DNA of 64,000 nt, from assembly GCA_002050275.1 (NCBI GenBank), contig MWTB01000033.1:2108-66107 (forward strand), written 5' to 3'. This stretch comes from Anaerolineae bacterium UTCFX1. Its GTDB lineage: Bacteria > Chloroflexota > Anaerolineae > Anaerolineales > Villigracilaceae. Both the position numbers and the translations under genes were made by a program. Shown piece after piece: positions 1 to 64,000 of the stretch. Numbering within the stretch: position 1 is the stretch's first letter; each line of letters starts with the position of its first letter. The notes under the pieces are model-generated. The model was not told where the DNA came from. It was given only the letters and a program-made list of their open reading frames with translations, and searched no databases.

Positions 1-209
1 ACATCGTTCACCACACGCTCACCGATGCGGATCTCGCCGCTCGAGATTTCCTCCAAGCCAGCCAGTGAGCGCAGGGCGGTAGTCTTGCCGCACCCCGAGG
101 GACCAACCAACACAAGGAATTCCTTGTCTTCGATGTGAAGATTTAAATCGCTCACAGCGGTCACTTCGCCATATTTCTTAAACATGTGTTCAAACGTTAC
201 GCTTGCCAC
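1..209 (-). CDS. Sugar-type ABC transporter ATP-binding protein (N-terminal part)
   Basis: Only the first 69 codons lie in the window; the gene runs off the left edge. The start is a GTG at 209 with GGAGG about 8 bases upstream. The translation reads like the MalK/UgpC/MsmX family: an early beta strand, then Walker A GPSGCGKT at residues 36-43, then the typical [15 protein letters not shown] stretch. In this family the ATPase sits on the cytoplasmic side of a carbohydrate or polyol importer. The Walker B motif, signature motif and regulatory domain are outside the window, so the substrate cannot be told. Confidence 0.9.
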
Positions 210-284
210 GGGTCTTTCCTCCGTTTCGTGGGAATATAGTGGTTGCATTATACACCTGCATTTTTTGTTCGGATGAAGAACCCG

Positions 285-302
285 CCCTTCGATGAACTCA
301 GG
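285..302. repeat. Dispersed 18-bp repeat, diverged copy
   Basis: The minus strand reads CCTGAGTTCATCGAAGGG. It matches, with a few changes, the CCTGAGCTTGTCGAAGGG core found at 23780-23797 and in a near copy at 45383-45400. It lies in the non-coding stretch between the ABC ATPase and the hydrolase at 678. Confidence 0.6.
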
Positions 303-365
303 ACATCGCTTCTCTCGACGGGTTGGCTTGACTCTGCCGCTCGACGTTATCCACCCTTCACCCGC

Positions 366-392
366 GTGGCGCGGGATACCATCCCGCGCCAC
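366..392. repeat. Perfect 12-bp hairpin
   Basis: GTGGCGCGGGAT (366-377) and ATCCCGCGCCAC (381-392) are exact reverse complements separated by three bases. There is no T run on either side, so it is not an obvious intrinsic terminator. It directly abuts the stop codon of the EamA remnant. Together with that remnant, the repeat at 285 and the promoter at 627-654 it accounts for what can be seen in the 468-bp gap at 210-677. Confidence 0.75.
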
Positions 393-393
393 C

Positions 394-545
394 TCATTTA
401 TTCACCAGCCACACACCCAAAAGGATGATGCCTCCGCCTCCCAGCGAAGCGGGCGTGATCGCCTCGCCCAGTACAACAAACGCGACGATAATCGCAATGA
501 GCGGCTCGATATATAAAAAGGCGCCTGTGCCGGCTATTGTCAGCG
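394..545 (-). pseudogene. EamA/DMT-family transporter, C-terminal remnant
   Basis: Reading the minus strand to a TGA at 394-396 gives about 45 residues including AGTGAFLYIEPLIAIIVAF, VVLGEAITPASLGG and [12 protein letters not shown]. This is the final pair of membrane helices of a drug/metabolite transporter of the EamA family (usually about 290 residues). No start codon or earlier helices are found in frame upstream; the sequence beyond about 545 does not resemble the family. The rest of the gene has been lost, so this is a relic, not a working gene. Which event removed the 5' part is not visible. Confidence 0.75.
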
Positions 546-626
546 CTGACAGCGTTTGTGAACACAACGGACGGAAATGAAAACTTCAAAACGAATCTCA
601 AAAATGTGAAAGTGAAAGCCGAGCAG

Positions 627-654
627 TTGTCGAGTTTCTCTGGTCGGGTATAAT
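627..654 (+). promoter_or_regulatory. Promoter of the hydrolase gene at 678
   Basis: TTGTCG (627-632), a 16-base spacer and a consensus TATAAT (649-654). Transcription would begin near 661, giving a leader of about 17 bases before the ATG at 678. Confidence 0.55.
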
Positions 655-677
655 TCCCCCTCGGAGACCTCACATAC

Positions 678-1337
678 ATGGAAATCACCTGGTACGGACA
701 TTCCTGCTTCCGTCTCACCGAACGCAACTATGCGACGGTGGCGACGGATCCGTTCGATAGCAAATCCATCGGCTACTCGGCGCTTAAACTTAAATCAGAT
801 ATCGTTACGATCAGCCACGACGCGCCCGGTCACAATCATGTAGACGCAGTCAAAGGCGCTTCGCATGTTATCCGCGGACCGGGCGAATTTGAGATCGGCG
901 GCGTGTTCATCACCGGCGTCGCCACCGAAAATGGCAACGGCGGCGGCAAGAAAAAGGGAAGCGCCGCGCCGCGCAACACGATCTATGTGTTCGATTATGA
1001 CGGCATTACGGTGGCGCATCTTGGCGATTTGCGGCAAACGCCGACTCAATCGGAACTTGAATTATTGGGCACGATTAACGTTGCGCTGACGCCGGTCGGC
1101 GGAGGCGGCGGGTTAAACGCGGCGAAAGCGGCGGAAGTCATTAGCCTGATCGAACCGAATATCGTGATCCCGATGCACTATGCCACGCCTGCCGCGAAAT
1201 TATCGCTCGACTCACTCGGCAAATTCATCAAGGAGATGGGCTTGTCGAAGCCTGAGCCGCAATCGTCGCTGAAAGTAACGCGCTCCAGCCTCCCCGATGA
1301 AACGCGCGTGGTCGTATTAGATTATCAGTCGAATTAG
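678..1337 (+). CDS. Metallo-beta-lactamase-fold hydrolase (UlaG/YtkL-like)
   Basis: A 219-residue protein of the metal-dependent hydrolase branch of the metallo-beta-lactamase fold. It opens with MEITWYGHSCF, typical of this branch, followed by an Asp in ATDPFDS and the metal-binding region SHDAPGHNH at residues 46-54, then a GPGEFEIGG segment and a late PMHYATP histidine. The HxHxDH motif of classical members is altered, with histidines at 47, 52 and 54. Family members act as cytosolic hydrolases on varied substrates; the substrate here cannot be named. A glycine-rich loop with lysines (around residues 85-97) is probably flexible. The next gene starts 15 bases downstream, so the two are likely co-transcribed. 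Confidence 0.85.
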   Translation: MEITWYGHSCFRLTERNYATVATDPFDSKSIGYSALKLKSDIVTISHDAPGHNHVDAVKGASHVIRGPGEFEIGGVFITGVATENGNGGGKKKGSAAPRNTIYVFDYDGITVAHLGDLRQTPTQSELELLGTINVALTPVGGGGGLNAAKAAEVISLIEPNIVIPMHYATPAAKLSLDSLGKFIKEMGLSKPEPQSSLKVTRSSLPDETRVVVLDYQSN

Positions 1338-1352
1338 AATAATTAAGGACTT

Positions 1353-1670
1353 ATGGCTGCCAAAGTATTGATGACATGGGATATTCTCGGCGAACGAAAT
1401 AACGAATATTTTGAATTTGTTATCGGCGAATTTATCCCCGGCGTGCAACGATTGGGCTTACAACCCGCCGAAGCCTGGGCGACCATCTATGGTTCGTATC
1501 CGCAAATTCAAGTCGGCTTGCTCGCGTCCGACGTGACGCAAGCGCGGCAGATCCTCGACTCGAACGACTGGATCACACTGCAAGACCGCCTGTTCGGCTA
1601 CGTCAAAAATTTCTCATACAAAGTCGTTCCCGCTCGTAGTGGATTCCAATTCTATTCGCCGAACAATTAA
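1353..1670 (+). CDS. Conserved small protein of unknown function
   Basis: A 105-residue soluble protein with no signal peptide or membrane helix. I do not recognise a named family. It opens MAAKVLMTWDILGERNNEYFEF and continues with short alternating strands and helices, which would suit a small alpha/beta ferredoxin-like (dimeric barrel) fold; that is a guess from texture. It lies between the hydrolase (15 bases upstream) and the membrane glycosyltransferase, whose ATG follows its stop codon without a gap, so the three genes look like one operon. Confidence 0.7.
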   Translation: MAAKVLMTWDILGERNNEYFEFVIGEFIPGVQRLGLQPAEAWATIYGSYPQIQVGLLASDVTQARQILDSNDWITLQDRLFGYVKNFSYKVVPARSGFQFYSPNN

Positions 1671-4082
1671 ATGAAATCGCGTTGGATTTATTTTTTATCC
1701 TCAATGGAGGGCGCGATCGCACTGATCGCGCTCCTTTTGATTCCCTCCGAAGGCGCCACGCTTTCACCCGCGCGTCTTGCCCTCATCGCGATCATCTTTT
1801 CTTTAATTCTGATATCGGCATGGCTGACATTTTGCCCGCCTCAACCTGATCGTCTCGCGCAGACTCCTCTCATCCTCCTCTGCGCGCTTCTCTCTCTGAC
1901 GTTCAGCCTGCTCCTGTTTCTTCTGCGTTATCTCAACCCCGACTCTCTCCCCCCGCTCTACACGCGGCTGAGTCCGCTGTTGTGGTATCTCCTCGCGCTC
2001 TCGCTTCAATCCACGCTCTACCTCCTCTACCTCAAAAACGGATTTCACCTCGACTCACTCAAACAAAACAAACCAATTTTCCTCGCATCGCTTTCCTTAT
2101 TTGCTCTTTTGCTCCTCTTGCTCATTTTTATCTCCCTCACCAAACTCGGCATCACCAAAGACACCGCCTACTGGGGCGAACCCGGCGTTCCTATTCTTGG
2201 TTGGCAATTCATCCTATCAATCCTCCTTGGCGCGACTATCCTCATCCACCAATTACACAATTACTCAATTACGCAGTACGAAGTATGCAGTACGAAGTCT
2301 TCACTCCTCACTTTCCTCTTTCCACTTTCCATCTACCTTACCGCCTCCACCCTCTGGCTCTCCGTCCCAATCGATTCGCTCAAAAACAGTTTCTACGCGC
2401 CCATCACGCCTCCATATGCAACGCCATTCCCATATTCCGACGCGGGATTTTACGATTACCTCTCCCAATCTCTCCTCATCGGCACGGACTATCTCGGAAA
2501 CATCGCGCCGCGTCCATTGTATGTGACGTTCCTCGCCACGCTTCATTTCTTGTTCGGGCAAGATTACGTCAAGGTCATCGCCGCGCAGACGCTGGTGTTC
2601 GCGCTGTTTCCTGTCGCGTTGTATTTTCTCGGAGCGAAACTCCACTCCCGCGCCGCCGGCGTGACGGTTGCCCTCTTCGCTATCTTCCGTGAGTTGACCA
2701 CGCTGTGGATCTCCTCGAATACGCGCACAGCCAGCACGAAGATGTTCATCACCGATTTTGCCACTTCAATGGGCATCGCATTCGTGATGCTCGTCGTCAT
2801 CCGCTGGCTTGAACGCCGCGACGTAAGATCGGTGATCATTGCGGGCGGATCGTTCGGGCTGTTGCTCTTGCTCCGCACGCAATCGCTCATCATTTTGCCG
2901 TTTGTTTTCATCCTTACATTCTTTGTGTATCAAAAGAAATGGAAAGATTGGCTTACCGCCTGTGTCACGTTCGGTCTAGTAATGACCGCGACGATCATGC
3001 CGTGGCTGATTCACAACTACCGACTCGTTGGCGCATTCGCCTTCGACGATCCGTCGCAGATGGCGGTCATTTTTTCGCAGTATTCCTTCGAAGGGAATTT
3101 AGACATCAGCCAGTTCGATTTTGAAAAGGAAAGCCTGGGGAATCGCCTGCTCACCTTCACGTTGGAAAACCCCGGCTTCGTCGCTGGCTTTGTGACGAAT
3201 CATTTCCTCAACACCGAGATCGGCGGATTGCTGTCCCTGCCGCTGATCGAGCCGTTCAACGGACTCCGCGCCCCGGTCAATTTGTATTGGATCGAATGGA
3301 ACGGGACTCTCGAATGGTACAACCTTGCGCTGGTCATTTTCTATCTCGCGGTCATCGCCATCGGCATCGGCGCAGCGTGGGATCGATTCAAGTGGGTCGG
3401 GCTGACTCCGCTGGCGTTCAGCGTCGGCTATGCCTTGGCGAACGGAATCTCGCGCTTTTCCTCGTGGCGATATAATCTGCCCGTAGATTGGATCATCTAT
3501 TTTTACTTCGGCATCGGCGCGATTGAAATCTTAAATTGGGCCGCATCGCTTTTCGGCGCGAAGGTCTCGAATCCAAGCGTTCTTGACGCAGTGCAACTGC
3601 GTCAAGAACGTAAATCGAATTACGCCATCCTCGTCGCCGCGTTCGTGCTGATCGGCTCGCTTCCGTGGCTCGTGCAGGGAATCGCCCAACCGCGTTATAC
3701 ATCCACGTCCGAAGAGTTGAAGGCGCAAGCCGTCGTTCAGAATCCCGCGTTGGTGCGATTTTTGTCCCAGCCTGATTCGCAAATCTTTGAGGGCAGGTTG
3801 CTCTATCCGCGTTTCTTCCGTCGCAATAACGGAATCGCTTCGAAGACGCCCTGGGCGATCTATGCCGTGCGTGATTTTTCGCGGCTCGGATTCATAGTGA
3901 TCAACTTTGCCGTGCGCAATGTTATCTTTCCCGCCGACCAACCTATTTTTCTAATGCATGGCGCGGATGTGATCGTTGTCGGTTGCCAGCGTGACGACTA
4001 TTTCGAAGCGCGTTGGTTGTATTTCCCCGCAGCGGATGAAACGCATCAGAACGAAGCGCCTTTCGCCGCTTGTTTTCCATAA
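1671..4082 (+). CDS. Large membrane glycosyltransferase-like protein (GT39/ArnT type)
   Basis: An 803-residue polytopic membrane protein. About four hydrophobic helices occupy the first 200 residues. A longer core from about residue 240 has the layout of lipid-linked-sugar glycosyltransferases of the GT39/GT83 (dolichyl-phosphate mannosyltransferase/ArnT) class: an Asp in a periplasmic loop (YSDAGFYDYLSQSLL, residues 255-270) followed by helices and an RTQS segment. Family members transfer a sugar from a polyprenyl-phosphate carrier to proteins or glycans outside the membrane. The N-terminal third is unusually rich in Leu and Ser and contains a repeat-derived stretch (2267-2303). The start follows directly on the stop codon of the gene before. 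The last residues overlap the possible upstream start of mutY. Confidence 0.75.
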   Translation: MKSRWIYFLSSMEGAIALIALLLIPSEGATLSPARLALIAIIFSLILISAWLTFCPPQPDRLAQTPLILLCALLSLTFSLLLFLLRYLNPDSLPPLYTRLSPLLWYLLALSLQSTLYLLYLKNGFHLDSLKQNKPIFLASLSLFALLLLLLIFISLTKLGITKDTAYWGEPGVPILGWQFILSILLGATILIHQLHNYSITQYEVCSTKSSLLTFLFPLSIYLTASTLWLSVPIDSLKNSFYAPITPPYATPFPYSDAGFYDYLSQSLLIGTDYLGNIAPRPLYVTFLATLHFLFGQDYVKVIAAQTLVFALFPVALYFLGAKLHSRAAGVTVALFAIFRELTTLWISSNTRTASTKMFITDFATSMGIAFVMLVVIRWLERRDVRSVIIAGGSFGLLLLLRTQSLIILPFVFILTFFVYQKKWKDWLTACVTFGLVMTATIMPWLIHNYRLVGAFAFDDPSQMAVIFSQYSFEGNLDISQFDFEKESLGNRLLTFTLENPGFVAGFVTNHFLNTEIGGLLSLPLIEPFNGLRAPVNLYWIEWNGTLEWYNLALVIFYLAVIAIGIGAAWDRFKWVGLTPLAFSVGYALANGISRFSSWRYNLPVDWIIYFYFGIGAIEILNWAASLFGAKVSNPSVLDAVQLRQERKSNYAILVAAFVLIGSLPWLVQGIAQPRYTSTSEELKAQAVVQNPALVRFLSQPDSQIFEGRLLYPRFFRRNNGIASKTPWAIYAVRDFSRLGFIVINFAVRNVIFPADQPIFLMHGADVIVVGCQRDDYFEARWLYFPAADETHQNEAPFAACFP
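2267..2303 (+). repeat. Short tandem TACGAAGTAYGCAGTACG-type repeat inside a gene
   Basis: The sequence reads TACGCAGTACGAAG then TATGCAGTACGAAG, two near-identical 14-bp units, within the glycosyltransferase gene. It stays in frame and encodes TQYEVCSTKS. Related units occur on the other strand in the non-coding stretch at 37628-37672. Confidence 0.55.
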
Positions 4083-4093
4083 ATACGGTTTTC

Positions 4094-5191
4094 ATGCGCC
4101 GTTTTTCTTCCAAATTATTAAATTGGTACGCTGAAAATAAACGAACCCTCCCTTGGCGCGGACATCGAAGCCCTTACGCAGTCTGGGTTTCAGAGATCAT
4201 GCTTCAGCAAACGCGGGTGGAGACGGTGATTCCGTATTTCAAAAAATGGATGAAGCTGTTTCCGAATGTCCGCGTGTTGGCGCGATCCTCTGAACAAGAC
4301 GTATTGAACGCGTGGGAAGGACTTGGTTATTACAGCCGCGTGCGAAACTTTCACAAAGCCGCGAAGATCGTCATTGAAAAATACGGCGGGAAATTGCCAA
4401 ACGATGTAGTTGAATTGCGAAAACTGCCGGGCATCGGTCGCTACACGGCGGGTGCGTTGGCTTCGATCGTTTTTGGCATGGACGAACCGGCTCTTGACGG
4501 TAATTTGAAACGCGTCTATGCGCGCTTATTCGATGTAGAGGCGCCGGTCAATTCAACGGAAGGGGAGAGGCTGCTCTGGGAAATCGCTCACGAGAATTTG
4601 CCCAAAGGCAAAGCGGCAGATTTCAACCAAGCATTGATGGATTTGGGCGCGATGGTTTGCCTGCCGAAGAATCCGCGTTGTGAGGTTTGTCCGCTTACGA
4701 AAGAATGTAAGGCGAAGAAGCGAGGCGTTCAGCATTTGCGCCCGGTGAAAACGGTGAAGAAATCTGTGCCGCATTACGTGCATGTGGCTGTGGTCGTTGT
4801 GGAGCGAATTGGTCGCGGAGCATCCCCGAATGGGGACAATTCGCTCTACGTGTTGCTGGCAAAAAGACCGGCGCGAGGTCTGCTAGCTGGGATGTGGGAA
4901 TTCCCCAACGCGCGCGTTGCGGGCGACCCGGCTGAGGCGTTGGCGCCGGCGCTTGAAACGGCGTACAGGCTGACGGTCCGAAAGAAGCGCGGGATTCAAA
5001 ATCCGCTCGCGATCGTTGAGCATGCTTATTCGCATTTTAGCGTTGTCGTTCATGCTTTTTTATGCGAGTCAGCGCCGAAGAAGACAAGCGCTGCTTTAAG
5101 ATGGATTCGATTGAAAGATTTGGAGAAATATCCGATGGGGAAAATTGACCGGACGATCGCACAAAAAATAATAAACGACAGCCGTTTTTAA
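4094..5191 (+). CDS. mutY: A/G-specific adenine DNA glycosylase MutY
   Basis: Removes adenine mispaired with 8-oxoguanine or guanine in base excision repair. The 365-residue product shows LPWRG near the N-terminus, the helix-hairpin-helix LPGIGRYTAGAL, the catalytic Asp in PALDGNLKRV, and the four-cysteine iron-sulfur loop CLPKNPRCEVCPLTKEC (C-x6-C-x2-C-x5-C). The last third is the Nudix-like domain (VVVVERIGRG, LAKRPARGLLAGMWEFPN) that senses 8-oxoG. The ATG at 4094 gives a normal MutY N-terminus; a TTG at 4070 in the same frame is possible and would overlap the upstream gene. Neither has a clear ribosome binding site. The stop codon lies inside the hairpin of the shared terminator. Confidence 0.95.
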   Translation: MRRFSSKLLNWYAENKRTLPWRGHRSPYAVWVSEIMLQQTRVETVIPYFKKWMKLFPNVRVLARSSEQDVLNAWEGLGYYSRVRNFHKAAKIVIEKYGGKLPNDVVELRKLPGIGRYTAGALASIVFGMDEPALDGNLKRVYARLFDVEAPVNSTEGERLLWEIAHENLPKGKAADFNQALMDLGAMVCLPKNPRCEVCPLTKECKAKKRGVQHLRPVKTVKKSVPHYVHVAVVVVERIGRGASPNGDNSLYVLLAKRPARGLLAGMWEFPNARVAGDPAEALAPALETAYRLTVRKKRGIQNPLAIVEHAYSHFSVVVHAFLCESAPKKTSAALRWIRLKDLEKYPMGKIDRTIAQKIINDSRF

Positions 5192-5204
5192 GGACGGCTG
5201 TCGT
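5175..5204. terminator. Bidirectional terminator between mutY and rnj
   Basis: ACGACAGCCG (5175-5184) pairs exactly with CGGCTGTCGT (5195-5204) around a loop containing five T. It sits between two convergent genes and overlaps the mutY stop codon. Confidence 0.8.
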
Positions 5205-5211
5205 TCGTCGT

Positions 5212-6852
5212 TTACGCCTTGCTTAGCGTGACCAACACCATCGGTCGGCGTCCGGTCTCTTCGTAGAGATAAGAGCGCACTGCGTTAGCGATATCTTTTT
5301 CGCTTTCGCCTCCGCTGCCGACCGTGTCCATAATGTGCGCGCGGACTTCGGGCAGGAGCGCTTCGGCGTCTTCCGGCGAGACGAACCCGCGCGTGATAAT
5401 TTCGGGATCGTGCAACAGCCGCCCGCTGAGTTTATCTACGCTGATGTCAATCAGGAAGATACCGGCGCGCGCAAGTTTTTCGCGTTCGCGCATGATGCTG
5501 AAGTCGGTCTCGCCGATCGAATCGCCGTCTACGAATACATAGCCGCCGGGGATGCGTTCGCCAAGCGTGAGATTTCCGCCTGAAAGGATGACAATTTGTC
5601 CGTTCTCGACTACTACCGCGTTCTTTTCGGGTACGCCGACTTCGACCGCCAACTTTGCGTGGCGCCTGAGGTGACGTAATTCGCCGTGAATCGGGATGAA
5701 GTGTTTGGGTCGAACTAGATTTACGAGGAGTTTCTGCTCTTCTTGCGAAGCGTGACCCGAGACATGCACTGGTGCGATCGCATCGTATACGACCTCGGCG
5801 CCGCGATGCAGCAGGCGGTTAATCGTGCGGCTGATCGTTTCTTCGTTGCCGGGGATGGGATGCGACGACAACACGACCGTGTCGCCTTCTTTCAGGCTGA
5901 AGAGACGGTTTGTGCCGGCGGCGAGCCGTCCTACGATGGATGAAGGTTCGCCCTGCGAGCCGGTGCACATGATCGCTACTTTGTGATCTTGCATTTTTAA
6001 CGCTTGATCTATCGGTACGATCAGATCGTCGGGGATATCTAAGTAGCCTAATTTGCGCGCGATCTTGACGTTGTCCACCATACTCGGACCCGCGAACGTG
6101 ATTTTGCGTCCAAATTTCTTCGTAGAGTCCGCCACTTGTTGCACGCGCGAGATCAGCGATGCGAAGGTCGCTACGATAACGCGTCCTTGCGCCTCGGCGA
6201 AGACCTTGTCGAACGCGGGACCGATCACTTTTTCGGAAGGAGTCCAGCCGGGGCGTTCGGCGTTTGTCGAGTCAGACAGCAGCACGTCTACGCCGCGGCG
6301 CGAGAATTCGGCGAGTTTGGCGTAGTCGGTGGGCCAGCCGTCCACGGGCGTATGATCGAATTTAAAATCGCTCATGTGAACAACGAGCCCGGCGGGGGTT
6401 GTGATTCCCAACCCGACTGAATCGGGAATTGAGTGACAGATATGGAAGAATTCCACTTTGAAGGGTCCGATCTCTATCGTGCCGCCTGCTTCGATGGTGT
6501 TTAGGTCTGCTTTGGTGGAAGCGCTGTTGCGCGCAAGTTTGCCTTCGATTAATCCGCGCGTGAGCGGCGTAGCGTAGACCGGCGCGCTGACATCGTTAAG
6601 CAGATGATGGATCGCGCCGATGTGATCTTCATGCCCATGTGTGATGACGATGCCGACCACGTTGCCGGCTCTGGCGCGCAAATATTCATAATCGGGAACG
6701 ATGTAATCAATTCCAATCATATCGTTAGTGGGGAACATGATGCCGGCATCTACCACCAGAATCTTGTTCTGGAATTCATAGGCGGTCATGTTCTTGCCTA
6801 CTTCCCCGAGCCCCCCCAAGGGAATAATCTTCAGTTTTCCTTGCTTACTCAT
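5212..6852 (-). CDS. rnj: Ribonuclease J
   Basis: A 546-residue RNase J, the metallo-beta-lactamase/beta-CASP RNase combining endonuclease and 5'-3' exonuclease action in mRNA decay and rRNA maturation. It opens with KLKIIPLGGLGEVGKNM, has the zinc motif HGHEDH at about residues 73-78, a second ligand region HICHSIPDSVG, SDSTNAERPG, the beta-CASP segment MCTGSQGEPSS and the HVSGHASQEE / PIHGE motifs. The C-terminal domain, which drives oligomerisation in this family, is complete. The ATG at 6852 is preceded by AAAGGA about 12 bases away. The leader holds its own terminator hairpin (6935-6956), so expression may be set by attenuation. Confidence 0.97.
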   Translation of the reverse strand: MSKQGKLKIIPLGGLGEVGKNMTAYEFQNKILVVDAGIMFPTNDMIGIDYIVPDYEYLRARAGNVVGIVITHGHEDHIGAIHHLLNDVSAPVYATPLTRGLIEGKLARNSASTKADLNTIEAGGTIEIGPFKVEFFHICHSIPDSVGLGITTPAGLVVHMSDFKFDHTPVDGWPTDYAKLAEFSRRGVDVLLSDSTNAERPGWTPSEKVIGPAFDKVFAEAQGRVIVATFASLISRVQQVADSTKKFGRKITFAGPSMVDNVKIARKLGYLDIPDDLIVPIDQALKMQDHKVAIMCTGSQGEPSSIVGRLAAGTNRLFSLKEGDTVVLSSHPIPGNEETISRTINRLLHRGAEVVYDAIAPVHVSGHASQEEQKLLVNLVRPKHFIPIHGELRHLRRHAKLAVEVGVPEKNAVVVENGQIVILSGGNLTLGERIPGGYVFVDGDSIGETDFSIMREREKLARAGIFLIDISVDKLSGRLLHDPEIITRGFVSPEDAEALLPEVRAHIMDTVGSGGESEKDIANAVRSYLYEETGRRPMVLVTLSKA

Positions 6853-6925
6853 AAAATAGTTTTTCCTTTAAAGTTGTTAAATTATTTATCCGCCATTAGC
6901 GGTAAAGGTCTGGTTATTGAATTAA

Positions 6926-6956
6926 TAAAAAAGACCTCGCTGACTTGCTCGCGAGG
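6926..6956 (-). terminator. Intrinsic terminator inside the rnj leader
   Basis: On the minus strand CCTCGC and GCGAGG form a hairpin with a 10-base loop, followed at once by TCTTTTTTATT. It lies about 70 bases downstream of the predicted transcription start and about 75 bases upstream of the rnj start codon, so full-length rnj mRNA needs read-through. A second small hairpin (CTGCC/GGCAG, near 6993-7008) sits upstream of it. Confidence 0.65.
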
Positions 6957-7031
6957 GATTGGCAAATCTCGTGCGATTGTTTCATACAAACTGCCCACCT
7001 TGGCAGGTTAAGATCAACTTCAGCTGACGGA

Positions 7032-7060
7032 AGTATAGCAGGGCGTGTGAATTTTGTAAA
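7032..7060 (-). promoter_or_regulatory. rnj promoter
   Basis: On the minus strand TTTACA (7055-7060), a 17-base spacer and TATACT (7032-7037). Transcription would begin near 7025 and give a leader of about 170 bases before rnj. With the rnj leader terminator and the divergent promoter at 7131 this explains the 313-bp gap 6853-7165. Confidence 0.75.
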
Positions 7061-7130
7061 GCGGATGCGGCTTTTGTTAGCGCAAAGTAGAAATGCCCTT
7101 CATGTTGGGCTAGTGCGTCTCATTTTAAAA

Positions 7131-7159
7131 TTGACATCTCCGCTCCGCTCATGTACACT
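7131..7159 (+). promoter_or_regulatory. Promoter giving a leaderless start at 7166
   Basis: TTGACA (7131-7136), a 17-base spacer and TACACT (7154-7159). The spacer and -10 box cover the ATG at 7151, so that codon cannot be in the mRNA; +1 would fall on or next to the ATG at 7166. Confidence 0.75.
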
Positions 7160-7165
7160 CCGTTT

Positions 7166-9640
7166 ATGGATATAGACCTCAATCTCTATCGTCATGAAGT
7201 GCGCGTTTCGACGAATCCGTTGGTGAGACTTTCGGCGATTGATATTTCGCCCGAACATCCGCGACGGACGTTTGTTTTTATTCATGGCTTCGGCGGGCGC
7301 GCCGCGCAGTGGCATAACCAATTGCAGAAGTTTGCCGTCGAGAATCGTGTCGTTGCGCTCGATATGCGCGGGCATGGGCTTTCGGACAAACCCGCCCGCG
7401 GGTACGACATGCCTCAATTGATCGCGGATATAGAGACCGCCTTAACATTGTTGAATGTGCAAGGTAAATTTGTTCTGGTTGGGCATTCCTTCGGCGGGGC
7501 GATTGTCACCGAATATGCGTTGAAGAATCCGAACCGCGTTGAAAGTCTGATCTTGATCGCTTCGGCGGGGCAGTATCAGTTACGCCCGCTATTCCGTATG
7601 GCGTTAAATTTGCCAGTTTCTGTTTTACGCTGGATCGGCCCGCTGACCAGATCATGGCTTCACGGCGCGCCATTCGCGCTCAAGTGGCTGTACCGCGACG
7701 CCATGTCTCGTTGGAACGGTTGGGAGCGTTTTCCTCAACTGAACGTTCCTACGCTGGTCATTCGCGGTCATCGCGACCGGGTGTTTGAGCGTCCCTTGTT
7801 CGAGAAGGTCACCGCCTCTATTCCGGGCGCGGAAGACGCCGATATTCGCGTGTCGGGACACATGGTCATGTTGGAACGACGCGACGCGGTAGGGCGGGCG
7901 ATTGAGCGTTTTCTCGAAGGCGAGAGCCAGCGGTCGTGGCGCGCCTCAGATGTTGGGCTGCAGAAGAAAGGCAAAGGCGGGCGCGACGCGTTGCGCAAGG
8001 CGCGTCCGTGGTTGGAGAGTTACGCGCAGGGCGTACCGTACACTGTGAGCGTGCCGAATATCCCGTTGCATCACTTGCTGCGTTCCGCGGCGCGGAGATT
8101 TCCTAATCGCCCGGCAATCTTCTTCGAAGGCAGCCGCTTGTCGTATCGTCGTTTGAATCACGAGGCGAATCGTTTTGCGAATGCGCTGATCGCGCTTGGC
8201 GTGAGCAAGGGCGCGCGCGTAGTGTTGTTGTTGCCGAACGTTCCACAGATGGCGATCGGCTTCTACGGCGCGATGAAAGCCGGCGCGACGGCGGTCTTTG
8301 TCCCGCCGGTGCTTGAGCCCGAAGAAGTAGTGCGGCAAATCAAAGATTCGGAAGCTAGCGTACTGGTGACGTTATCCATGTGGGCGGGACTCGCCAAAAA
8401 GATCCAAGCAGAGAGCGGCGTGCCGCATGTCGCGCTGACCGACCCGGCGGAGTATGTATCGCCGTTGAAATATCTGATCTCTGCATGGCGTAATCGCGGT
8501 TACGGTTTGCCGAACTCTCTGCGCTGGCGAGATTGGCTGAGCGGCGTCAGCAATAAATCGCCGACGGTGGATGTGCGCCCCGACGATCTGGCGGTGATTC
8601 AATATACCGGCGGCACGACGGCGCAATCTAGAGGCGTGATGCTTTCACATCGCAACCTTGTGGCAAATGCCCTGCAGACGCGCCATTGGATGCCCGAAGC
8701 GCGCGAGGGACGCGAACGTTTTCTATGCGTAGTTCCGATCTTCCATAGTTACGGGCTGACGACGGCGATGAACGTACCGGTATCGGTTGGCGCGGCGATG
8801 ATCATGAAGGCGCAATTCCAAACGCTGGATACGCTCAAGGCGATTAAGAAATACAAGCCAACGATTTTCCCGGGCGTGCCGAATATGTATCGCGCTATCA
8901 ACACATTCCGACGTGTGCGTAAATTCGGCGTTCAGTCTATTAATTACTGCATCAGCGGCTCCGAACCGCTGCATGTGGAAGTGCAAGAGACGTTTGAAAA
9001 AATCACGAAAAGCCGCCTTGTGGAGGGTTACGGGCTTACGGAAGCCTCGCCGGTCACGCACGCCAACCCGCTGAGCGAGAAGCGTAAAGCCGGCTCGATC
9101 GGTATCCCGCTTCCTTCTACTGAAGCGAAGATCGTAGATCTATCGAATAAGGAAAAGGAAGTGAAGCCGGGACATATTGGCGAATTAGCGATTCGCGGTC
9201 CTCAGGTGATGTTGGGCTACTGGAAAGATTCTAAAGCGACGAAGGAAGCTTTTGTGGGCGGCTGGTTACTCACCGGCGACATCGCGCAGGTAGATGAGGA
9301 CGGCTATACCCGTATCATCGCTCGTAAAGCGGATATGTGGTATCCCAGCGCATTGAAGAAACAACCCGCCTTTCCACGCGATGTGGAAGAGGTTATCTAC
9401 GAGATTCCGCAGATCAAAGAGGTCGCCGTGACCGCTGTGGCGGGCAGCCCGTTTGCGTTTATTATTGCAAGCGGCGAGCGTCCGACGCCCGATGCGGTGA
9501 TCTCGTATTGCAAGCGCCGATTGCCGTTGTATTTGGTTCCGCGTTTTGTGATCTTTATGGACGAGCTTCCCAAGTCATATGTTGGTAAAATATTGCGCCG
9601 CGAATTGGCGCGCAGATATGAAAAACGAATTAGAAATTGA
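7166..9640 (+). CDS. Fusion of alpha/beta hydrolase and acyl-CoA ligase (AMP-binding)
   Basis: An 824-residue protein with two enzymatic halves. Residues about 1-260 are an alpha/beta hydrolase: FIHGFGGRAAQW oxyanion region, nucleophile elbow VGHSFGGA, and a late acidic/His pair (GHRDR, SGHMVM). From about 290 to the end is an ANL-superfamily AMP-binding enzyme: ATP loop YTGGTTAQSRGVMLSHRNL, GYGLTEASPV, LTGDIAQVDEDGY, and the catalytic lysine motif PKSYVGKILRREL. This half would activate a fatty or similar carboxylic acid as an acyl-adenylate and pass it to CoA. The hinge before RDVEEVIYE carries an unusual insert (WYPSALKKQPAF). The start at 7166 is chosen because the promoter overlaps the upstream ATG at 7151. 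The next hydrolase overlaps its 3' end by 23 bases. Confidence 0.85.
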   Translation: MDIDLNLYRHEVRVSTNPLVRLSAIDISPEHPRRTFVFIHGFGGRAAQWHNQLQKFAVENRVVALDMRGHGLSDKPARGYDMPQLIADIETALTLLNVQGKFVLVGHSFGGAIVTEYALKNPNRVESLILIASAGQYQLRPLFRMALNLPVSVLRWIGPLTRSWLHGAPFALKWLYRDAMSRWNGWERFPQLNVPTLVIRGHRDRVFERPLFEKVTASIPGAEDADIRVSGHMVMLERRDAVGRAIERFLEGESQRSWRASDVGLQKKGKGGRDALRKARPWLESYAQGVPYTVSVPNIPLHHLLRSAARRFPNRPAIFFEGSRLSYRRLNHEANRFANALIALGVSKGARVVLLLPNVPQMAIGFYGAMKAGATAVFVPPVLEPEEVVRQIKDSEASVLVTLSMWAGLAKKIQAESGVPHVALTDPAEYVSPLKYLISAWRNRGYGLPNSLRWRDWLSGVSNKSPTVDVRPDDLAVIQYTGGTTAQSRGVMLSHRNLVANALQTRHWMPEAREGRERFLCVVPIFHSYGLTTAMNVPVSVGAAMIMKAQFQTLDTLKAIKKYKPTIFPGVPNMYRAINTFRRVRKFGVQSINYCISGSEPLHVEVQETFEKITKSRLVEGYGLTEASPVTHANPLSEKRKAGSIGIPLPSTEAKIVDLSNKEKEVKPGHIGELAIRGPQVMLGYWKDSKATKEAFVGGWLLTGDIAQVDEDGYTRIIARKADMWYPSALKKQPAFPRDVEEVIYEIPQIKEVAVTAVAGSPFAFIIASGERPTPDAVISYCKRRLPLYLVPRFVIFMDELPKSYVGKILRRELARRYEKRIRN

Positions 9641-10466
9641 ACTTCCTACAACAGCAAACGATATTCGGAAAGGGAGCGGAGCGCCGGTCATTTTGATTCA
9701 TGGTCTTGCCGCCTCGCTTCATGATTGGGACGATCTAATACCCGAGCTGACGAAGAACGGTTATGCCGCCTACGCGCTCGATCTGCTCGGTCATGGCGAT
9801 AGCCCTAAACCGAAGACGCGCGCTTATCGAATCCAATGGCTGAGCGAACATTTCTTTGCCTGGATGGAATCGCTCCACTTAACCGAACCGGCGATTCTCG
9901 TCGGACATTCGCTCGGCGGTTATATCGCATTGGAATTTGCGCGCCGCTTTCCCGAACGAACCCGCGGATTAATTCTGGTTAATCCGTTTTATACGCGCTC
10001 CCAACTTCCCTATTTGCTCCGCGCCACCTACGCCAGCTCCAATCTGCGCGACTTTATCATTGGGCATACGCCCGAATGGATGTTTCGCATGATTGTGGAT
10101 GCGACCAGCGTCGCAATGGGCAATAGCAACGGATCTCGCCATGCCCTGCCCGAACACGTCCGTTTGCAAACTGCGATAGACTACACGCGCACCGCGCCCG
10201 GCATCTACTACATCCCTAACGACATCGCTGACGCGACCGACGCTTTCCCTCAAATCGTCGCGCCGACTCTTGTGGTGTGGGGCGATCGCGATCAAACTCT
10301 GGCGCCTGCGTCTTTCCCGCCGTTGGTGGATGCGCTTCCTCACGCCGCCGGCAGGACGATCAAGGCTGGGCATGTGCCGCATCAATCGAACGCCGAAGAA
10401 TTTAATCGAGTTGTGTTGGAATTTCTGAAACGGATTGAGGACCCTTCGCTACTTCATAGAGGCTAA
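9618..10466 (+). CDS. Alpha/beta hydrolase
   Basis: A 282-residue soluble alpha/beta hydrolase. It shows LIHGLAASLHDWDD, the nucleophile elbow VGHSLGGYIA, the acidic residue in VWGDRDQTLAP and the catalytic His in KAGHVPHQSNAEEF. Members include esterases, epoxide and haloalkane hydrolases; the substrate is not evident. The ATG at 9618 lies inside the end of the ligase fusion, which itself carries a hydrolase domain, so the two products are probably made together and may act on related acyl compounds. The last 18 bases overlap the convergent SH3-domain gene. Confidence 0.85.
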   Translation: MKNELEIELPTTANDIRKGSGAPVILIHGLAASLHDWDDLIPELTKNGYAAYALDLLGHGDSPKPKTRAYRIQWLSEHFFAWMESLHLTEPAILVGHSLGGYIALEFARRFPERTRGLILVNPFYTRSQLPYLLRATYASSNLRDFIIGHTPEWMFRMIVDATSVAMGNSNGSRHALPEHVRLQTAIDYTRTAPGIYYIPNDIADATDAFPQIVAPTLVVWGDRDQTLAPASFPPLVDALPHAAGRTIKAGHVPHQSNAEEFNRVVLEFLKRIEDPSLLHRG

Positions 10467-11069
10467 GAAGTAGAACGAACCTTGCGACGACGCTTCCGCC
10501 GACCAGCCGACCTGCCCGTCGGCGAGTTCGATTTGCCACCATACATATGAGCCACCGGCTTCGTGCGGCATGCATTCGGGCCCGCCGACGATCTTCACTT
10601 GCGCGCCGGCGAGATTTGTCTTAATCCAATTATTGGCTATGCCCGGTGAAGAACGGAAGTTCAAATTGCGTTGAACGACGGCTTGTTCGCCGACTGCTAA
10701 TTGTGAGTATGAGAGCGCCTTGCAGATTTCCGCCTCAGCCGGAGTTGCCGCCGTTGCGAGTGGGGCTTCCGCTGTTGCCGTTGCCGAAGAAGCGGCATTA
10801 GGCGCAGCGGGCGGCGGCGTTTCAGACGCGCTTATCGCGCCGACTGCAGGGATAACCGTCGGCGTTGTCGTGGGGAGCGCCGTTGGCGAAAGGGTTGTTG
10901 ACGTGGGTGAAACGCTCGACTCTGTGGGGCGGAGCGCCGTTGGCGCGATGGCTTGAGGCGGCATTTGAGCGCGTCTGCTCCAAGTTAGGAAGACGAGGAG
11001 GAGCGTTAGGATGAGAGCTACGATAAATTTGAATAGATCGTAAAATAGGGCGCGCGTAGGAAGGTTCAT
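10449..11069 (-). CDS. Membrane-anchored SH3b-domain protein
   Basis: A 206-residue protein. One transmembrane helix near residues 12-30 (FKFIVALILTLLLVFLTW) is followed by about 85 residues of Pro/Thr/Ala linker and a C-terminal bacterial SH3 domain starting near QLAVGEQAVVQRNLNFRSSPG, with NNWIKTNLAGAQVKIVGGP and WWQIELADGQVGW. SH3b domains outside the membrane often bind cell-wall or surface polymers. The start at 11069 lies 8 bases after the stop codon of the upstream HhH gene; an earlier in-frame ATG at 11105 lies inside that gene. It shares its promoter with that gene. Confidence 0.75.
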   Translation of the reverse strand: MNLPTRALFYDLFKFIVALILTLLLVFLTWSRRAQMPPQAIAPTALRPTESSVSPTSTTLSPTALPTTTPTVIPAVGAISASETPPPAAPNAASSATATAEAPLATAATPAEAEICKALSYSQLAVGEQAVVQRNLNFRSSPGIANNWIKTNLAGAQVKIVGGPECMPHEAGGSYVWWQIELADGQVGWSAEASSQGSFYFLASMK

Positions 11070-11076
11070 TGCGACG

Positions 11077-11502
11077 CTACCCAACGTTTGACTTTTGTCG
11101 CGCAAACTCTTGCGCCTGAGCGATCATCTTATCTTCGCCGGGAAAGAATCGCCGGATGAGATCGCCGAGGATTTCGGTTAATTCATCGGGCGCAAGTTGC
11201 GCCAATTCTTCAAAAGAGTAAATGCCCGCTTGGTTAAGTCGTTTTTCGATCACGGGTCCGATGCCGCGAATCGCTTGCAGGTTGTCTTTGCCGCCCTTTC
11301 GAACGGGTTTTGTTTTTGACGATCGGAGCGTTGATTTCGTTTTTGATTCAACGCGACTTTTAAGTCCTTGATTCTCTTGCGAAAGGTCGTTGTTTTGTTT
11401 GGTAAGCGCGGCAATGCGGCGGCGCCAGTAGAGCCAGTCAATGACCCATTCGATCAACCAGCCTATGAGCGCTCCGAGAATAAAAAACGCAGCGATTTTC
11501 AT
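11077..11502 (-). CDS. Membrane-anchored helix-hairpin-helix protein
   Basis: A 141-residue protein with an N-terminal transmembrane helix (AAFFILGALIGWLIEWVIDW), a basic coiled segment (residues about 30-70), and a C-terminal helix-hairpin-helix pair: LQAIRGIGPVIEKRLNQAG and FEELAQLAPDELTEILG. This pair resembles the 'flap endonuclease-like 5' DNA nuclease' HhH domain found at the end of many small bacterial proteins. HhH domains bind DNA without sequence specificity, but the role of a membrane-tethered version is unknown. It is the first gene of a two-gene unit with the SH3b protein. Confidence 0.7.
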   Translation of the reverse strand: MKIAAFFILGALIGWLIEWVIDWLYWRRRIAALTKQNNDLSQENQGLKSRVESKTKSTLRSSKTKPVRKGGKDNLQAIRGIGPVIEKRLNQAGIYSFEELAQLAPDELTEILGDLIRRFFPGEDKMIAQAQEFARQKSNVG

Positions 11503-11607
11503 GTTGAAATATCCCTTCTTATGATTGCGTTGGCGAACGCGGCTATTGTATCATCGGCGCGCCGAAGGTAAACGCGATATTTTAAGATAGAAGCCGCGCG
11601 CGTTCTC

Positions 11608-11636
11608 TTGAATTGATTTCGAGTATGTGCTAGAAT
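11608..11636 (+). promoter_or_regulatory. nrdR promoter
   Basis: TTGAAT (11608-11613), 17-base spacer, TAGAAT (11631-11636). Transcription from about 11643 gives a leader of about 85 bases containing short G/C-rich inverted stretches before the ATG at 11728. Confidence 0.6.
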
Positions 11637-11727
11637 GCGGCTTACGAATAGCCAGATGTACGGGGATGCAGCGCTGAAACGCCCACAGATGGCGGCGACA
11701 AATGTTCTAATTGGAGCGACTCTTTTT

Positions 11728-12177
11728 ATGCGGTGTCCTTACTGTCAGCACAACGATTCGAAAGTGCTCGATACATCTCACGATAATCATGGAGGCATTC
11801 GCCGCCGCCGAGAGTGTTTTAAGTGCGGACAGCGTTTTAGCACCTATGAACGTCCGATTCTCGCGACGCCGCTTTTGGTGAAGCAAGATGGCTCGCGCGA
11901 AGAATTCGACCGCGAGAAATTGGCGCGCGGCATCCGTATTTCGTGCGCGAAACGCCCGGTCTCGGCGGCGGATATCGAACGCACGATCGGGCAAGTGGAG
12001 GCGCAGCTGCAGAAACTGAGCAAATCTGAAGTCTCTTCGCGCATTGTCGGCGATCTGGCGATGAAGGGCCTGAAGGAATTGGATCAGATTGCATATGTCC
12101 GTTACGCGATCGTGTATCTTGGATTGGATGATCTTCAGTCTATTCGCAACGAAATTAATCAATTGCTCGAAGGTTAA
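11728..12177 (+). CDS. nrdR: Transcriptional repressor NrdR
   Basis: A 149-residue NrdR, the ATP/dATP-sensing repressor of ribonucleotide reductase genes. The zinc ribbon is complete: CPYCQHNDSKVLDT and ECFKCGQRFSTYE. It is followed by the ATP-cone domain (VKQDGSREEFDREKLARGI). The ATG at 11728 gives the usual family opening MRCPYC; an in-frame ATG at 11635 overlaps the -10 box and is rejected. GGAG lies 10 bases upstream. It stands directly before nrdJ, its expected target. Confidence 0.97.
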   Translation: MRCPYCQHNDSKVLDTSHDNHGGIRRRRECFKCGQRFSTYERPILATPLLVKQDGSREEFDREKLARGIRISCAKRPVSAADIERTIGQVEAQLQKLSKSEVSSRIVGDLAMKGLKELDQIAYVRYAIVYLGLDDLQSIRNEINQLLEG

Positions 12178-12181
12178 TATA

Positions 12182-12233
12182 CCGATAGCCGGACGCCATA
12201 AAATGTGTGGCGTTGCCGGACGTCGGTTTTTTT
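12182..12233 (+). terminator. Terminator-like hairpin between nrdR and nrdJ
   Basis: ACGCCA (12193-12198) pairs with TGGCGT (12208-12213), extended by CCGG/CCGG and CCGA/TCGG with small bulges, and is followed by seven T. Only 31 bases then separate it from the nrdJ start, and I see no good promoter in that space. Confidence 0.65.
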
Positions 12234-12264
12234 GCCGAAATTTATAAATAGAGGAGAGTATGTC

Positions 12265-14826
12265 ATGGCAGTCAAAGCCGCCGCGAGAACCGAGCGAATA
12301 AAAAACGGGTTGCTTCCTACGCCGCCTATGCCGAAAGGATTACCCGAGGCGAATCTGACCGATAACGCACGGCAGGTGTTGATGAAGCGTTACGTCCGCC
12401 GCGGAGACGACGGCAAGCCGGCTGAAACGGTCGAAGAGATGTTTTGGCGCGTAGCGTATCATGTCGCCAAAGTGGAAGCGGCGTGGAACGCCGACGTTCA
12501 AGAGCGGACGACTGAATACTACCATTTGTTATCCAGTAAGAAATTTTTTCCGAACTCCCCAACATTTACGGGCGCAGGAACTCCGTTGGGTCAACTTGCG
12601 GCGTGTTTTGTATTGCCTATCGCCGACGATATGGGGCGCGACGGCGCGGGTATCTTCCAGACTTTGCGCGATGCGGCGCTGATCCAGCAAACGGGCGGCG
12701 GGAACGGATTCTCGTTCTCGCGCTTACGTCCGCAAGGAGCGATGGTGCAGACTTCGGCGGGTCAGGCGACGGGTCCCGTTGGATTCTTGCGCGTATACGA
12801 TCACGCCTTTGGCGAGATCGCGCAGGGCGGAACAAGGCGCGGCGCCAATATGGCTGTGTTGCGCGTGGATCATCCCGATGTGGAAGATTTCATTACCTGT
12901 AAGATCAACGAGAATCATATTACTAATTTCAATATTTCTGTCGGCATCACGGATGCGTTTATGCGCGCGGTGAAGAACGACGAAGAATGGGAATTGCGCT
13001 TCCCCGACTTGAAAGAGATGAAGCAAAAGGGATTTAGCGGCACGCTCGAGCAAGCCGAAGCCGCGGGGATCACGATCCACGCGTACAAGAAAGTGAAAGC
13101 GCGTGAGTTGTTCGATAAGATCGTCAAACAGGCGCATCACAACGGCGAGCCCGGCGTGTTGTTCCTCGACGCGGCGAATCGGAGCAATCCCGTTCCGCAT
13201 TTGTATCCGCTGGAGGCGACAAATCCCTGCGGAGAACAATGGTTAGGTCCTTACGAGAACTGCTGTCTCGGTTCGGTAAATCTCAATGAGCATTGCGGAC
13301 CCGATGAAACTGTTGATTGGGAGTTGTTGCGCGAGAGTGTTGTCACAGCCACGCGCTTCCTCGATGATGTTGTGGAGGCGAACGCGTATGTTCCTGCAGT
13401 GCCGCAACTCACCGAAGCCGCGCACAAGGCGCGACGAATCGGGCTGGGCATCATGGGTCTCGCGGATTTGATGTATCACGTGGGAGTCCGCTATGGATCG
13501 AAAGAGGGGCAGGAGTTCGGCGCGCAGGTGATGGAGTTCGTCCGTTATCACGCGATGGTCACGAGTGTCGAGTTGGCGAAAGAGCGCGGCGCGTTCCCTG
13601 CCATCGAAGGAAGCATCTACGACAAGAAAGATATGAAGTGGGCGCCGCCGAAAGCGTTGGTCAAGAATCAGAATAACTGGAGCAGACCGAACGTCGAGTG
13701 GGAAGCGGTGGCGGATGGAATCCGCAAACATGGAATCCGCAATGCCGCGCAGACCACGGTCGCGCCGACGGGGACGATCGCCACAGTCGCAGGTTGCGAG
13801 GGCTATGGGTGCGAACCTGTCTTCGCGCTGGCGTATATTCGTCACGTCAACGATAACGGCAAAGATCTGAAACTCGCGTATGCCAGCCCGCGCTTCGATG
13901 AGGCGTTGAAAAAATTGGGACTGGGCGAAGAGAAGCGGCAGGAGATCGTCGAACAGGTGATGCGCGAGGGCACGTGTCAGCACATCAAAGAAATTCCGCA
14001 GTCGGTGCGCGATACGTTCGTTGTGTCGGCGGACATCGCTGCCGATGAACATGTGCGCATGCAAGGCGCGTTGCAAGCGTTCGTGGATAACTCGCTGTCG
14101 AAGACTGTGAATTTCCCCGAGGGCGCAACCGAACAAGATGTGGCGACCGCGTACATGCTGGCGTGGGAACTTGGATGCAAAGGCATCACCGTGTATGTGA
14201 CTGGTTCGCGCGATAAAGTGGTGTTGGAGACGAATGCGACGGCGGATAAAAAGGCGCCTCAACCTCAGCCAGCGGCGGATTCTATCAACCAAACGGCTCC
14301 TATGATATGGCACGATTTGAAGAAGCCGCGTCCGAAGGCGTTGGCGGGCAAAACGTATAACGTTGAAACGCCGGTCGGTAAGGCGTTCATCACCATCAAT
14401 GAGAACGGCGGCGGTCAACCGTTTGAAGCGTTTGTCAATACCGCTAAAGCAGGCTCTGAAATTGCGGCGGTTTCTGAAGCGATTGGACGCTTGATCTCGT
14501 ATATCTTGCGCATGGCTTCTCCGGTCGCGCCGGTTGACCGCATGCGCGAAGTCATCGCGCAGTTGGCTGGCATTGGCGGCGGGCGTTCGTTGGGATTTGG
14601 TCCCAACCGTGTGCGCTCATTGCCTGACGGCATTGGGCAAGTGTTGGACGGTTATTTGAATGAGAAGAACGGAGCCGTTGCGGGAACGAATGGGAACGGC
14701 AAACACGACGAGTCGTCAGCCCGGAAGGTGAAGATCGGCGACCTGTGTCCCGAATGCGGCGAAGCGGCCGTGGTGAATGAGGAGGGATGTAGGAAGTGTT
14801 ATGCGTGCGGGTTTTCGGAATGCTAG
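12265..14826 (+). CDS. nrdJ: Adenosylcobalamin-dependent ribonucleotide reductase (class II)
   Basis: Reduces ribonucleotides to deoxyribonucleotides using vitamin B12 instead of a metal-radical subunit, so it works with or without oxygen. The 853-residue product has NSPTFTGAG, a redox cysteine in [25 protein letters not shown], the active-site NPCGEQ (thiyl-radical Cys and general-base Glu), [18 protein letters not shown] and, near residues 680-780, a TSCPD-type domain. It ends with a zinc ribbon, [22 protein letters not shown], where class II enzymes carry the cysteines that re-reduce the active site. The ATG at 12265 is preceded by GAGGAG. The hairpin upstream may limit read-through from nrdR. 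Confidence 0.96.
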
Positions 14827-14840
14827 AGGTTTGAAAGTTG

Positions 14841-14870
14841 AAGCGGACGAGGAGACTCGTCCGCTTTTTG
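14841..14870. terminator. Terminator after nrdJ
   Basis: AAGCGGACGAG (14841-14851) and CTCGTCCGCTT (14856-14866) around a GAGA loop, followed by a T run. It separates two convergent genes. Confidence 0.85.
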
Positions 14871-14894
14871 TTGTGATTGCCGATTACACAAATC

Positions 14895-15971
14895 TCATTT
14901 CATCGTGCAATCGCGCAATCCTTTCCAAACGCTTTCAGGCTGGCTGAACGCTATGGAAATCGGCGTATTGAATCCGACTAAAGTGTTGAGAAGTTCCCCG
15001 CTTTGGTCGAGCAAAAGGATGCCGCCCTCATAGCCGACCCAGACGATGTCGTCATAAGGGTTGACTCCTACAAGGTGCGCGTGAGACGGGGTTTCCATAC
15101 TAAAGAGAATTTCGCCCGCCGGGCTGATCTTCACAACGGAGCCAGCGCCGGGCTGATCGTAGTTCGCTACCCACGCGCTATGATCTTGCGGGTAGACGGC
15201 GACTGCAATTGGATTGCTCAAGCCGCCCACCTTTGCTTGTACCGTTCCATCCCATGACCGCCTGTAAACGTCGCCTCTCATGGTGGTGTGCCAAACGTCG
15301 CCGTTTAGCGGGTCAACCGCAATTTGATGAAGCCCATTGGAGAAGAAATCCACATCGGATGTTTCAAATAGGATAATCCATTCGGGGGTCAGATGAATCA
15401 GTTTTTTAAATGCGCCGATCCAAATCGTGCCGTTGCGCGGGTCAAGCGCGAGCGACCAAATCCCCATCGGAACAATTCCTCTTTTTGAAGACAGGAATTT
15501 GCCGTTTGGGGCAAGCTGCGCGAGCAGGGGATCGTATTGACTCTGCCCCGGAGGCGCTATCAGCTTTTGCGTCCATAGCCGGCTGTCGCGCGGATCAACC
15601 GCCAGCGTTCGCGTACGATACCCTTGGATTCGATCCTCCACCCGACCGTCCTGATCCACCTTGACCAGTTGATCGTAATGGAGGTCGCCGATATCGCCCA
15701 ACTCAGGCGCCCAAACTGCGTTTTGATTCGGATCGTAGGCGATCTGTCCGCTTTGCCCAAATTGGACCTGCCATAGCCGCTTGCCATTGGGGCACATTTT
15801 AACGAGATGGGTTTTGTTCAGTTGATCTCCCAAGTCCATGACCCAAATATAAGATGTGGGAGCGATGAAAAAATAAAGCCAAGCCGCAAATAGAAGGATG
15901 AGGCAAAATAGAAGCGCGCCTAACCGCGCCGCGATCCTAAGATTAACGGTGATGTAATTTCGCCAATCCAT
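14895..15971 (-). CDS. Membrane-anchored beta-propeller protein
   Basis: A 358-residue protein with one N-terminal transmembrane helix (residues about 15-37) and an extracytoplasmic domain of repeated strands of the NHL/WD-like kind. Repeat units include YDPNQNAVWAPELGDIG, DPRDSRLWTQKL, DPRNGTIWIGAFKKL, DPLNGDVWHTTMRGDVY, YPQDHSAWVANYD and NPYDDIVWVGYEGG, each with a DP.(N/D)...W pattern about 45 residues apart. This points to a six- or seven-bladed propeller facing outside. No catalytic motif is seen; a binding or scaffold role is likely. Confidence 0.75.
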   Translation of the reverse strand: MDWRNYITVNLRIAARLGALLFCLILLFAAWLYFFIAPTSYIWVMDLGDQLNKTHLVKMCPNGKRLWQVQFGQSGQIAYDPNQNAVWAPELGDIGDLHYDQLVKVDQDGRVEDRIQGYRTRTLAVDPRDSRLWTQKLIAPPGQSQYDPLLAQLAPNGKFLSSKRGIVPMGIWSLALDPRNGTIWIGAFKKLIHLTPEWIILFETSDVDFFSNGLHQIAVDPLNGDVWHTTMRGDVYRRSWDGTVQAKVGGLSNPIAVAVYPQDHSAWVANYDQPGAGSVVKISPAGEILFSMETPSHAHLVGVNPYDDIVWVGYEGGILLLDQSGELLNTLVGFNTPISIAFSQPESVWKGLRDCTMK

Positions 15972-16067
15972 GCCTGCTCTTTACCTTTGCTAATTGTACC
16001 TTTTCGTGGGTGAAACCGTCTCTAGTTTTCCGCGAAAACATCTATCCAAGCCCATTGCCTTTGCTTA

Positions 16068-16102
16068 TGCTATAATGTGCCTACAATTGTAGGCACATTA
16101 TA
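16068..16102 (+). promoter_or_regulatory. vapBC promoter with a 32-bp palindromic operator
   Basis: An extended -10 box (TGC-TATAAT, 16068-16076) runs into a perfect 32-bp palindrome at 16071-16102; each half reads TATAATGTGCCTACAA outward to the centre at 16086/16087. The palindrome covers the -10 box, the transcription start and most of the leader, so a protein bound there would block transcription. Antitoxins of this kind usually repress their own operon. Confidence 0.8.
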
Positions 16103-16112
16103 GGAGATAAAA

Positions 16113-16364
16113 ATGGTCACCGTTGGAATTCGAGAATTGAAACAACAAGCCAGCGAACTTGTCCGCGCGGTGCGTGAGACGGGGAAGGAAGTGCAGATCA
16201 CGTATCATGGGGAGGTGGTCGCCTTGTTGATTCCCGTCAAGAGTAAACGGAAAAAGGATGATGCGAAGACTTGGGCGAAACTTGATCATCTCGCCGCTGA
16301 GATCGGCGCGCGCTGGCCCAAAGGCGTCTCTGCCGCGCGTGCTGTATCCGAGTCGCGGCGATAA
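16113..16364 (+). CDS. vapB: Antitoxin of a VapBC-type module (Phd/YefM family)
   Basis: An 83-residue protein with the Phd/YefM fold signature: TVGIRELKQQASELVRAVRE, then ETGKEVQITYHGEVVALLIPV. The N-terminal half binds DNA and dimerises; the charged C-terminal tail (residues about 45-83) would wrap the toxin. AGGAG lies 7 bases before the ATG. Its stop codon TAATG overlaps the toxin start by one base, which couples translation and keeps the proteins in balance. The palindrome over the promoter is its likely operator. Confidence 0.85.
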   Translation: MVTVGIRELKQQASELVRAVRETGKEVQITYHGEVVALLIPVKSKRKKDDAKTWAKLDHLAAEIGARWPKGVSAARAVSESRR

Positions 16365-16774
16365 TGTTTATCGTGGTAGACGCCAGCGTTTGGGTTGCTC
16401 GGCTGGTGTCCGAAGATGTTTTTCATGAGCCTGTGAAGAAGTGGATGTCTGAACGCCTCGAAGCAGAGGATCAATTTCTTGCGCCGTCACTTCTTCTGGC
16501 TGAAGTTGGCGGCGTAATCGGTCGTCGTACAACCTCGGCGCTTGGGTTGAGAGCGATTGAGCAATTGCAAAACCTTCAAGGATTGCAATTAATTGAAATG
16601 GAACACTCGCTCATACAGGAAGCGGCTCAGCTCGCGGCAGAACTTGGTTTACGTGGGTCTGATTCAATTTATGTGGCAGTCGCGGCGCGGCTCGACATTC
16701 CGCTGGTAACACTGGACGCAGATCAAAGAGAAAAATCTGTCTATCGAATTACAATGATAGATATTTCCATGTAG
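16364..16774 (+). CDS. vapC: Toxin of a VapBC-type module (PIN-domain ribonuclease)
   Basis: A 136-residue PIN-domain protein. The acidic residues expected for the metal-dependent RNase site are present: VVDASVWV (first Asp), the Glu in LLAEVGGVI, and the Asp in RGSDSIYVAVA followed by VTLDADQ. In this family the toxin cleaves tRNA or rRNA when the antitoxin is degraded. It directly follows and overlaps the antitoxin gene. Confidence 0.9.
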   Translation: MFIVVDASVWVARLVSEDVFHEPVKKWMSERLEAEDQFLAPSLLLAEVGGVIGRRTTSALGLRAIEQLQNLQGLQLIEMEHSLIQEAAQLAAELGLRGSDSIYVAVAARLDIPLVTLDADQREKSVYRITMIDISM

Positions 16775-16795
16775 AAATTTTTAGTCGCAACAATT

Positions 16796-18166
16796 TTAAT
16801 TCTTCCGTGAAAACCTCCACCACAGCAGCCCGCCGATCAAAAGTATCCCGACGAATAATATAACGCCTTCGCTGGAGTTATTGTCGGGTTCTTCTGCGAC
16901 GACAATAACCGTCGGCGTGATTTCCGTCGTCGGCGGCGAGGTCATAGAAGCGCTCGGAAGCAGTGTGATCGTTGCCGGCGCTGGCGTAAATGTCGCCGTT
17001 GCGGGCGGCGAAATGCGCAACATTAATTTCTGATTCGGGTTGATGACCGATGCCGCGCCTAATCCGTTCCAGTTCATCAAATCGGTGAGCGGCACGTTAT
17101 ACAAAGCGGCGATGCCTGAAAGCGTTTGTCCGCTTTGCACGATGTGATAATAGTTGCCATCTGCTTCGGGCGTTAATCTTTGAATCGCGCTCAACGTGGG
17201 GCTGGGCGTCACGTTGCCCGGCGAGATGATAAGTTTCTGTTTGATCTGCAGGGGCCAGTCTGCTTGAAGCCCGTTCAACTGTAAAATCCGATCCACCGAA
17301 ACGCGATATGCCTCGCCGATGGTGAACAACGATTGATACGGTTGAACGACATGCACGATTCTTCCGTCCGCGTCGGGGGTTTGCGTCACGACCATGCCGC
17401 GCGGAGTCGGCGTGGCGTATCCCGCGGTATCTTTATTGGGGATGAACAGGCGTTGTCCCGTTTGCAGAGGCGCAGTGCGCGAAATATTGTTCCACGCTTC
17501 TAAATCTTGAATAGTGATCTGATATGCGATCGCGATAGACCAGAAGGATTGCCCCGCTTTGACTTCGTGATAGACTTTTCCGCTTGCGTCGGGCGTGGCG
17601 ATCTGAACGGGAACGATCAGCTGCGAGACCGGGCTGATCGTTCCCGTTCCCGAAGTGGAACCGGCGCCCGCAGCAGACGTATAACTGCCGCATTCCTGCC
17701 CGGAAACATAAGCGGCTTGCAAGATGTAATAGGTCTTGCCGCCCACCGTCGCCACTCCCGCGCCGATATTGCAATATGCCGGGGTAACGGCGGGGCGCAT
17801 GTGATCCGGGTCAGCCCAAACCGCCATGATCTCGTCAACGCCCATGTTCCCGCCGCTGACGGCGAAATTCTCGGTCGCCCAGACTGTGGCGCCGCCGCCG
17901 TAGCCTGCCGCGGCAAGACGCCCGCGCACGTCGCCGATGTGCCACGACATGTTGTTCGCCGCCATCGTCTGCGCTGTGGCTTGAGCGACGGCGTTAATGA
18001 TCGGGTCTTCGACGAGCGCGGGCAATCCGTATGATACGCGTAACGTATTCATAGCGAGGATCAATTCATAAGCGCTGGTTTGCGCCGCCGCCGCTCGAGG
18101 AGGGATGAATAGAGCAAGTCCCCACGCCGTCAGCGCGAAGAGCCGAAATGATTTTCTGAAATGCAT
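16796..18166 (-). CDS. Surface protein with CAP domain and three LysM repeats
   Basis: A 456-residue exported protein. Signal peptide at residues 1-28, then a CAP/SCP domain (about 30-165; ELILAMNTLRVSYGLPALVED, MSWHIGD, ENFAVSGG, AYCNIGAGV), then three LysM units of about 45 residues each (VKAGQSFWSIAIAYQI, VQPYQSLFTIGEAYRV, VQSGQTLSGIAALYNV) separated by Thr/Pro linkers, and a C-terminal helix with basic end (FSRKN). LysM binds peptidoglycan or related glycans; the role of bacterial CAP domains is poorly known. The ATG at 18166 is 6 bases from a TATAAT on the same strand with no ribosome binding site, so the mRNA is probably leaderless. Confidence 0.85.
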   Translation of the reverse strand: MHFRKSFRLFALTAWGLALFIPPRAAAAQTSAYELILAMNTLRVSYGLPALVEDPIINAVAQATAQTMAANNMSWHIGDVRGRLAAAGYGGGATVWATENFAVSGGNMGVDEIMAVWADPDHMRPAVTPAYCNIGAGVATVGGKTYYILQAAYVSGQECGSYTSAAGAGSTSGTGTISPVSQLIVPVQIATPDASGKVYHEVKAGQSFWSIAIAYQITIQDLEAWNNISRTAPLQTGQRLFIPNKDTAGYATPTPRGMVVTQTPDADGRIVHVVQPYQSLFTIGEAYRVSVDRILQLNGLQADWPLQIKQKLIISPGNVTPSPTLSAIQRLTPEADGNYYHIVQSGQTLSGIAALYNVPLTDLMNWNGLGAASVINPNQKLMLRISPPATATFTPAPATITLLPSASMTSPPTTEITPTVIVVAEEPDNNSSEGVILFVGILLIGGLLWWRFSRKN

Positions 18167-18172
18167 ACGACA

Positions 18173-18198
18173 ATTATAATTCGGACGCGCGCGTCCGA
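18173..18198 (-). promoter_or_regulatory. Promoter and 18-bp palindrome of the CAP/LysM gene
   Basis: TATAAT on the minus strand (18173-18178) lies 6 bases before the ATG. Immediately upstream is a perfect palindrome TCGGACGCGCGCGTCCGA (18181-18198), occupying the -35 spacer region where a regulator could bind. The remaining gap up to 18398 is a divergent promoter region with AGGATAA/TTATCCT inverted arms about 28 bases apart and no other recognisable feature. Confidence 0.6.
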
Positions 18199-18398
18199 TT
18201 CTTTTCCCTACGGAGAAATTAACGAGATGTTGTCGCCTGTCGAATACGATAAAGTAGATGATCTTCACAGGATAAACGTCACTAAACACAGGTTTAAAAT
18301 ATGTTATCCTGTTTTTTAAGGAAGAAAGCATACCCTATTCATGAGAGCGTCGAATTGCTAAAGCGCGTTTCGGGCGCACACTCAAAGGAGTAAACGTC

Positions 18399-19202
18399 AT
18401 GAAAGTACAGAATAAAACGATCGTTGTCACCGGGGGCGGAAACGGCATGGGGCGTGAGATCGTCCTCAACCTGCTCTCCAAAGGCGCGAATGTCGCCGCA
18501 GTGGATATGAACGAAGCCGCCTTGCAAGAGACGGTGAATCTGGCTGGCGATAAGAAAGCTAAGCTGGCAACCTTTATCTTGAATATCACCGACAAGAAAG
18601 CGGTGGACGCGCTTCCGCAACAAGTGATCGCCCGCTTCGGCGCGGTGGATGGCATAATCAATAACGCCGGCATCATTCAACCTTTCGTTCGCTTGAGTCA
18701 ACTGGAATTCGACGCGATCGAGCGTGTGCTCAACGTGAACCTGTATGGGACGATTTATATGCTGAAAGCGTTCCTTCCATATTTATTAGAACGCCCCGAA
18801 GCGCACATTGCTAATGTGTCGAGCATGGGCGGTTTTCTTCCCGTGCCGGGGCAAACGATCTATGGCGCAAGCAAGGCGGCTGTCAAACTGCTTACTGAGG
18901 GTCTGTATGCCGAACTTTTAGAGACGAACGTCGGGGTGACGGTGATCTATCCGGGCGCCATCGGCACAAATATCGCCGCTAACTCCGGCGTTGTCACTCC
19001 CGGCGGAGAAACTGCCGAGTCGTCCTCGTTCAAAATGCTGGCGCCCGAGAAAGCCGCCCAGATCATCGTAGGCGCCGTTGAGAATGGTCGCTACAGCGTT
19101 ACCGTCGGTTCGGACGCTTCCTTTTTAGACAAGTTCTATCGCTTCAACCCGAAAGGAGCGACGCACTTTATCTACAAACAGATGAAAGCCTTGCTGACGT
19201 AA
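18399..19202 (+). CDS. Short-chain dehydrogenase/reductase
   Basis: A 267-residue classical SDR. NAD(P) binding at TGGGNGMGREI (residues 11-21), the NNAGI motif, the catalytic Ser in NVSSMGG and the YGASK (Tyr/Lys) motif are all present. The Asp after the second strand (AVDMNEA) favours NAD(H). The substrate cannot be told. AAAGGAG lies before the ATG. The small gene at 19218 follows within 15 bases and is probably co-transcribed. Confidence 0.9.
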   Translation: MKVQNKTIVVTGGGNGMGREIVLNLLSKGANVAAVDMNEAALQETVNLAGDKKAKLATFILNITDKKAVDALPQQVIARFGAVDGIINNAGIIQPFVRLSQLEFDAIERVLNVNLYGTIYMLKAFLPYLLERPEAHIANVSSMGGFLPVPGQTIYGASKAAVKLLTEGLYAELLETNVGVTVIYPGAIGTNIAANSGVVTPGGETAESSSFKMLAPEKAAQIIVGAVENGRYSVTVGSDASFLDKFYRFNPKGATHFIYKQMKALLT

Positions 19203-19217
19203 TGAAAGGAAGCGGCT

Positions 19218-19478
19218 ATGGTTAGGCTTATTCCTGCGACAGAACGCCTCATTCGCGCCCGTATGTTGATTCAACAAGCGCGTGAGCTTTCTATTCCCCT
19301 GACCGAGCTGGGCAGATCTGATTTCTCTTACATCGCGCAAGTTAAAGATCTGTTTCGGCAAGCGAAGGACATGGTCAAGTTCATCCCGCAGACAGCTGGC
19401 GTTTCGGCGGAGATGAAGGAAGAAGTGAAGCGAATCTATGAGGAAGTCGAGCAGGCGACTCGCGACCTCTTGTATTGA
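19218..19478 (+). CDS. Small helical protein of unknown function
   Basis: An 86-residue, highly charged, helix-forming protein with no membrane segment or metal site. I do not recognise the family. An AAGGAAG ribosome binding site precedes the ATG, and the gene follows the SDR by 15 bases. A role linked to the SDR is possible only by position. Confidence 0.6.
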   Translation: MVRLIPATERLIRARMLIQQARELSIPLTELGRSDFSYIAQVKDLFRQAKDMVKFIPQTAGVSAEMKEEVKRIYEEVEQATRDLLY

Positions 19479-19539
19479 ACGCGAACGAGGCGTACAATAG
19501 ACGCGCACTTCCACATTCAACGACCGGAAAGCGAGCGAT

Positions 19540-19806
19540 ATGACCGACAAGAAACTTGCCCAACTTCTCGAAGAGTTGCACGCCGCCCTCGACGCAACGG
19601 AAGCCGTGGACGAAAAAGGGCGCGAACTTCTGCGCGCGCTCAACGAAGACATCAATGAACTTCTCGAGCGCTCCGACGACGCGCAATCCGACGACTCGCT
19701 TCTCGGGCGAATGCAAGAAACGATGACCTACTTCGAGCGCACGCATCCAGAGATGGCTTCCGCGTTGTCCAATCTGCTGACCACGCTCAGCAATGCGGGA
19801 ATATGA
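19540..19806 (+). CDS. DUF4404-like small protein
   Basis: An 88-residue acidic helical protein. The pattern LAQLLEELHAALDATEAVDE, then ELLRALNEDINELLER, and the ending FERTHPEMASALSNLLTTLSNAGI matches my memory of the DUF4404 family, whose function is unknown. It is the third gene of the run from 18399 and ends just before a bidirectional terminator. Confidence 0.7.
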   Translation: MTDKKLAQLLEELHAALDATEAVDEKGRELLRALNEDINELLERSDDAQSDDSLLGRMQETMTYFERTHPEMASALSNLLTTLSNAGI

Positions 19807-19813
19807 TTTGAAC

Positions 19814-19843
19814 AAAAAATCCCTCCGATTATGGAGGGATTTT
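19814..19843. terminator. Bidirectional terminator
   Basis: AAAAATCCCTCC and GGAGGGATTTT flank a six-base loop, with A and T runs on the two sides. It separates the DUF4404 gene from the convergent NBR1-Ig gene. Confidence 0.85.
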
Positions 19844-19845
19844 CA

Positions 19846-20523
19846 TTAATTATCTGGGGTGGGGTTTGGAGTAGTCGGCGTTTCACTTGTTGCTGTGCCC
19901 GTTACCGCGCTGCCGCCGACCACAATCTGTACATACACCTCATCGCCGAAGAACTGTCCGTCGGCGGTTTGCATACGCCAGTTGCCGCGCAATGTTCCGC
20001 TTTTGGTTGGCGCAACCATGTCTACGGAAATGTCCACGACTGCGCCGGCAGAGACTGGCGCTGGGAATGTGTATGTTGCGCCGTTCATTTGCTCGCCGCC
20101 CACGAAGGCGAATTTGAAGCCGGCATCCCAAGCGCATGTGCCGGAGTTCAACACCTTCCATGTTTTAGTGAAACTTTGACCTGGTTCCATTGCGGTGTTA
20201 TCTTTGATCGTTACATCGCTGGCGTATGTCATCCGATAACACGAGTTCCCGCCGCCGCTCATCGTCGCAGAGGCGAGCGGAAGCGCTGCGCTTGTGATCG
20301 TGGCTAACGGCGCAAAAGTGGCTGACGCTGTCAAAGTGGGGACGGGAGTCTCCGAAGGCGCGGCAAGCGCGGTCTGCGTGAGAGCCGCTGAAAATGTCTC
20401 GATGGCGAGCGCTTGGATCTCATCCACGCTCAATGTGTTTGTGGGTGTCGCTGTCGCCTCGCCGCCTCCGCACGATGCGATCAACAACGCGCATAATCCC
20501 AAAATGATCAATCTTTGTTTCAT
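19846..20523 (-). CDS. Lipoprotein with NBR1-type Ig-like domain
   Basis: A 225-residue lipoprotein: signal peptide ending LLIASC (lipobox, Cys about residue 18), a Thr/Ala/Pro-rich linker to about residue 85, then an Ig-like domain of the kind first named from NBR1: DVTIKDNTAMEPGQSFTKTW, KVLNSGTCAWDAGFKF, AGAVVDISVDMVAP, GTLRGNWRMQTADGQFFGD. It probably binds a protein or glycan at the cell surface. AAAGGAG precedes the ATG at 20523. A low-complexity Thr/Pro tail closes the protein. Confidence 0.85.
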   Translation of the reverse strand: MKQRLIILGLCALLIASCGGGEATATPTNTLSVDEIQALAIETFSAALTQTALAAPSETPVPTLTASATFAPLATITSAALPLASATMSGGGNSCYRMTYASDVTIKDNTAMEPGQSFTKTWKVLNSGTCAWDAGFKFAFVGGEQMNGATYTFPAPVSAGAVVDISVDMVAPTKSGTLRGNWRMQTADGQFFGDEVYVQIVVGGSAVTGTATSETPTTPNPTPDN

Positions 20524-20610
20524 CTGTTCTCCTTTAAACGAGCCGCAATTTTACCTGCATTTGCGTAACGCTTAACGGACGATTGCCCTACGAAGTTCCT
20601 ATTCTCATCA

Positions 20611-20619
20611 TGCTATAAT
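20611..20619 (+). promoter_or_regulatory. Extended -10 box of the cysteine desulfurase gene
   Basis: TGC-TATAAT lies 7 bases before the ATG at 20627. There is no -35 match at the right distance and no ribosome binding site, which suits an extended -10 promoter and a leaderless mRNA. Confidence 0.65.
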
Positions 20620-20626
20620 CTGCGCG

Positions 20627-21784
20627 ATGATTTACTTGGATTATTCCGCAACAACGCCTGTGGATTCGCGCATCGTGGAGGCGATGTCTCCCTTCTTCAA
20701 CGATTCGTTCGGGAACCCTTCGTCTGTTCACCGCTTCGGGCAGATCGCCGAAGCCGCGGTCGACTCGTCGCGCGAGTCTGTTGCGCGTGTGTTGAATTGT
20801 TCACCCGATGAAATTATCTTTACCTCTTGCGGCTCCGAATCAGACAACCTTGCGATTCGCGGCGCGGCATACGCGCTGCGTGAAAAGACCGGCGCCAAAT
20901 GGATTCTCGCCTCGCGTGCCGAACATCCCGCAGTGACGAAGACACTTGAGCATCTTGGAAAATATGATGGCTTCCTCATCGAGTGGCTTGACGTGAACGA
21001 GCATGGCATGGTCACGCCTGAGATCGTGGCGAAAGCCATTTGCGGAGAGACAGCGATCGTCTCTGTGATGTATGCGAACAACGAGATCGGTACGATCAAT
21101 CTAATTAAAGAGATTGCGGAGATCTGCCGCGCAAATAAGATTTTATTTCACACAGACGCTGTTCAAGCCGCAGCGTATTTGCCCGTTGACGTAAACGAAC
21201 TCGGCGTGGATATGATGTCGCTTGGCGCGCATAAATTTTACGGACCGAAAGGCGTCGGTGCGTTGTACGTCCGCAAAGGGACGCCGCTCGTTCCGCATCT
21301 CACGGGTGGGGGGCAGGAGTTCAACCTCCGCGCGGGGACTCAGAACGTGCCATACATTGTAGGTTTTGCTGAGGCGTTGCGATTAACAAATGAAGAACGT
21401 GAACAACGTGTGGCGCATGTCAAGCCGTTGCGCGACAAAATAATTGGTTCGGTTCTCGAATCAATCCCTGATTCTCAACTCACCGGCGCTATGGAATCAA
21501 GATTGCCTCATCACGCCAGTTTTGCCTTCAAAGGTGTGGATGGTAACTTATTACTCACTCTCCTCGACGCGGCGGGCTTTGCTTGTTCCTCTGGCTCCGC
21601 CTGCAAAACGGGCAACCCCGAACCCAGCGAAGTGATGAATGCCATCGGCTTATCGCGCGAGTGGGGGCTTGGCTCGTTGCGCGTGACGGTTGGCGTTCAA
21701 ACGACAGCCGCAGATGTGGATAGATTCCTAAGCGAATTGCCATCTCTGGTCGAAAAAGCGCGAAGACTCCATACAAACAAATAA
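20627..21784 (+). CDS. Cysteine desulfurase (NifS/IscS family)
   Basis: A PLP enzyme that takes sulfur from cysteine as a persulfide. The 385-residue product shows MIYLDYSATTPVD, SFGNPSSVHRFG, the PLP lysine in MSLGAHKFYGPKGVGALY, the substrate-binding RAGTQNVPYIVGF, and the catalytic Cys in the FACSSGSACKTG loop. Its place two genes before mnmA, with no other iron-sulfur assembly gene near, suggests it supplies sulfur for tRNA 2-thiolation, as the YrvO-MnmA pair does in Bacillus. The start is the first ATG after the extended -10 box. Confidence 0.93.
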   Translation: MIYLDYSATTPVDSRIVEAMSPFFNDSFGNPSSVHRFGQIAEAAVDSSRESVARVLNCSPDEIIFTSCGSESDNLAIRGAAYALREKTGAKWILASRAEHPAVTKTLEHLGKYDGFLIEWLDVNEHGMVTPEIVAKAICGETAIVSVMYANNEIGTINLIKEIAEICRANKILFHTDAVQAAAYLPVDVNELGVDMMSLGAHKFYGPKGVGALYVRKGTPLVPHLTGGGQEFNLRAGTQNVPYIVGFAEALRLTNEEREQRVAHVKPLRDKIIGSVLESIPDSQLTGAMESRLPHHASFAFKGVDGNLLLTLLDAAGFACSSGSACKTGNPEPSEVMNAIGLSREWGLGSLRVTVGVQTTAADVDRFLSELPSLVEKARRLHTNK

Positions 21785-23356
21785 ATGAAGCGATCGCCGA
21801 TCTTGCATCCATTCTTGTTTGCGATTTATTCCGTTCTTGGTATTTACTCGCAAAACGCCTCGCAGGTTCCATTCGAGTGGATGTTTCGCTCACTGTTGAT
21901 CGCGTTCCTCGTCGCGGTTCTTGTTTACTGGCTTTTGAATGCAACGTTCAAGGATTTTGAATACGCGGCATGGGGAACAACATTGTTTATTCTCTGGCTG
22001 TTCTCAGGTCATGTCTATTTGTTTTTGTTAGGGCAATCCAGTTTTTGGCGGACGCCGTTTGGCGGGATACTTGCGCTTGCCCTATTTTCCTCGGCGCTCA
22101 TCCTGTTTGCAAGCCGCTGGCTGTGGGGAAAGATCAAGAGTCGTAAAACCATCACGGTTTTCCTGAATGTGGTTTCATCCGTGCTCGTTCTTTTTTCCGC
22201 ATGGATGATTAGCTCGACCCTTTTTCGCTCCACTTCTCAAGTGCGGATGATCGCAGACCGCGTGAATCGCGTTGAAATTTCAGCGACCGACGCGAGCGCG
22301 GCTTCACCCAATATTTACTTCATCGTCCTTGACGGTTACGGGCGCGAGGATACCTTACGCGATCTCTATGGATTCGACAATTCGGAATTCGTCTCTTTTC
22401 TACGGGACAGCGGATTCTACGTTGCCGACCGGTCCTCGCCCAATTATCCCCAAACTGAACTGTCCATTTCGTCCAGCATGAACTTGGATTATTTAGACGG
22501 CTTCGTGGATAGCTTTGGCGATACGAGTGATCGCAGTCCCTTGCGCGAATTGATGCAACATACAGTATTGAGGCGATTTCTGAAAGATCGCGGCTACACC
22601 TTCGTAGCGTTGCCCAGCGCGGCGCTGTTTGCCCAGATCACAGACGCCGACATTTACTATAACGCAGTCTCAGGCGGTATCAACGAATTTGAAGGACTTG
22701 TTCTATCATCTACGGTGGCGAGCATCTTTGCCGTGTCTTGGGGCGTGGAACTGCCTGTCCAAAGCTACGGCTTGCACAAGCGATATATCCTTTCGGCTTT
22801 TCAGACATTGCAAACGGTTTCAGAAATTCCGAGCCCGAAGTTTGTGTTTGCTCACATCCTATCGCCGCATCCGCCTTTTATCTTTGACCGCGATGGGAAT
22901 TTTATTCTCCCCGACCGCCCGTATAGCACATGGGACGCGTCGTTGTTTCCCGGCGCGGGCGAAGAATACAGGAAAGGGTATGCCGATCAGATGGCTTTCA
23001 TAAATTCCGAGATGATGAAGGCTGTAACAGCCATTCTCGAAAATTCTGCAAATCCTCCCATCATCATTGTTATGGGCGATCATGGACCCGGGGCGTATTA
23101 CGACACCCTGACTCTGAATGAGTCGTGCCTCTCTGAGCGATTTTCCATTTTAAATGCTTATTATTTTCCCGATGGAAAGTACGAACTCTTATATCCTTCG
23201 ATCACCCCGGTCAACTCGTTTCGGGTGATCCTAAAACAATATTTCGGAGCCGATTTGGATTTGCTGGAAGATAAAAATTACTTTGCTGGTTGGCTATCGC
23301 CATACCAGTTTACTGATGTAAGCGATAAAATTGACGCCGCCTGCAAAATTCCGTAA
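21785..23356 (+). CDS. Sulfatase/LTA-synthase-like membrane protein
   Basis: A 523-residue protein: about four transmembrane helices (residues 1-150), then an extracytoplasmic domain of the alkaline-phosphatase/sulfatase superfamily. Metal and nucleophile motifs can be seen: IYFIVLDGYGRED (first Asp), a Thr in NYPQTELSISSSMN as the likely nucleophile, HILSPHPPFIFD and VMGDHGPGAYYD. Related enzymes transfer phosphoglycerol or phosphoethanolamine to surface polymers. It starts directly on the stop codon of the desulfurase gene, and its end overlaps the possible upstream start of mnmA. Confidence 0.8.
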   Translation: MKRSPILHPFLFAIYSVLGIYSQNASQVPFEWMFRSLLIAFLVAVLVYWLLNATFKDFEYAAWGTTLFILWLFSGHVYLFLLGQSSFWRTPFGGILALALFSSALILFASRWLWGKIKSRKTITVFLNVVSSVLVLFSAWMISSTLFRSTSQVRMIADRVNRVEISATDASAASPNIYFIVLDGYGREDTLRDLYGFDNSEFVSFLRDSGFYVADRSSPNYPQTELSISSSMNLDYLDGFVDSFGDTSDRSPLRELMQHTVLRRFLKDRGYTFVALPSAALFAQITDADIYYNAVSGGINEFEGLVLSSTVASIFAVSWGVELPVQSYGLHKRYILSAFQTLQTVSEIPSPKFVFAHILSPHPPFIFDRDGNFILPDRPYSTWDASLFPGAGEEYRKGYADQMAFINSEMMKAVTAILENSANPPIIIVMGDHGPGAYYDTLTLNESCLSERFSILNAYYFPDGKYELLYPSITPVNSFRVILKQYFGADLDLLEDKNYFAGWLSPYQFTDVSDKIDAACKIP

Positions 23357-23372
23357 TGGAAAGCGATTGATT

Positions 23373-24458
23373 GTGCCGAAAGTCGTTGTCGCCATGTCTG
23401 GAGGGGTGGACTCCTCCGTTGCCGCCGCCTTGCTCAAAGAGCAGGGCTATGAGGTTGTCGGCATGATGCTCCGTTTGTGGAGCGAACCCGGCAAGGAAGA
23501 TTCGAATCGCTGTTGCACGCCCGATTCGATGGCGCAGGCTCGAAGAGTGGCGGCGATTCTCGACATTCCATTTTATGTGATTGACGCGAAAGATGTTTTC
23601 CGCGAAACGGTCGTTGAATATTTCCTCGAAGGGTACGCGCGCGGTGAGACGCCGAATCCGTGCTTGATCTGCAATCGCAAGATCCGCTGGACGTTTTTGC
23701 TCGATCACGCGCTGGCTCTCGGCGCAGACTTCATGGCGACGGGACATTATGCTAGGGTGAGGAAAGTAGAAAGCGATGCCCTGAGCTTGTCGAAGGGTAG
23801 GAAAGTGGAGTTGCTCCGCGGAGTTGATCGAAACAAAGATCAATCCTATGTCTTGCATGTTCTCGATCAGGAAAAATTGAAACACGCGTTGTTTCCCGTC
23901 GGTGAATATACCAAGCCTGAGATTCGACAGATCGCTGAGAAGCACGGTTTGCCAACCGCCTCGCGCAAAGACTCGCAAGACTTATGTTTTCTCGCTGGCG
24001 AAGATTATCGCAACTTCCTGCAACGCAACGCAGCGGAGATGCTCAAGCCCGGCGAGATCGTCACGCGCGAAGGACAGGCAATCGGCTCGCACAACGGACT
24101 TGCGAATTACACCATCGGTCAACGCAAGGGATTGGGAGTCGCGTCGCCCGTTCCGCTTTATGTCATAACGAAGGACGCAGTACGCAATACGTTAATCGTC
24201 GGCACGCAAGAACAACTCGGCTCAAAAGAATTAGTTGCGCGCGATGTCAATTGGGTTTCGGGCGAAACGCCGCGTGAGCCGTTCCGCGCGGAGGTGAAGA
24301 TTCGCTACACCGCGAAAGAGGCTGAGGCGTTGATAACGCCAAATGGGGAGGGACAGGCTCAAGTCACGTTTGACGCGCCGCAACGCGATATCACGGCAGG
24401 TCAGGCGGCGGTCTTCTATCAAAATGATGTGGTCATCGGCGGCGGCATCATTATATAA
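23373..24458 (+). CDS. mnmA: tRNA-specific 2-thiouridylase MnmA
   Basis: Makes 2-thiouridine at the wobble position of Lys, Glu and Gln tRNAs. The 361-residue product has the ATP pyrophosphatase loop VAMSGGVDSSVAA, the first catalytic Cys in GETPNPCLICNR, DFMATGHYARV, LLRGVDRNKDQSYVL and the second Cys in DSQDLCFLAG. The GTG at 23373 gives the usual family N-terminus; an in-frame TTG at 23331 would overlap the sulfatase-like gene. Between YARV and LLRG about ten extra residues (SDALSLSKGR) are encoded by an inserted 20-bp dispersed repeat. The loop is on the surface in known structures, so the enzyme is probably still active. Confidence 0.95.
   Translation: MPKVVVAMSGGVDSSVAAALLKEQGYEVVGMMLRLWSEPGKEDSNRCCTPDSMAQARRVAAILDIPFYVIDAKDVFRETVVEYFLEGYARGETPNPCLICNRKIRWTFLLDHALALGADFMATGHYARVRKVESDALSLSKGRKVELLRGVDRNKDQSYVLHVLDQEKLKHALFPVGEYTKPEIRQIAEKHGLPTASRKDSQDLCFLAGEDYRNFLQRNAAEMLKPGEIVTREGQAIGSHNGLANYTIGQRKGLGVASPVPLYVITKDAVRNTLIVGTQEQLGSKELVARDVNWVSGETPREPFRAEVKIRYTAKEAEALITPNGEGQAQVTFDAPQRDITAGQAAVFYQNDVVIGGGIII
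23778..23797 (+). repeat. Dispersed 20-bp repeat inside mnmA
   Basis: GCCCTGAGCTTGTCGAAGGG sits in frame in mnmA and encodes ALSLSKG. A copy with one change lies at 45381-45400 in non-coding DNA, and a diverged one at 285-302. Confidence 0.85.
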
Positions 24459-24601
24459 GTTCTGCGCGTAGCCAATCTAATAGATTATATATTGAGTCAA
24501 GGATTTGAAATTTTCCAAAATGATTCCCGTAACGCGACATTCATGTCGCTATTAATCAATAACACTAAAATGAGCAAATCAAATTTCAAGAGGAGCCTTC
24601 C

Positions 24602-26512
24602 ATGTCGTATCGTGTCGAATCGTTGATGTCTGCCCGATTGTTCGTTGTGCCGCAATATGCCGATAAGAAGATTTTCTTTTTGAGCAATTCATCGGGGCAT
24701 TTGAGTTTGTATGCGATGAAGTTTGGCGGGAGCGTGCCTGAGCCGTTACTGCCGCCGCACATCGCGTTGCAGAATCCGCACTTGATCGGCGGGTTATCGT
24801 TCTTCGTGTTTTCCAAACTAAAGAAAATTCTTGTGATGATTGACAAAGACGGCGATGAAAATTATCAGCCGATGTTGATCCCGCTGGACGGCGGTTTCCC
24901 TGAACCGTCGTTCGATAATTTCTTCGAGAAGTATCGCGTGCATTTGGGCGAGTGTGACGAGGACAAAGGGATTGTTTATTTCGGCGCGGAACGCCGCGAC
25001 ATTGCGATGATCGAAACGTACCGCGGCGATCTCAAGTCGGGCAAGTTGACCAAGATCGCAGAATATCCATTTGGTTTGGGCGTTGCCGCGCATAGCAAGG
25101 ATCACAACAAATTGTTGCTCGGCACAGGCTATGAGGTGGGCGATGGTGTGTTGTGTTTGTGGGAGAAAGGCAAGCAAAAGACTCTCTACGGAAAATTAAT
25201 GGAAGATCGCGCGGAAGGCGAGAATGTTCCACTCAACGGACTCGGCTCTGCTGTTTTTTCTCCAAGTGAAAAAGGCGCGGTGGTTGTTTCGTCTGTTTTT
25301 GAAGATACCTACAGCCTCGGTTATCTCGATCTTTCAAAACCAGGCGAGCTTGAGCGCGTGCAATTGAAAGGCGTCAAACACAAAGGCGTTGGCGAACTCG
25401 TGGAAGCCGCGCATCTTGGCAAAGATCGTTATTTGCTTCAGTTCAACATTGACGGCTGTTCGTGGGTGTATGAAGGCGTGTTCAATGAAAAGAAGAGACT
25501 GATGACTCTCGCGCACGTTTTAGTCGGCACGAAGCCGCTCGATGGCGGAATGCTCGAGCGCGTTCACTACGACTCCAAAGCGGACTCGTTCACCTTCTCA
25601 TTCTCAACTGCCACATCGCCGACACAACTCTACACCGTCAGCGGCAAAAAGCGGAACGTGGTCACGCGGCATACCAGCGAAAAGATCCTTGGGATTCCCG
25701 ACTCGCTTCTTTCAAAAGGGGAGGACGCTTCGTTCCTCTCCCACGACGGACTGCGCACATCCGCGCGGCTTTATCTCCCCTCAAAGGGACTCGGCTTCAA
25801 AGGTCCGCGACCAGTTGTGTACTACATTCACGGCGGTCCGCAGGGACAGGAACGCCCCGACTTCGCGTGGTTCTCGATGCCGTTGATCCAATATCTCACA
25901 CTGCGCGGATTTGCGGTCTTTGTGCCGAATGTGCGCGGCTCCACGGGCTACGGACTCTCCTACACCAAACACGTTGACCGCGACTGGGGCGGGCAGGATC
26001 GCCTCGATCACCAACACGCGATGACGAAGGTTTTGCCAAAAGATAAACGGCTGGACGTTTCCCGCGCGGCGGTTGTCGGTCGCTCCTACGGCGGTTACAT
26101 GACGTTGATGCAAGCGGGTCTACATCCTGATTTGTGGAAAGCCTCGTGCGACATGTTTGGTCCGTATGACTTACTTACATTTTCAGAGAGAATCCCCGCA
26201 ACGTGGAAGCCTTATTTCAAGATCGCATTGGGCGATCCAGAGAAAGCCGATGAACGCGCGTTCCTCGTTGACCGTTCGCCGAAAACACACCTGCGCAACA
26301 TGTCCGCGCCGATGCTGGTCATTCAGGGACGCAACGATCCGCGCGTGGTTGCCGCCGAATCCGAAGACCTCGTGCGCGAGTTGAAATCCGCAGGCAAAGA
26401 TATCGAACTGCTCGTCTTTGAAGACGAAGGTCACGACGTATTGAAATATGAGAACCGCGTGACATGCTACAACGCGATTACTGACTTCTTTGCGGAGCGG
26501 TTGAAACCGTAA
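24602..26512 (+). CDS. S9-family peptidase (prolyl oligopeptidase/acylaminoacyl peptidase type)
   Basis: A 636-residue serine peptidase. The first 370 residues are propeller-like strands; the alpha/beta-hydrolase domain follows (PVVYYIHGGPQGQERP, VFVPNVRGSTGYG). The catalytic triad can be placed: Ser about 495 in GRSYGGYM, Asp about 578 in GRNDPRV and His about 610 in EDEGHD. No signal peptide is seen, so it probably trims peptides in the cytoplasm. GAGGAG precedes the ATG. The 143-bp gap upstream (24459-24601) holds an eight-base palindrome pair GCGACAT/ATGTCGC and no gene. Confidence 0.9.
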   Translation: MSYRVESLMSARLFVVPQYADKKIFFLSNSSGHLSLYAMKFGGSVPEPLLPPHIALQNPHLIGGLSFFVFSKLKKILVMIDKDGDENYQPMLIPLDGGFPEPSFDNFFEKYRVHLGECDEDKGIVYFGAERRDIAMIETYRGDLKSGKLTKIAEYPFGLGVAAHSKDHNKLLLGTGYEVGDGVLCLWEKGKQKTLYGKLMEDRAEGENVPLNGLGSAVFSPSEKGAVVVSSVFEDTYSLGYLDLSKPGELERVQLKGVKHKGVGELVEAAHLGKDRYLLQFNIDGCSWVYEGVFNEKKRLMTLAHVLVGTKPLDGGMLERVHYDSKADSFTFSFSTATSPTQLYTVSGKKRNVVTRHTSEKILGIPDSLLSKGEDASFLSHDGLRTSARLYLPSKGLGFKGPRPVVYYIHGGPQGQERPDFAWFSMPLIQYLTLRGFAVFVPNVRGSTGYGLSYTKHVDRDWGGQDRLDHQHAMTKVLPKDKRLDVSRAAVVGRSYGGYMTLMQAGLHPDLWKASCDMFGPYDLLTFSERIPATWKPYFKIALGDPEKADERAFLVDRSPKTHLRNMSAPMLVIQGRNDPRVVAAESEDLVRELKSAGKDIELLVFEDEGHDVLKYENRVTCYNAITDFFAERLKP

Positions 26513-26517
26513 TTTAA

Positions 26518-26587
26518 TGTCATTGCGAGCGTAGCGAAGCAATCCCCTCGCTGAACAAGAGATTGCTTCGCTACGCTCGCAATGACA
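26518..26587. repeat. Palindromic intergenic element with perfect 27-bp arms
   Basis: The arms at 26518-26544 and 26561-26587 are exact reverse complements (left arm begins TGTCATTGCGAGCGTAGCG) around a 16-base loop. There is no T run. A diverged copy lies at 46121-46206. It looks like a REP- or MITE-like short mobile element and lies between the S9 peptidase and the small membrane protein. Confidence 0.85.
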
Positions 26588-26589
26588 GA

Positions 26590-26877
26590 ATGAACGATAT
26601 GACCCTCCCCTCCCTCCTCTTCGCCCTCCTCATCGCCTTGCTCATCGGCTCGCTCTACCATTTGATCCGCGGCGGAAAGTTCCTGCGTTTGTTGTTCTAT
26701 CTAGTCCTGAGCATACTTGGCTTTGCCGCAGGTCACCTCATTGGTCTATGGCAGGGATGGACGCTCTTCCCGCTTGGCTCGCTCAATCTGGGCATGTCCT
26801 CGCTGGGAAGCCTTATCATTCTTGTCATCGGCGATTGGCTCAGTCGCATTGAGCCGAAAGAGGAAAGCGCTGTATAA
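26590..26877 (+). CDS. Small membrane protein of unknown function
   Basis: A 95-residue protein with three predicted transmembrane helices (LPSLLFALLIALLIGSLYH, LLFYLVLSILGFAAGHLIG and SLGSLIILVIGDWL). I do not recognise the family. The ATG at 26590 lies three bases after the palindromic element, so translation may be affected by that hairpin; an ATG at 26599 is also possible. No clear ribosome binding site. Confidence 0.6.
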   Translation: MNDMTLPSLLFALLIALLIGSLYHLIRGGKFLRLLFYLVLSILGFAAGHLIGLWQGWTLFPLGSLNLGMSSLGSLIILVIGDWLSRIEPKEESAV

Positions 26878-26897
26878 TCTGCGCCTGTTGAAACCAA

Positions 26898-26930
26898 AAC
26901 TTCGGAAGTCTCATTCAGACTTCCGAAGTT
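26898..26930 (+). promoter_or_regulatory. Hairpin in the dedA leader
   Basis: AACTTCGGAAGTCT (26898-26911) pairs perfectly with AGACTTCCGAAGTT (26917-26930) around a five-base loop. A TATAAT at 26875-26880 lies just upstream, so the hairpin would be in the mRNA leader. There is no T run, so a terminator is unlikely. Confidence 0.55.
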
Positions 26931-26948
26931 CATATCTGGAAAAGAATC

Positions 26949-27608
26949 ATGGAACAAATCAAATTCTTAATTGACTTTATCTTGCACATTGACGATCACT
27001 TGAGAAATATCATCATGGATTACGGCGTGTGGACGCACGGAATCCTGTTCGCGGTGATTTTCATCGAAACGGGCTTGGTGATCATGCCGTTCCTGCCCGG
27101 CGATTCGTTGCTGTTTGCGGCAGGCGCGTTCGCGGCAGACGGCTTGCTGAACGTTTGGGGCTTGATCGTTTTGTTGATCATCGCGGCGGTGCTGGGCGAC
27201 GCCGTGAATTATTCCATCGGGCATTATCTCGGCGAGCGCGCCTACAACATCAAATGGATCAAAAAGGAATACATCGAAAAGACGCACGCCTTTTTTGAAA
27301 AGCACGGCGGCAAGGCGATCTTTCTCGCGCGTTTCGTTCCCATCGTCCGCACGTTCGCGCCGTTCGTGGCGGGCATCGGCAAGATGTCATATGCCTACTT
27401 CGCTACGTACAACATCGTGGGCGGCGTCACTTGGGTTTTGGTATTTACTTTGCTCGGTTATTTCTTTGGCAGGCTTGAATTTGTGCAAAAGCACTTTGAA
27501 CTTGTCATCATCGCCATTATTCTGATGTCGGTCGTTCCGATGGTCGTCGAATGGCTGAAGGCGCGGCGCGAATCGAAAATGGAAAAGACAAACGCAGAGA
27601 CGCCCTAA
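26949..27608 (+). CDS. DedA-family membrane protein
   Basis: A 219-residue DedA/SNARE-associated (VTT) family protein. It has the family features FIETGLVIMPFLPGDSLLF, a middle GDAVNYSIGHYLG, the basic FLARFVPIVRTFAPFVAG and a C-terminal helix pair. Family members flip phospholipids or undecaprenyl phosphate across the membrane. The stop codon lies inside the terminator at 27596-27622. The VanZ-like gene follows at once. Confidence 0.93.
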   Translation: MEQIKFLIDFILHIDDHLRNIIMDYGVWTHGILFAVIFIETGLVIMPFLPGDSLLFAAGAFAADGLLNVWGLIVLLIIAAVLGDAVNYSIGHYLGERAYNIKWIKKEYIEKTHAFFEKHGGKAIFLARFVPIVRTFAPFVAGIGKMSYAYFATYNIVGGVTWVLVFTLLGYFFGRLEFVQKHFELVIIAIILMSVVPMVVEWLKARRESKMEKTNAETP

Positions 27609-27622
27609 GGCGTCTCTTTTTT
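27596..27622 (+). terminator. Terminator overlapping the dedA stop codon
   Basis: AGAGACGCC (27596-27604) and GGCGTCTCT (27609-27617) with a four-base loop and six T. The VanZ-like start codon is at 27626, only four bases beyond the T run. Confidence 0.85.
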
Positions 27623-27625
27623 CGT

Positions 27626-28000
27626 ATGAAATGGCTCGCGATTCTTTTCACGCTTTTCATCGCCCTCATCATCGTCCTTGCGGACACGGGGAATCTCGGC
27701 GTTCTCGGCTTCATTAACAAGATTCCCTACGGCGACAAAGCGGGACACTTCCTCCTCTTCGGGATTCTCACTCTGCTCCTCGACCTGACCTTCCTCCGTT
27801 CGCTTCCGAATCGGGACCCAAAACTGGTCGCGCTTTCAGTCGGCTTGATTCTCGCCCTCGTCATCGGCGCGGAAGAATACTCGCAACAATTTTTCAACAG
27901 CCGCACATTCTCATGGCTCGATCTCGCGTTCAGTTACCTCGGCGTGACCTTCTTTTCATGGGTGGCGTTGCAAAACAACAACCCTGCGAAGGTTTCGTAA
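27626..28000 (+). CDS. VanZ-like membrane protein
   Basis: A 124-residue membrane protein with four helices. The VanZ-family pattern can be seen: DKAGHFLLFGILTLLL after the first loop and EYSQQFFNSRTFSWLDLAFSYLGV near the end. VanZ relatives are linked to low-level glycopeptide resistance and cell-envelope functions, but most are uncharacterised. The start directly follows a strong terminator, so it must depend on read-through from dedA, on RNA processing or on a start inside dedA. No ribosome binding site is visible because the terminator hairpin takes that position. Confidence 0.8.
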   Translation: MKWLAILFTLFIALIIVLADTGNLGVLGFINKIPYGDKAGHFLLFGILTLLLDLTFLRSLPNRDPKLVALSVGLILALVIGAEEYSQQFFNSRTFSWLDLAFSYLGVTFFSWVALQNNNPAKVS

Positions 28001-28011
28001 CCTTCGCAGGG
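27982..28011. terminator. Hairpin between convergent VanZ-like and penicillin acylase genes
   Basis: CCCTGCGAAGGTT (27982-27994) and AACCTTCGCAGGG (27999-28011) are exact reverse complements. There is little T run, so it may act through RNA stability as well as termination. Confidence 0.6.
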
Positions 28012-28020
28012 CTGCGCTGT

Positions 28021-30600
28021 TTATTTCGGCGTCAACACCAAATGTCCTTCAGCGTCCGCGATGACTGAAGGTTGTTCCCACCACATCGGATAATACTTGA
28101 TGTTCGCCCATAGACTCGCCATATCGGCGTAATGTGGGTGATATGCATGACCCGATTGACCGGTGGTGTGAACGGTCAGTGATTTATTCAAATTGCCCAA
28201 ATCAACAATCATACGCATGGAAGGCAACCAGTTGGTTTCGTAACCATCGTTCACCGACCAGCCGGTGGCGTTCACGAGCGCGTCGCCTCCGCCGGTTGGG
28301 AATGGTCCACGGTTGAACAAATCTTCGATTAAGAAGATGCCCGATTCTCCCAAAGTTCCATTGCGGAACGTGGAAGTGTGCAAATCGCCCCAACGCCATT
28401 TAGATACGTCTTTACCGAGCATTTCTTCCAGCTCAGAAACGCCTTCTGAAAACGATTTCTTCATTATATCCGGCATGGTTTCAACGACGTCTTGAGTAGC
28501 TTTATTGTCCCAGAATGGGTCGTTGGGATTTTGCGCCATGTGGCGCAAGACTTCGTTCCAACGTGCGCCGCCGTCGGTGAAATAGCGTTTCTCGGGCATA
28601 TCGTCGTTGAATGTGTTCTTCAGCAGAGCGCGCCAGAAAGCGTTAAAGACTGCCGCTGAAGTCGATTCGATTCGGTCTTGATAGTCCCAGCCTTGCAGCG
28701 CGTCGAAAGCCGCAGATTCGTTCTTTGTATTGAATTTCCAGCCCGCATTTTGCATGATCGGCGTGAAGAGCGCCGCCATTGCATCGTACGAATCGCCGTG
28801 CATTTGTTGCAGGTAAGCAACGTCAATCTTGCCCGGCGTATTTTGGATCATATTTAAAATACGATTGGCGCGGAAACCATAATCCCAGTCAACCGTCACT
28901 AAATAGGGATAATCGCGCGGCGGAACCTGATTGTTAGCAGTCACGATGTAACCTTCGGCGGGATTGAACGTGTAGGGCAATTCCTCGAATGGAATGTAGC
29001 CGGTCCACTCATACTCATCCGTCCAGCCGGGCACAGGGATGGAACCATTTCCGTTTCTACGAATTGGAACATCGCCGGGCATTTGGTAGCCGATGTTGCC
29101 CTCCACGTCCGCATAGACCAGATTTTGAGCGGGCACATGGAAGTTGCTTGCGGCGTTGCGGAAATCTTCCCAGTTTTCAGCCGCGTCGAAGCCCCAGATG
29201 GCTTCAAAGGGCGTAGAGGGCGTTAACGCCGTCCACCGTAATGCGATGACATAGTTGTCGGGCAGTTCAACGCCGCTTCGATCTTTAAACGGAACAAAAT
29301 TCGTGTCCTCGGGGTCGCCTATGTTCTTGAGGGGACCGAACGCGTCTGAGATGATTGGTCCATGCCGCGTACTGCGCACTGTGAGCGTTTGCGTTTTGCC
29401 GCCCGCGATCTGAATAGTTTCTTCGTATGAGGCCATATCCACCCATTCGCCGTTGACCTCGTATTGATTCGGGTTATCTGGATTCACTTTTTCAATATAC
29501 AGATCCATCACGTCAGGACCAACGTTCGTGAAGCCCCAAGCAATCTTGTCGTTATGACCGATTACTACGCCCGGTACGCCTGCGAATGAGAAACCCGCCA
29601 CTTGGAAAGGACAATTCTCGTTCTTGACCTCGCATTGCAAGTCAATTTGGTACCAGATCGATGGCATTTGAATGCCGAGGTGCGGGTCATTGGCGAGGTA
29701 GGGCATTCCGGTGTCGGTGAGCGCACCGGAGATTACCCATGAGTTCGAGCCGATTTCACGACTCCACTTTCCGAGAATTGGTTCGAGCAGACCGATATTG
29801 TAGGAAAGTTGATCGAGCGATAGTTCGGCGTAATTGAACGCTTGGGCGGTTGCGTTTGACGACGAGACTGCGGTTCCCCCGACCCCGATCTTGTTGACGA
29901 TAACAGGATGATCGTCGGGATAGGGCGGAAAGAGTTGAGCGACTTGTTCGGGAGTAAGCGTCTTCAACATGACGGCACGCTCGATTTCTTCATCCATGTT
30001 GCCGCGCAGATCCCACGCCATCGCCTTGCCCCACGTCAGCGAATTGATCGGCGTCCATTCGGCGATCTTGTAGTCGGGGCTGAGGATCGGCAGCCCTAGA
30101 ATCTCGTACTCCAAGCTGAGTTCATTGGCGGGCTTATCTTTGATGTACGCGTTTACGCCGTCTGCATAAGCTTGCAAAATGGCTTGCGAGTCGGCATCCA
30201 GCGCGTTCCATTCGGCTTGGGCGGTTTTGCGCCAGCCTAATGTTCGGAGGAAGGCGTCTGTCTCCACTTGACCTGCGCCGAACATCTCGGAAAGCGAGCC
30301 GGAGCCGATGTGCCGCCAAAAATCCATTTGCCAGAACCGCTCTTGCGCGTGGACGTATCCCTGCGCGAAGAAGAGATCGTGCGTTGTAGACGCATAAATA
30401 TGAGGAACGCCCATCGCGTCGCGATAGACGTTGACGGGCGCATCAAGATCCTCAAATTGCATCTCCCCGTTAATGTTTGGGAACGATTTTGGCGCGATCG
30501 TATTTGGGAGGTAGCTTTTGAAGTAAAACGCGCCTCCCGCGCCAAGCAAAATGACAAGGATGAGTAGCCCGATGCTGGAACGTTTAACTATTTTTTTCAT
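28021..30600 (-). CDS. Penicillin acylase-family amidohydrolase
   Basis: An 859-residue exported Ntn-hydrolase of the penicillin G acylase/acyl-homoserine-lactone acylase family. A signal/anchor helix (residues about 9-27) is followed by the alpha-chain region (DAMGVPHIYAST, FFAQGYVHAQERFWQMDF). The nucleophile that becomes the start of the beta chain is Ser285 in SNSWVISG, followed by LANDPHL and, later, IAWGFTNVGPD. The precursor is normally cut just before that Ser. The family deacylates beta-lactams, acylated amino acids or signal molecules; which one here is open. The ATG at 30600 is chosen for its GAGAGGA site and signal sequence. Confidence 0.92.
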   Translation of the reverse strand: MKKIVKRSSIGLLILVILLGAGGAFYFKSYLPNTIAPKSFPNINGEMQFEDLDAPVNVYRDAMGVPHIYASTTHDLFFAQGYVHAQERFWQMDFWRHIGSGSLSEMFGAGQVETDAFLRTLGWRKTAQAEWNALDADSQAILQAYADGVNAYIKDKPANELSLEYEILGLPILSPDYKIAEWTPINSLTWGKAMAWDLRGNMDEEIERAVMLKTLTPEQVAQLFPPYPDDHPVIVNKIGVGGTAVSSSNATAQAFNYAELSLDQLSYNIGLLEPILGKWSREIGSNSWVISGALTDTGMPYLANDPHLGIQMPSIWYQIDLQCEVKNENCPFQVAGFSFAGVPGVVIGHNDKIAWGFTNVGPDVMDLYIEKVNPDNPNQYEVNGEWVDMASYEETIQIAGGKTQTLTVRSTRHGPIISDAFGPLKNIGDPEDTNFVPFKDRSGVELPDNYVIALRWTALTPSTPFEAIWGFDAAENWEDFRNAASNFHVPAQNLVYADVEGNIGYQMPGDVPIRRNGNGSIPVPGWTDEYEWTGYIPFEELPYTFNPAEGYIVTANNQVPPRDYPYLVTVDWDYGFRANRILNMIQNTPGKIDVAYLQQMHGDSYDAMAALFTPIMQNAGWKFNTKNESAAFDALQGWDYQDRIESTSAAVFNAFWRALLKNTFNDDMPEKRYFTDGGARWNEVLRHMAQNPNDPFWDNKATQDVVETMPDIMKKSFSEGVSELEEMLGKDVSKWRWGDLHTSTFRNGTLGESGIFLIEDLFNRGPFPTGGGDALVNATGWSVNDGYETNWLPSMRMIVDLGNLNKSLTVHTTGQSGHAYHPHYADMASLWANIKYYPMWWEQPSVIADAEGHLVLTPK

Positions 30601-30675
30601 TGACGATGATCCTCTCTGGTTGTGTAAATTGATGTGGCGCTTCCCAAACACCCGAAAGTGTCTTTCAAGCCGCGC

Positions 30676-30684
30676 TGATATAAT
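30676..30684 (+). promoter_or_regulatory. Extended -10 box of the gene at 30693
   Basis: TGA-TATAAT lies 8 bases before the ATG, with no ribosome binding site: a probable leaderless start. Confidence 0.6.
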
Positions 30685-30692
30685 CGAAAATC

Positions 30693-32228
30693 ATGACAGA
30701 TAAGTTTCGGCGTGAAAGGAAGTTTGCGCTCTGGTTCATTATTCTAATCGGTTTTTTCATACGAGTTTTGCCCGCTTTGCAAACCGATTTTCCGCTCAAC
30801 GATGGGGGCATGTTTCTGGCGATGATCCGCGATCTGCGCGCCAGCCGTTTTGTCCTTCCGCCTGTAACGAGTTATAACCTCGCCGAGATTCCGTTCGCGT
30901 ATCCGCCGTTTTCATTTTATGTTACGGCGCTGATTTCGAATCTTCTGCCGGTGTCCGATCTGGACCTCCTCCGCTGGATGCCGGCGATTGTGAGCGCGGC
31001 GATCATCCCTGTTTTTTATTGGCTCGCCTTGCGGGTTTTCAGAGATTCGACTAAATCGCTGATTGCCACAGCGATCCTTTCTGCGTTGCCCGGCTCATTC
31101 GAATGGCTGGTGATGGGCGGAGGCTTATCGCGCTCGTTCGGCATTTTATTTTTTCTGTTTGCGGTCGGTCACACGTTGCAATTATTTCGCGACAAAACAC
31201 GGTCTTCATTATTACCCGCCATCTTGTTTTCTTCGCTTGCCGTGTTAAGTCACCCGGAAGTCGGTTTGCAGACAGCCGGGCTTTGTTTCCTTCTTTGGGC
31301 GCTTTATGGACGTGACCGCAAAGGGATTCAATACGCGTTCGTTCTCGCGGCTGGCGTGGCGGCATGTGCCGCGCCCTGGTGGTTGACGGTCTTGACGCAA
31401 CACGGCGTTGACCCGTTCCTCTCTGCGGCGCAGACGGGAATCCGTGAGACGCTCGCGGCTTCGTTATTTCATTCCTTCTTTTCCACGCAGGGATCGCTTC
31501 CGGTCTTGCCGTTCCTCAGCCTCTTGGGGCTGTTCGTGACGATGCGCAAGCGCGAGTTTTTGTTCATTGGCTGGGCGTTCCTCCCGTTCTTTCTCGACCC
31601 TCGGAATGCTCCTGCCATCGCACAATATGCCTTCGTTCTTCTTTCCAGCGAAGGATTGTATTTGCTGAATGATGAATTCACAAAGCGATACTCTGCCGAG
31701 TCTGTAGATGACAAGCGAAATTTGATTCGCGCGTTGTCTATGATCAATTTTGTTTTTGCGCTTTTGTTGGCGTACTTGTTCTATGCCTCGTGGTCATCTG
31801 TGGAAACACTTGCCCGGCTTAGCCTATGGCAGAGCGACCGAGAAGCGATGGAATGGGTGAGGACGAATACGCCGCAAGACGCGCAATTTCTACTGTTGAC
31901 CAATGCGGGACAAATCAGCCCGATGGTTGATTCGTATCAGGAATGGTTTCCGGCGTTGACTGAACGCCATAGCCTCAACACCCTGCAAGGCATGGAGTGG
32001 ACGTTGGGTCCGCGCTTTTATCCATATTCGCTGGAGTTGATGGAGTTGCAACGATGCGCCGACGCAGATTGTTTGCAGGCATGGGCGGTGAAAAATAACG
32101 CGCAGTTTGATTTCTTGGCGGTGCAGTCTCGCCGCGTATCGCCGCAGTTGCTCAATGCCATCGAGTCCGACGATAGATATGAAGTGATCTACACGTCGGA
32201 CTCGACGATAATTTTTCAGCGCAAGTAA
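30693..32228 (+). CDS. Membrane glycosyltransferase-like protein
   Basis: A 511-residue protein with about ten transmembrane helices and a short C-terminal extracytoplasmic domain (from about residue 375). The first loop has LPALQTDFPLNDGGMFLAM, with the Asp expected in GT39/GT83-like polyprenyl-sugar glycosyltransferases, then IPFAYPPFSFYV. Such enzymes glycosylate proteins or lipids outside the membrane. It is similar in type but not in sequence detail to the protein at 1671. It stands alone between two minus-strand genes. Confidence 0.7.
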   Translation: MTDKFRRERKFALWFIILIGFFIRVLPALQTDFPLNDGGMFLAMIRDLRASRFVLPPVTSYNLAEIPFAYPPFSFYVTALISNLLPVSDLDLLRWMPAIVSAAIIPVFYWLALRVFRDSTKSLIATAILSALPGSFEWLVMGGGLSRSFGILFFLFAVGHTLQLFRDKTRSSLLPAILFSSLAVLSHPEVGLQTAGLCFLLWALYGRDRKGIQYAFVLAAGVAACAAPWWLTVLTQHGVDPFLSAAQTGIRETLAASLFHSFFSTQGSLPVLPFLSLLGLFVTMRKREFLFIGWAFLPFFLDPRNAPAIAQYAFVLLSSEGLYLLNDEFTKRYSAESVDDKRNLIRALSMINFVFALLLAYLFYASWSSVETLARLSLWQSDREAMEWVRTNTPQDAQFLLLTNAGQISPMVDSYQEWFPALTERHSLNTLQGMEWTLGPRFYPYSLELMELQRCADADCLQAWAVKNNAQFDFLAVQSRRVSPQLLNAIESDDRYEVIYTSDSTIIFQRK

Positions 32229-32235
32229 ACAAACT

Positions 32236-34746
32236 CTACTTGATATTCCCCAACAATCGTGGAAACCAATACCAAAGCAGGTCGCGCGTGGGTTTGCCGT
32301 GAATGGATGCGGATTTATCCTGCAACTCCACCGGCTCGAAGTAGCCGCGGCTGACCAACCCGCTGACCCAGCTGCGCGAATTCATTGCGTTGAGAATCGC
32401 ATCGTAAATATCCACTTGTTGCTGTAGGTCAAGGCTGACAGTGGATATGTCCGCATTGGGACGGTTGAGCGCGGTCCAATCGAGGCAGGCGCCGCCGCTT
32501 GGAATACAACCGGTCGCCGAATATGTGGAAGACGGGTACGAGAGTCCGAGAATGAACGGTTTGCCGGTTTGCGATTGCCATGGCGCGATATTTTCATCGA
32601 GTAACGCGCCGGCGGCAGCGATCATATCTTCTTTGACCGGTATGGAGAGCGCGCTAAGGCTTGCGAACCAGAGTAGATAAACTGCGTCTGCGTCGCGCAG
32701 TATGGCGATCGGCGGGACGAAATCGGCGTTGTTGTACGGCAGGGCGAAGATCACATTGCTGTGCGAATGCTGGCGCGCTTCGGCAATAAGATTCTTCCAG
32801 CGATTTTCTGCGTCGGCGGGAACTCCGCTTGGGCTGCCGTCAGACAATTTTCCGTCTGGCAACGCGGGGAGAATCCAGTCGCCGCCGATGACGATGGCTT
32901 GCGCGCCAGATTGCGCCGCTTGGTCGGCGAAGTGGATGATGAAGTTTCGATACTGTTCGAACCAATTGTTCCACCAAGCAGCGTCGCGCGGAGCATTCTT
33001 CCAAAAGTCGGTGTAGCTTGTTTCAAAACGCGGTTGTGGGAATAACGCAACGTTGAAATTGCGCGCGCGCGCCTCGGTCACCGCTCTAAGCGTGTCGGAC
33101 CAGAACGGGTCTTTGCCGGGCTGCTCGCTAAAGACCAGCGGCGAGATGCGTTGATATGTCCATGAAGGCGCGTAGATCACCCAGTTTGCGCCCAGGCTTT
33201 GAATGTTTTGTAAGGCGATGTCGTTGAAGACCGGCGTGTGTGGATCGTAATAACGCTGATACTCCACTCCTGCCATGAAGCCGCTTCCGCGCGACGGGAT
33301 AGCGGAGGCGACCAGCGTGGTAGGACCGGCGTCGAGGGGCCATGCCCACGAGGCGACGGCGTCGCTGATGCTTTGAGGCGTAAGCGCAGGAGTGACATTT
33401 CTGCCGTGCGCGTTCGGACCGATCGTTTGCGAATCGTCCGCCGAATCGCATTGGGCGTTGCGGCAGAAACGGTAGGTAAATGAACCGGTAATGTTTAGCG
33501 GCCCATATAGTTTGTATACCCAGCGATTTTGCGCTTGTTGCAGCATCGGTATGGGAGGCGACCAGCCTAGCAGAAGATTGAATTGGATATAGATCCGTTC
33601 GGTGGAAGGGGTGTTGGCGGGTACGGTCAGGTCGAATAGAATGGGGGCTTTCGGTCCGGATTGCCACGATTGCACAACGTCTTCAATTACGACGTTTTGA
33701 GTCGGCACAAGGATGCGCCGTGTGACAAAGCGGCTGTCGGAGGTAAATTCAGAATTCCAAAAGCCGTCGCCCATCGTATATTTGTATTGCACGTCTGCGC
33801 CGGCGGGCAGGAGCAACGTGACAGAATAGCGTCCGTCGGCGGTGGGGCTGAGAACGGGCATACGATCTGCAATGGCGCTGAAGCCGGCGCGTTGATCGGA
33901 GAACGTGTTGCCAAGTTGAAGCAAGTTGCCCGCCAAGCGAATCGGTGTGTTCGGTCCGACTGTGCCCGGCGGAACGGAGACCGTGAACGTGACCTGAGTC
34001 AGCGGCGCGCGCTTGACGCCGATTTTTTGCACCGGGGTATTGGAGTTTTCGGCGACCGTTGCGCCTTGTTGAAACGTCCGATAGAGTCCGTCCATGGCGT
34101 AGATCACGAGGTTGTATGCGCCGCCTCGTAGACCGTCTAATTTGAATTGTCCCTGCGAGTCGGTCAGCGTTTGCGCGCCGCCAGCGGCGACGAGGATCTC
34201 GGGGATGGGCGAGCCGCTATCCGCATCTACGATGACGCCGCTAATGCTGCCTGATAATGTGTTTGCTTGTTTGTCCGCCCAACTGCTGACCGTGTCGGTG
34301 ATCTGTGTATGTCCATTGATGTAGAGCAAACGATACCGGATGGGTTCATCGCGATTGGTGTCTTCGTTAATGATAAGTCCGCCGTTCTTGCGCACATAGC
34401 GATAGCGAATGACGGCTTGATCGGGAATATCCAGTTGGGCAGCGTACGTCACGGCATCGAGCGACGACATGGAGTAAGGCGTTGGGTTGTAAGCGAGCCC
34501 GGTGACTTCGTCCACTACGCTCAGATCGAGCGTTTCGCCGGGTAGGAGCGGTTCCGGCAAGCGAACGGTGAACGCAACCTGCGCGCGCGGCGCGGGCGTG
34601 TTGATCGGCTCGAAGGGGGCTGGCGTGCTGGCGCTGGAAGTTGGAAAGATGGGCCATTCGAGCAGCGAAAAAGCGCACGCCTGACTGGTCAGCGAAAGGA
34701 TGATGACGTAGATGAAAAGATGACGCGATACTGCGCGTGACTTCAT
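32236..34746 (-). CDS. Multi-domain secreted lipoprotein with starch-binding-like and TIM-barrel-like parts
   Basis: An 836-residue protein with a signal peptide ending LTSQAC (lipobox-like Cys about 23). Three carbohydrate-binding-like beta domains (VAFTVRLPEPLLPGE; VTFTVSVPPGTVGPNTPIRLAGN with VQYKYTMGDG; LFDLTVPANTPSTERIYIQF) are visible. Between the first two is a carboxypeptidase regulatory-like domain (GSISGVIVDADSGSPIPEIL). From about residue 500 the protein resembles a glycoside-hydrolase barrel: VEYQRYYDPHTPVFND, QSLGANWVIYAPSWTYQR, ARNFNVALFPQPRFE, SGAQAIVIGGDW. No catalytic residue can be fixed. It starts 27 bases after tatC on the same strand and could be made with the Tat operon. 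AGAGGAAAA precedes the ATG. Confidence 0.7.
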   Translation of the reverse strand: MKSRAVSRHLFIYVIILSLTSQACAFSLLEWPIFPTSSASTPAPFEPINTPAPRAQVAFTVRLPEPLLPGETLDLSVVDEVTGLAYNPTPYSMSSLDAVTYAAQLDIPDQAVIRYRYVRKNGGLIINEDTNRDEPIRYRLLYINGHTQITDTVSSWADKQANTLSGSISGVIVDADSGSPIPEILVAAGGAQTLTDSQGQFKLDGLRGGAYNLVIYAMDGLYRTFQQGATVAENSNTPVQKIGVKRAPLTQVTFTVSVPPGTVGPNTPIRLAGNLLQLGNTFSDQRAGFSAIADRMPVLSPTADGRYSVTLLLPAGADVQYKYTMGDGFWNSEFTSDSRFVTRRILVPTQNVVIEDVVQSWQSGPKAPILFDLTVPANTPSTERIYIQFNLLLGWSPPIPMLQQAQNRWVYKLYGPLNITGSFTYRFCRNAQCDSADDSQTIGPNAHGRNVTPALTPQSISDAVASWAWPLDAGPTTLVASAIPSRGSGFMAGVEYQRYYDPHTPVFNDIALQNIQSLGANWVIYAPSWTYQRISPLVFSEQPGKDPFWSDTLRAVTEARARNFNVALFPQPRFETSYTDFWKNAPRDAAWWNNWFEQYRNFIIHFADQAAQSGAQAIVIGGDWILPALPDGKLSDGSPSGVPADAENRWKNLIAEARQHSHSNVIFALPYNNADFVPPIAILRDADAVYLLWFASLSALSIPVKEDMIAAAGALLDENIAPWQSQTGKPFILGLSYPSSTYSATGCIPSGGACLDWTALNRPNADISTVSLDLQQQVDIYDAILNAMNSRSWVSGLVSRGYFEPVELQDKSASIHGKPTRDLLWYWFPRLLGNIK

Positions 34747-34773
34747 GGCGTTTTCCTCTGTTTCGTTCGTGGC

Positions 34774-35649
34774 TTATACCTCGGGCTTAGACTTGCGTTT
34801 CTGGTTGGGCGGCGCGCTTCTTCTACGCATTGCGGCGGCGAGATGGCTTAAGCCGATGCTGGCGAAGTATAACAAGATCATGGGCAACATGACTAACCCC
34901 ATATTCACCGGGTCTACCGTTGGCGTCACCGCTGCAGCGACGATCGCGATCACGACGATCGCCGCTCTCCATTGTTGCGCTAGCGTAGCCGGCGATACTA
35001 TCCCGAGGTAGCTTAGCGCGAAAATAACAAGGGGAAATTCAAAGAAAACGCCGATCCAGGTCATGAGACTTGTAATAAATCCGAAGTATTCTTTTGCCGC
35101 CCAGAATTGCGAAATGGCGGTGAAACTTCCGAGAAAGGGCAGCGCGGCGGGAATCAAGACGAAGTAGGTGAATGCGACCCCGAGGACGAAGAGAAACGAT
35201 GCGGTGGGGATGATCAGCAATGTGTAGCGTTTCTCGCGCGACGACAGACCTTTGGCGGCGAACCACCAGAATTCGAATGCAATATACGGTAGAGAGATGA
35301 TGAAACCGCTCGTCAGCGCGACACGCATGAAGACGCCGATCTCTTCAGTCACTTCGATGGCTTGCAAATTGGGCAATCCGCCTACGGGACGCGCGAGATA
35401 GTCCATTAAGGGCAGCGTGAAATAAAAGGAGACGCCCACAGTCAGCGTCAGACAGAGAACGATTCTTAAGAGATGCCCGCGCAGGTCTTCAATGTGATCC
35501 CAGACTTCTTTTTTATAGCTTTCTTTTGAGTCAGAGGCGAGGAATGCCCAGGCGCGTTTTGTCAATATGAACGGGGTCGCTAGAATACGGTAGGACAGCG
35601 CGAACGGAAAGAGCGCTGCGCGAAATATATTTCGGAACACGTTAGTCAT
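34774..35649 (-). CDS. tatC: Twin-arginine translocase subunit TatC
   Basis: A 291-residue TatC, the substrate-receptor subunit for export of folded proteins. Conserved features: KEVWDHIEDLRGHLLR before the first helix, the FYFTLPLMDYLARP loop, LTSGFIISLPYIAFEFWWF, and six transmembrane helices ending near LLYFASIGLSHL. A 45-residue N-terminal extension precedes the core. The start overlaps the tatA/B stop by 8 bases, so translation is coupled. Confidence 0.95.
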   Translation of the reverse strand: MTNVFRNIFRAALFPFALSYRILATPFILTKRAWAFLASDSKESYKKEVWDHIEDLRGHLLRIVLCLTLTVGVSFYFTLPLMDYLARPVGGLPNLQAIEVTEEIGVFMRVALTSGFIISLPYIAFEFWWFAAKGLSSREKRYTLLIIPTASFLFVLGVAFTYFVLIPAALPFLGSFTAISQFWAAKEYFGFITSLMTWIGVFFEFPLVIFALSYLGIVSPATLAQQWRAAIVVIAIVAAAVTPTVDPVNMGLVMLPMILLYFASIGLSHLAAAMRRRSAPPNQKRKSKPEV

Positions 35650-36010
35650 TTGATGAGAACGGTTCTTCTTTGGGCGCAGCCGCAGAAGAGATATGATCGG
35701 GAGTTTTGGACGGAGATAGCGGCTGAGCGGATGGAGAGATCGGCTTGCGTTCGCGCGGATTTGCGATCTTGAGCAAACTTTGCTCCGCTTCCCAATCTTC
35801 TAAATTCGCTTCGCGCATTAATTTGTTTGGTAGATGGCTAAGTTCATTCGACGCGTTGCGGAACGTCTGCCAAAGTTCGGAACGATTCATTTTATTCAAC
35901 CAGCGTCCTAGTGCGCGCCCTGTTTTTTGCATGTCTTTCGGTCCCAGCGCGATGACGGCAATGACGAGGATGAAGATCAGTTCGGAAAAACCGATGCCGA
36001 AGATTTCCAT
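35642..36010 (-). CDS. Twin-arginine translocase subunit TatA/TatB
   Basis: A 122-residue protein with an N-terminal helix (FGIGFSELIFILVIAVIALGP), the FGP-like hinge, an amphipathic helix (QKTGRALGRWLNKMNR) and a charged tail. The Glu in the membrane helix and the length favour a TatB-like role, but the two types are hard to tell apart by eye. It directly follows nusB and overlaps tatC. Confidence 0.88.
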   Translation of the reverse strand: MEIFGIGFSELIFILVIAVIALGPKDMQKTGRALGRWLNKMNRSELWQTFRNASNELSHLPNKLMREANLEDWEAEQSLLKIANPRERKPISPSAQPLSPSKTPDHISSAAAPKEEPFSSND

Positions 36011-36442
36011 TTATGCCTTCTGCAACGCTTGTCGAATTTCTTGACGACGCTCTGACAGCGAACCAAGCACGCCGTTGACGAAACGCGGCGCTGAATCGGA
36101 GCCGTAGGATTTCGCCAGTTCCACCGCTTCGTTGATCGCCACTTTCATCGGCGTATCGCTGGCGACGACAAGTTCCCATAGTGCAATGCGCAAGATATTG
36201 CGGTCAATTGCGGCGATCTGGTCGAGGGGCCATTCTGGCGCGTAGTTTGCAATGGATTGGTCGAGCGGCTGCGTGAGAGAAAGAACGCCAAAAACGATAC
36301 TGCGAGCGAACTCGGAGAGATCGTCCGGTAAAGGCGCTTCGTTCAGCCGGGCTTGGAAGACTTCGCCGGGCAGATGATTCACCATATCTACTTCGTAAAG
36401 AACTTGCAGGGCGAGCGAACGCGCCCTGGTGCGGGGTTTCAT
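36011..36442 (-). CDS. nusB: Transcription antitermination factor NusB
   Basis: A 143-residue all-helical NusB, which binds boxA RNA with NusE in rRNA antitermination. Family features are RARSLALQVLYEVDMV, LDQIAAIDRNILRIALWEL and the C-terminal PMKVAINEAVELAKSYGSDSAPRFVNGVLG. It overlaps the Asp23 gene by four bases (ATGA) and ends one base before tatA/B, so it is central in a tight operon. Confidence 0.95.
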   Translation of the reverse strand: MKPRTRARSLALQVLYEVDMVNHLPGEVFQARLNEAPLPDDLSEFARSIVFGVLSLTQPLDQSIANYAPEWPLDQIAAIDRNILRIALWELVVASDTPMKVAINEAVELAKSYGSDSAPRFVNGVLGSLSERRQEIRQALQKA

Positions 36443-36795
36443 TGCGACTGCGCTTCTCCGTTATAGTCTATATCTTCCACATGCACTTCGATCGAACCGA
36501 CTTCCATGCCGACGAGTTCCTGCAACGCGCGCGCCACCTGCGCTTGCGCATTGCGGCTGGTCTCGCGGATATCTGCGCCTTCTTTCAACACAAGATGCAG
36601 ATCGGCGGATGCGATATTATCCTCGACATACAACCGCACGCCATTGTGAGTCCCGCGTCTGAAAAGGCGGTTCACTCCGCCGACGACGTTTGCCATGCGG
36701 CTAACGCCCGGCGTACCCAACGCGGAAAGCTTCACGATCGTAAGAAGCGCGTCGGGCGAGATAGTGGTTTTATCAAGAGAGGAGGAGTCTGACAT
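36439..36795 (-). CDS. Asp23/Gls24-family protein
   Basis: A 118-residue protein of the alkaline-shock/Gls24 envelope family. It shows ISPDALLTIVKLSALGTPGVSRMANVVGGV and the repeat-like VEDNIASADLHLVLKEGADI. In Firmicutes these proteins sit next to nusB as here and help the envelope response. AAGGAC lies before the ATG; the end overlaps nusB. Confidence 0.88.
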   Translation of the reverse strand: MSDSSSLDKTTISPDALLTIVKLSALGTPGVSRMANVVGGVNRLFRRGTHNGVRLYVEDNIASADLHLVLKEGADIRETSRNAQAQVARALQELVGMEVGSIEVHVEDIDYNGEAQSQ

Positions 36796-36841
36796 TGAAA
36801 GTCCTTATAATTAGAGGCTAATCTTTAGTCTCTATCCTTCT

Positions 36842-37600
36842 TTACATCATCGCCATGCCGCCATCCACACCAAGCGCTTGACCGGTGATGAACGCGGCTT
36901 GATCGGAGGCGAGGAACGCAACCGCGTACGCGATCTCTTCGGGTTTGCCCTTTCGCGCCAACGGGACTAACTTCAGCGCGGCTTCGAGAGTCTCGGGCGG
37001 CATTGCATCGAGAATTTCGGTATCCACAAAACCGGGCGCAATTGCGTTGACTGTGATATTCCGCGCCGCCACTTCACGCGCCAATGACTTTGTGAAGGCG
37101 ATCTGTCCGCCTTTGGAAGCAGAATAATTTACCTGACCGGGATTCCCCATCTGCCCCGCCACTGAAGCCATGTTGATGATGCGTCCCGTGCGTTTTCGCA
37201 TCATGTGCTTGACCGCGGCTTTCGAGCAGTTAAACGTGGATTTGAGATTCGTCGCGATGACCGAGTCCCAATCCGATTCGGACATCATCATAATCAACGT
37301 ATCTTTCGTGATGCCCGCATTGTTGACGAGGATGCTCAGGTCGCCGAAGGTGTCAATCGCAAACTTGATCAACGTCTCCGCCTGCTTGAAGTCTGACACA
37401 TCCGCTTGAAACGCGGCGGCTTTGCCTCCCGCCGCTTGAACGGCTTTCACCACTTCATCCGCCGCGTCGGGCGATTTGTTGTAATTGACGACCACTGCCG
37501 CGCCGCGCGCCGCAAGTTCGAGCGCCACCGCGCGACCAATCCCGCGCGAGCCGCCGGTCACCACCGCTACTTTGTTTTCAAGCGATAACGAATCTGCCAT
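36842..37600 (-). CDS. fabG: 3-oxoacyl-ACP reductase FabG
   Basis: A 252-residue SDR with all FabG features: cofactor loop VTGGSRGIGRAVA, LVNNAGITKDTLIMMMSE, the catalytic Ser in NMASVAGQMGNPG, YSASKGG, and VAFLASDQAAFITGQALGVDGGM near the end. It reduces beta-ketoacyl-ACP in fatty acid synthesis. TATAAT and GAGGAG precede it on the minus strand. It begins a run with the Asp23, nusB and tat genes (46-base gap). Confidence 0.93.
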   Translation of the reverse strand: MADSLSLENKVAVVTGGSRGIGRAVALELAARGAAVVVNYNKSPDAADEVVKAVQAAGGKAAAFQADVSDFKQAETLIKFAIDTFGDLSILVNNAGITKDTLIMMMSESDWDSVIATNLKSTFNCSKAAVKHMMRKRTGRIINMASVAGQMGNPGQVNYSASKGGQIAFTKSLAREVAARNITVNAIAPGFVDTEILDAMPPETLEAALKLVPLARKGKPEEIAYAVAFLASDQAAFITGQALGVDGGMAMM

Positions 37601-37627
37601 GTGTGAACTCCTCGTGCGAAATTATAC

Positions 37628-37672
37628 ACCGGACTTCGTACTGCGTATTCCGTACTGCGTAATACGCAGTAT
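37628..37672. repeat. Tandem GTACTGCGTA-type repeat upstream of fabG
   Basis: The stretch reads CTTCGTACTGCGTATTCC, then GTACTGCGTAATACGCAG. It is the reverse-strand counterpart of the repeat at 2267-2303 in the glycosyltransferase gene. Confidence 0.5.
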
Positions 37673-37673
37673 G

Positions 37674-38348
37674 TTATTTTTCCAACCCTGTTCCCAACGT
37701 CAACCCTCCACCGAGCGCGATGAATGCCGCGATCAAAAACGCATCCTGCCAAAAGCGGATGGGGAACAGGCGGATCAACGTATCCGAATAGAGGAACAGC
37801 CACGAGTCGCCCTCGAAAAATAATTTATGGAACGCCGTGAAGAAACCCCAAAAGACATTTGGGTTGACAACGATTCCCGCGATGACGATCAAGCCGATGA
37901 CGACTGCCAGCCCCACCATCAACCATCCGCCCCGCCTCAACCCCTGACGGTATGCCTGTTCCCAATGCGCAGTCTTTGACCAAATCCCCAGCGCGAGCAG
38001 AATCGCTAGCATCGCATACCAAACATTCAACGCACCCCGTGTGACGCGCTTCACGTCTCGCATGTGACTCAACTCGCGCTCATTGTATAACGGAGTCCCA
38101 TCGTCGAATTTTAGATCGCCGAGGTAGGAAATGCCCGCGTTGTTGATGAGATACTCCACCGCGTACGGCGCCCACTTCAAACGGTCTTCTTTTGTGAAGC
38201 CATACTCATCGGGAGGAAAGTACGGCATGTTGTATTCGATTTTGAGGAATGTGGTGGTTAACAGCAAGCGCAGTCCCAGCCCGATGAGGGCGAGAGGGAT
38301 GAGGAGGGCGATGATAATAGAAAGGATTTGGAACATTTTGTTTTTCAT
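37674..38348 (-). CDS. TIGR01906-like (DUF1461) membrane protein
   Basis: A 224-residue membrane protein with an N-terminal helix, a soluble loop of about 90 residues (YNMPYFPPDEYGFTKEDRL, YNERELSHMRDVK) and four further helices. The loop and helix order match the TIGR01906 integral membrane family as I recall it; its function is unknown. The ATG at 38348 lies directly beyond a palindromic operator; an in-frame ATG at 38369 overlaps the palindrome and is rejected. Confidence 0.78.
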   Translation of the reverse strand: MKNKMFQILSIIIALLIPLALIGLGLRLLLTTTFLKIEYNMPYFPPDEYGFTKEDRLKWAPYAVEYLINNAGISYLGDLKFDDGTPLYNERELSHMRDVKRVTRGALNVWYAMLAILLALGIWSKTAHWEQAYRQGLRRGGWLMVGLAVVIGLIVIAGIVVNPNVFWGFFTAFHKLFFEGDSWLFLYSDTLIRLFPIRFWQDAFLIAAFIALGGGLTLGTGLEK

Positions 38349-38349
38349 G

Positions 38350-38370
38350 TTTGTCTTATTGTAAGACAAA
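38350..38370 (-). promoter_or_regulatory. Palindromic operator upstream of the DUF1461 gene
   Basis: TTTGTCTTA and TAAGACAAA are exact reverse complements around TTG. The 21 bp cover the predicted transcription start and leader, two bases from the ATG. Confidence 0.65.
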
Positions 38371-38372
38371 TT

Positions 38373-38401
38373 AATGTATTGCGGTACGATCTCTTATTCA
38401 A
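38373..38401 (-). promoter_or_regulatory. Promoter of the DUF1461 gene
   Basis: On the minus strand TTGAAT (38396-38401), a 17-base spacer and TACATT (38373-38378), running directly into the palindrome at 38350-38370. Confidence 0.65.
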
Positions 38402-38472
38402 AAAAACACACCTTGTGGTATAAACAAATTTGCTGACGGGGATTGTTATGCATTATTGAAGGAGGCAGTGAT

Positions 38473-38679
38473 ATGGAAGATCAACAGCATCAATTTACCG
38501 ATAAGGAACTGGAAGTGATTCTCCTATTGCTCGAAGGCAAAAGCACACAGGAGATCGCCTTGCGACTTAGCGTTTCGACGCGTGCAGTCGAACATCGCCT
38601 GACACACATTTTTCAAGAATTGAGCGTAGGCTCGCGAACAGAGGCGGTGTTGAAGCTCACTTACTTGTTCAAAAAGTAA
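38473..38679 (+). CDS. Stand-alone LuxR-type helix-turn-helix protein
   Basis: A 68-residue protein consisting of little more than a GerE/LuxR DNA-binding domain: FTDKELEVILLLLEGKSTQEIALRLSVS, RAVEHRLTHIFQELSVGSRTEAVLKLTYLF. There is no receiver or ligand-binding domain. GGAGG lies before the ATG at 38473; an earlier ATG (38443) lacks one. It opens the A/T-rich island. Its 3' end and flank are duplicated exactly at 40249-40288. It probably regulates the downstream promoters, perhaps through the GATTC..GAATC dyad in the repeat. Confidence 0.88.
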   Translation: MEDQQHQFTDKELEVILLLLEGKSTQEIALRLSVSTRAVEHRLTHIFQELSVGSRTEAVLKLTYLFKK

Positions 38680-38702
38680 CAAGATTCGGGAATCCGTAGT
38701 TG
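38663..38702 (+). repeat. Exact 40-bp repeat, copy 1
   Basis: Covers the last codons of the LuxR-type gene and the following flank, including the dyad GATTCGGGAATC and the first bases of a -35 box. It is identical to 40249-40288. Confidence 0.9.
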
Positions 38703-38728
38703 ACATTGATGTTTGTCGGTGCTATCTT
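38700..38728 (+). promoter_or_regulatory. Promoter 1 of the island
   Basis: TTGACA (38700-38705), 17-base spacer, TATCTT (38723-38728). The -35 box begins inside the 40-bp repeat, as in promoter 2 at 40286-40314. Confidence 0.7.
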
Positions 38729-38772
38729 ATCCCGAGCGAGTTTCTGGAAATTCAATTATGAAAGAGGATTCC

Positions 38773-39354
38773 ATGAGGACGTTGCGAGCTAAGTCAAGGG
38801 TGATCATGTTTACGATAATAACATCGTTCGTTGTAAGTTCTGTCATGGCATCTGGACCAACAAATGCCCTGGCAAGTAAATTGATTTCTCATTCGCCCTT
38901 ATGTAGCGATACAAGTTGTCGGGGGCATGATGTTTATGTAAAACATTGTGAAGGTTCTATTAGCACAATAGCACAGGCGAGCTCCCTAAACAATTATGTT
39001 ACTACTTATCTACGAAAATCAAACACTTGCAATTCGCTTTGGGCAAGAGCGGATAGATTATCATCGTATGCCGGAAACTGGATGCTTTCAGAGGCGCTGG
39101 AATGCGCGAACAATAACTGCATATATAATCTGACAGTTCCTCCATCTAACCCTTCGACCTACTATTACTATTATCCTTGGACCGGAAATCGGCAGACACC
39201 ATCTCCCGGCCGATCTAATTCATGGTATAGCGATATGGTAGCTGGAAGTAAAAAAGCTTGTGCAAGGGGATGGGTATACACTTCGAATCCGTCCAATTAT
39301 GTCACCAATTCAAGTGTTTACAAAGCCTGGGCGTGTAACGATCCGGGTACATAA
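38773..39354 (+). CDS. Exported DUF2690-like cysteine-rich protein
   Basis: A 193-residue exported protein. A signal peptide (residues about 8-34, ending TNALASK) leads into LCSDTSCRGHDVYVKHCEGS, TYLRKSNTCNSLWARADRL and GNWMLSEALECANNNC. This spacing of Cys with a late LWARA segment resembles DUF2690 proteins of actinobacteria, whose function is unknown. A Tyr-rich stretch (YYYYYPWTG) and a C-terminal part follow. AGAGG precedes the ATG at 38773. Codons are rich in A and T compared with the surrounding housekeeping genes. Confidence 0.72.
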   Translation: MRTLRAKSRVIMFTIITSFVVSSVMASGPTNALASKLISHSPLCSDTSCRGHDVYVKHCEGSISTIAQASSLNNYVTTYLRKSNTCNSLWARADRLSSYAGNWMLSEALECANNNCIYNLTVPPSNPSTYYYYYPWTGNRQTPSPGRSNSWYSDMVAGSKKACARGWVYTSNPSNYVTNSSVYKAWACNDPGT

Positions 39355-39391
39355 TGCTGTTCTACTAATTAATAGGAAGGAGTCTATCGAA

Positions 39392-40123
39392 ATGAAAACA
39401 GGCAGAAATAAATTGATTTCTTGGATGGTCATATTTATCTTGATGGTAGTTTCAATTAGCTTTTCAGCTTCAGCATGGTTGCCGATATCAAAGGATGCCT
39501 CTGCCAGTTCGCTTAGAGAAGGTGTTGGCTTAGATTCGCAACTTGCCAACAGTTCCAGCGCTGTGAAGGCAGAGCCTGCTTCATCAAGCGAAAATTTTGT
39601 GATGAAATCTAGTATTAACGGATTAACCGCGGAAGTCACCCAAGTTGATCTAAACCCTGACGCTCCTACGGTGAGCGTTTGTGCTGATGTTCCCACCATT
39701 GCAGACTGGTTGCCGCAATTCTCTGCGGCATATAATGGTCAATCTGTCGGAGTACTGGGATGGATGTTACTTGACCCAAATAATACTACCTATCAGGAAA
39801 AACATCGATGTTATCTTGTTATGCTTTCGACCGAGCACCTAGGCTCAAAGAAAACTTCTGGGACACTTATATTGTCTCTGGATTACTTTGAGACTTCCAT
39901 TCCAGAGAGATTGCCCCTAGATTTGATTGCAAAAGCAAAGGAACGCCTTAAAGATTTGGGTATTGATTTTGAAGTCCAAGATGTCCCGCATGGACAAAAC
40001 TATATCTTTACCAAAAAGCCAGATTTCTACAGTGAAGCAGAAGCTTTCCAAAAGGTGAGAGAGGCTTTGAAAGATACAGTATACGGCCCATGGGTGTTTA
40101 GAATTGATCTAAATCAAAAATAA
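39392..40123 (+). CDS. Exported protein of unknown function (island)
   Basis: A 243-residue protein with one N-terminal hydrophobic helix (SWMVIFILMVVSISFSASAW) that may be a signal peptide or anchor, a Ser/Ala-rich linker, and a C-terminal domain of about 160 residues with two Cys (SVCADVP, RCYLVML). I do not recognise the family. AAGGAG lies about 11 bases before the ATG. It follows the DUF2690-like gene by 37 bases and is followed by a hairpin, so these two genes form the first transcription unit of the island with the LuxR gene. Confidence 0.65.
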   Translation: MKTGRNKLISWMVIFILMVVSISFSASAWLPISKDASASSLREGVGLDSQLANSSSAVKAEPASSSENFVMKSSINGLTAEVTQVDLNPDAPTVSVCADVPTIADWLPQFSAAYNGQSVGVLGWMLLDPNNTTYQEKHRCYLVMLSTEHLGSKKTSGTLILSLDYFETSIPERLPLDLIAKAKERLKDLGIDFEVQDVPHGQNYIFTKKPDFYSEAEAFQKVREALKDTVYGPWVFRIDLNQK

Positions 40124-40149
40124 GTTCGGGTTGGCTTGATTAAAATTGT

Positions 40150-40173
40150 CGGTGCGCTTTCAAAAGCGCACCG
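40150..40173 (+). terminator. Hairpin after the first island unit
   Basis: CGGTGCGCTTT (40150-40160) pairs exactly with AAAGCGCACCG (40163-40173). It lies 27 bases after the stop codon at 40123. The T run is weak. Confidence 0.55.
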
Positions 40174-40265
40174 TTGAGTTTCACGTGGCAAGTATTTATG
40201 AAAAACTGGGGGTAAATTCACTAGCTGGGGCGACCATACAATTGATCCACTTGTTCAAAAAGTAA
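40167..40265 (+). pseudogene. Truncated second copy of the LuxR-type HTH
   Basis: In frame with the TAA at 40263-40265 the DNA reads RTVEFHVASIYEKLGVNSLAG, then ATIQLIHLFKK. This is the last 32 residues of a GerE/LuxR domain. Its ending LFKK and 3' flank are identical in DNA to the intact gene at 38473; the upstream part is diverged, and everything before the last two helices is missing. No start codon is available, so it is a relic left by duplication or deletion. Confidence 0.82.
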
Positions 40266-40288
40266 CAAGATTCGGGAATCCGTAGTTG
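40249..40288 (+). repeat. Exact 40-bp repeat, copy 2
   Basis: Identical to 38663-38702, and placed the same way: end of a LuxR-type reading frame, dyad GATTCGGGAATC, then a -35 box. Confidence 0.9.
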
Positions 40289-40314
40289 TGGTTTGCCTTT
40301 TGTTGCTATATACT
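40286..40314 (+). promoter_or_regulatory. Promoter 2 of the island
   Basis: TTGTGG (40286-40291), 17-base spacer, TATACT (40309-40314). Its position relative to the 40-bp repeat is the same as that of promoter 1, though the DNA after the repeat differs. Confidence 0.65.
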
Positions 40315-40350
40315 CATGTTAGTATCCTGTGATAGAGAGGAGTGAACACT

Positions 40351-41064
40351 ATGTTAAGCCGTCACGACTTTCTAAAAATGATCGGGGCATTCGGTTTTGT
40401 GCTGATGCCGTTGAATAAACTGTTGCGCAAATCCACTTTCGGACTACAAGATAAAGGAGGTGGAGAATTGTACGAGGGCTTCGTACTTCTTGATCAAGAC
40501 GCTCCTATTCCCTCCTTCGTTCAAGTTGCACCGTGCCCAATTCTTTGTAATGTCGACGAATCTACATTGCTTGATCCTGAACTGGATGCGTATAAAGGGG
40601 ATATCTCTTGGTTCGATAGCATTGAAAACTTAAGAAACAATATTGATTTTCGCATATTCGTACTAGGTTCGCTACCCCATAAAATGACATTTTTACACGG
40701 ATATGTTCTGAGATTTGCAGGTTCTGGTGAAGTATGGGAAGCAAGGCTTGACTTTGGCTTCGAAAATAATCGCGAGCCGCTGATTAGTCTTTCAGCCCGC
40801 CCAATATTTGCGCGGCCATACCCAGTGTGGCCCGTTCTTACTTATCCTAAAAAAGAGCCACCTGAGATAATTCTTGATGATGAATATATTATAAGAAAAC
40901 CTAATAAAGTAGTTTTTACACCCGAGCAAGGTATCATGTTGCCAACTGATCAGGGATACACTTTGCAATGGATAAAGAGGGATGTGCTTTACACAATTTT
41001 TATGGAATACGAAGGATGGCGCGATAATGTTGAAAGTGTTGGAAAATCCCTTGTTGAAAAATAA
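40351..41064 (+). CDS. Exported protein of unknown function with a Tat-like signal
   Basis: A 237-residue protein. The N-terminus SRHDFLKMIGAFGFVLMPLN looks like a twin-arginine signal (S-R-R-x-F-L-K) in which the second Arg is His. The rest has mixed strands with two close Cys (VAPCPILCNVD) and a Pro-rich segment; I do not recognise the family. The ATG at 40351 has GAG upstream; a GTG at 40342 is also possible. It begins the second island unit, expressed from promoter 2. Confidence 0.65.
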   Translation: MLSRHDFLKMIGAFGFVLMPLNKLLRKSTFGLQDKGGGELYEGFVLLDQDAPIPSFVQVAPCPILCNVDESTLLDPELDAYKGDISWFDSIENLRNNIDFRIFVLGSLPHKMTFLHGYVLRFAGSGEVWEARLDFGFENNREPLISLSARPIFARPYPVWPVLTYPKKEPPEIILDDEYIIRKPNKVVFTPEQGIMLPTDQGYTLQWIKRDVLYTIFMEYEGWRDNVESVGKSLVEK

Positions 41065-41099
41065 AATAATTGGTTCTCAAAAATGTTAAGGAGGATAAA

Positions 41100-41660
41100 A
41101 TGGCTCTCGTAACAGTCTACGTTAAGGGTCCCATCTCGGGCACTATCACAGGCCGAAATAAGTATTGCACATTTCCCTATGCCTCTGATGTCTGTAATGG
41201 GTCAGGGAGTACTCATGGCACATGTATGAGTTCATCTAACCCGGTCGATATCGGTGGATCTGGAAACATAAACCTTCGAGTAAATTATCCCAACATATTA
41301 AGTATTGTCACCTATGTAAGCCTTTCTTGTTGTAGTTCAAGTTATGACGATAACTATAGACGAATGGTAACCGTAGAGTTGTACGGAAAATCGAATGGTG
41401 CTTGTTATATGGGATCCGTTAGGTTTGGTCATGTTGCAAGCCCAGCCGTTACTAATGGTACATTGTATAATTTGTCAAGTGGCACAAAATTGATCGGAAC
41501 GGTACCCAGTGGCAATCCTGGGAATTGTTACACTGGAGCGCATTCTCATAGGGAAAGATCGGGAGGATCAGTGGTCGCCCCATGTTGCGGCGCAACAGTC
41601 TCATCATCAACTAATATTTATAAATTTACTTGGGATAATGGAATAGTCTGTCCAACTTAA
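41100..41660 (+). CDS. Ten-cysteine protein resembling the C-terminal half of an M23 peptidase
   Basis: A 186-residue protein without signal peptide or helix. It has ten Cys, including two CC pairs (77-78 and 162-163). From about residue 105 it resembles LytM/M23 peptidases: GSVRFGHVAS (His111), NGTLYNLSSGTKLIGTVPSG, then CYTGAHSHRERSGG (His148/His150 as the HxH motif). The first zinc motif HxxxD is not found, so a zinc site would be incomplete. Many Cys suggest disulfides outside the cell, yet no export signal is visible. GGAGG precedes the ATG at 41100. It lies 35 bases after the previous gene. Confidence 0.6.
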   Translation: MALVTVYVKGPISGTITGRNKYCTFPYASDVCNGSGSTHGTCMSSSNPVDIGGSGNINLRVNYPNILSIVTYVSLSCCSSSYDDNYRRMVTVELYGKSNGACYMGSVRFGHVASPAVTNGTLYNLSSGTKLIGTVPSGNPGNCYTGAHSHRERSGGSVVAPCCGATVSSSTNIYKFTWDNGIVCPT

Positions 41661-41687
41661 TACCTGTTATTCTCGCTTGTAATGAGA

Positions 41688-41713
41688 TTTCCCCGCAATT
41701 TCCGGCGGGGAAA
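41688..41713 (+). terminator. Hairpin before the MauE-like gene
   Basis: TTTCCCCGC (41688-41696) and GCGGGGAAA (41705-41713) around an eight-base loop, followed by a T-containing stretch. It probably ends or limits the transcript of the Cys-rich gene. Confidence 0.6.
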
Positions 41714-41753
41714 TAATTTCTTAATTTTATAAAGACTTTGTAAAAGTAAACCG

Positions 41754-42337
41754 ATGATGTTTTTGAATATGGACGTACAATCTTTGATATTGACAATCTT
41801 TCGCCTGCTTCTCGGGCCAATTTTTTTAGTGTCATTTATTGGAAAAGCAAGTGAGCGCCACCACTTCATTGACGTGCTCGCAACTTTTAAATTGATTCCC
41901 AGTTCATGGCTTCAGCCAATTGCTGGTAGTCTTATTATCGGGGAATTAATAGTTGCTATCATGCTGTTGCTAGGCTGGCAAAGTCAGGCGCAGCGGCATT
42001 ATGTGGATTTCTCCTAATAATTTTTACCATTGCTGTAGGCTTGAGTTTAATGCGTAAACATACCGATTTAGAGTGCGGGTGCTTCGGGGTCAAACATAAT
42101 CAAAAAATTAGCATTAAACTCGTTAGTCGTAATTTTCTTTTGCTGACGATGGCTTTGTGTATCATGCTCTGGGGTGGTGGTTTATTAACCCTAGATAGTC
42201 GCCCGCTCATTTTCGAGAGATTGTCTATTGACGGAACATTTCTTCCACTTATGCTTACATGTCTCGGAGCATTGGTGCTCATCTTGCTTGTCAGACAATT
42301 GCTTCGTTTGGTTCTATTGATGCCTCTGGAGGAATAA
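41754..42337 (+). pseudogene. MauE-like membrane protein, interrupted by a frameshift
   Basis: Two adjoining frames make one MauE/DoxX-type protein. The first (41754 to about 41990) gives FRLLLGPIFLVSFIGKASERHH and PIAGSLIIGELIVAIMLLLGW, then runs into a stop at 42015-42017. One base out of phase, near 41985-41995, the reading continues AAALCGFLLIIFTIAVGLSL and KHTDLECGCFG, the CGCFG redox motif of MauE, down to 42337. The four-helix MauE protein helps form disulfides in methylamine dehydrogenase maturation. Either the gene is broken or the sequence carries a one-base error in CAGGCGCAGCGG. Confidence 0.78.
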
Positions 42338-42546
42338 TGACTGGTTTTTGGCTTGTGAGCTATATCGTGTTATGGCTACTTGTGATTGTGGGTGGTTTAA
42401 TAATAATTGCTTTGGCTCGTGAAGTAGAGACTTTACATAACCACGTGGAGTTTTTATTACCTTATTTATCCAAAACCGTTTCGGACAGTCCGGTGCGCGG
42501 TGAACAAGAAAGCGAAAGAGATGATGCTATCAAAACATCAACTTAG
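42337..42546 (+). CDS. MauD-like N-terminal membrane stub
   Basis: A 69-residue protein with one transmembrane helix (FWLVSYIVLWLLVIVGGLIIIALAREVETLHN) and a short charged tail. The opening is that of MauD, in which this helix anchors an extracytoplasmic thioredoxin domain. Here the thioredoxin part with CxxC is absent. The ATG overlaps the stop codon of the MauE-like frame (TAATG), so the two were built to be translated together. It is either a truncated gene or a minimal partner. Confidence 0.65.
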   Translation: MTGFWLVSYIVLWLLVIVGGLIIIALAREVETLHNHVEFLLPYLSKTVSDSPVRGEQESERDDAIKTST

Positions 42547-43789
42547 TATATTACTGATAGTTACTTTTATTGTATTATTCTTAACCGAAACTTGTGCGAT
42601 CCCCAATTCGTCTAGGGTAATAATACAAACGATAACGCATACGCCTTATCCAACAGGAACTTTAAGTCTCCATATTATTGAACCCTTGGTTAATAGTCCG
42701 CGATTACGCTTCGACAGTTGGTCACCAGATAGCCGCTGGATTGCGTATTGGTTTGCAGATGGAGACAATTTGCCCGCTCATCTTGCATTCGTGGAAGCTC
42801 AGTCAGGTAAAGTTTGTGAGCACGAAGAAGTTGATTCTGTTGATATTTTTAGCGGCAATGTGCTTTGGGTGGAAGGTAATACTCCAATTACTGTTCAGAA
42901 TTCGGGAAAAGTTGCTTTTAGCGGCGTACCTTGTGAGACATTCCCTTCAGTTGATAGTTCTGCAATCTTTGAAAAAGAAGAAGGTCGACTCTCGCCAAAT
43001 GGTCGCTATCGTGCGGACACAAGTGTCAGTGACTGGGAAGGGGAACTTATACACAATGTTACAACGATCACCGAGATTTCGACGGACCAGATCGTTGCCT
43101 CTTTAAAATGGGATGGTAGTCCTCACGCGTGGGCTGAGAGTGGATGGCTCAACAATGAATTGTATCTTGTTGGACTTGATGTTGATCGAGGAGCGTTATA
43201 TGTATCCGCCCCTGAGGGTAAGGTGGGTAGTGTAGTACATGATCTGATGGGGTTGAATGTTCAGAATGTAGGATATGTCACTCATGTTGCCCGTTATACT
43301 AACTTGGCTACAGGTGAGTATCATCTGCTCTTTGAACTATGGAATGGTCCTCCGGGTTCGCCGCTTTTACTCTATCATAGTGAGTTGGATATTGTTGAGG
43401 AACTTCCTTTTTATAGATCTTGGATTGTCAACGGCTCAGGTATCTCATCTGATGGAGAGTGGCTTTTCCTGAGTTACCCCGCATCAAAACTAAGTGACGA
43501 AATTCCCGATTTCTGGATTCGTGCTCTTGATCCTCCCGATAGAACGGCTTTGAAGTTGGCAGAAGGGAAGGGATTCGCAGGCTTTTCTGAGGAATCTAGT
43601 AAAATGGTTTTTGTGGACAAAGGAGTAGTAGATATTTTGGATTTCCCAGGCGGCGAGACATTTGGCATATGGCAGGCACCGGGCTACCAGATTGACCGTG
43701 CTTGGTGGTCGTCGGATGGTAAATATTTGGCGGTGCAAGGATTTGGCATAGAGTCCGACTCGCAGACATTATTTGTTATCGAACCATAA
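42521..43789 (+). CDS. Secreted beta-propeller protein (TolB/WD40-like)
   Basis: A 422-residue protein with an N-terminal export helix (SILLIVTFIVLFLTETCA) and repeated strands of a TolB-like propeller: DSWSPDSRWIAYW, GRLSPNGRYRADTSVS, GISSDGEWLFLSYPAS, GFSEESSKMVFVDKG, WWSSDGKYLAVQG. The motif S.DG.W/Y..... repeats about every 50 residues. No enzyme motif is seen. Its start lies within the end of the MauD-like stub (26 bases overlap). It is the last gene of the A/T-rich island. Confidence 0.72.
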   Translation: MMLSKHQLSILLIVTFIVLFLTETCAIPNSSRVIIQTITHTPYPTGTLSLHIIEPLVNSPRLRFDSWSPDSRWIAYWFADGDNLPAHLAFVEAQSGKVCEHEEVDSVDIFSGNVLWVEGNTPITVQNSGKVAFSGVPCETFPSVDSSAIFEKEEGRLSPNGRYRADTSVSDWEGELIHNVTTITEISTDQIVASLKWDGSPHAWAESGWLNNELYLVGLDVDRGALYVSAPEGKVGSVVHDLMGLNVQNVGYVTHVARYTNLATGEYHLLFELWNGPPGSPLLLYHSELDIVEELPFYRSWIVNGSGISSDGEWLFLSYPASKLSDEIPDFWIRALDPPDRTALKLAEGKGFAGFSEESSKMVFVDKGVVDILDFPGGETFGIWQAPGYQIDRAWWSSDGKYLAVQGFGIESDSQTLFVIEP

Positions 43790-43797
43790 TATATTTC

Positions 43798-45348
43798 CTA
43801 CTCTAAATACTCTGTTCCTCCTTCAAGAATAAATCGAATCACCATATCGTTGACGATCCACTCGATGGGCGCGTGGTCGTCGGTGAAGACGGTGGTTGGC
43901 TCGAATCCAGTTTTGAGGTTCGCGAAGGTCACCTGCATGGTGGTGATGAGCAACGGATTGACAGTTGTATCACTTGATAATGCCAGCAAATTCATCGCAA
44001 AGTTTTCAGGGTTGGTTTCCTGCTTAGTGGCGAAGATCATTGTGTTGAGCGAACCGGGGATATCCACCGTGTAAATGGAAGGGAAGACAGTCGCCATCGT
44101 GGTAGCGAGTCCGTTGATGAGGCGGCGGTCACCGGGGACGGAGGCGGAGTTGATGGTGAGTACCCCGTTCTCCGTCAGATGTGAGGCGCAGCTCTCGAAG
44201 AACTCCTGTGTCGTCATGTGCGGAGGAATGTACGGCGGGCGGTACGCGTCTACGGCGATGATGTCATATTTCTGTTCGCTTCGTTCGAGGTTGAGACGTC
44301 CATCGCCAATGATGACGTTCAGGTTCGACATGTTCATGTCGAAATATTTTCGTCCCACCTCGACGATCTTCGGGTCGAGTTCGTAACCGTCAATAGAAAT
44401 GTTTTCGTAGACGGCGGTCATCTGCCGCGCGGTCGTCCCTGCCGCGAGACCGACGATGGCGACGCGTTTTATATCGGATGGTTTGCGGTTTGCGTAAAAA
44501 TACGGGCTGACGAGGAACTGATCCCACGGTCCGTTGTATTGCAGGGTGTCGGGATGATAGATCGAGTGAACGCCTTGTCCCTCGTTGAGACGCAGGATCG
44601 TGAAGCCGTTTTGATTCAACACTTCGATGTAGTTGTACGCCGACTCGGTTTCGTAAATTTGCGCCACATTCGTTTTCAGGGATTGATTCGAGGTGAGCAA
44701 CGCCAGCGCAACCAATACGAACGGCATCCAAATATGTTTGAGCATGTCGCGTTGACTGGCAAAGCGCGCCAAGCCAACGAGCGCGACCAGCAGAAGGATC
44801 ATGCTGAATAATAAAAACGTGTTCTTTGTTCCAATTGCGGGGATGGTGACGAGGGTCGGTAAGAATGTCCCGATGAATGAACCGAGCGTTGAGATCGCGT
44901 AGATTTGACCCGACGTTTGTCCCGCGCGCGAGGTGTCGTCCACTGTGAGGCGAATCGCGTACGGGGAGATCGTTCCCAGTAATGTGATAGGGATGATGAA
45001 CAAAATCAACACTGCGGCGAACGATGCGCCGAGGATTCCGACTTGCAACGAGTCGAACGCGGTTGCAGCGGCACGTAAAACGGGACTCGCAATGTAGGGA
45101 ACAAGTCCCAGCGTGAACGCTCCCCACGCAAGGACGCGATACATCGCTGCGAGAGTCGGGTTCGCGTCTGCCCATTTGCCGCCGATGAAATATCCAAGCG
45201 TGAGGTAGATAAGGATCAGCCCGATGATACTTGCCCAAACGATGTTGCTCGTGCCGAACACGTTGCCGATGAGCCGTCCCGCCGCGAGTTCGGCGGCGAG
45301 TGTGGTCATACCTGAAATGAAGACGGTGAAGAGGAGGTATTTTTTCAT
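43798..45348 (-). CDS. Membrane-fused spermidine-synthase-like protein
   Basis: A 516-residue protein. Residues about 1-215 form seven or so transmembrane helices (GMTTLAAELAAGRLIG, LGYFIGGKWADANP). From about 270 there is a class I methyltransferase-fold domain of the spermidine synthase type: VAIVGLAAGTTARQM, IDGYELDPKIVEVGRKYF, IIGDGRLNLERSEQKYDIIAVDAYRPPYIPPHMTT. Fusions of this kind are common in environmental bacteria, and their substrate is unproven. A TATAAT lies 9 bases before the ATG on the minus strand. Confidence 0.85.
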   Translation of the reverse strand: MKKYLLFTVFISGMTTLAAELAAGRLIGNVFGTSNIVWASIIGLILIYLTLGYFIGGKWADANPTLAAMYRVLAWGAFTLGLVPYIASPVLRAAATAFDSLQVGILGASFAAVLILFIIPITLLGTISPYAIRLTVDDTSRAGQTSGQIYAISTLGSFIGTFLPTLVTIPAIGTKNTFLLFSMILLLVALVGLARFASQRDMLKHIWMPFVLVALALLTSNQSLKTNVAQIYETESAYNYIEVLNQNGFTILRLNEGQGVHSIYHPDTLQYNGPWDQFLVSPYFYANRKPSDIKRVAIVGLAAGTTARQMTAVYENISIDGYELDPKIVEVGRKYFDMNMSNLNVIIGDGRLNLERSEQKYDIIAVDAYRPPYIPPHMTTQEFFESCASHLTENGVLTINSASVPGDRRLINGLATTMATVFPSIYTVDIPGSLNTMIFATKQETNPENFAMNLLALSSDTTVNPLLITTMQVTFANLKTGFEPTTVFTDDHAPIEWIVNDMVIRFILEGGTEYLE

Positions 45349-45357
45349 TGAGGAGGG

Positions 45358-45363
45358 ATTATA
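45358..45363 (-). promoter_or_regulatory. -10 box close to the start of the spermidine-synthase-like gene
   Basis: TATAAT on the minus strand ends 9 bases before the ATG at 45348. The short leader (CCCTCCTCA) has no ribosome binding site. Confidence 0.5.
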
Positions 45364-45380
45364 CAGTAATTGGTAAGCCT

Positions 45381-45400
45381 GCCCTGAGCTTGTTGAAGGG
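45381..45400 (+). repeat. Dispersed 20-bp repeat
   Basis: GCCCTGAGCTTGTTGAAGGG differs by one base from the copy inside mnmA (23778-23797). A purine-rich GAGATTGGAGATTAGAG stretch follows at 45440-45470. Confidence 0.85.
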
Positions 45401-45450
45401 TGGTAATTGAGGGGGAGAAATGGAGGATTAGAGAATTTTGAGATTGGAGA

Positions 45451-45479
45451 TTAGAGACTGGAGATTGGCAGGTTATACT
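45451..45479 (+). promoter_or_regulatory. Promoter of the PaiB gene
   Basis: TTAGAG (45451-45456), 17-base spacer, TATACT (45474-45479), then AAGGAG before the ATG at 45500. Confidence 0.5.
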
Positions 45480-45499
45480 GAGCCTAATCAAGGAGAAAA

Positions 45500-46114
45500 A
45501 TGTATACACCGAAGTTGTATCGTGAAGAAGATCGAACCAAGATCGTTGAGTTTATGCGCCAGAACGAGTTTGCGATTCTGGTGACATATGATGGCGAGAA
45601 GCCGACGGCGAGTCACTTGTTGGTGGAGGTCTTTGAGGAAGGCGAGCGGATTTTCATCAACGGGCACATGTCGCGGACGAATCCGCTTTGGAAGACGTTT
45701 GAAGAGAACGAAGAGGTTTTGACCATCTTTCACGGTCCGCACACGTACATTTCGCCCACGTGGTACAACCACGTCAACGTGCCAACGTGGAATTATCAAG
45801 CGGTGCATGTGTATGGTAAGCCGCGAATCGTCGAAGAGCATGACGAGGCGTATCAAATTCTCAAGCGGTTGGTTGATCGCTACGAGGCAGCGAGTCATTA
45901 CAAGATGGAGACCCTACCGCAGGATTTTGTGGCGAAGGAAATCAAAGGCATCGCCGCATTTCAGATCGAGGCGACGAGGATCGAGGCAAACTATAAGTTG
46001 AGCCAGAATCGCAATGACGAAGATTATCGAAATATCGTTGTGCAACTCGAAGCGCGGGAGGACGAAATGTCGCATGGGGTGGCGGAGGCGATGAAGAAGC
46101 AACGCTCGCGTTGA
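45500..46114 (+). CDS. FMN-binding PaiB-family protein
   Basis: A 204-residue split-barrel flavin-binding protein. The family pattern is clear: MYTPKLYREEDRTKIVEFMR, FAILVTYDGEKPTASHLL, INGHMSRTNPLWKTF, TIFHGPHTYISPTWY and VPTWNYQAVHVYGKPRIV. In Bacillus, PaiB is linked to repression of sporulation and degradative enzyme genes; others may be oxidoreductases. AAGGAG precedes the ATG. A palindromic element follows the stop codon. Confidence 0.93.
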   Translation: MYTPKLYREEDRTKIVEFMRQNEFAILVTYDGEKPTASHLLVEVFEEGERIFINGHMSRTNPLWKTFEENEEVLTIFHGPHTYISPTWYNHVNVPTWNYQAVHVYGKPRIVEEHDEAYQILKRLVDRYEAASHYKMETLPQDFVAKEIKGIAAFQIEATRIEANYKLSQNRNDEDYRNIVVQLEAREDEMSHGVAEAMKKQRSR

Positions 46115-46120
46115 TTCTTC

Positions 46121-46206
46121 ATCACTGCGAGGAGGCGCAGCTTGACGAAGCAATCCCCGTCACGGTATTGGAGATTGCCTCGACACTTCGTGGCTCGTAA
46201 TGACGG
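46121..46206. repeat. Diverged palindromic intergenic element
   Basis: Imperfect arms beginning TCACTGCGAGGAGGCGCAG and ending TTCGTGGCTCGTAATGACG share TGCGAG, GAAGCAATC, GATTGC and AATGAC with the perfect element at 26518-26587. It looks like an older copy of the same family. Confidence 0.65.
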
Positions 46207-46241
46207 ATAGTCGGATTTTCTATGGTAAAATCTCGCCCGCT

Positions 46242-46763
46242 ATGGTTGAGCCAGAAGAATTGCCAGAGTTCGAACCTTCGCAGATGGCGAACATCACGCA
46301 CGCAGATGTTCAATCTGTTCACGCGGAGTTGGTGCGGATGCATCAAGCCGACGCGGAGACGATCACTGCCGATGAAGTGGAATTGCACCAGAGCGCGGCT
46401 GGCAACGTGAAGGCGACCCTGGTCTATGCGCGACAAAGCGCGTTGGGAGCTGTTCGCGCGGAGAATGTCTCGGTCGAGCAGAGCGCGGCGAGCCTCATCC
46501 AAGCAGAGAGCGTTTCGACGGATAGTTGCGTCGGCATCCTTGCGGCGGGTAATGTGGAAATCCGACACGGCACGGTTGGCTATATGACGGCGCGCGAGGT
46601 CCGTGCGGAGAACGTTCGCACGACCCTGTTGTTGGCGCGGAACGTGCAGGGTGACGTTACGACGATACTGGATGCGCGCGGCGCGTTGATCGCCGGGCTG
46701 GTTGGCGGACTGTTCGGTGGGTTAATGTTATTATTGGGTCGCTTTTTATTGCGGCGAAATTAA
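46242..46763 (+). CDS. Tail-anchored protein with seven 15-residue repeats
   Basis: A 173-residue protein. An acidic head (MVEPEELPEFEPSQ) is followed by seven tandem units at about residues 28-131: AELVRMHQADAETIT, ADEVELHQSAAGNVK, ATLVYARQSALGAVR, AENVSVEQSAASLIQ, AESVSTDSCVGILA, AGNVEIRHGTVGYMT, AREVRAENVRTTLLL. The period of 15 with regular Ala, Val and Ser/Ala suggests a small beta-solenoid. A C-terminal helix (ALIAGLVGGLFGGLMLLLGRFLL) and RRN end would anchor it in the membrane with the solenoid in the cytoplasm. No family is recognised. The start at 46242 has a TAAAAT 10 bases upstream; an ATG at 46200 lies inside the repeat element. Confidence 0.75.
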   Translation: MVEPEELPEFEPSQMANITHADVQSVHAELVRMHQADAETITADEVELHQSAAGNVKATLVYARQSALGAVRAENVSVEQSAASLIQAESVSTDSCVGILAAGNVEIRHGTVGYMTAREVRAENVRTTLLLARNVQGDVTTILDARGALIAGLVGGLFGGLMLLLGRFLLRRN

Positions 46764-46821
46764 AACGAATGTACCAGCGACGGTTGTCGCTGTCGCAGAA
46801 ATTTATTTCATAGAGCGAAGG

Positions 46822-46892
46822 TAACCCCCCTCACTCCTTCCATTTTCCGCAAACTTCAGTGGAAAATGGAGGGATGAAAAAAGGGGAGGTGA
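46822..46892 (+). promoter_or_regulatory. Hairpin-rich leader of the L25 gene
   Basis: CCATTTTCC and GGAAAATGG pair around a 12-base loop and extend on both sides with CTCC/GGAG-type pairs, just upstream of the ribosome binding site of the L25 gene. Ribosomal protein genes are often self-regulated through such leaders; here that is inference. Confidence 0.45.
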
Positions 46893-46912
46893 GAGGCGCT
46901 CGAGGAGAAACG

Positions 46913-47587
46913 ATGGAGAAAGTTGTACTACAAGCGGAAAAGCGCGAGACGATCGGCAAACAGGTCAAAACGTTGCGCCGCGATGGGAAATTGCCGGCGG
47001 TCATTTACGGTCGTCATATTAAGCCGGTCAGCATTAATTTGGATGCGCATAGCGCTTCGTTAACGCTGAGCAAGATCTCATCCTCTAGTTTTGTGACGAT
47101 CAGTTTGGGAGGCGAAGAACATCTTGTGTTGGTGCGCGAGAAGCAACGCGACTATATCAAAAACCGCCTTCTACACGTGGACTTTTTGGCGGTTTCGCAG
47201 AACGAGAAACTGCGCGCTTCCGTTAGCATTCAGTTAACGGGCGCTTCGTTGGCGGTAAAAGACTTTAGCGCCGTATTGGTGCAAAACCTCGAATCGCTTA
47301 ATGTGGAGTGTTTGCCAGCCGACCTCCCCGAACGGGTTATCGTGGATATTGCCATTCTCGAAAAGATCGGCGACGGTGTGCGCGTTAAAGACCTTAAACT
47401 CTCAGATAAAATCCGCGTGATCGAAGATCCTGAGACTATGATCGTCGTGGCGACTCCGCCGAAGATCGAGGAAGATGCGGCGGCAGGCGCAGAAGGCGCG
47501 GTTGCGGCGGGAACTCCTTCATCCTCCGAGCCTGAGTTGTCTGTAGAGCGCGGCAAGAAAGACGAAGAAGGTTCTGAAAACAAGTAA
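46913..47587 (+). CDS. rplY: Ribosomal protein L25 (general stress protein Ctc)
   Basis: A 224-residue long-form L25, the 5S rRNA-binding protein of the large subunit. The N-terminal domain has LQAEKRETIGKQVKTLRRDGKLPAVIYG, and the C-terminal TL5/Ctc beta domain follows (VDFLAVSQNEKLRASVSIQL, PADLPERVIVDIAILEKIGDGV). An acidic Ala/Glu tail closes it. The ATG at 46913 follows GAGGAG; an ATG at 46859 in frame is in the leader hairpin. Confidence 0.93.
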   Translation: MEKVVLQAEKRETIGKQVKTLRRDGKLPAVIYGRHIKPVSINLDAHSASLTLSKISSSSFVTISLGGEEHLVLVREKQRDYIKNRLLHVDFLAVSQNEKLRASVSIQLTGASLAVKDFSAVLVQNLESLNVECLPADLPERVIVDIAILEKIGDGVRVKDLKLSDKIRVIEDPETMIVVATPPKIEEDAAAGAEGAVAAGTPSSSEPELSVERGKKDEEGSENK

Positions 47588-47603
47588 TCTAATCTCTATG
47601 ATT

Positions 47604-47635
47604 AAAAACTTCCCGGCGGCTGCCGGGAAGTTTTT
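47604..47635. terminator. Strong bidirectional terminator after L25
   Basis: AAAAACTTCCCGGC (47604-47617) and GCCGGGAAGTTTTT (47622-47635) around a four-base loop. It separates the L25 gene from the convergent Nudix gene. Confidence 0.92.
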
Positions 47636-47680
47636 AATTCCTTTGCTTTGAATTGCAACGTTGATTTTTGAGGTACTGTC

Positions 47681-48277
47681 TCATAGCCCTAACGCGCTTA
47701 AAAAATCCACTGTCATACGCGCGGTGGCGCCCCAGAGCAGCTCGCCGTCGTAGGGGTGGTAGGCGACGATGGAACGATTCTGCCCCGGGATATCGAACTG
47801 CCAGCGGTTCGACGCATCTGCCAGCCATTCCAGCGGAATTGTGAAGACGCGCGCTACTTCGTCTTTGCCGATGCGGAAAACGGCGGGCCAATTCATCACG
47901 CCCACAATCGGTGTGACGCGAAAAAAAGAAATAGTAACGAGGGTCGTCATGCGTCCTATAATTTTTATATCGCGAGCCTGAACGCCGATCTCCTCTTCCA
48001 CCTCGCGTAGGGCGGTTTGTTCGGGAGTTGTTTCGCCTTCATCGCAGGCGCCGCCGGGAAAAGAAACTTGCCCCTTATGCGACTCGACATTATCGGTTCG
48101 ACGCGTGAAGAGAATGTGCCACTTGTCATCTTGCCGCACAAGCGGCAGAAGAACCGCTGCGCATTTGAGTTTCGATTTGTCCGCGATGTCAATTTCCGCG
48201 TACCCGTCGGAGGAGGGATTTGCAGCGGCGAGGGCTTGCTGTAATCGTTGGGAGATAAAGTCTTCAGTGAAGTTCAT
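47681..48277 (-). CDS. Nudix hydrolase, CoA pyrophosphatase type
   Basis: A 198-residue Nudix enzyme. The Nudix box is complete: GACDEGETTPEQTALREVEEEIG, and it is preceded by LFTRRTDNVESHKGQVSFPGG, the NudL/CoA diphosphatase signature. It would cleave CoA and derivatives to 4'-phosphopantetheine. The ATG at 48277 gives a normal length; the frame is open upstream through low-complexity intergenic repeats (GGATGAAGGATGAA, CTTTGCGCGCTTCGCGG) that are not part of the gene. Confidence 0.9.
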   Translation of the reverse strand: MNFTEDFISQRLQQALAAANPSSDGYAEIDIADKSKLKCAAVLLPLVRQDDKWHILFTRRTDNVESHKGQVSFPGGACDEGETTPEQTALREVEEEIGVQARDIKIIGRMTTLVTISFFRVTPIVGVMNWPAVFRIGKDEVARVFTIPLEWLADASNRWQFDIPGQNRSIVAYHPYDGELLWGATARMTVDFLSALGL

Positions 48278-48417
48278 TATAAGGATGAAGGATGAATTGT
48301 GAAAGATGAAGGCGTGTGTTGGGTTTGTCGAAACGATGAAGAGGCGTGGAGGGCGCTCTGGAAAGTGGAAAGTAGGAAGAGGAAAGAAAAACTTAGCGAT
48401 CTTTGCGCGCTTCGCGG

Positions 48418-48963
48418 TTAAGTATCTTCTCTCACTGGGCTTCCGCAATAACCGCACTCTGCCGTAGTCTCGTCCAGCCAGTCTACTTCATCGGGTCGCA
48501 GCGCCGCGCCGCATTGCGGGCAATGAGTCGGCAGGACGTGTTTCTTTAAGACAAGGGACTGTGTTTCAAATTCGGAAGCAGACGGGACGATGCCTTTGAC
48601 CCACGCTTCAATATCTGCGGCTTCGTTCGTTAGACCTCGCGCTTCGAGTTCGTTCGTGATGCGATCTTTCATGTTGCGCAACCGTCGAATTTGTTGACGT
48701 TCGGCGAGCAGGGTTAATCCGCGTTTGAAGGAGGGAATGCCCAGCGCAGTTTGACCGGCGAGAACGCGCGCGCGTCCCGCTTGCAAATGGAGCAGCGGAG
48801 CGCGCGGTCCTCCGCGTGCATCGGCGCCTGCAGCGATCCGCTCGAAGAGTTCGGCGGCGCGTCCGAATTCGCCTTTGTCGAAGGCGAGGTTGGCTTCTTG
48901 CAGAATAGGCGGGACTTGCATTGTAAATGCTTTTCTGGCTTGACGGCGCATCGCTCGGCGCAT
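48418..48963 (-). CDS. Tetratricopeptide-like protein with C-terminal zinc ribbon
   Basis: A 181-residue protein. Residues 15-110 look like two or three TPR-like helix pairs (ILQEANLAFDKGEFGRAAELF, LLHLQAGRARVLAGQTALGI). The end has a zinc ribbon, CPQCGAALRPDE and CGYCGSPV. Its ATG overlaps the trmI stop (TAATG), so translation is coupled, which suggests a shared role, possibly in RNA handling. I do not know a named family. Confidence 0.7.
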   Translation of the reverse strand: MRRAMRRQARKAFTMQVPPILQEANLAFDKGEFGRAAELFERIAAGADARGGPRAPLLHLQAGRARVLAGQTALGIPSFKRGLTLLAERQQIRRLRNMKDRITNELEARGLTNEAADIEAWVKGIVPSASEFETQSLVLKKHVLPTHCPQCGAALRPDEVDWLDETTAECGYCGSPVREDT

Positions 48964-49805
48964 TATTTATCTCCTTCCGAAATCTCTTCGCTGAGTTCTC
49001 TTCCGCGCGGATCGGCGTTCGGCTCGATCTTGCGCGCGAAGGCGAGGAATCCTGTGTGTGCGACCATGCGATCTGTTGGGCGCAGACGCGAAGGTTCAGG
49101 CTTGAGGTAACGCAATAAAATTTCGCACACTTCAATGAAGGCGAAATTATTCTGACGCAGCGCTTGCAAAACTTTTTCTACTTGATTGAACGTCGGCATG
49201 AGACAGCACAAGAATCCGCCGGGCTTGAGCGCCGCGCGGACTTGCCCAATGTAATCGTACGGATTCGGCACGTCGAGGAAGAACGAGTCGGCGTCGGTTT
49301 CGTCGAAGCCCTCCGCGATGTCGCGCAGTTTGAAGTTTACGCGCGAGGCGAGCCCGAAGCGGTTGAGGTTTTTCCGCGCGAGATTTTGCGTATCAGGCTT
49401 GATCTCGTACGAGACCACGCGTCCCTCGTTGCCGACCGCGTGCGCGAGCGCGGTGGTCATCGAGCCGGAGCCTGAGCCGGCTTCCATCACTGTTTGACCG
49501 GGTCCGACGCCCATCGTCACGAGGATGTAACCGATATCTTTCGGGTACATAATCTGCGTGGTGCGCGGCAGGTTGATGAGCAGATCCGCGAGCGAGGGTT
49601 GGAGGAGGAAGAACGGCGACCCGAGGTGGCTGAACACTTGCGTCCCCCATTCTTTGCCGATTAAGTCGTTGTGCTGCAAAATGCCGCGATGTGTTTCAAA
49701 TTTTGCGCCCGCCTCGAGGATGAGGATGAAATGTTTGTGCCGCAAGCCGACGAGTTGGGCGAGATCGCCGTCGCGGGCGGCAGATGAATAGGTGTTGAAT
49801 GGCAT
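48963..49805 (-). CDS. trmI: tRNA (adenine-N1)-methyltransferase TrmI
   Basis: A 280-residue enzyme that methylates A58 in the T-loop of tRNAs. Features: an N-terminal beta domain (GTQVFSHLGSPFFLLQPS), LPRTTQIMYPKDIGYILV, the SAM-binding VMEAGSGSGSMTTALA, VSYEIKPDTQNLARKNL, and the DVPNPYDYI motif (the usual catalytic D-x-P). The ATG at 49805 has an extended -10 (TGA-TAAGAT) 6 bases upstream and no ribosome binding site, so it is probably leaderless. Confidence 0.92.
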   Translation of the reverse strand: MPFNTYSSAARDGDLAQLVGLRHKHFILILEAGAKFETHRGILQHNDLIGKEWGTQVFSHLGSPFFLLQPSLADLLINLPRTTQIMYPKDIGYILVTMGVGPGQTVMEAGSGSGSMTTALAHAVGNEGRVVSYEIKPDTQNLARKNLNRFGLASRVNFKLRDIAEGFDETDADSFFLDVPNPYDYIGQVRAALKPGGFLCCLMPTFNQVEKVLQALRQNNFAFIEVCEILLRYLKPEPSRLRPTDRMVAHTGFLAFARKIEPNADPRGRELSEEISEGDK

Positions 49806-49811
49806 GAGGTT

Positions 49812-49820
49812 ATCTTATCA
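49812..49820 (-). promoter_or_regulatory. Extended -10 box of trmI
   Basis: TGA-TAAGAT on the minus strand, 6 bases before the ATG. Confidence 0.5.
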
Positions 49821-49829
49821 CGGTTGATT

Positions 49830-51074
49830 TTATTTCTCTTCGATCTCAACGCTCAACAATTTATCTCCCGGAGTTAAGTCTATTCCGGGTCGTGGGTCGC
49901 GCGGAGTGAGCGAGGTAAGCGCGTCCATCCCGCTGACGACTTGACCGAAGATCGTGTATTGACCGTCGAATTGCGCGGTCGGCGCGTATGTGATGAAGAA
50001 CTGGCTTCCGCTCGTATCTGGACCGGAATTGACCATTGCCACAACGCCGGGGCGGCTGAATTTCAACGAGGGCAGGATTTCGGTGATCACATAATAACCG
50101 GGGTTGCCTTTGCCCGTTTCGCTTGGGTCGCCGGTCTGCGCGAAGAGATTGGGGATGACGCGATGGAATGTGATGTCGTCATACCATCCGTTTTGCGCGA
50201 GAAAGATGAACGAGTTGACGGTGACTGGCGCTTTGTCTGCGAATAACTCGATGACTACGGCGCCTTTGTCGGTGCGCAAAGTGGCGGTGTATTGTTTATT
50301 TGCGTCTAGAGTATACGGCGGGCAGGAAGCAAATTGTCGCTTACCGAGCAATACCAGTTCAACAATATCTTTAAGGCTGTTAAAGTTGCGCGGACCGCCG
50401 TAAATCTGCCCGTTGATCAGGATAAGCGGCGTGCCGGGAATGCCAATGCTGTTGGCGTCGTCCGCATACTTTTGGACTTTGGCGATGGTCTCTTCGCTTT
50501 CGAGGTCTGATTCGAATTGCCCGGCGTTCAATCCTAATTTGGCGGCTTGCGTGATAAGCCAATGTTTGAAATCCTCCGGCGAGAGCGGCGTCCAATCGGC
50601 ATAATGCGTATAGAGCAGATCGTTCATTTCCCAGAATTTCTCCCGCTTGTTTGCGGCTTCGGCGGCTTGCGCGGCAAGCGCCGATTTGTCAAAAGCCCCG
50701 ATGAGCGGAAACGGGCGGTAGACGATGCGTACATCGTTCGAATATTTGGCGAGCAGTTGATTCGTCACATTAATGAAGAACGCGCTGCGGTTGTCTTGAT
50801 AGTCTACATATGTTGTGATGGTTACGGATGGAGACTCGGCGCCGCGGGCGTGATCGCTTGCGCTTTCGGGCGGGAACAAGGATGGCGTTTGCGGTCCGGG
50901 TGTAGGCTTAACATTAAGCAATGCGCATTGTGGCGCTTGCGTCGGGAAGATCAGTTGTGGCGTGGACAGGGCTATGTTTGGCGCAGTTGTAGGCGTTGAC
51001 GTTGGCGCGGAGGAGCAAGCGAAGAGAAAGAAGGAGAGAAACAAGTTTGTTGTGAAACATTGCAATTTATTCAT
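49830..51074 (-). CDS. Lipoprotein fusing a DsbA-like domain without CxxC and a cyclophilin
   Basis: A 414-residue lipoprotein (lipobox LFACSS, Cys about 20). After a Thr/Pro linker, residues about 82-260 form a DsbA-type thioredoxin fold: VTITTYVDYQDNRSAFF, IVYRPFPLIG, FWEMNDLLYTHYADW, and the cis-Pro loop GIPGTPLILINGQIYGG. The usual CPxC after the first strand is replaced by DNRS, so disulfide chemistry is not possible there. Residues about 270-410 are a cyclophilin peptidyl-prolyl isomerase (FHRVIPNLFAQTGDPSETG, VAMVNSGPDTSGSQFFITY). The start codon directly follows the stop of the gene at 51075, so both are made together. A foldase role outside the cell is likely. Confidence 0.85.
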   Translation of the reverse strand: MNKLQCFTTNLFLSFFLFACSSAPTSTPTTAPNIALSTPQLIFPTQAPQCALLNVKPTPGPQTPSLFPPESASDHARGAESPSVTITTYVDYQDNRSAFFINVTNQLLAKYSNDVRIVYRPFPLIGAFDKSALAAQAAEAANKREKFWEMNDLLYTHYADWTPLSPEDFKHWLITQAAKLGLNAGQFESDLESEETIAKVQKYADDANSIGIPGTPLILINGQIYGGPRNFNSLKDIVELVLLGKRQFASCPPYTLDANKQYTATLRTDKGAVVIELFADKAPVTVNSFIFLAQNGWYDDITFHRVIPNLFAQTGDPSETGKGNPGYYVITEILPSLKFSRPGVVAMVNSGPDTSGSQFFITYAPTAQFDGQYTIFGQVVSGMDALTSLTPRDPRPGIDLTPGDKLLSVEIEEK

Positions 51075-52370
51075 TTATGGGTGGATCGCTTTCTTTAGTT
51101 GATCGAACGAAGTCATGAAGGCGATCGTATTGACAAAGTCTGCAAGTGAGTCGCTTTGCGCGCGTAAGGCGCGAACAGCGGGTCCAACTGGGTCTTCGCC
51201 TGCTGCGCCGCCGGGCGCGTCGGCATACGAACCAAAGAAGGCGAAGTAGGCTTGGTTTAGTTTACGCAACGAATAGCCGTTTTGCCAGAAGAACTGACGG
51301 CGCGCTTCCATATACGCTTCGGCTTCTTCCACTTTACCTTGCGCGAGCAATTCGTCCGCATGGACGCGCGTCGTGTGCATCTCGGCGCGGAAATCGAAGG
51401 GTGACGCGTCGTCGAATCCATTGGCGGGGAGGGGAGCGAAGCGAAAAGCGATGCTGCCATCGGGCGAGGTTGATGCGGTTGCAGCCGCCGGCAAGGCGGC
51501 AAGCTCGGGATAATATGTTTGAACGACGGCAGCCCCGATTTCGTTCCCGATGATGGAAGCAGCGGTTTCATTCATGGTGCGGGTTTCGGGCGTGGAACTG
51601 TAGTTAAGCCCGAGCGGGCGGAGGTTAAGGTAATTGTGCGCCCATTCGTGTGCGATCGTATTCAGCAACCAGGGCAGGTTGGTGGTTTCAGTGACCATCG
51701 TAGGATATACGCCGATGCCCCCCGTAGAAACAATGAGCGTGGAAACATCGAGCGTCTGTGCGACGTTGTCTTCTACTCGAATTTGTTCTTCCAACGTAAG
51801 GGTTGGCAGCAGGGAGATGTTGGTCGTTTGTTGAATAATATTGCGCGGCGAGACGATCAGCGCGAGCGGCGTTGAAGTGACGTGATATAGCGTCGGTGGA
51901 ATAGGTTGTCCGCTGACGGCGAGATGCGACTCGGCGAGAATGTTCGCGACTTGAGTTTGCAGCGCCGCCTCAGCAAGCGGAGCGAGCGTTTTCTGTCGGG
52001 CGAGTAATTCGGAGCGTTGCGCGCGTAAGAAAGCGCTTGTTGTTTCTTTATCCACGACGGCGGGATCGGTAAAGACTTGCTCGATTTGGAATTCGGCAGC
52101 CATAACCTTGTGAGTGACTTGTAAATAATCGAGAACGATCTGTTTGTTTGTGGCGCGATCGAAGAGGTACGGCAAGCCGACCGCGTTTTGCTCCAATTTG
52201 ATCCAAGCGGCATTCCAGACCCAGGAAACGTAGTCGAATTCGATCCCGCGCGTAAAAACACGCGCGCGATCCATTTGACTGTTGAGAGTGGGCGTCGAAC
52301 CGGTCGCCATGACGGCGACTACGATGGCGATCAAAATTAAGTCTGTAATGCGGAGCATACGATGAAACAT
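51075..52370 (-). CDS. Membrane-anchored metallopeptidase-like protein
   Basis: A 431-residue protein with an N-terminal helix (ITDLILIAIVVAVMATGS). Residues 241-245 read HEWAH, a zinc HExxH motif, within NTIAHEWAHNYLNLRPLG; NETAASIIGNEIG follows about 25 residues later and would supply the third ligand (Glu), as in gluzincins. I do not recognise a named family. It precedes the foldase fusion in a two-gene operon. A TGT-TATAAT lies 6 bases before the ATG: a probable leaderless start. Confidence 0.75.
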   Translation of the reverse strand: MFHRMLRITDLILIAIVVAVMATGSTPTLNSQMDRARVFTRGIEFDYVSWVWNAAWIKLEQNAVGLPYLFDRATNKQIVLDYLQVTHKVMAAEFQIEQVFTDPAVVDKETTSAFLRAQRSELLARQKTLAPLAEAALQTQVANILAESHLAVSGQPIPPTLYHVTSTPLALIVSPRNIIQQTTNISLLPTLTLEEQIRVEDNVAQTLDVSTLIVSTGGIGVYPTMVTETTNLPWLLNTIAHEWAHNYLNLRPLGLNYSSTPETRTMNETAASIIGNEIGAAVVQTYYPELAALPAAATASTSPDGSIAFRFAPLPANGFDDASPFDFRAEMHTTRVHADELLAQGKVEEAEAYMEARRQFFWQNGYSLRKLNQAYFAFFGSYADAPGGAAGEDPVGPAVRALRAQSDSLADFVNTIAFMTSFDQLKKAIHP

Positions 52371-52376
52371 GCCAAA

Positions 52377-52385
52377 ATTATAACA
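52377..52385 (-). promoter_or_regulatory. Extended -10 box of the metallopeptidase-like gene
   Basis: TGT-TATAAT on the minus strand, 6 bases before the ATG at 52370. The rest of the divergent gap up to 52540 shows no clear feature. Confidence 0.65.
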
Positions 52386-52540
52386 GCGGCGCTTTCTCCG
52401 ACGTTTTGGCTTTAGTGGATTCTTATCTGGCTGTGTAGGAGTTATATAAATTCTGCGGCAGTTCTCATAGTTGGGGCGTTATTGTCGAGTAGAATCACAT
52501 AAGCAAGAAAATCAATGAACCGCTGAGGCTATGTTTTGAC

Positions 52541-53950
52541 ATGAAAGAATTTCTTAAGAGACGCAAATGGTGGCTTCTGGTTGCGTTTGCAGCGATCGTA
52601 GGAGGCGTCTTTTGGGCGCTTCGGAGTCAGGCTGCCGCTCAATCCTCCAGTCAATTTCAAACAGAAACGATTAAACGCGGAAGCCTCGTCGCGACGATCG
52701 GCGCGACCGGATCGGTGCGCGCGAAACAGTCCGCTGTATTGGTCTGGCAGGCGGCTGGAACAGTAGACGTGATCAATGCGAAAGTGGGCGATAATGTGCC
52801 GGCGAATTTCACGCTTGCTTATTTACAGAAAACCTCGTTGCCGCAAAGTATTATTTTAGCGGAAGCTGACCTCTCGAATGCGAAGCAGGCTTTGGATACT
52901 CTATTAAACTCTGACGCTGCTCTGGCGCAAGCCGCGCAAACGGTAGCGAATGCAAAACAGGCGTTGGAAGACGCTCAAAAAAATGTGACCAAACTGGATT
53001 ACCGGCGCGCGTCGGACGACTTGTTGGAGCAGACTCGCGCTGAACTTGCCCTCGCAAATAAACAAATTTCCATGACGGAAGACGCATATAAAATGGTCAA
53101 AAATCGCCCCGACGGCGATCCGCTCAAAGCGCAAGCTTTGCTCAACTTAGTTAACGCTCGGCTTGAACGAGATCGAAAACAAGCGACGCTGGATTGGTAT
53201 TTAGGCAAGCCATCAGAACTTGACGCGGAAAAATACCGCGCCGCGCTGGCTCTTGCCGAGGCTCAATTGGCTGACGCTCAACGCGAATATGAACGTCTCG
53301 CCGGCGGAAACGCGGCGGAAATCGCCGCTGCGCAAGCTCGCGTAGATGCGGCTCAAGCGACCCTCAATCTGGCGCGCCTCGTTTCGCCGTTTGCCGCCAC
53401 TGTGACCGAAGCCTTGCCCTTGCCCGGCGATCAAGTCGGCGCGGGTGCGTCCGCTTTCCGCTTGGACGATCTTTCCAGCCTGCTTGTTGACGTGGAAGTG
53501 TCGGAAGTGGACATCAACAGTGTAACGATCGGGCAAGCCGCCACGTTGTCTTTTGACGCGATTCTAGATCGTGTGTATCACGGTTCGGTTGTGCAAGTGG
53601 CGCAGGTTGGAGCGGACGCAGGCGGCGTGGTGAATTTCAGAGTAACCGTCGAATTAATGGACGCCGATCATTTTGTGAAGCCGGGTATGACGGCGGCGGT
53701 GAATATTGTCGTCAAAGAATTGGACGACGCGCTGCTTGTCCCGAATCGCGCGGTGCGCTTGGTGGATGGAGAACGCGTAGTATACCTATTGCGAGACGGC
53801 TTGCCAGCGCGCACGAAGATCGCGCTTGGCGCGTCGGGCGATACTGTCAGCGCCGTTGTAGGCGGCGATGCGCAGGCGGGCGACATAGTAATTTTGAACC
53901 CTCCCGTTGAATTCTTAGGACCGGGCGGCGGGTTTGGCTTCGGGAATTAA
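52541..53950 (+). CDS. Periplasmic adaptor of a MacAB-type efflux system (HlyD/MFP family)
   Basis: A 469-residue membrane fusion protein. N-terminal anchor ([18 protein letters not shown]), a lipoyl-type half motif ([29 protein letters not shown]), a long coiled-coil hairpin (residues about 105-260, Ala/Gln/Leu-rich), the second lipoyl half ([23 protein letters not shown]) and beta-barrel plus membrane-proximal domains. It links the ABC pump to the outside. Its stop overlaps the ATPase start (ATG at 53950), so the three genes form one operon. Confidence 0.92.
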
Positions 53951-54630
53951 TGAGCATGGATAACGTCATTGAAGCGCGCAACCTCCGCAAAATTTACATG
54001 ATGGGCGAAGTGGAAGTGGCGGCGTTGCGCGGCGTGTCCTTTGATATTCGACGCGGTGAAGTGGTGTCTATTATGGGACCTTCCGGGTCGGGTAAGTCTA
54101 CGCTAATGAACACGCTTGGATGTTTAGACCGCCCGACCTCTGGCGAATACACGCTGGATGGCGAAGCGGTCGCTATGCTCAGCGACGATCAACTAGCCGA
54201 GATTCGCAACCGCAAAGTAGGTTTTGTTTTTCAGAATTTCAACCTGCTTTCGCGCCAGACTGCGATTACGAATGTGGAATTGCCGTTGCGATACGCCGGC
54301 AAAACCAGCGGACGACGCCAGCAGGCTATGGAAGCGTTGCGCGCAGTGGGGCTTGAGGATCGTATGACGCATCGTCCCACCGAACTCTCTGGAGGACAAC
54401 AGCAGCGCGTAGCCATTGCGCGCGCTATTGTCAATGACCCCGCCATCATTATGGCGGATGAACCTACTGGCAACCTTGATTCGAAAGTCGGGAAAGAGAT
54501 CATGACTCTATTGCTTAATCTAAATAGAGACAGCGGCACGACGCTGATCATTGTTACACACGACCCGGCGGTCGCCGAACAAACGCAGCGCGTCATTCGC
54601 CTGCGCGACGGTTTGTTGGAGGCGGCATGA
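53950..54630 (+). CDS. ABC transporter ATPase, MacB/LolD type
   Basis: A 226-residue ATPase. Walker [10 protein letters not shown], the Q-loop FQNFNLL, signature [15 protein letters not shown], Walker [13 protein letters not shown] and the His in [10 protein letters not shown] are all present. It powers the MacB-like permease that follows. It starts on the last base of the adaptor gene and overlaps the permease start by four bases (ATGA). Confidence 0.95.
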
Positions 54631-55856
54631 GCCTGACTCAAGCTTTGCTGGAGGCGCTCGAATCGTTGAGCGGAAATAAACTGCGTTCTGGTTTAACCGT
54701 GCTGGGAATCGTGATCGGCGTCGCCGCCGTGATCGCCATGCTGGCGGTCGGACGCGGCGCGGAAGCCTCGATCACCGGCTCGATTAGCGGCATTGGCACG
54801 AATCTGTTGTTTGTTTTTCGCGGTGGGCAAGACCGTTCCATTCGCAACACGCGCCCGATCACGCTGGGCGACGCGGAAGCGCTTACGGATCCTTTCGCCG
54901 CGCCTTCCATTGTGGCTGTCGCTCCGATTCTACAGGCGAACCGCGAAGTCTCTTACGGCGGGAATCGCATGATGGTTGAAGTGGACGGCATAACGCCGGA
55001 TTACTTTGACGTGCGTAATTATTCCTTGACCGAAGGCGAATTTATCACCCAAGAACATTTGCTTGGACGCGCCTCGGTCGCATTGATTGGACCCGGCGTA
55101 GCGGACACGTTGTTTGACCGCCGGGACGGCATCGTCGGCGAGACGATCCGCATCGAGGGGCAGCCGTTTCGCATTTTGGGCGCGCTTGCCTCAAAAGGCG
55201 GCGGCGCGTTTGGCAGCGAAGATAATGTTATTCTCGTGCCGTTCACTACGGCGCAAGCGCGTTTGATTCGGCGCAGTACACGCGATCAGGTGGATTTGCT
55301 GCTTGTGCAAGCCGTCAGCGGCGACGCGGTCCCGGCGGCGTCGGAAGAGATCGCCCAAGTTTTACGCCAGCGGCACCGCACGCCTGTCGGCGCAGATGAT
55401 TTCACCGTATTCACGCAACAAGATTTATTGACCACATTTCAATCCATCACTGGAATACTGACGATCTTTCTCGGCGGCATCGCTGGGATTTCGCTGTTAG
55501 TGGGCGGCATCGGCATCATGAATATCATGCTCGTCTCGGTGACTGAGCGGACGCGCGAGATCGGTCTGCGTAAAGCGCTGGGCGCGCGCAAACGCGATAT
55601 TCTGATTCAGTTTCTGACCGAGTCGTCGCTGTTGAGTTTAATCGGCGGAATTATCGGAATTCTCTTCGGCTGGTTGATCTCGTTTGCGGTCGGTCGCATC
55701 GCCGCGGCGAGCGGCACAGCGTTCACACCCATTGTCGGCGCGGATGCGATTGCCCTTGCGACGATTTTCTCGGCGGCGGTCGGATTGTTCTTTGGGATTT
55801 ATCCCGCGAATCGCGCGGCAAGCCTAGAGCCGGTCGAAGCCTTGCGTTACGAGTGA
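54627..55856 (+). CDS. ABC transporter permease, MacB/FtsX type
   Basis: A 409-residue permease with the MacB layout: one helix near the N-terminus ([25 protein letters not shown]), a large extracytoplasmic MacB-PCD domain (about residues 45-270), and three C-terminal helices ([80 protein letters not shown]). The [10 protein letters not shown] coupling segment is clear. Systems of this kind export peptides, macrolides or lipids. Confidence 0.93.
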
Positions 55857-55866
55857 CGCGCTTAAG

Positions 55867-55875
55867 TGATAAAAT
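55867..55875 (+). promoter_or_regulatory. Extended -10 box of the phosphoglycerate dehydrogenase gene
   Basis: TGA-TAAAAT lies 6 bases before the ATG at 55882, with a weak TTACGA 17 bases upstream of it. Probable leaderless start. Confidence 0.55.
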
Positions 55876-55881
55876 CGCGCT

Positions 55882-56823
55882 ATGCCAAATCTTAAAATTC
55901 TTATCACCGACGGATTAGACGAAAGCGGATTGTCTATTTTGCGCGCACAAGCCAACGCAGACGACCGCAAAGACATTTCAGCGGAAGACTTGCTCAAGGC
56001 GATCCCCGAGTACGACGGGTTAATCGTTCGCGGTCGAACTAAGGTTACAGCGGCGATTATAGAGGCGGCTTCGCGGTTGAAAGCGATTGGACGTGCCGGC
56101 GTTGGCGTGGACAATATTGACTTGAAAGCGGCGAGCGGGAAAGGCATTGCCGTGGTCAACGCGCCGATATCCACTTCGATCGCCGTCGCCGAATTGACGC
56201 TGGGACTCATGCTTGCTGTCGCACGTGAAATCCCTCGTGCCGACGCCGGTATGAAACAAGGCAAATGGCTCAAAAAGGAACTGGAAGGCGCAGAACTGAA
56301 CGGCAAAACGCTTGGCTTGATCGGCTTTGGAAACATCGGCGCGGAAGTGGGTAAACGCGCCTCCGCGTTCGGGATGAATGTGATCGCGTATCGGCGGATG
56401 GGTTCGGCGGAAGAAATGAAACGACAAGGCGCGGAACTAGTCGCGTTGGAGGAGTTGTACGCCCGTTCTGACTTTATCTCGCTGCATTTGCCGCTCTCCG
56501 ATCAATCCCGCGGGATGCTTGGAAACGACGCCTTCTCCAAGATGAAAGACGGGGTGCGCCTTGTATGCGCGGCGCGCGGCGGAATCGTGGATGAGGCGGC
56601 TCTGGTTGCCGCGCTGAATAGCGGAAAGGTCGCCGGTGCCGCGCTAGATGTTTTCGCAGCGGAACCGCCGGGAACGACGGAACTGACTTCTCATCCGCGC
56701 GTGATCGTGACGCCGCATATCGGCGCCCAGACCGCCGAAGCGCAATCTCGCGCTTCGGCAGACATTGCAAGCGAGGTATTATCCGCTTTACAAGGTAAAA
56801 CGTTACGTTGGAAGGTCAATTAA
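55882..56823 (+). CDS. serA: D-3-phosphoglycerate dehydrogenase-like 2-hydroxyacid dehydrogenase
   Basis: A 313-residue NAD-dependent dehydrogenase, the short form without ACT domains. Motifs: IVRGRTKVTAAII, AGVGVDNIDLKAA, the nucleotide loop LGLIGFGNIGAEVGKRA, the catalytic Arg in VCAARGGIVDEAAL, and a His in PHIGAQTAEAQ. It would catalyse the first step of serine synthesis. SerA is the best fit, but related glyoxylate or hydroxypyruvate reductases cannot be excluded. Confidence 0.85.
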   Translation: MPNLKILITDGLDESGLSILRAQANADDRKDISAEDLLKAIPEYDGLIVRGRTKVTAAIIEAASRLKAIGRAGVGVDNIDLKAASGKGIAVVNAPISTSIAVAELTLGLMLAVAREIPRADAGMKQGKWLKKELEGAELNGKTLGLIGFGNIGAEVGKRASAFGMNVIAYRRMGSAEEMKRQGAELVALEELYARSDFISLHLPLSDQSRGMLGNDAFSKMKDGVRLVCAARGGIVDEAALVAALNSGKVAGAALDVFAAEPPGTTELTSHPRVIVTPHIGAQTAEAQSRASADIASEVLSALQGKTLRWKVN

Positions 56824-56859
56824 TTTTATAGGGCGTTTCGCCCTGCTGAAGGAGAACCT

Positions 56860-58353
56860 ATGTCTGAAAAAATGGATCAACTGAAAGCCATCTTGGGCGA
56901 AGTGTCTGATATTGGACGCGCCGCCGCCGTGTTAGGCTGGGATCAACAAGTGAACATGCCGCCGGGCGGGGGCGAGGCGCGCGGCCGACAGCTTGGCACA
57001 TTAGGCAAGATTGCGCAAGAGAAATTCATCGCCGACGAAGTCGGTCAGCTGCTCGACGACCTAAAATCGGAATTTGGACCCGACTCCGACGAAGCCGCGA
57101 TGATTCGCGTCGCCGCAAGAGGCTACGAAAAAGCGAAGCGCGTGCCGCCTTCCTTCATTGTTGAGCAGGCAGTCGTTACAGCGAAAGCCTTTGACGCGTG
57201 GGTTGAAGCCAAAGCGAAATCGGATTTTTCGATCTTCCAGCCGCACCTTGAAAAGGTCGTTGAATTAGTTCGCAAATACGTATCCTTCCACCCGAAAGCC
57301 GATCATCCGTATGATACGCTGCTCGACGACTTCGAACCCGGTATGAAGACTTCCGACGTACAAGCGATCTTCGATGAATTGCGTCCGCAGCAAGTGGAGC
57401 TGATCAAAGCCATCGCCGCGAGCAAACAAGTGAAAGACGATTTCCTGCACAGAAAATATAACGAAAAGAAAGTGTGGGATTTCAGCGAAACGATCATTAA
57501 GCGCTTTGGCTATGATTTCAATCGCGGCAGGCAAGATAAAGCGCCGCATCCCTTTGAAACGACCTTTAGCGTTAACGATGTGCGCATTACGAATCGCTTT
57601 GAAACCGACAACCCGCTCGCCACGCTGTTCAGCGCCATGCACGAATCGGGGCATGCCATGTATGAACAGGGCGTCAACCCAGCGTACGAACGCACGGCGT
57701 TGGAAAGCGGCGCCTCGCTTGCCATTCACGAATCGCAATCGCGCATGTGGGAAAATATTGTCGGGCGCTCGTTTCCTTTTTGGGAACACTTCTACCCTGC
57801 ATTGAAGAAACTTTTCCCTTCGCAATTAGACGGCGTGGGAGTTCGCGCCTTCTATAAGGGCATCAATAAAGTCGAGCCTTCCTTCATTCGCGTCAACGCC
57901 GATGAAGCTACGTACAACCTGCACATCATGTTGCGACTCGAACTAGAGATCGCTATGGTTGAAGGCAAGGTCAACGTAAAAGACCTGCCCGAAATTTGGA
58001 ACGCGAAAATGCAAGAATATCTCGGCGTTGTTCCGCCAAATGATGCAAAGGGCGTTTTACAAGACGTTCATTGGTCGGGCGGCTCCATCGGCTACTTCTC
58101 CACATACGCGTTGGGTAATTTAGTCTCCGCGCAATTGTGGGAAAAGATCGAAAAAGACATCAAAGGTCTGGACGAGAAATTCCGCAAGGGCGATTTCAGC
58201 GAATTGCTCGGCTGGCTTCACAAGAACATTCATCAATACGGTCGCAAGTTTGAACCGCAAACGCTGATGCTCAACGTGACCGGCTCCAAGATCACGCCCG
58301 CGCCATACGTCCGCTATCTGAAAAAGAAATACGGCGAAATTTACGGGTTGTAA
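56860..58353 (+). CDS. Metallocarboxypeptidase, M32 family (Taq type)
   Basis: A 497-residue zinc carboxypeptidase. The HEXXH motif is HESGH at residues 261-265, and RTALESGASLAIHESQSRMWEN supplies the next Glu and family motif. The N-terminal helices read LKAILGEVSDIGRAAAVLGWDQQVNMPPGG, typical of M32 (about 500 residues). It trims C-terminal residues from peptides in the cytoplasm. GAAGGAG precedes the ATG. A terminator follows. Confidence 0.95.
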   Translation: MSEKMDQLKAILGEVSDIGRAAAVLGWDQQVNMPPGGGEARGRQLGTLGKIAQEKFIADEVGQLLDDLKSEFGPDSDEAAMIRVAARGYEKAKRVPPSFIVEQAVVTAKAFDAWVEAKAKSDFSIFQPHLEKVVELVRKYVSFHPKADHPYDTLLDDFEPGMKTSDVQAIFDELRPQQVELIKAIAASKQVKDDFLHRKYNEKKVWDFSETIIKRFGYDFNRGRQDKAPHPFETTFSVNDVRITNRFETDNPLATLFSAMHESGHAMYEQGVNPAYERTALESGASLAIHESQSRMWENIVGRSFPFWEHFYPALKKLFPSQLDGVGVRAFYKGINKVEPSFIRVNADEATYNLHIMLRLELEIAMVEGKVNVKDLPEIWNAKMQEYLGVVPPNDAKGVLQDVHWSGGSIGYFSTYALGNLVSAQLWEKIEKDIKGLDEKFRKGDFSELLGWLHKNIHQYGRKFEPQTLMLNVTGSKITPAPYVRYLKKKYGEIYGL

Positions 58354-58373
58354 TCGGCGCATTGTCCCAACGT

Positions 58374-58422
58374 GTCCCGTAGGTTGCCCTTACTAAAAGA
58401 GAAACCTGCGGGACGTTTTTTT
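58374..58422 (+). terminator. Terminator after the M32 gene
   Basis: GTCCCGTAGGTT (58374-58385) pairs with AACCTGCGGGAC (58403-58414) with one mismatch and is followed by seven T. The next start codon is only 10 bases beyond the T run. Confidence 0.85.
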
Positions 58423-58432
58423 GCCTGACTAC

Positions 58433-59341
58433 ATGAAACGACTCCTTCTGCTCGCCACTCTTCTCGGACTGTTAGCCGGGTGCGCCGCTCCGGCTTCGAA
58501 CCCCATCCCGACTGCGATTCCGCTCGAAGTTCTGCCGACTATTATCGCGCAAACAGCGGAATCGGCGAACCTTGCCGCGACCGAGATCTTCATCGCGCAA
58601 GCGGCTCTGGTAACGCCGACGAAAACGCTCAAACCGACTGCGACATTCACTCTTGCCCCAACGCTGACCAGCACATCGATCCCCGGCCACAAACAATCCG
58701 CCATCCTGATAACTTCGCCGGGACAAATGTCCAAAGTGGTCTCGCCGATCACGTTGAGGATGACTATTGCAGTAGGCGCCAGCAAACTTGTACAAGTGGA
58801 CTTATACGGCGAGGACGGGCGTCTGCTCACGCGCACGCTCAAACGCAATGTGCCGACTTCGTTGCGCGGCATTCCACAGACGATCCAAGTGGCATTTGAA
58901 ATTCAATCCGCATCGGAGTTGGGACGGCTCTCTGTCAGCACGCAAGATGAGCATGGGCGCATACAATCGCTGAATTCTGTGCGCCTGCTTTTGATGTCGT
59001 CGGGAGAAAATGACATTACCACGCCGGGCAACCCATCCGAGCCGATAAAGATATTCAACCCTGTGCCGAAAGAAACTCCTTCGGGCGGCATGCTCAATTT
59101 GCGCATGGACCTGTGGCCCTTCAACCTTAATTCGACGATCGTGGAGTTGGTTGATCCTGCGGGAAAGATAATTGGATCGCGCATCGTTGCGGTGGAACGC
59201 CTTGACCCGCAGATGGTCGAGACGACGATTCCCTATAAGATTTCCGAACCGACGACGGCGCGGCTGATCGTCCGGCAGAATGACGACCGCATCTCCGGCT
59301 TGTTTTACTTATACAGCCAGGAAATTTCGCTCGAACCATAA
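58433..59341 (+). CDS. Lipoprotein of unknown function
   Basis: A 302-residue lipoprotein with signal LLLLATLLGLLAGCAAP (Cys 17). A linker rich in Thr/Pro/Ala to about residue 85 is followed by an extracytoplasmic beta-rich region in two parts: SAILITSPGQMSKVVSPITL, and PSGGMLNLRMDLWPFNLNSTIV. These look like Ig- or Gmad-like domains, but the match is by texture only. A TTG 12 bases upstream is in frame; the ATG is preferred. The start directly follows a terminator, so it must depend on read-through or its own unseen promoter. Confidence 0.7.
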   Translation: MKRLLLLATLLGLLAGCAAPASNPIPTAIPLEVLPTIIAQTAESANLAATEIFIAQAALVTPTKTLKPTATFTLAPTLTSTSIPGHKQSAILITSPGQMSKVVSPITLRMTIAVGASKLVQVDLYGEDGRLLTRTLKRNVPTSLRGIPQTIQVAFEIQSASELGRLSVSTQDEHGRIQSLNSVRLLLMSSGENDITTPGNPSEPIKIFNPVPKETPSGGMLNLRMDLWPFNLNSTIVELVDPAGKIIGSRIVAVERLDPQMVETTIPYKISEPTTARLIVRQNDDRISGLFYLYSQEISLEP

Positions 59342-59342
59342 C

Positions 59343-59370
59343 TTGCGAAAACAGAGCGGGATGGTATAAT
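59343..59370 (+). promoter_or_regulatory. tRNA-Pro promoter
   Basis: TTGCGA (59343-59348), 16-base spacer, TATAAT (59365-59370), 12 bases before the tRNA. Confidence 0.7.
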
Positions 59371-59382
59371 TCGCACGCTTTT

Positions 59383-59456
59383 CGGGGTGTGGCTCAGACC
59401 GGTAGAGCGCACGGTTCGGGTCCGTGAGGTCCCGGGTTCAAATCCCGGCACCCCGA
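59383..59456 (+). tRNA. tRNA-Pro (anticodon CGG)
   Basis: A 74-base cloverleaf. The acceptor CGGGGTG pairs with CACCCCG; the D-arm holds GGCTCAGACCGGTAGAGC; the anticodon stem CACGG/CCGTG encloses TTCGGGT with anticodon CGG; the T-arm is CCGGGTTCAAATCCCGG. The discriminator is A and CCA is not encoded. The C1-G72 pair fits bacterial tRNA-Pro. Confidence 0.95.
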
Positions 59457-59461
59457 CAGCG

Positions 59462-59488
59462 AAAGGACTCCATGCATGGGAGTCCTTT
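59462..59488 (+). terminator. Terminator after tRNA-Pro
   Basis: AAAGGACTC and GAGTCCTTT flank CATGCATG and are followed by T residues. Confidence 0.8.
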
Positions 59489-59518
59489 TTATTTGCCTGA
59501 CAGGCGGACGAGCGTTTG

Positions 59519-59547
59519 TTGTCAGCGCGGCGTATGGTTGATACAAT
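59519..59547 (+). promoter_or_regulatory. Promoter of the aldolase-like gene
   Basis: TTGTCA (59519-59524), 17-base spacer, TACAAT (59542-59547) with an extended TGA. The ATG is 9 bases further on, giving a nearly leaderless mRNA. Confidence 0.65.
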
Positions 59548-59556
59548 AGCGGCACG

Positions 59557-60366
59557 ATGACAGATATTCAATTAGATCAGATTTTCAAACACATGGGCGA
59601 AGCGGGCAAACGCCTGTATGAGATGAACGCCGCCGAGGGCGCGGCGGGCAATATTTCCGTTTGTGTGCGCGCGCCGCTGCATGTAGACCATCTATTTCCA
59701 CAAGTCGAGACGATAGAACTGCCGCATCACTCGCCCGAATTAGCCGGTATGTCGGTGATAGTTTCCGGTTCTGGGAGACGGTTGCGCGAGATCGCCGAAG
59801 AACCGCTGGCGAATCTGGCTTGCATCGTTGTGGAGCCGGGCGGGCGACGCGGGAAATTGCTCACTTCGCCGCGCCGTTCGTTTCAACGCGTTACCAGCGA
59901 GTTCAACTCGCATTTGGGCGTCCACGCCGACCGAATGCGCGACGGCACGCTTCTTTTGCACGCCCTTCTACATGCCCAGCCGATCCATTTGACTGCGCTC
60001 AGCCATCGCGCTGAATTTCAAGATGAGAAAACGCTCAATCGCCGCCTGTTGCGTTGGCAGCCGGAGACTATCGCCAATATGCCTGAAGGCATCGGCGCGA
60101 TACCTTTCCTCATGCCCGGTTCCGCTCAGTTGACGACGGAGACTAAACTTGCTTTGCGGATACACCGCATCGTTATCTGGGCGCGGCATGGCGTAATGGC
60201 GCGCGCAGATGAGTCCATTCTCCGCGCTTTGGATTTGATCGAATACGCCGAGACGGCGGCTCATTATGAAATGCTCAGTTTGCTGAGCGGCGGCGCAGGG
60301 GGATTGAATCCCGAAGAGCTGCGAGAAATTGCCGATTTTTGGAAGATTCAACAAACTATTTTTTGA
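59557..60366 (+). CDS. Class II aldolase/adducin-family protein
   Basis: A 269-residue protein of the fuculose/rhamnulose-phosphate aldolase fold. Seen are MGEAGKRLYEMNAAEGAAGNISV, the VSGSGRRLREI loop, SEFNSHLGVHADR, LLLHALLHAQPIHLTALSH (zinc-binding His pair expected) and IVIWARHGVMARADESI (third His). Length and the ERxx order suit rhamnulose-1-phosphate aldolase, but other sugar-phosphate substrates are possible. A near-leaderless start is predicted. The Crp/Fnr regulator follows after 65 bases. Confidence 0.78.
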   Translation: MTDIQLDQIFKHMGEAGKRLYEMNAAEGAAGNISVCVRAPLHVDHLFPQVETIELPHHSPELAGMSVIVSGSGRRLREIAEEPLANLACIVVEPGGRRGKLLTSPRRSFQRVTSEFNSHLGVHADRMRDGTLLLHALLHAQPIHLTALSHRAEFQDEKTLNRRLLRWQPETIANMPEGIGAIPFLMPGSAQLTTETKLALRIHRIVIWARHGVMARADESILRALDLIEYAETAAHYEMLSLLSGGAGGLNPEELREIADFWKIQQTIF

Positions 60367-60431
60367 CTTAGTATGCGTTTTTTGGGTTTTAGATTTCGCC
60401 TATGTCGGATAGAACTTAATGATGGTCCAGT

Positions 60432-61133
60432 ATGAGTGAAAATTTCTCTCGAGCCGAGATCCTCTTAAAGCGTTTGCAATCCTTCGATTATCTGCGCGGA
60501 CTGGATGGCGAAACCTTGAGGCGCCTCGCGAATGCGTCTTCGTGGAAAGTCTATGCGCCTGAAGCGGTAATCTTTTGGGAGGGCGATGTCGAATCGAATT
60601 TGTTCTATTTGCAATACGGTTCTCTCAAAGCGTTGAAATCTTCCCCCGACGGACGCAAGCAGGTCTTGCGCTTTATCAACGCGGGCGAAATCTTCAATGA
60701 AATGGGCGCGTTAGCGCATCGCCCCAACCCAGCCACCGCAATTGCATTAGAAGAATCGGGCGTCTGGCTGATTCCGCGTCATGCGCTCGAAGAGATTGTG
60801 TCAACTCACCCGCGAACTGCGATGCAAATTATCGAAAACATGGCGGATAAGATCATCGAATTGGTTACGCTTGCCGCAGACTTATCGTTGAAAACTGTCG
60901 AAGCGCGCTTGGCTACGCTGCTCTTGGAACAAGCCGAAGGAGATGTGATTAAACGCCGCCGCTGGACGAACCAGATTGAACTTGCCGCCCGCCTCGGCAC
61001 TGTCCCGGACGTGTTGAGCCGCGTCATCCGCGACCTGACGAAGGCTGGGCTGATCGAAATAGACCGGCAACAAATCCGCATTATAGACCGTGGAGGCTTG
61101 CTGGCGCGAGCGAAACCAGAAGAGAAACCGTAA
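60432..61133 (+). CDS. Crp/Fnr-family transcription regulator
   Basis: A 233-residue regulator: a cyclic-nucleotide-binding-type beta barrel (VYAPEAVIFWEGDVESNLFYLQYGSLKAL, ILRFINAGEIFNEMGALAHR), a dimer helix, and a C-terminal HTH_Crp (TNQIELAARLGTVPDVLSRVIRDLTKAGLIEIDRQQIRII). There are no N-terminal cysteines, so it is not an iron-sulfur FNR; the effector could be NO through heme, or a nucleotide. It lies before the cupin and 12-TM genes and may control them. Confidence 0.88.
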   Translation: MSENFSRAEILLKRLQSFDYLRGLDGETLRRLANASSWKVYAPEAVIFWEGDVESNLFYLQYGSLKALKSSPDGRKQVLRFINAGEIFNEMGALAHRPNPATAIALEESGVWLIPRHALEEIVSTHPRTAMQIIENMADKIIELVTLAADLSLKTVEARLATLLLEQAEGDVIKRRRWTNQIELAARLGTVPDVLSRVIRDLTKAGLIEIDRQQIRIIDRGGLLARAKPEEKP

Positions 61134-61263
61134 CTGCGGAGAGAAATAATAAAGGGGACTTCCATTGCATTTCTTCCGTTAAAAAGCATGTGGTTTACCC
61201 GACAAAAGTCGGGGCGCAAAATGGGGACAATAGATAGAGTTAGGCATACTGGAAAGGAGATTT

Positions 61264-61575
61264 ATGCCTAACAACTATTTTCCCGAATTGAGATCTAAAG
61301 CCGTCTTTGCCCCTGAAGAACCCCGTCCGCAATTCTTAACCGACACGCCGCAGTTTAAGGCGCTCGTGGCCGGACTTGAGGCTGGGCAACAGATTCCCGT
61401 CCACCCTGCCGAGGCGGCGCTGTATTACTTCCTCGAAGGCGAGGGTTTGATTACCGTTGACGATGAGACCTTCGACGTTAAACCCGGCGCCGTCGTCATT
61501 GCGCCCAGCGGCGCGAAACGCAGCATAATCGCCAAAACACGCGTGATCTTTTTGGGCGTCAAAGGAGCGCAATAA
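61264..61575 (+). CDS. Small cupin protein
   Basis: A 103-residue single-domain cupin. The barrel motif is partly conserved: GQQIPVHPAEAALYYFLEGEG (first motif with His and Glu) and FDVKPGAVVIAPSGAKRSI (second, with the usual His lost). It may bind a metal through fewer ligands. AAGGAG precedes the ATG, and the stop overlaps the start of the 12-TM gene (TAATG). The 130-bp gap upstream has a CCCGAC/GTCGGG hairpin. Confidence 0.8.
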   Translation: MPNNYFPELRSKAVFAPEEPRPQFLTDTPQFKALVAGLEAGQQIPVHPAEAALYYFLEGEGLITVDDETFDVKPGAVVIAPSGAKRSIIAKTRVIFLGVKGAQ

Positions 61576-62759
61576 TGCCTATTCCTTACCTTATCACTAC
61601 GCTGCTCTATACCTTCGTCGCTATCCTCATGGCGGCGGACGCCTCCTTCGTTAGCTGGAACCTGTTAGCCGCGTTTCCCGCCTTGCGATGGGTGCGCGTC
61701 CACTTCATTACGCTTGGGATTCTTTCTCAGGCAATCTTCGGACTTTTGCCTGGGTTGGTTGCATTGTTTGTTAAAAAGGCGAAGCCTGTTATGCGTTGGG
61801 ACGTCTGGCTGACTCTCAACACGGGTTTTATCGCGCTCATCGCGGGATTCTCCGGCGTCAACCACGCTATGATCTTTGCGGGCGGCACGCTGATCTTTAT
61901 CTCTGCCTTGCTGCTCTTCCTCCAACTTTGGGCTTTACGAGGCGGCGACGCGCCTGCCTCGCTCAAATTCTACATTGCAGGTCTGTTCTACCTGTTGGTC
62001 GGCGTCATTATCGGCACAGGCTTGTGGCTCAATTGGAGCGATGCGCTCTATATCAAAATTCCGCTTGAAGTGCATATTCACGCCAATTCATGGGGCTTTA
62101 TGTCGCTGACCTTTGCAGGGCTGCTCGTGGACTTTATCCCGATGATCGCTGGACGCCCGCTTAGTTCGTCGAAGAATATTACAATCATCTTTTGGTGTAT
62201 GACGCTTGGCGCATTCTTCCTCGTGCTTGGACCGTGGCTGGGCGGCAACCTGCCCGCCACCATCGCAGGCTTGATCTTGCATATCGGCTCAACGGTTTGG
62301 CTTGTCGCTCTGATGGGACGCGCTCTTAAAGCGAGCGGTCATCTCTCGACCGCGGGCGGCTGGCATTTGCTGGCTTCGTATATCTGGATTCTGCTTCCTG
62401 TTCTCATCGCTCCGCTGATTCTAACTCGCCTCATCGCGGCTGGACCCGTGGAAGCGACAGCGCCTCAGCCCTTAATCTACGGTTGGGTCTTGCAATTTGG
62501 CATCGCCCTCATCCCGTACATTGCGCGGCGCACTTTCCTCAAAGAAGAGAATCCGCAACTGGGCGGTTGTTGGGGCAGCCTTACCGCCACCATGTTCGGA
62601 AGCGTCATAATCTGGGTTAGCATTTTCATTCCTGCACCCGCAAAAGGAATTTTGTACGGCGCCGGCTTTGCGCTCTATACCATCGCGCTCATCCATCCGC
62701 TGAAAGAAATGTTCGAAATCACGCGTGCTGGGTTGGAGAAACTTGATCTAGCGCAATAA
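61575..62759 (+). CDS. Twelve-helix membrane protein, NnrS/heme-copper-oxidase-like
   Basis: A 394-residue protein with about twelve transmembrane helices and no large soluble part. Conserved-looking His sites lie in helices or at their ends: RVHFITLGILSQ, VNHAMIFAGG, LEVHIHANSWGFMSL, LILHIGSTVW. This spacing recalls NnrS proteins (NO stress) and heme-copper oxidase subunit I-like proteins; I cannot decide between them. Its start overlaps the cupin stop, and a Crp/Fnr gene lies upstream, which fits a nitrosative-stress or respiratory role. Confidence 0.68.
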   Translation: MPIPYLITTLLYTFVAILMAADASFVSWNLLAAFPALRWVRVHFITLGILSQAIFGLLPGLVALFVKKAKPVMRWDVWLTLNTGFIALIAGFSGVNHAMIFAGGTLIFISALLLFLQLWALRGGDAPASLKFYIAGLFYLLVGVIIGTGLWLNWSDALYIKIPLEVHIHANSWGFMSLTFAGLLVDFIPMIAGRPLSSSKNITIIFWCMTLGAFFLVLGPWLGGNLPATIAGLILHIGSTVWLVALMGRALKASGHLSTAGGWHLLASYIWILLPVLIAPLILTRLIAAGPVEATAPQPLIYGWVLQFGIALIPYIARRTFLKEENPQLGGCWGSLTATMFGSVIIWVSIFIPAPAKGILYGAGFALYTIALIHPLKEMFEITRAGLEKLDLAQ

Positions 62760-62846
62760 GCGAAAAAGACAATGCCGCCGCTTTTGATCTCTTCGCGGCA
62801 TGCTTCAGTAGGCGACAACCGCACCCGTCACGACGCAAGTTAACGC

Positions 62847-62875
62847 TTGCGTTCGTGGGCGTTTAAGTCTATACT
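62847..62875 (+). promoter_or_regulatory. Promoter of the CBS gene with a hairpin at -35
   Basis: TTGCGT (62847-62852), 17-base spacer, TATACT (62870-62875). The -35 box overlaps a CGCAAG/CTTGCG inverted repeat around TTAACG (62834-62851). AAGGAG lies before the ATG at 62906. Confidence 0.55.
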
Positions 62876-62905
62876 CGCGGAAAACCCGGCGATAAGGAGC
62901 GAGCC

Positions 62906-63343
62906 ATGCCTACTGTCCGCGACATGATCCGCAAGAAGGGGAGCCAGATTTACTCGATTTCACCCACCTCCAGCGCGTTGGAAGCCATGAAACTGATGGC
63001 GCAACACAATTTAGGCGCGGTCCTTGTGGTGGAAGAAGGCGTCGTAAAGGGGATTTTATCGGAGCGCGACTGCGTACGCAAACTAGACTTGGAAGGCAAA
63101 ACGGCGAAGAATGCCTTGGTCAAGGAGATCATGACCGCTCGAGTCGTCTCGATTGAAGCGGACGAGGAACTCGAAGCCTGCATGATGTTGATGATCGAAC
63201 GCAACATCCGTCATCTTCCGGTCTACGCGGATGGAAACCTCATGGGCATCCTATCGGTGCGCGACGTCCTGCGCGAAGTGGTGGAAGCGCAGCGTTCCAT
63301 GATCGCTCAACTGGAGCATTACATTACCGGCGGCAGTAGGTAA
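62906..63343 (+). CDS. CBS-domain protein
   Basis: A 145-residue protein of two CBS motifs (about residues 10-60 and 72-125): SISPTSSALEAMKLMAQHNLGAVLVVE with GILSERDCVRKL, and VVSIEADEELEACMMLMIERNIRHLPVY with GILSVRDVLREVVE. CBS pairs bind adenosine nucleotides and usually control a partner. A C-terminal helix is the only extra part. The amidase begins one base after the stop codon and is probably co-transcribed. Confidence 0.92.
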   Translation: MPTVRDMIRKKGSQIYSISPTSSALEAMKLMAQHNLGAVLVVEEGVVKGILSERDCVRKLDLEGKTAKNALVKEIMTARVVSIEADEELEACMMLMIERNIRHLPVYADGNLMGILSVRDVLREVVEAQRSMIAQLEHYITGGSR

Positions 63344-63344
63344 G

Positions 63345-64000
63345 ATGATTCTGCCGGAGTGGACAATTGCCGAACTTCGGCAAAAACTAGATGCGGGGGA
63401 ATTGAGCGCGCGCCAACTAACCGCCTTATATTTGGAGCGTATCGAAGCGATTGACAAGAACGGTCCGCATATTAACTCGATCATCGAGATTAATCCAGAT
63501 GCGCTAAACATCGCCGATCGGTTGGATGCGGAACGCGACGCGAAAAAGCGGGGCGCGTTGCACGGTATTCCGATTCTACTCAAAGATAATATTGACACGC
63601 GCGATCATATGCAGACGACCTCCGGCTCGCTCGCGCTGGAGGGGAATTTTGCCGCCAAAGACGCATTTATCGTCAAACGCCTTCGTAAAGCGGGCGCGGT
63701 AATCCTCGGTAAGACCAACTTGAGCGAGTGGGCGAATTTCCGCTCGAAGCGTTCGGTTAGTGGATGGTCGTCGCGCGGCGGTTTGACGCGCAACCCTTAC
63801 GCCTTGGATCGCTCGGCGTGCGGATCGTCTTCCGGATCGGGCGCGGCGATCGCGGCAAACCTATCTGTTGCGGCGGTCGGCACCGAAACCGACGGCTCGA
63901 TCGTCTGCCCTGCGCAGACAAATGGAATCGTAGGCATCAAGCCGACGCTCGGTTTGTTGAGCCGAAGCGGAATTATCCCTGTAGCGCGAAGCCAAGATAC
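63345..64000 (+). CDS. Amidase (GatA-like amidase signature family), N-terminal part
   Basis: The first 218 codons of an amidase; the gene runs off the right edge. The family catalytic triad is visible: the Lys in HGIPILLKDNI, the cis-Ser in CGSSSGSGAA, and the nucleophile Ser in GTETDGSIVCPAQ. The family includes GatA of the tRNA amidotransferase and free amidases. The lone position after a CBS gene suggests a free amidase, but this cannot be settled from the part seen. Confidence 0.9.
   Translation, partial: MILPEWTIAELRQKLDAGELSARQLTALYLERIEAIDKNGPHINSIIEINPDALNIADRLDAERDAKKRGALHGIPILLKDNIDTRDHMQTTSGSLALEGNFAAKDAFIVKRLRKAGAVILGKTNLSEWANFRSKRSVSGWSSRGGLTRNPYALDRSACGSSSGSGAAIAANLSVAAVGTETDGSIVCPAQTNGIVGIKPTLGLLSRSGIIPVARSQD

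Follow-up and report, generated by a model that had tools for sequence, protein, structure and literature searches.

What does the A/T-rich island lying between conserved genes in the window, by which we mean the whole stretch of 64,000 nucleotides analysed here, encode, and do its genes belong together? The shift in composition, which an earlier note on this DNA had described, is clear, with a GC content of 0.424 in the island (38.4-43.8 kb) versus 0.537 (sd 0.023) in the rest of the window and a minimum of 0.479 among the 1-kb windows outside the island. The conserved borders are present as well, namely a Lit-like gene on the left (37674..38369, minus strand; PF07314, E 6.6e-20) and a SpeE-like gene on the right (43798..45348, minus strand; PF01564, E 4.9e-16), the latter being the same neighbour across the genus. 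The Lit-like gene adjoins SpeE in genomes where the site is empty, as it is in the sister species G010, G011, G003, G007, G016 and G006, and in other sister species the same junction is occupied by different cargo. The island site is a hotspot of the genus at which cargo is exchanged. Near it, 2.4-3.6 kb from the island (34774-36010), are the host genes tatC (34774..35649, minus strand, about 2.7 kb away; PF00902, E 8.1e-53) and tatA/B (35642..36010, minus strand; PF02416, E 3.1e-5). A phage or plasmid origin was considered and rejected, as tblastn against phage and plasmid collections gave zero matches in either.

At the head of the island is a bare LuxR-type HTH regulator of 68 amino acids (38473..38679, plus strand; PF00196, E 3.1e-12), as had been recognised earlier. 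At the same site, its orthologues in G015, G012 and G002 precede cargo that differs, and further bare LuxR genes stand first in other loci with MauE (L023, L032). The 3' end of luxR and the sequence downstream of it form the first copy of a 40-bp direct repeat (38663..38702), the second copy of which (40249..40288), 100% identical, lies at the 3' end of another luxR gene of which the C-terminal part is left (40158..40268, plus strand; LuxR HMM positions 34-68, E 5.7e-9); alignment with luxR also supports this remnant. Genome-wide, the repeat has a copy number of two. Between the two luxR 3' ends lies a cassette of two genes on the plus strand, of which one encodes an exported DUF2690-like protein (38758..39354) and the other an exported protein without a recognised domain (39389..40123). 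The DUF2690 assignment made earlier is to be read with care: the gene is there, but its match is sub-threshold (PF10901, E 4.3e-4; 20.9 bits against a cut-off of 23), and neither the syntenic G015 island nor any other locus has the gene. The second protein had zero Pfam or NCBIfam matches and was found in this genome only, among the loci compared; of the two exported proteins previously called unknown, it keeps that description, while the other (40351..41064) is the Tat-type carrier discussed below. The segment 38703-40288, which the syntenic G015 lacks, was inserted separately, and the proposal of a single coherent 5.3-kb set is therefore not supported.

The remainder of the island has a recent history of its own. 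Compared with G015 (H5_CFX6), identity is 0.91-0.99 at about 40.5-43.8 kb and about 0.82-0.97 in the SpeE gene, and dS is 0.09-0.21 in the island cargo versus 0.43-0.55 in flanking genes. As the dS of luxR is core-like (0.48) and the signal region of the carrier is divergent, the cargo has been exchanged downstream of luxR. This is an accessory island headed by a LuxR-type regulator, with the cargo 3' of the regulator swapped via recombination. In the same comparison, dN/dS amounts to 0.19 for the M23 gene, 0.20 for the carrier and 0.32 for the propeller, which suggests that all three are under purifying selection.

The central gene (41100..41660, plus strand) encodes a signal-less protein with ten cysteines that we assign to a divergent group of M23 (LytM-type) metallopeptidases. 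Its AlphaFold (AF2) model (pLDDT 90.6, pTM 0.88) aligned by VIA-align to StM23 (9gy1) with Z 9.9 (117 residues, rmsd 2.8) and also to dozens of other M23 chains; nearly all of the best-ranked matches were of M23 type, and EnvC, DipM and LytM are among the structural neighbours. Foldseek likewise returned mostly M23 proteins, with no strong E-value. Across 22 homologous sequences, the M23 motif residues H111, H148 and H150 are present in all and H39 and D50 in 21, C78 and C143 are invariant, and total cysteine numbers range from 7 to 25. None of the 15 members searched matched a Pfam profile, M23 (PF01551) included, and the enzyme profile run against PDB sequences gave a single weak match (E 1.9), taken as chance; the family is too divergent for the curated M23 profiles. 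Model and conserved His/Asp set together point to an M23 peptidase fold with predicted activity. In this regard, the M23-like end noticed earlier in a supposedly exported ten-Cys protein is borne out by the fold, but the protein has no signal peptide of its own: none was found in any locus with a readable start, the ribosome-binding site in the window directly precedes the mature domain, and a clear ribosome site is present in most loci. The codons of the M23 genes are AT-rich (GC3 0.33-0.58) as opposed to those of the operon carriers in GC-rich hosts (GC3 0.68-0.77), a contrast that could reflect independent cargo exchange or codon-use selection and that makes a simply foreign donor an incomplete account of the low GC. 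M23 enzymes cut peptidoglycan cross-bridges and several are bacteriocins, and a bacteriolysin-like role is plausible for this putative enzyme.

How would a signal-less enzyme leave the cell? Upstream of it lies a carrier with a Tat-type signal (40351..41064, plus strand), and in a profile scan of all retrieved loci a carrier homologue was located directly upstream of the M23-like gene, on the same strand, in 29/29. A search of the order (301 genomes) gave seven matches for the enzyme and six for the carrier, with six genomes in common in which the two genes are adjacent, the seventh enzyme match being a fragment (G102). The class search was positive in 19 of 396 genomes, and the phylum, class and GTDB-contig searches extended the set of loci to further families and orders. 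The later loci, which were found by the enzyme query alone, are also carrier-adjacent and constitute an independent test of the pairing. The loci derive mostly from metagenome-assembled genomes, with gene starts assigned in the present analysis and some loci truncated or frameshifted. Several enzyme paralogues occur per genome in G500, G673 and G793. Taken together, the module appears to be rare, patchy and recently moved.

The twin arginine of the carrier is RR in 19 of the 20 loci with a readable motif; the window copy has RH (SRHDFLK, where relatives have a [STG]RRxFLK-type motif followed by a hydrophobic stretch). TatC is encoded in 13/13 carrier genomes. In several lineages, the carrier homologues include a DCC-like domain with a CxxC N-terminal to the Tat motif, an order in which the DCC domain would face the cytoplasm. 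The structural model of the carrier was poor (pLDDT 59) and unusable for its fold. From gene order and signals, the pair fits the layout of Tat hitchhikers, in which signal-less cargo would travel with a Tat-signal partner encoded beside it. At one locus (L114) carrier and enzyme are fused in one frame; as this looks like a deletion chimera, we set it aside as proof of pairing.

Downstream of the enzyme come genes related to thiol redox chemistry. The mauE gene (41754..42337, plus strand) is recognisable in two frames by PF07291 and in a DNA alignment, with its halves matching profile positions 3-69 and 66-126; the MauE-like protein reported earlier is thus confirmed in identity, although the gene is not intact in this genome, being frameshifted near 41989. 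The frameshift in the window genome (G000) may be an assembly error, and in G015 mauE carries a nonsense codon at another site. The MauD-like gene (42334..42546, plus strand) encodes a stub of 70 amino acids that corresponds to the N-terminal part of MauD, a transmembrane segment plus a coil, without thioredoxin domain or CxxC, so that a working MauD cannot be claimed, even if the stub is conserved in G015, G029, G044, G012 and G008. Its counterpart in L053 gave an N-terminal TIGR02661 match (E 0.016), and stubs of this type accompany MauE in several loci. MauE is found in 9/29 loci and a carrier with a fused DCC domain in 16/29, with no locus having both and four having neither, three of the latter on contigs under 5 kb. 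This exclusion has a Fisher p of 7e-5 by locus, where related genomes are not independent, and of 0.026 by family, which allows for kinship; family f20 includes the MauE type and the DCC type in different genomes. The carrier DCC domain itself stays below the Pfam cut-off (best PF04134 E 0.0011), with the CxxC present. We read MauE and DCC as probable functional replacements for each other. An intact MauE/MauD pair is encoded elsewhere in the window genome (C29; L001/L023), and given the broken mauE and the RH motif, the copy studied here may be impaired or may use the MauE/MauD of C29.

The island ends with a PD40 beta-propeller-type, lipoprotein-like protein (42500..43789, plus strand) with 37% identity to the L053 lipoprotein. 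The propeller proposed earlier for this position is weakly matched in the window copy and better seen in the L053 orthologue (PD40, E 3.5e-7), and the lipobox of the window copy is degenerate (TETC). A PD40/lipobox lipoprotein gene is usually located downstream of the enzyme, and carrier, enzyme, propeller lipoprotein and MauE recur jointly in the phylum beyond the family and order of the window genome. With this joint recurrence and the differing composition, the idea of a new set of several proteins that brings along helpers for disulfide formation stands in kind, but not with a working MauD nor, in this genome, an intact mauE. A partial literature search returned zero papers joining M23, Cys-rich and twin-arginine and none relevant on MauE with Chloroflexi, and to judge from the sequences compared, this appears to be a conserved and previously unrecognised gene set of Chloroflexota.

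Based on sequence comparison and structural modelling, we consider it somewhat probable that the core of the set is a maturation and Tat-export module for a disulfide-armoured M23 metallopeptidase, most likely with a bacteriolysin-like role. The enzyme would bind the carrier in the cytoplasm and have its cysteines oxidised with the aid of the DCC domain or of MauE, for which the MauD stub may serve as a scaffold. The pair, already folded, would then pass through the membrane via Tat, with the enzyme as hitchhiker of the carrier. Once exported, the peptidase would cleave peptidoglycan cross-bridges, most likely those of competing bacteria, and the lipoprotein would tether the enzyme at the surface or shield the producer. 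If true, one gene set would unite two processes that are usually separate, namely the formation of disulfides and the export of folded proteins by Tat; MauE and DCC, about whose roles there has long been guesswork, would be helpers that can replace each other in nature; MauE would have a second substrate class beyond methylamine metabolism; and the loci would provide wall-lytic enzymes unusually rich in disulfides. The gene set suggests a new route by which an armoured enzyme could acquire its fold and its disulfides and leave the cell.

The target of the enzyme could also be the producer's own wall, as murC, and hence peptidoglycan synthesis, is present in 13/13 carrier genomes and many M23 proteins, including the EnvC, DipM and LytM found among the structural neighbours, are self-acting. 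Under such a reading, a Tat-carried enzyme would serve envelope turnover or remodelling without antagonism, with the propeller lipoprotein as anchor. We regard this as rather unlikely, since few genomes are positive (6/301 in the order, 19/396 in the class) and exchanged accessory islands with several paralogues in one genome are unusual for housekeeping; together, these features speak for antagonism. Concerning the site of action, the lack of a signal peptide in every locus with a readable start would also suit an enzyme that remains cytoplasmic, for example as a stored lysin freed by lysis, with a carrier unrelated to transport. The constant pairing with a Tat-signal protein, the downstream lipoprotein and the membrane thiol protein argue against this, as do the many cysteines, which fit either an oxidising compartment or oxidation with helpers, and we find it improbable.

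A different matter is whether the window copy still works. It could be a decaying island, formerly functional and losing mauE, Tat motif and lipobox, and the lesions at different sites of mauE here and in G015, the RH in place of RR, the TETC lipobox and the luxR remnant would all agree with that; the intact frames of carrier, enzyme and propeller with their low dN/dS (0.19-0.32) and the intact MauE/MauD pair elsewhere in the genome make it doubtful, if a possibility to be kept in mind. The resemblance to methylamine dehydrogenase that the earlier note had used as an analogy, i.e. a Cys-rich small and a propeller large subunit matured by MauE/MauD, draws on MauE in nine loci and on the Cys-rich protein adjoining the propeller, and is very improbable for the redox enzyme it implies. 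We rejected it on the M23 fold and peptidase motif of the Cys-rich protein, which is not MauA; moreover, MauD lacks a thioredoxin domain, 16 loci have DCC in place of MauE and, as already observed in the earlier note, no methylamine dehydrogenase subunit is encoded in the island.

The export module that we prefer may be one case of something wider. Tentatively, and with less confidence than for the module itself, we envisage a general delivery system of Chloroflexota for polymorphic antagonism, in which a constant delivery part, made up of the Tat-anchored carrier and an exchangeable thiol-oxidase (a MauE protein or the fused DCC domain), would fold, oxidise and export varied signal-less Cys-rich effectors as the variable active part. 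Besides the M23 enzymes, candidate effectors would be a barwin/RlpA-like protein with 12 cysteines (L032), ultra-Cys-rich tails (L115/L116) and metalloprotease-like proteins joined to DCC stretches (L107).

The module shares features with several known systems. M23 (LytM/lysostaphin-type) metallopeptidases, including the bacteriolysins lysostaphin and zoocin A, have the same fold and His/Asp motif, whereas the enzyme here is signal-less, has 7-25 cysteines and no Pfam match, and is constantly next to a Tat-signal protein. Halocin C8 is a Tat-exported Cys-rich bacteriocin with an N-terminal immunity part and, by description, resembles the module in combining a Tat signal carrier with a Cys-rich active part; the window has two genes and a peptidase fold instead. 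Like the mau cluster, with MauE/MauD and the Cys-rich MauA, the loci feature MauE beside a Cys-rich protein that is predicted to be exported, but they have no dehydrogenase subunits, MauD is only a membrane stub and MauE is replaceable by a DCC domain. Tat is known to export hitchhikers in other systems (PMC4273604, PMC6719666), and in hydrogenase-2 (HybO/HybC), PaoABC and FAD-glucose dehydrogenase (gamma/alpha) a signal-less partner is similarly encoded beside the Tat-signal partner, whereas the cargo here is a Cys-rich peptidase and the carrier often has its own thiol-redox domain. Finally, MauE, and once MauD, stands beside Cys-rich precursors in the candidate RiPP clusters of Streptomyces found with decRiPPter (PMC7794033). 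The cargo of the island differs in being a folded enzyme, and the second locus of the window genome (C29) is closer in kind to these MauE clusters.

The genome of the window holds a second MauE locus (contig C29; locus L023, 6700-12900), which is also found in G015, a relative with a syntenic island, and in genomes G002 and G001 (loci L027, L028 and L031, respectively). Its genes encode a bare LuxR protein, an ABC ATPase, MauE, a full MauD, a Cys-rich peptide, a MacB-like permease, a signal peptidase and an ABC exporter. The leader of the peptide, MLKEYLSEAVSLL, is conserved, and its core is hypervariable with 8-14 Cys; this second locus is likely a Cys-rich RiPP or bacteriocin system. In G001 (L031, contig C29), the system adjoins the SpeE-like gene that also borders the window island, and a single hotspot thus takes both kinds of island.

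The window island layout recurs in locus L032 (6281-8916), where a bare LuxR protein, a signal-less 12-Cys protein (by eye, barwin/RlpA-like), a SRRDFLK Tat protein, MauE and a lipoprotein are encoded, with both cargo and carrier unrelated to those of the window. Loci L029 (4223-5887) and L112 (2781-4618) combine MauE, MauD and a small Cys-rich protein with a Tat signal, a MauA-like layout in which no other mau genes were recognised.

Single-chain fusions were observed in L115 (577-1815) and L116 (979-1722): each begins with DCC and/or a Tat signal and combines this with a middle domain and a tail that is extremely rich in Cys. In L107 (4873-5685 and 10104-10871; genome G500), metalloprotease-like proteins with HExGH motifs carry DCC-type stretches at their N-termini. 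The M23 genes of loci L106, L108, L110 and L113 have GC3 values of 0.34-0.58, within operons of 0.7-0.8.

In the window, a perfect 11-bp inverted repeat (40150-40173), at which a T-run is absent, directly follows the DUF2690 cassette and overlaps the start of the luxR remnant.
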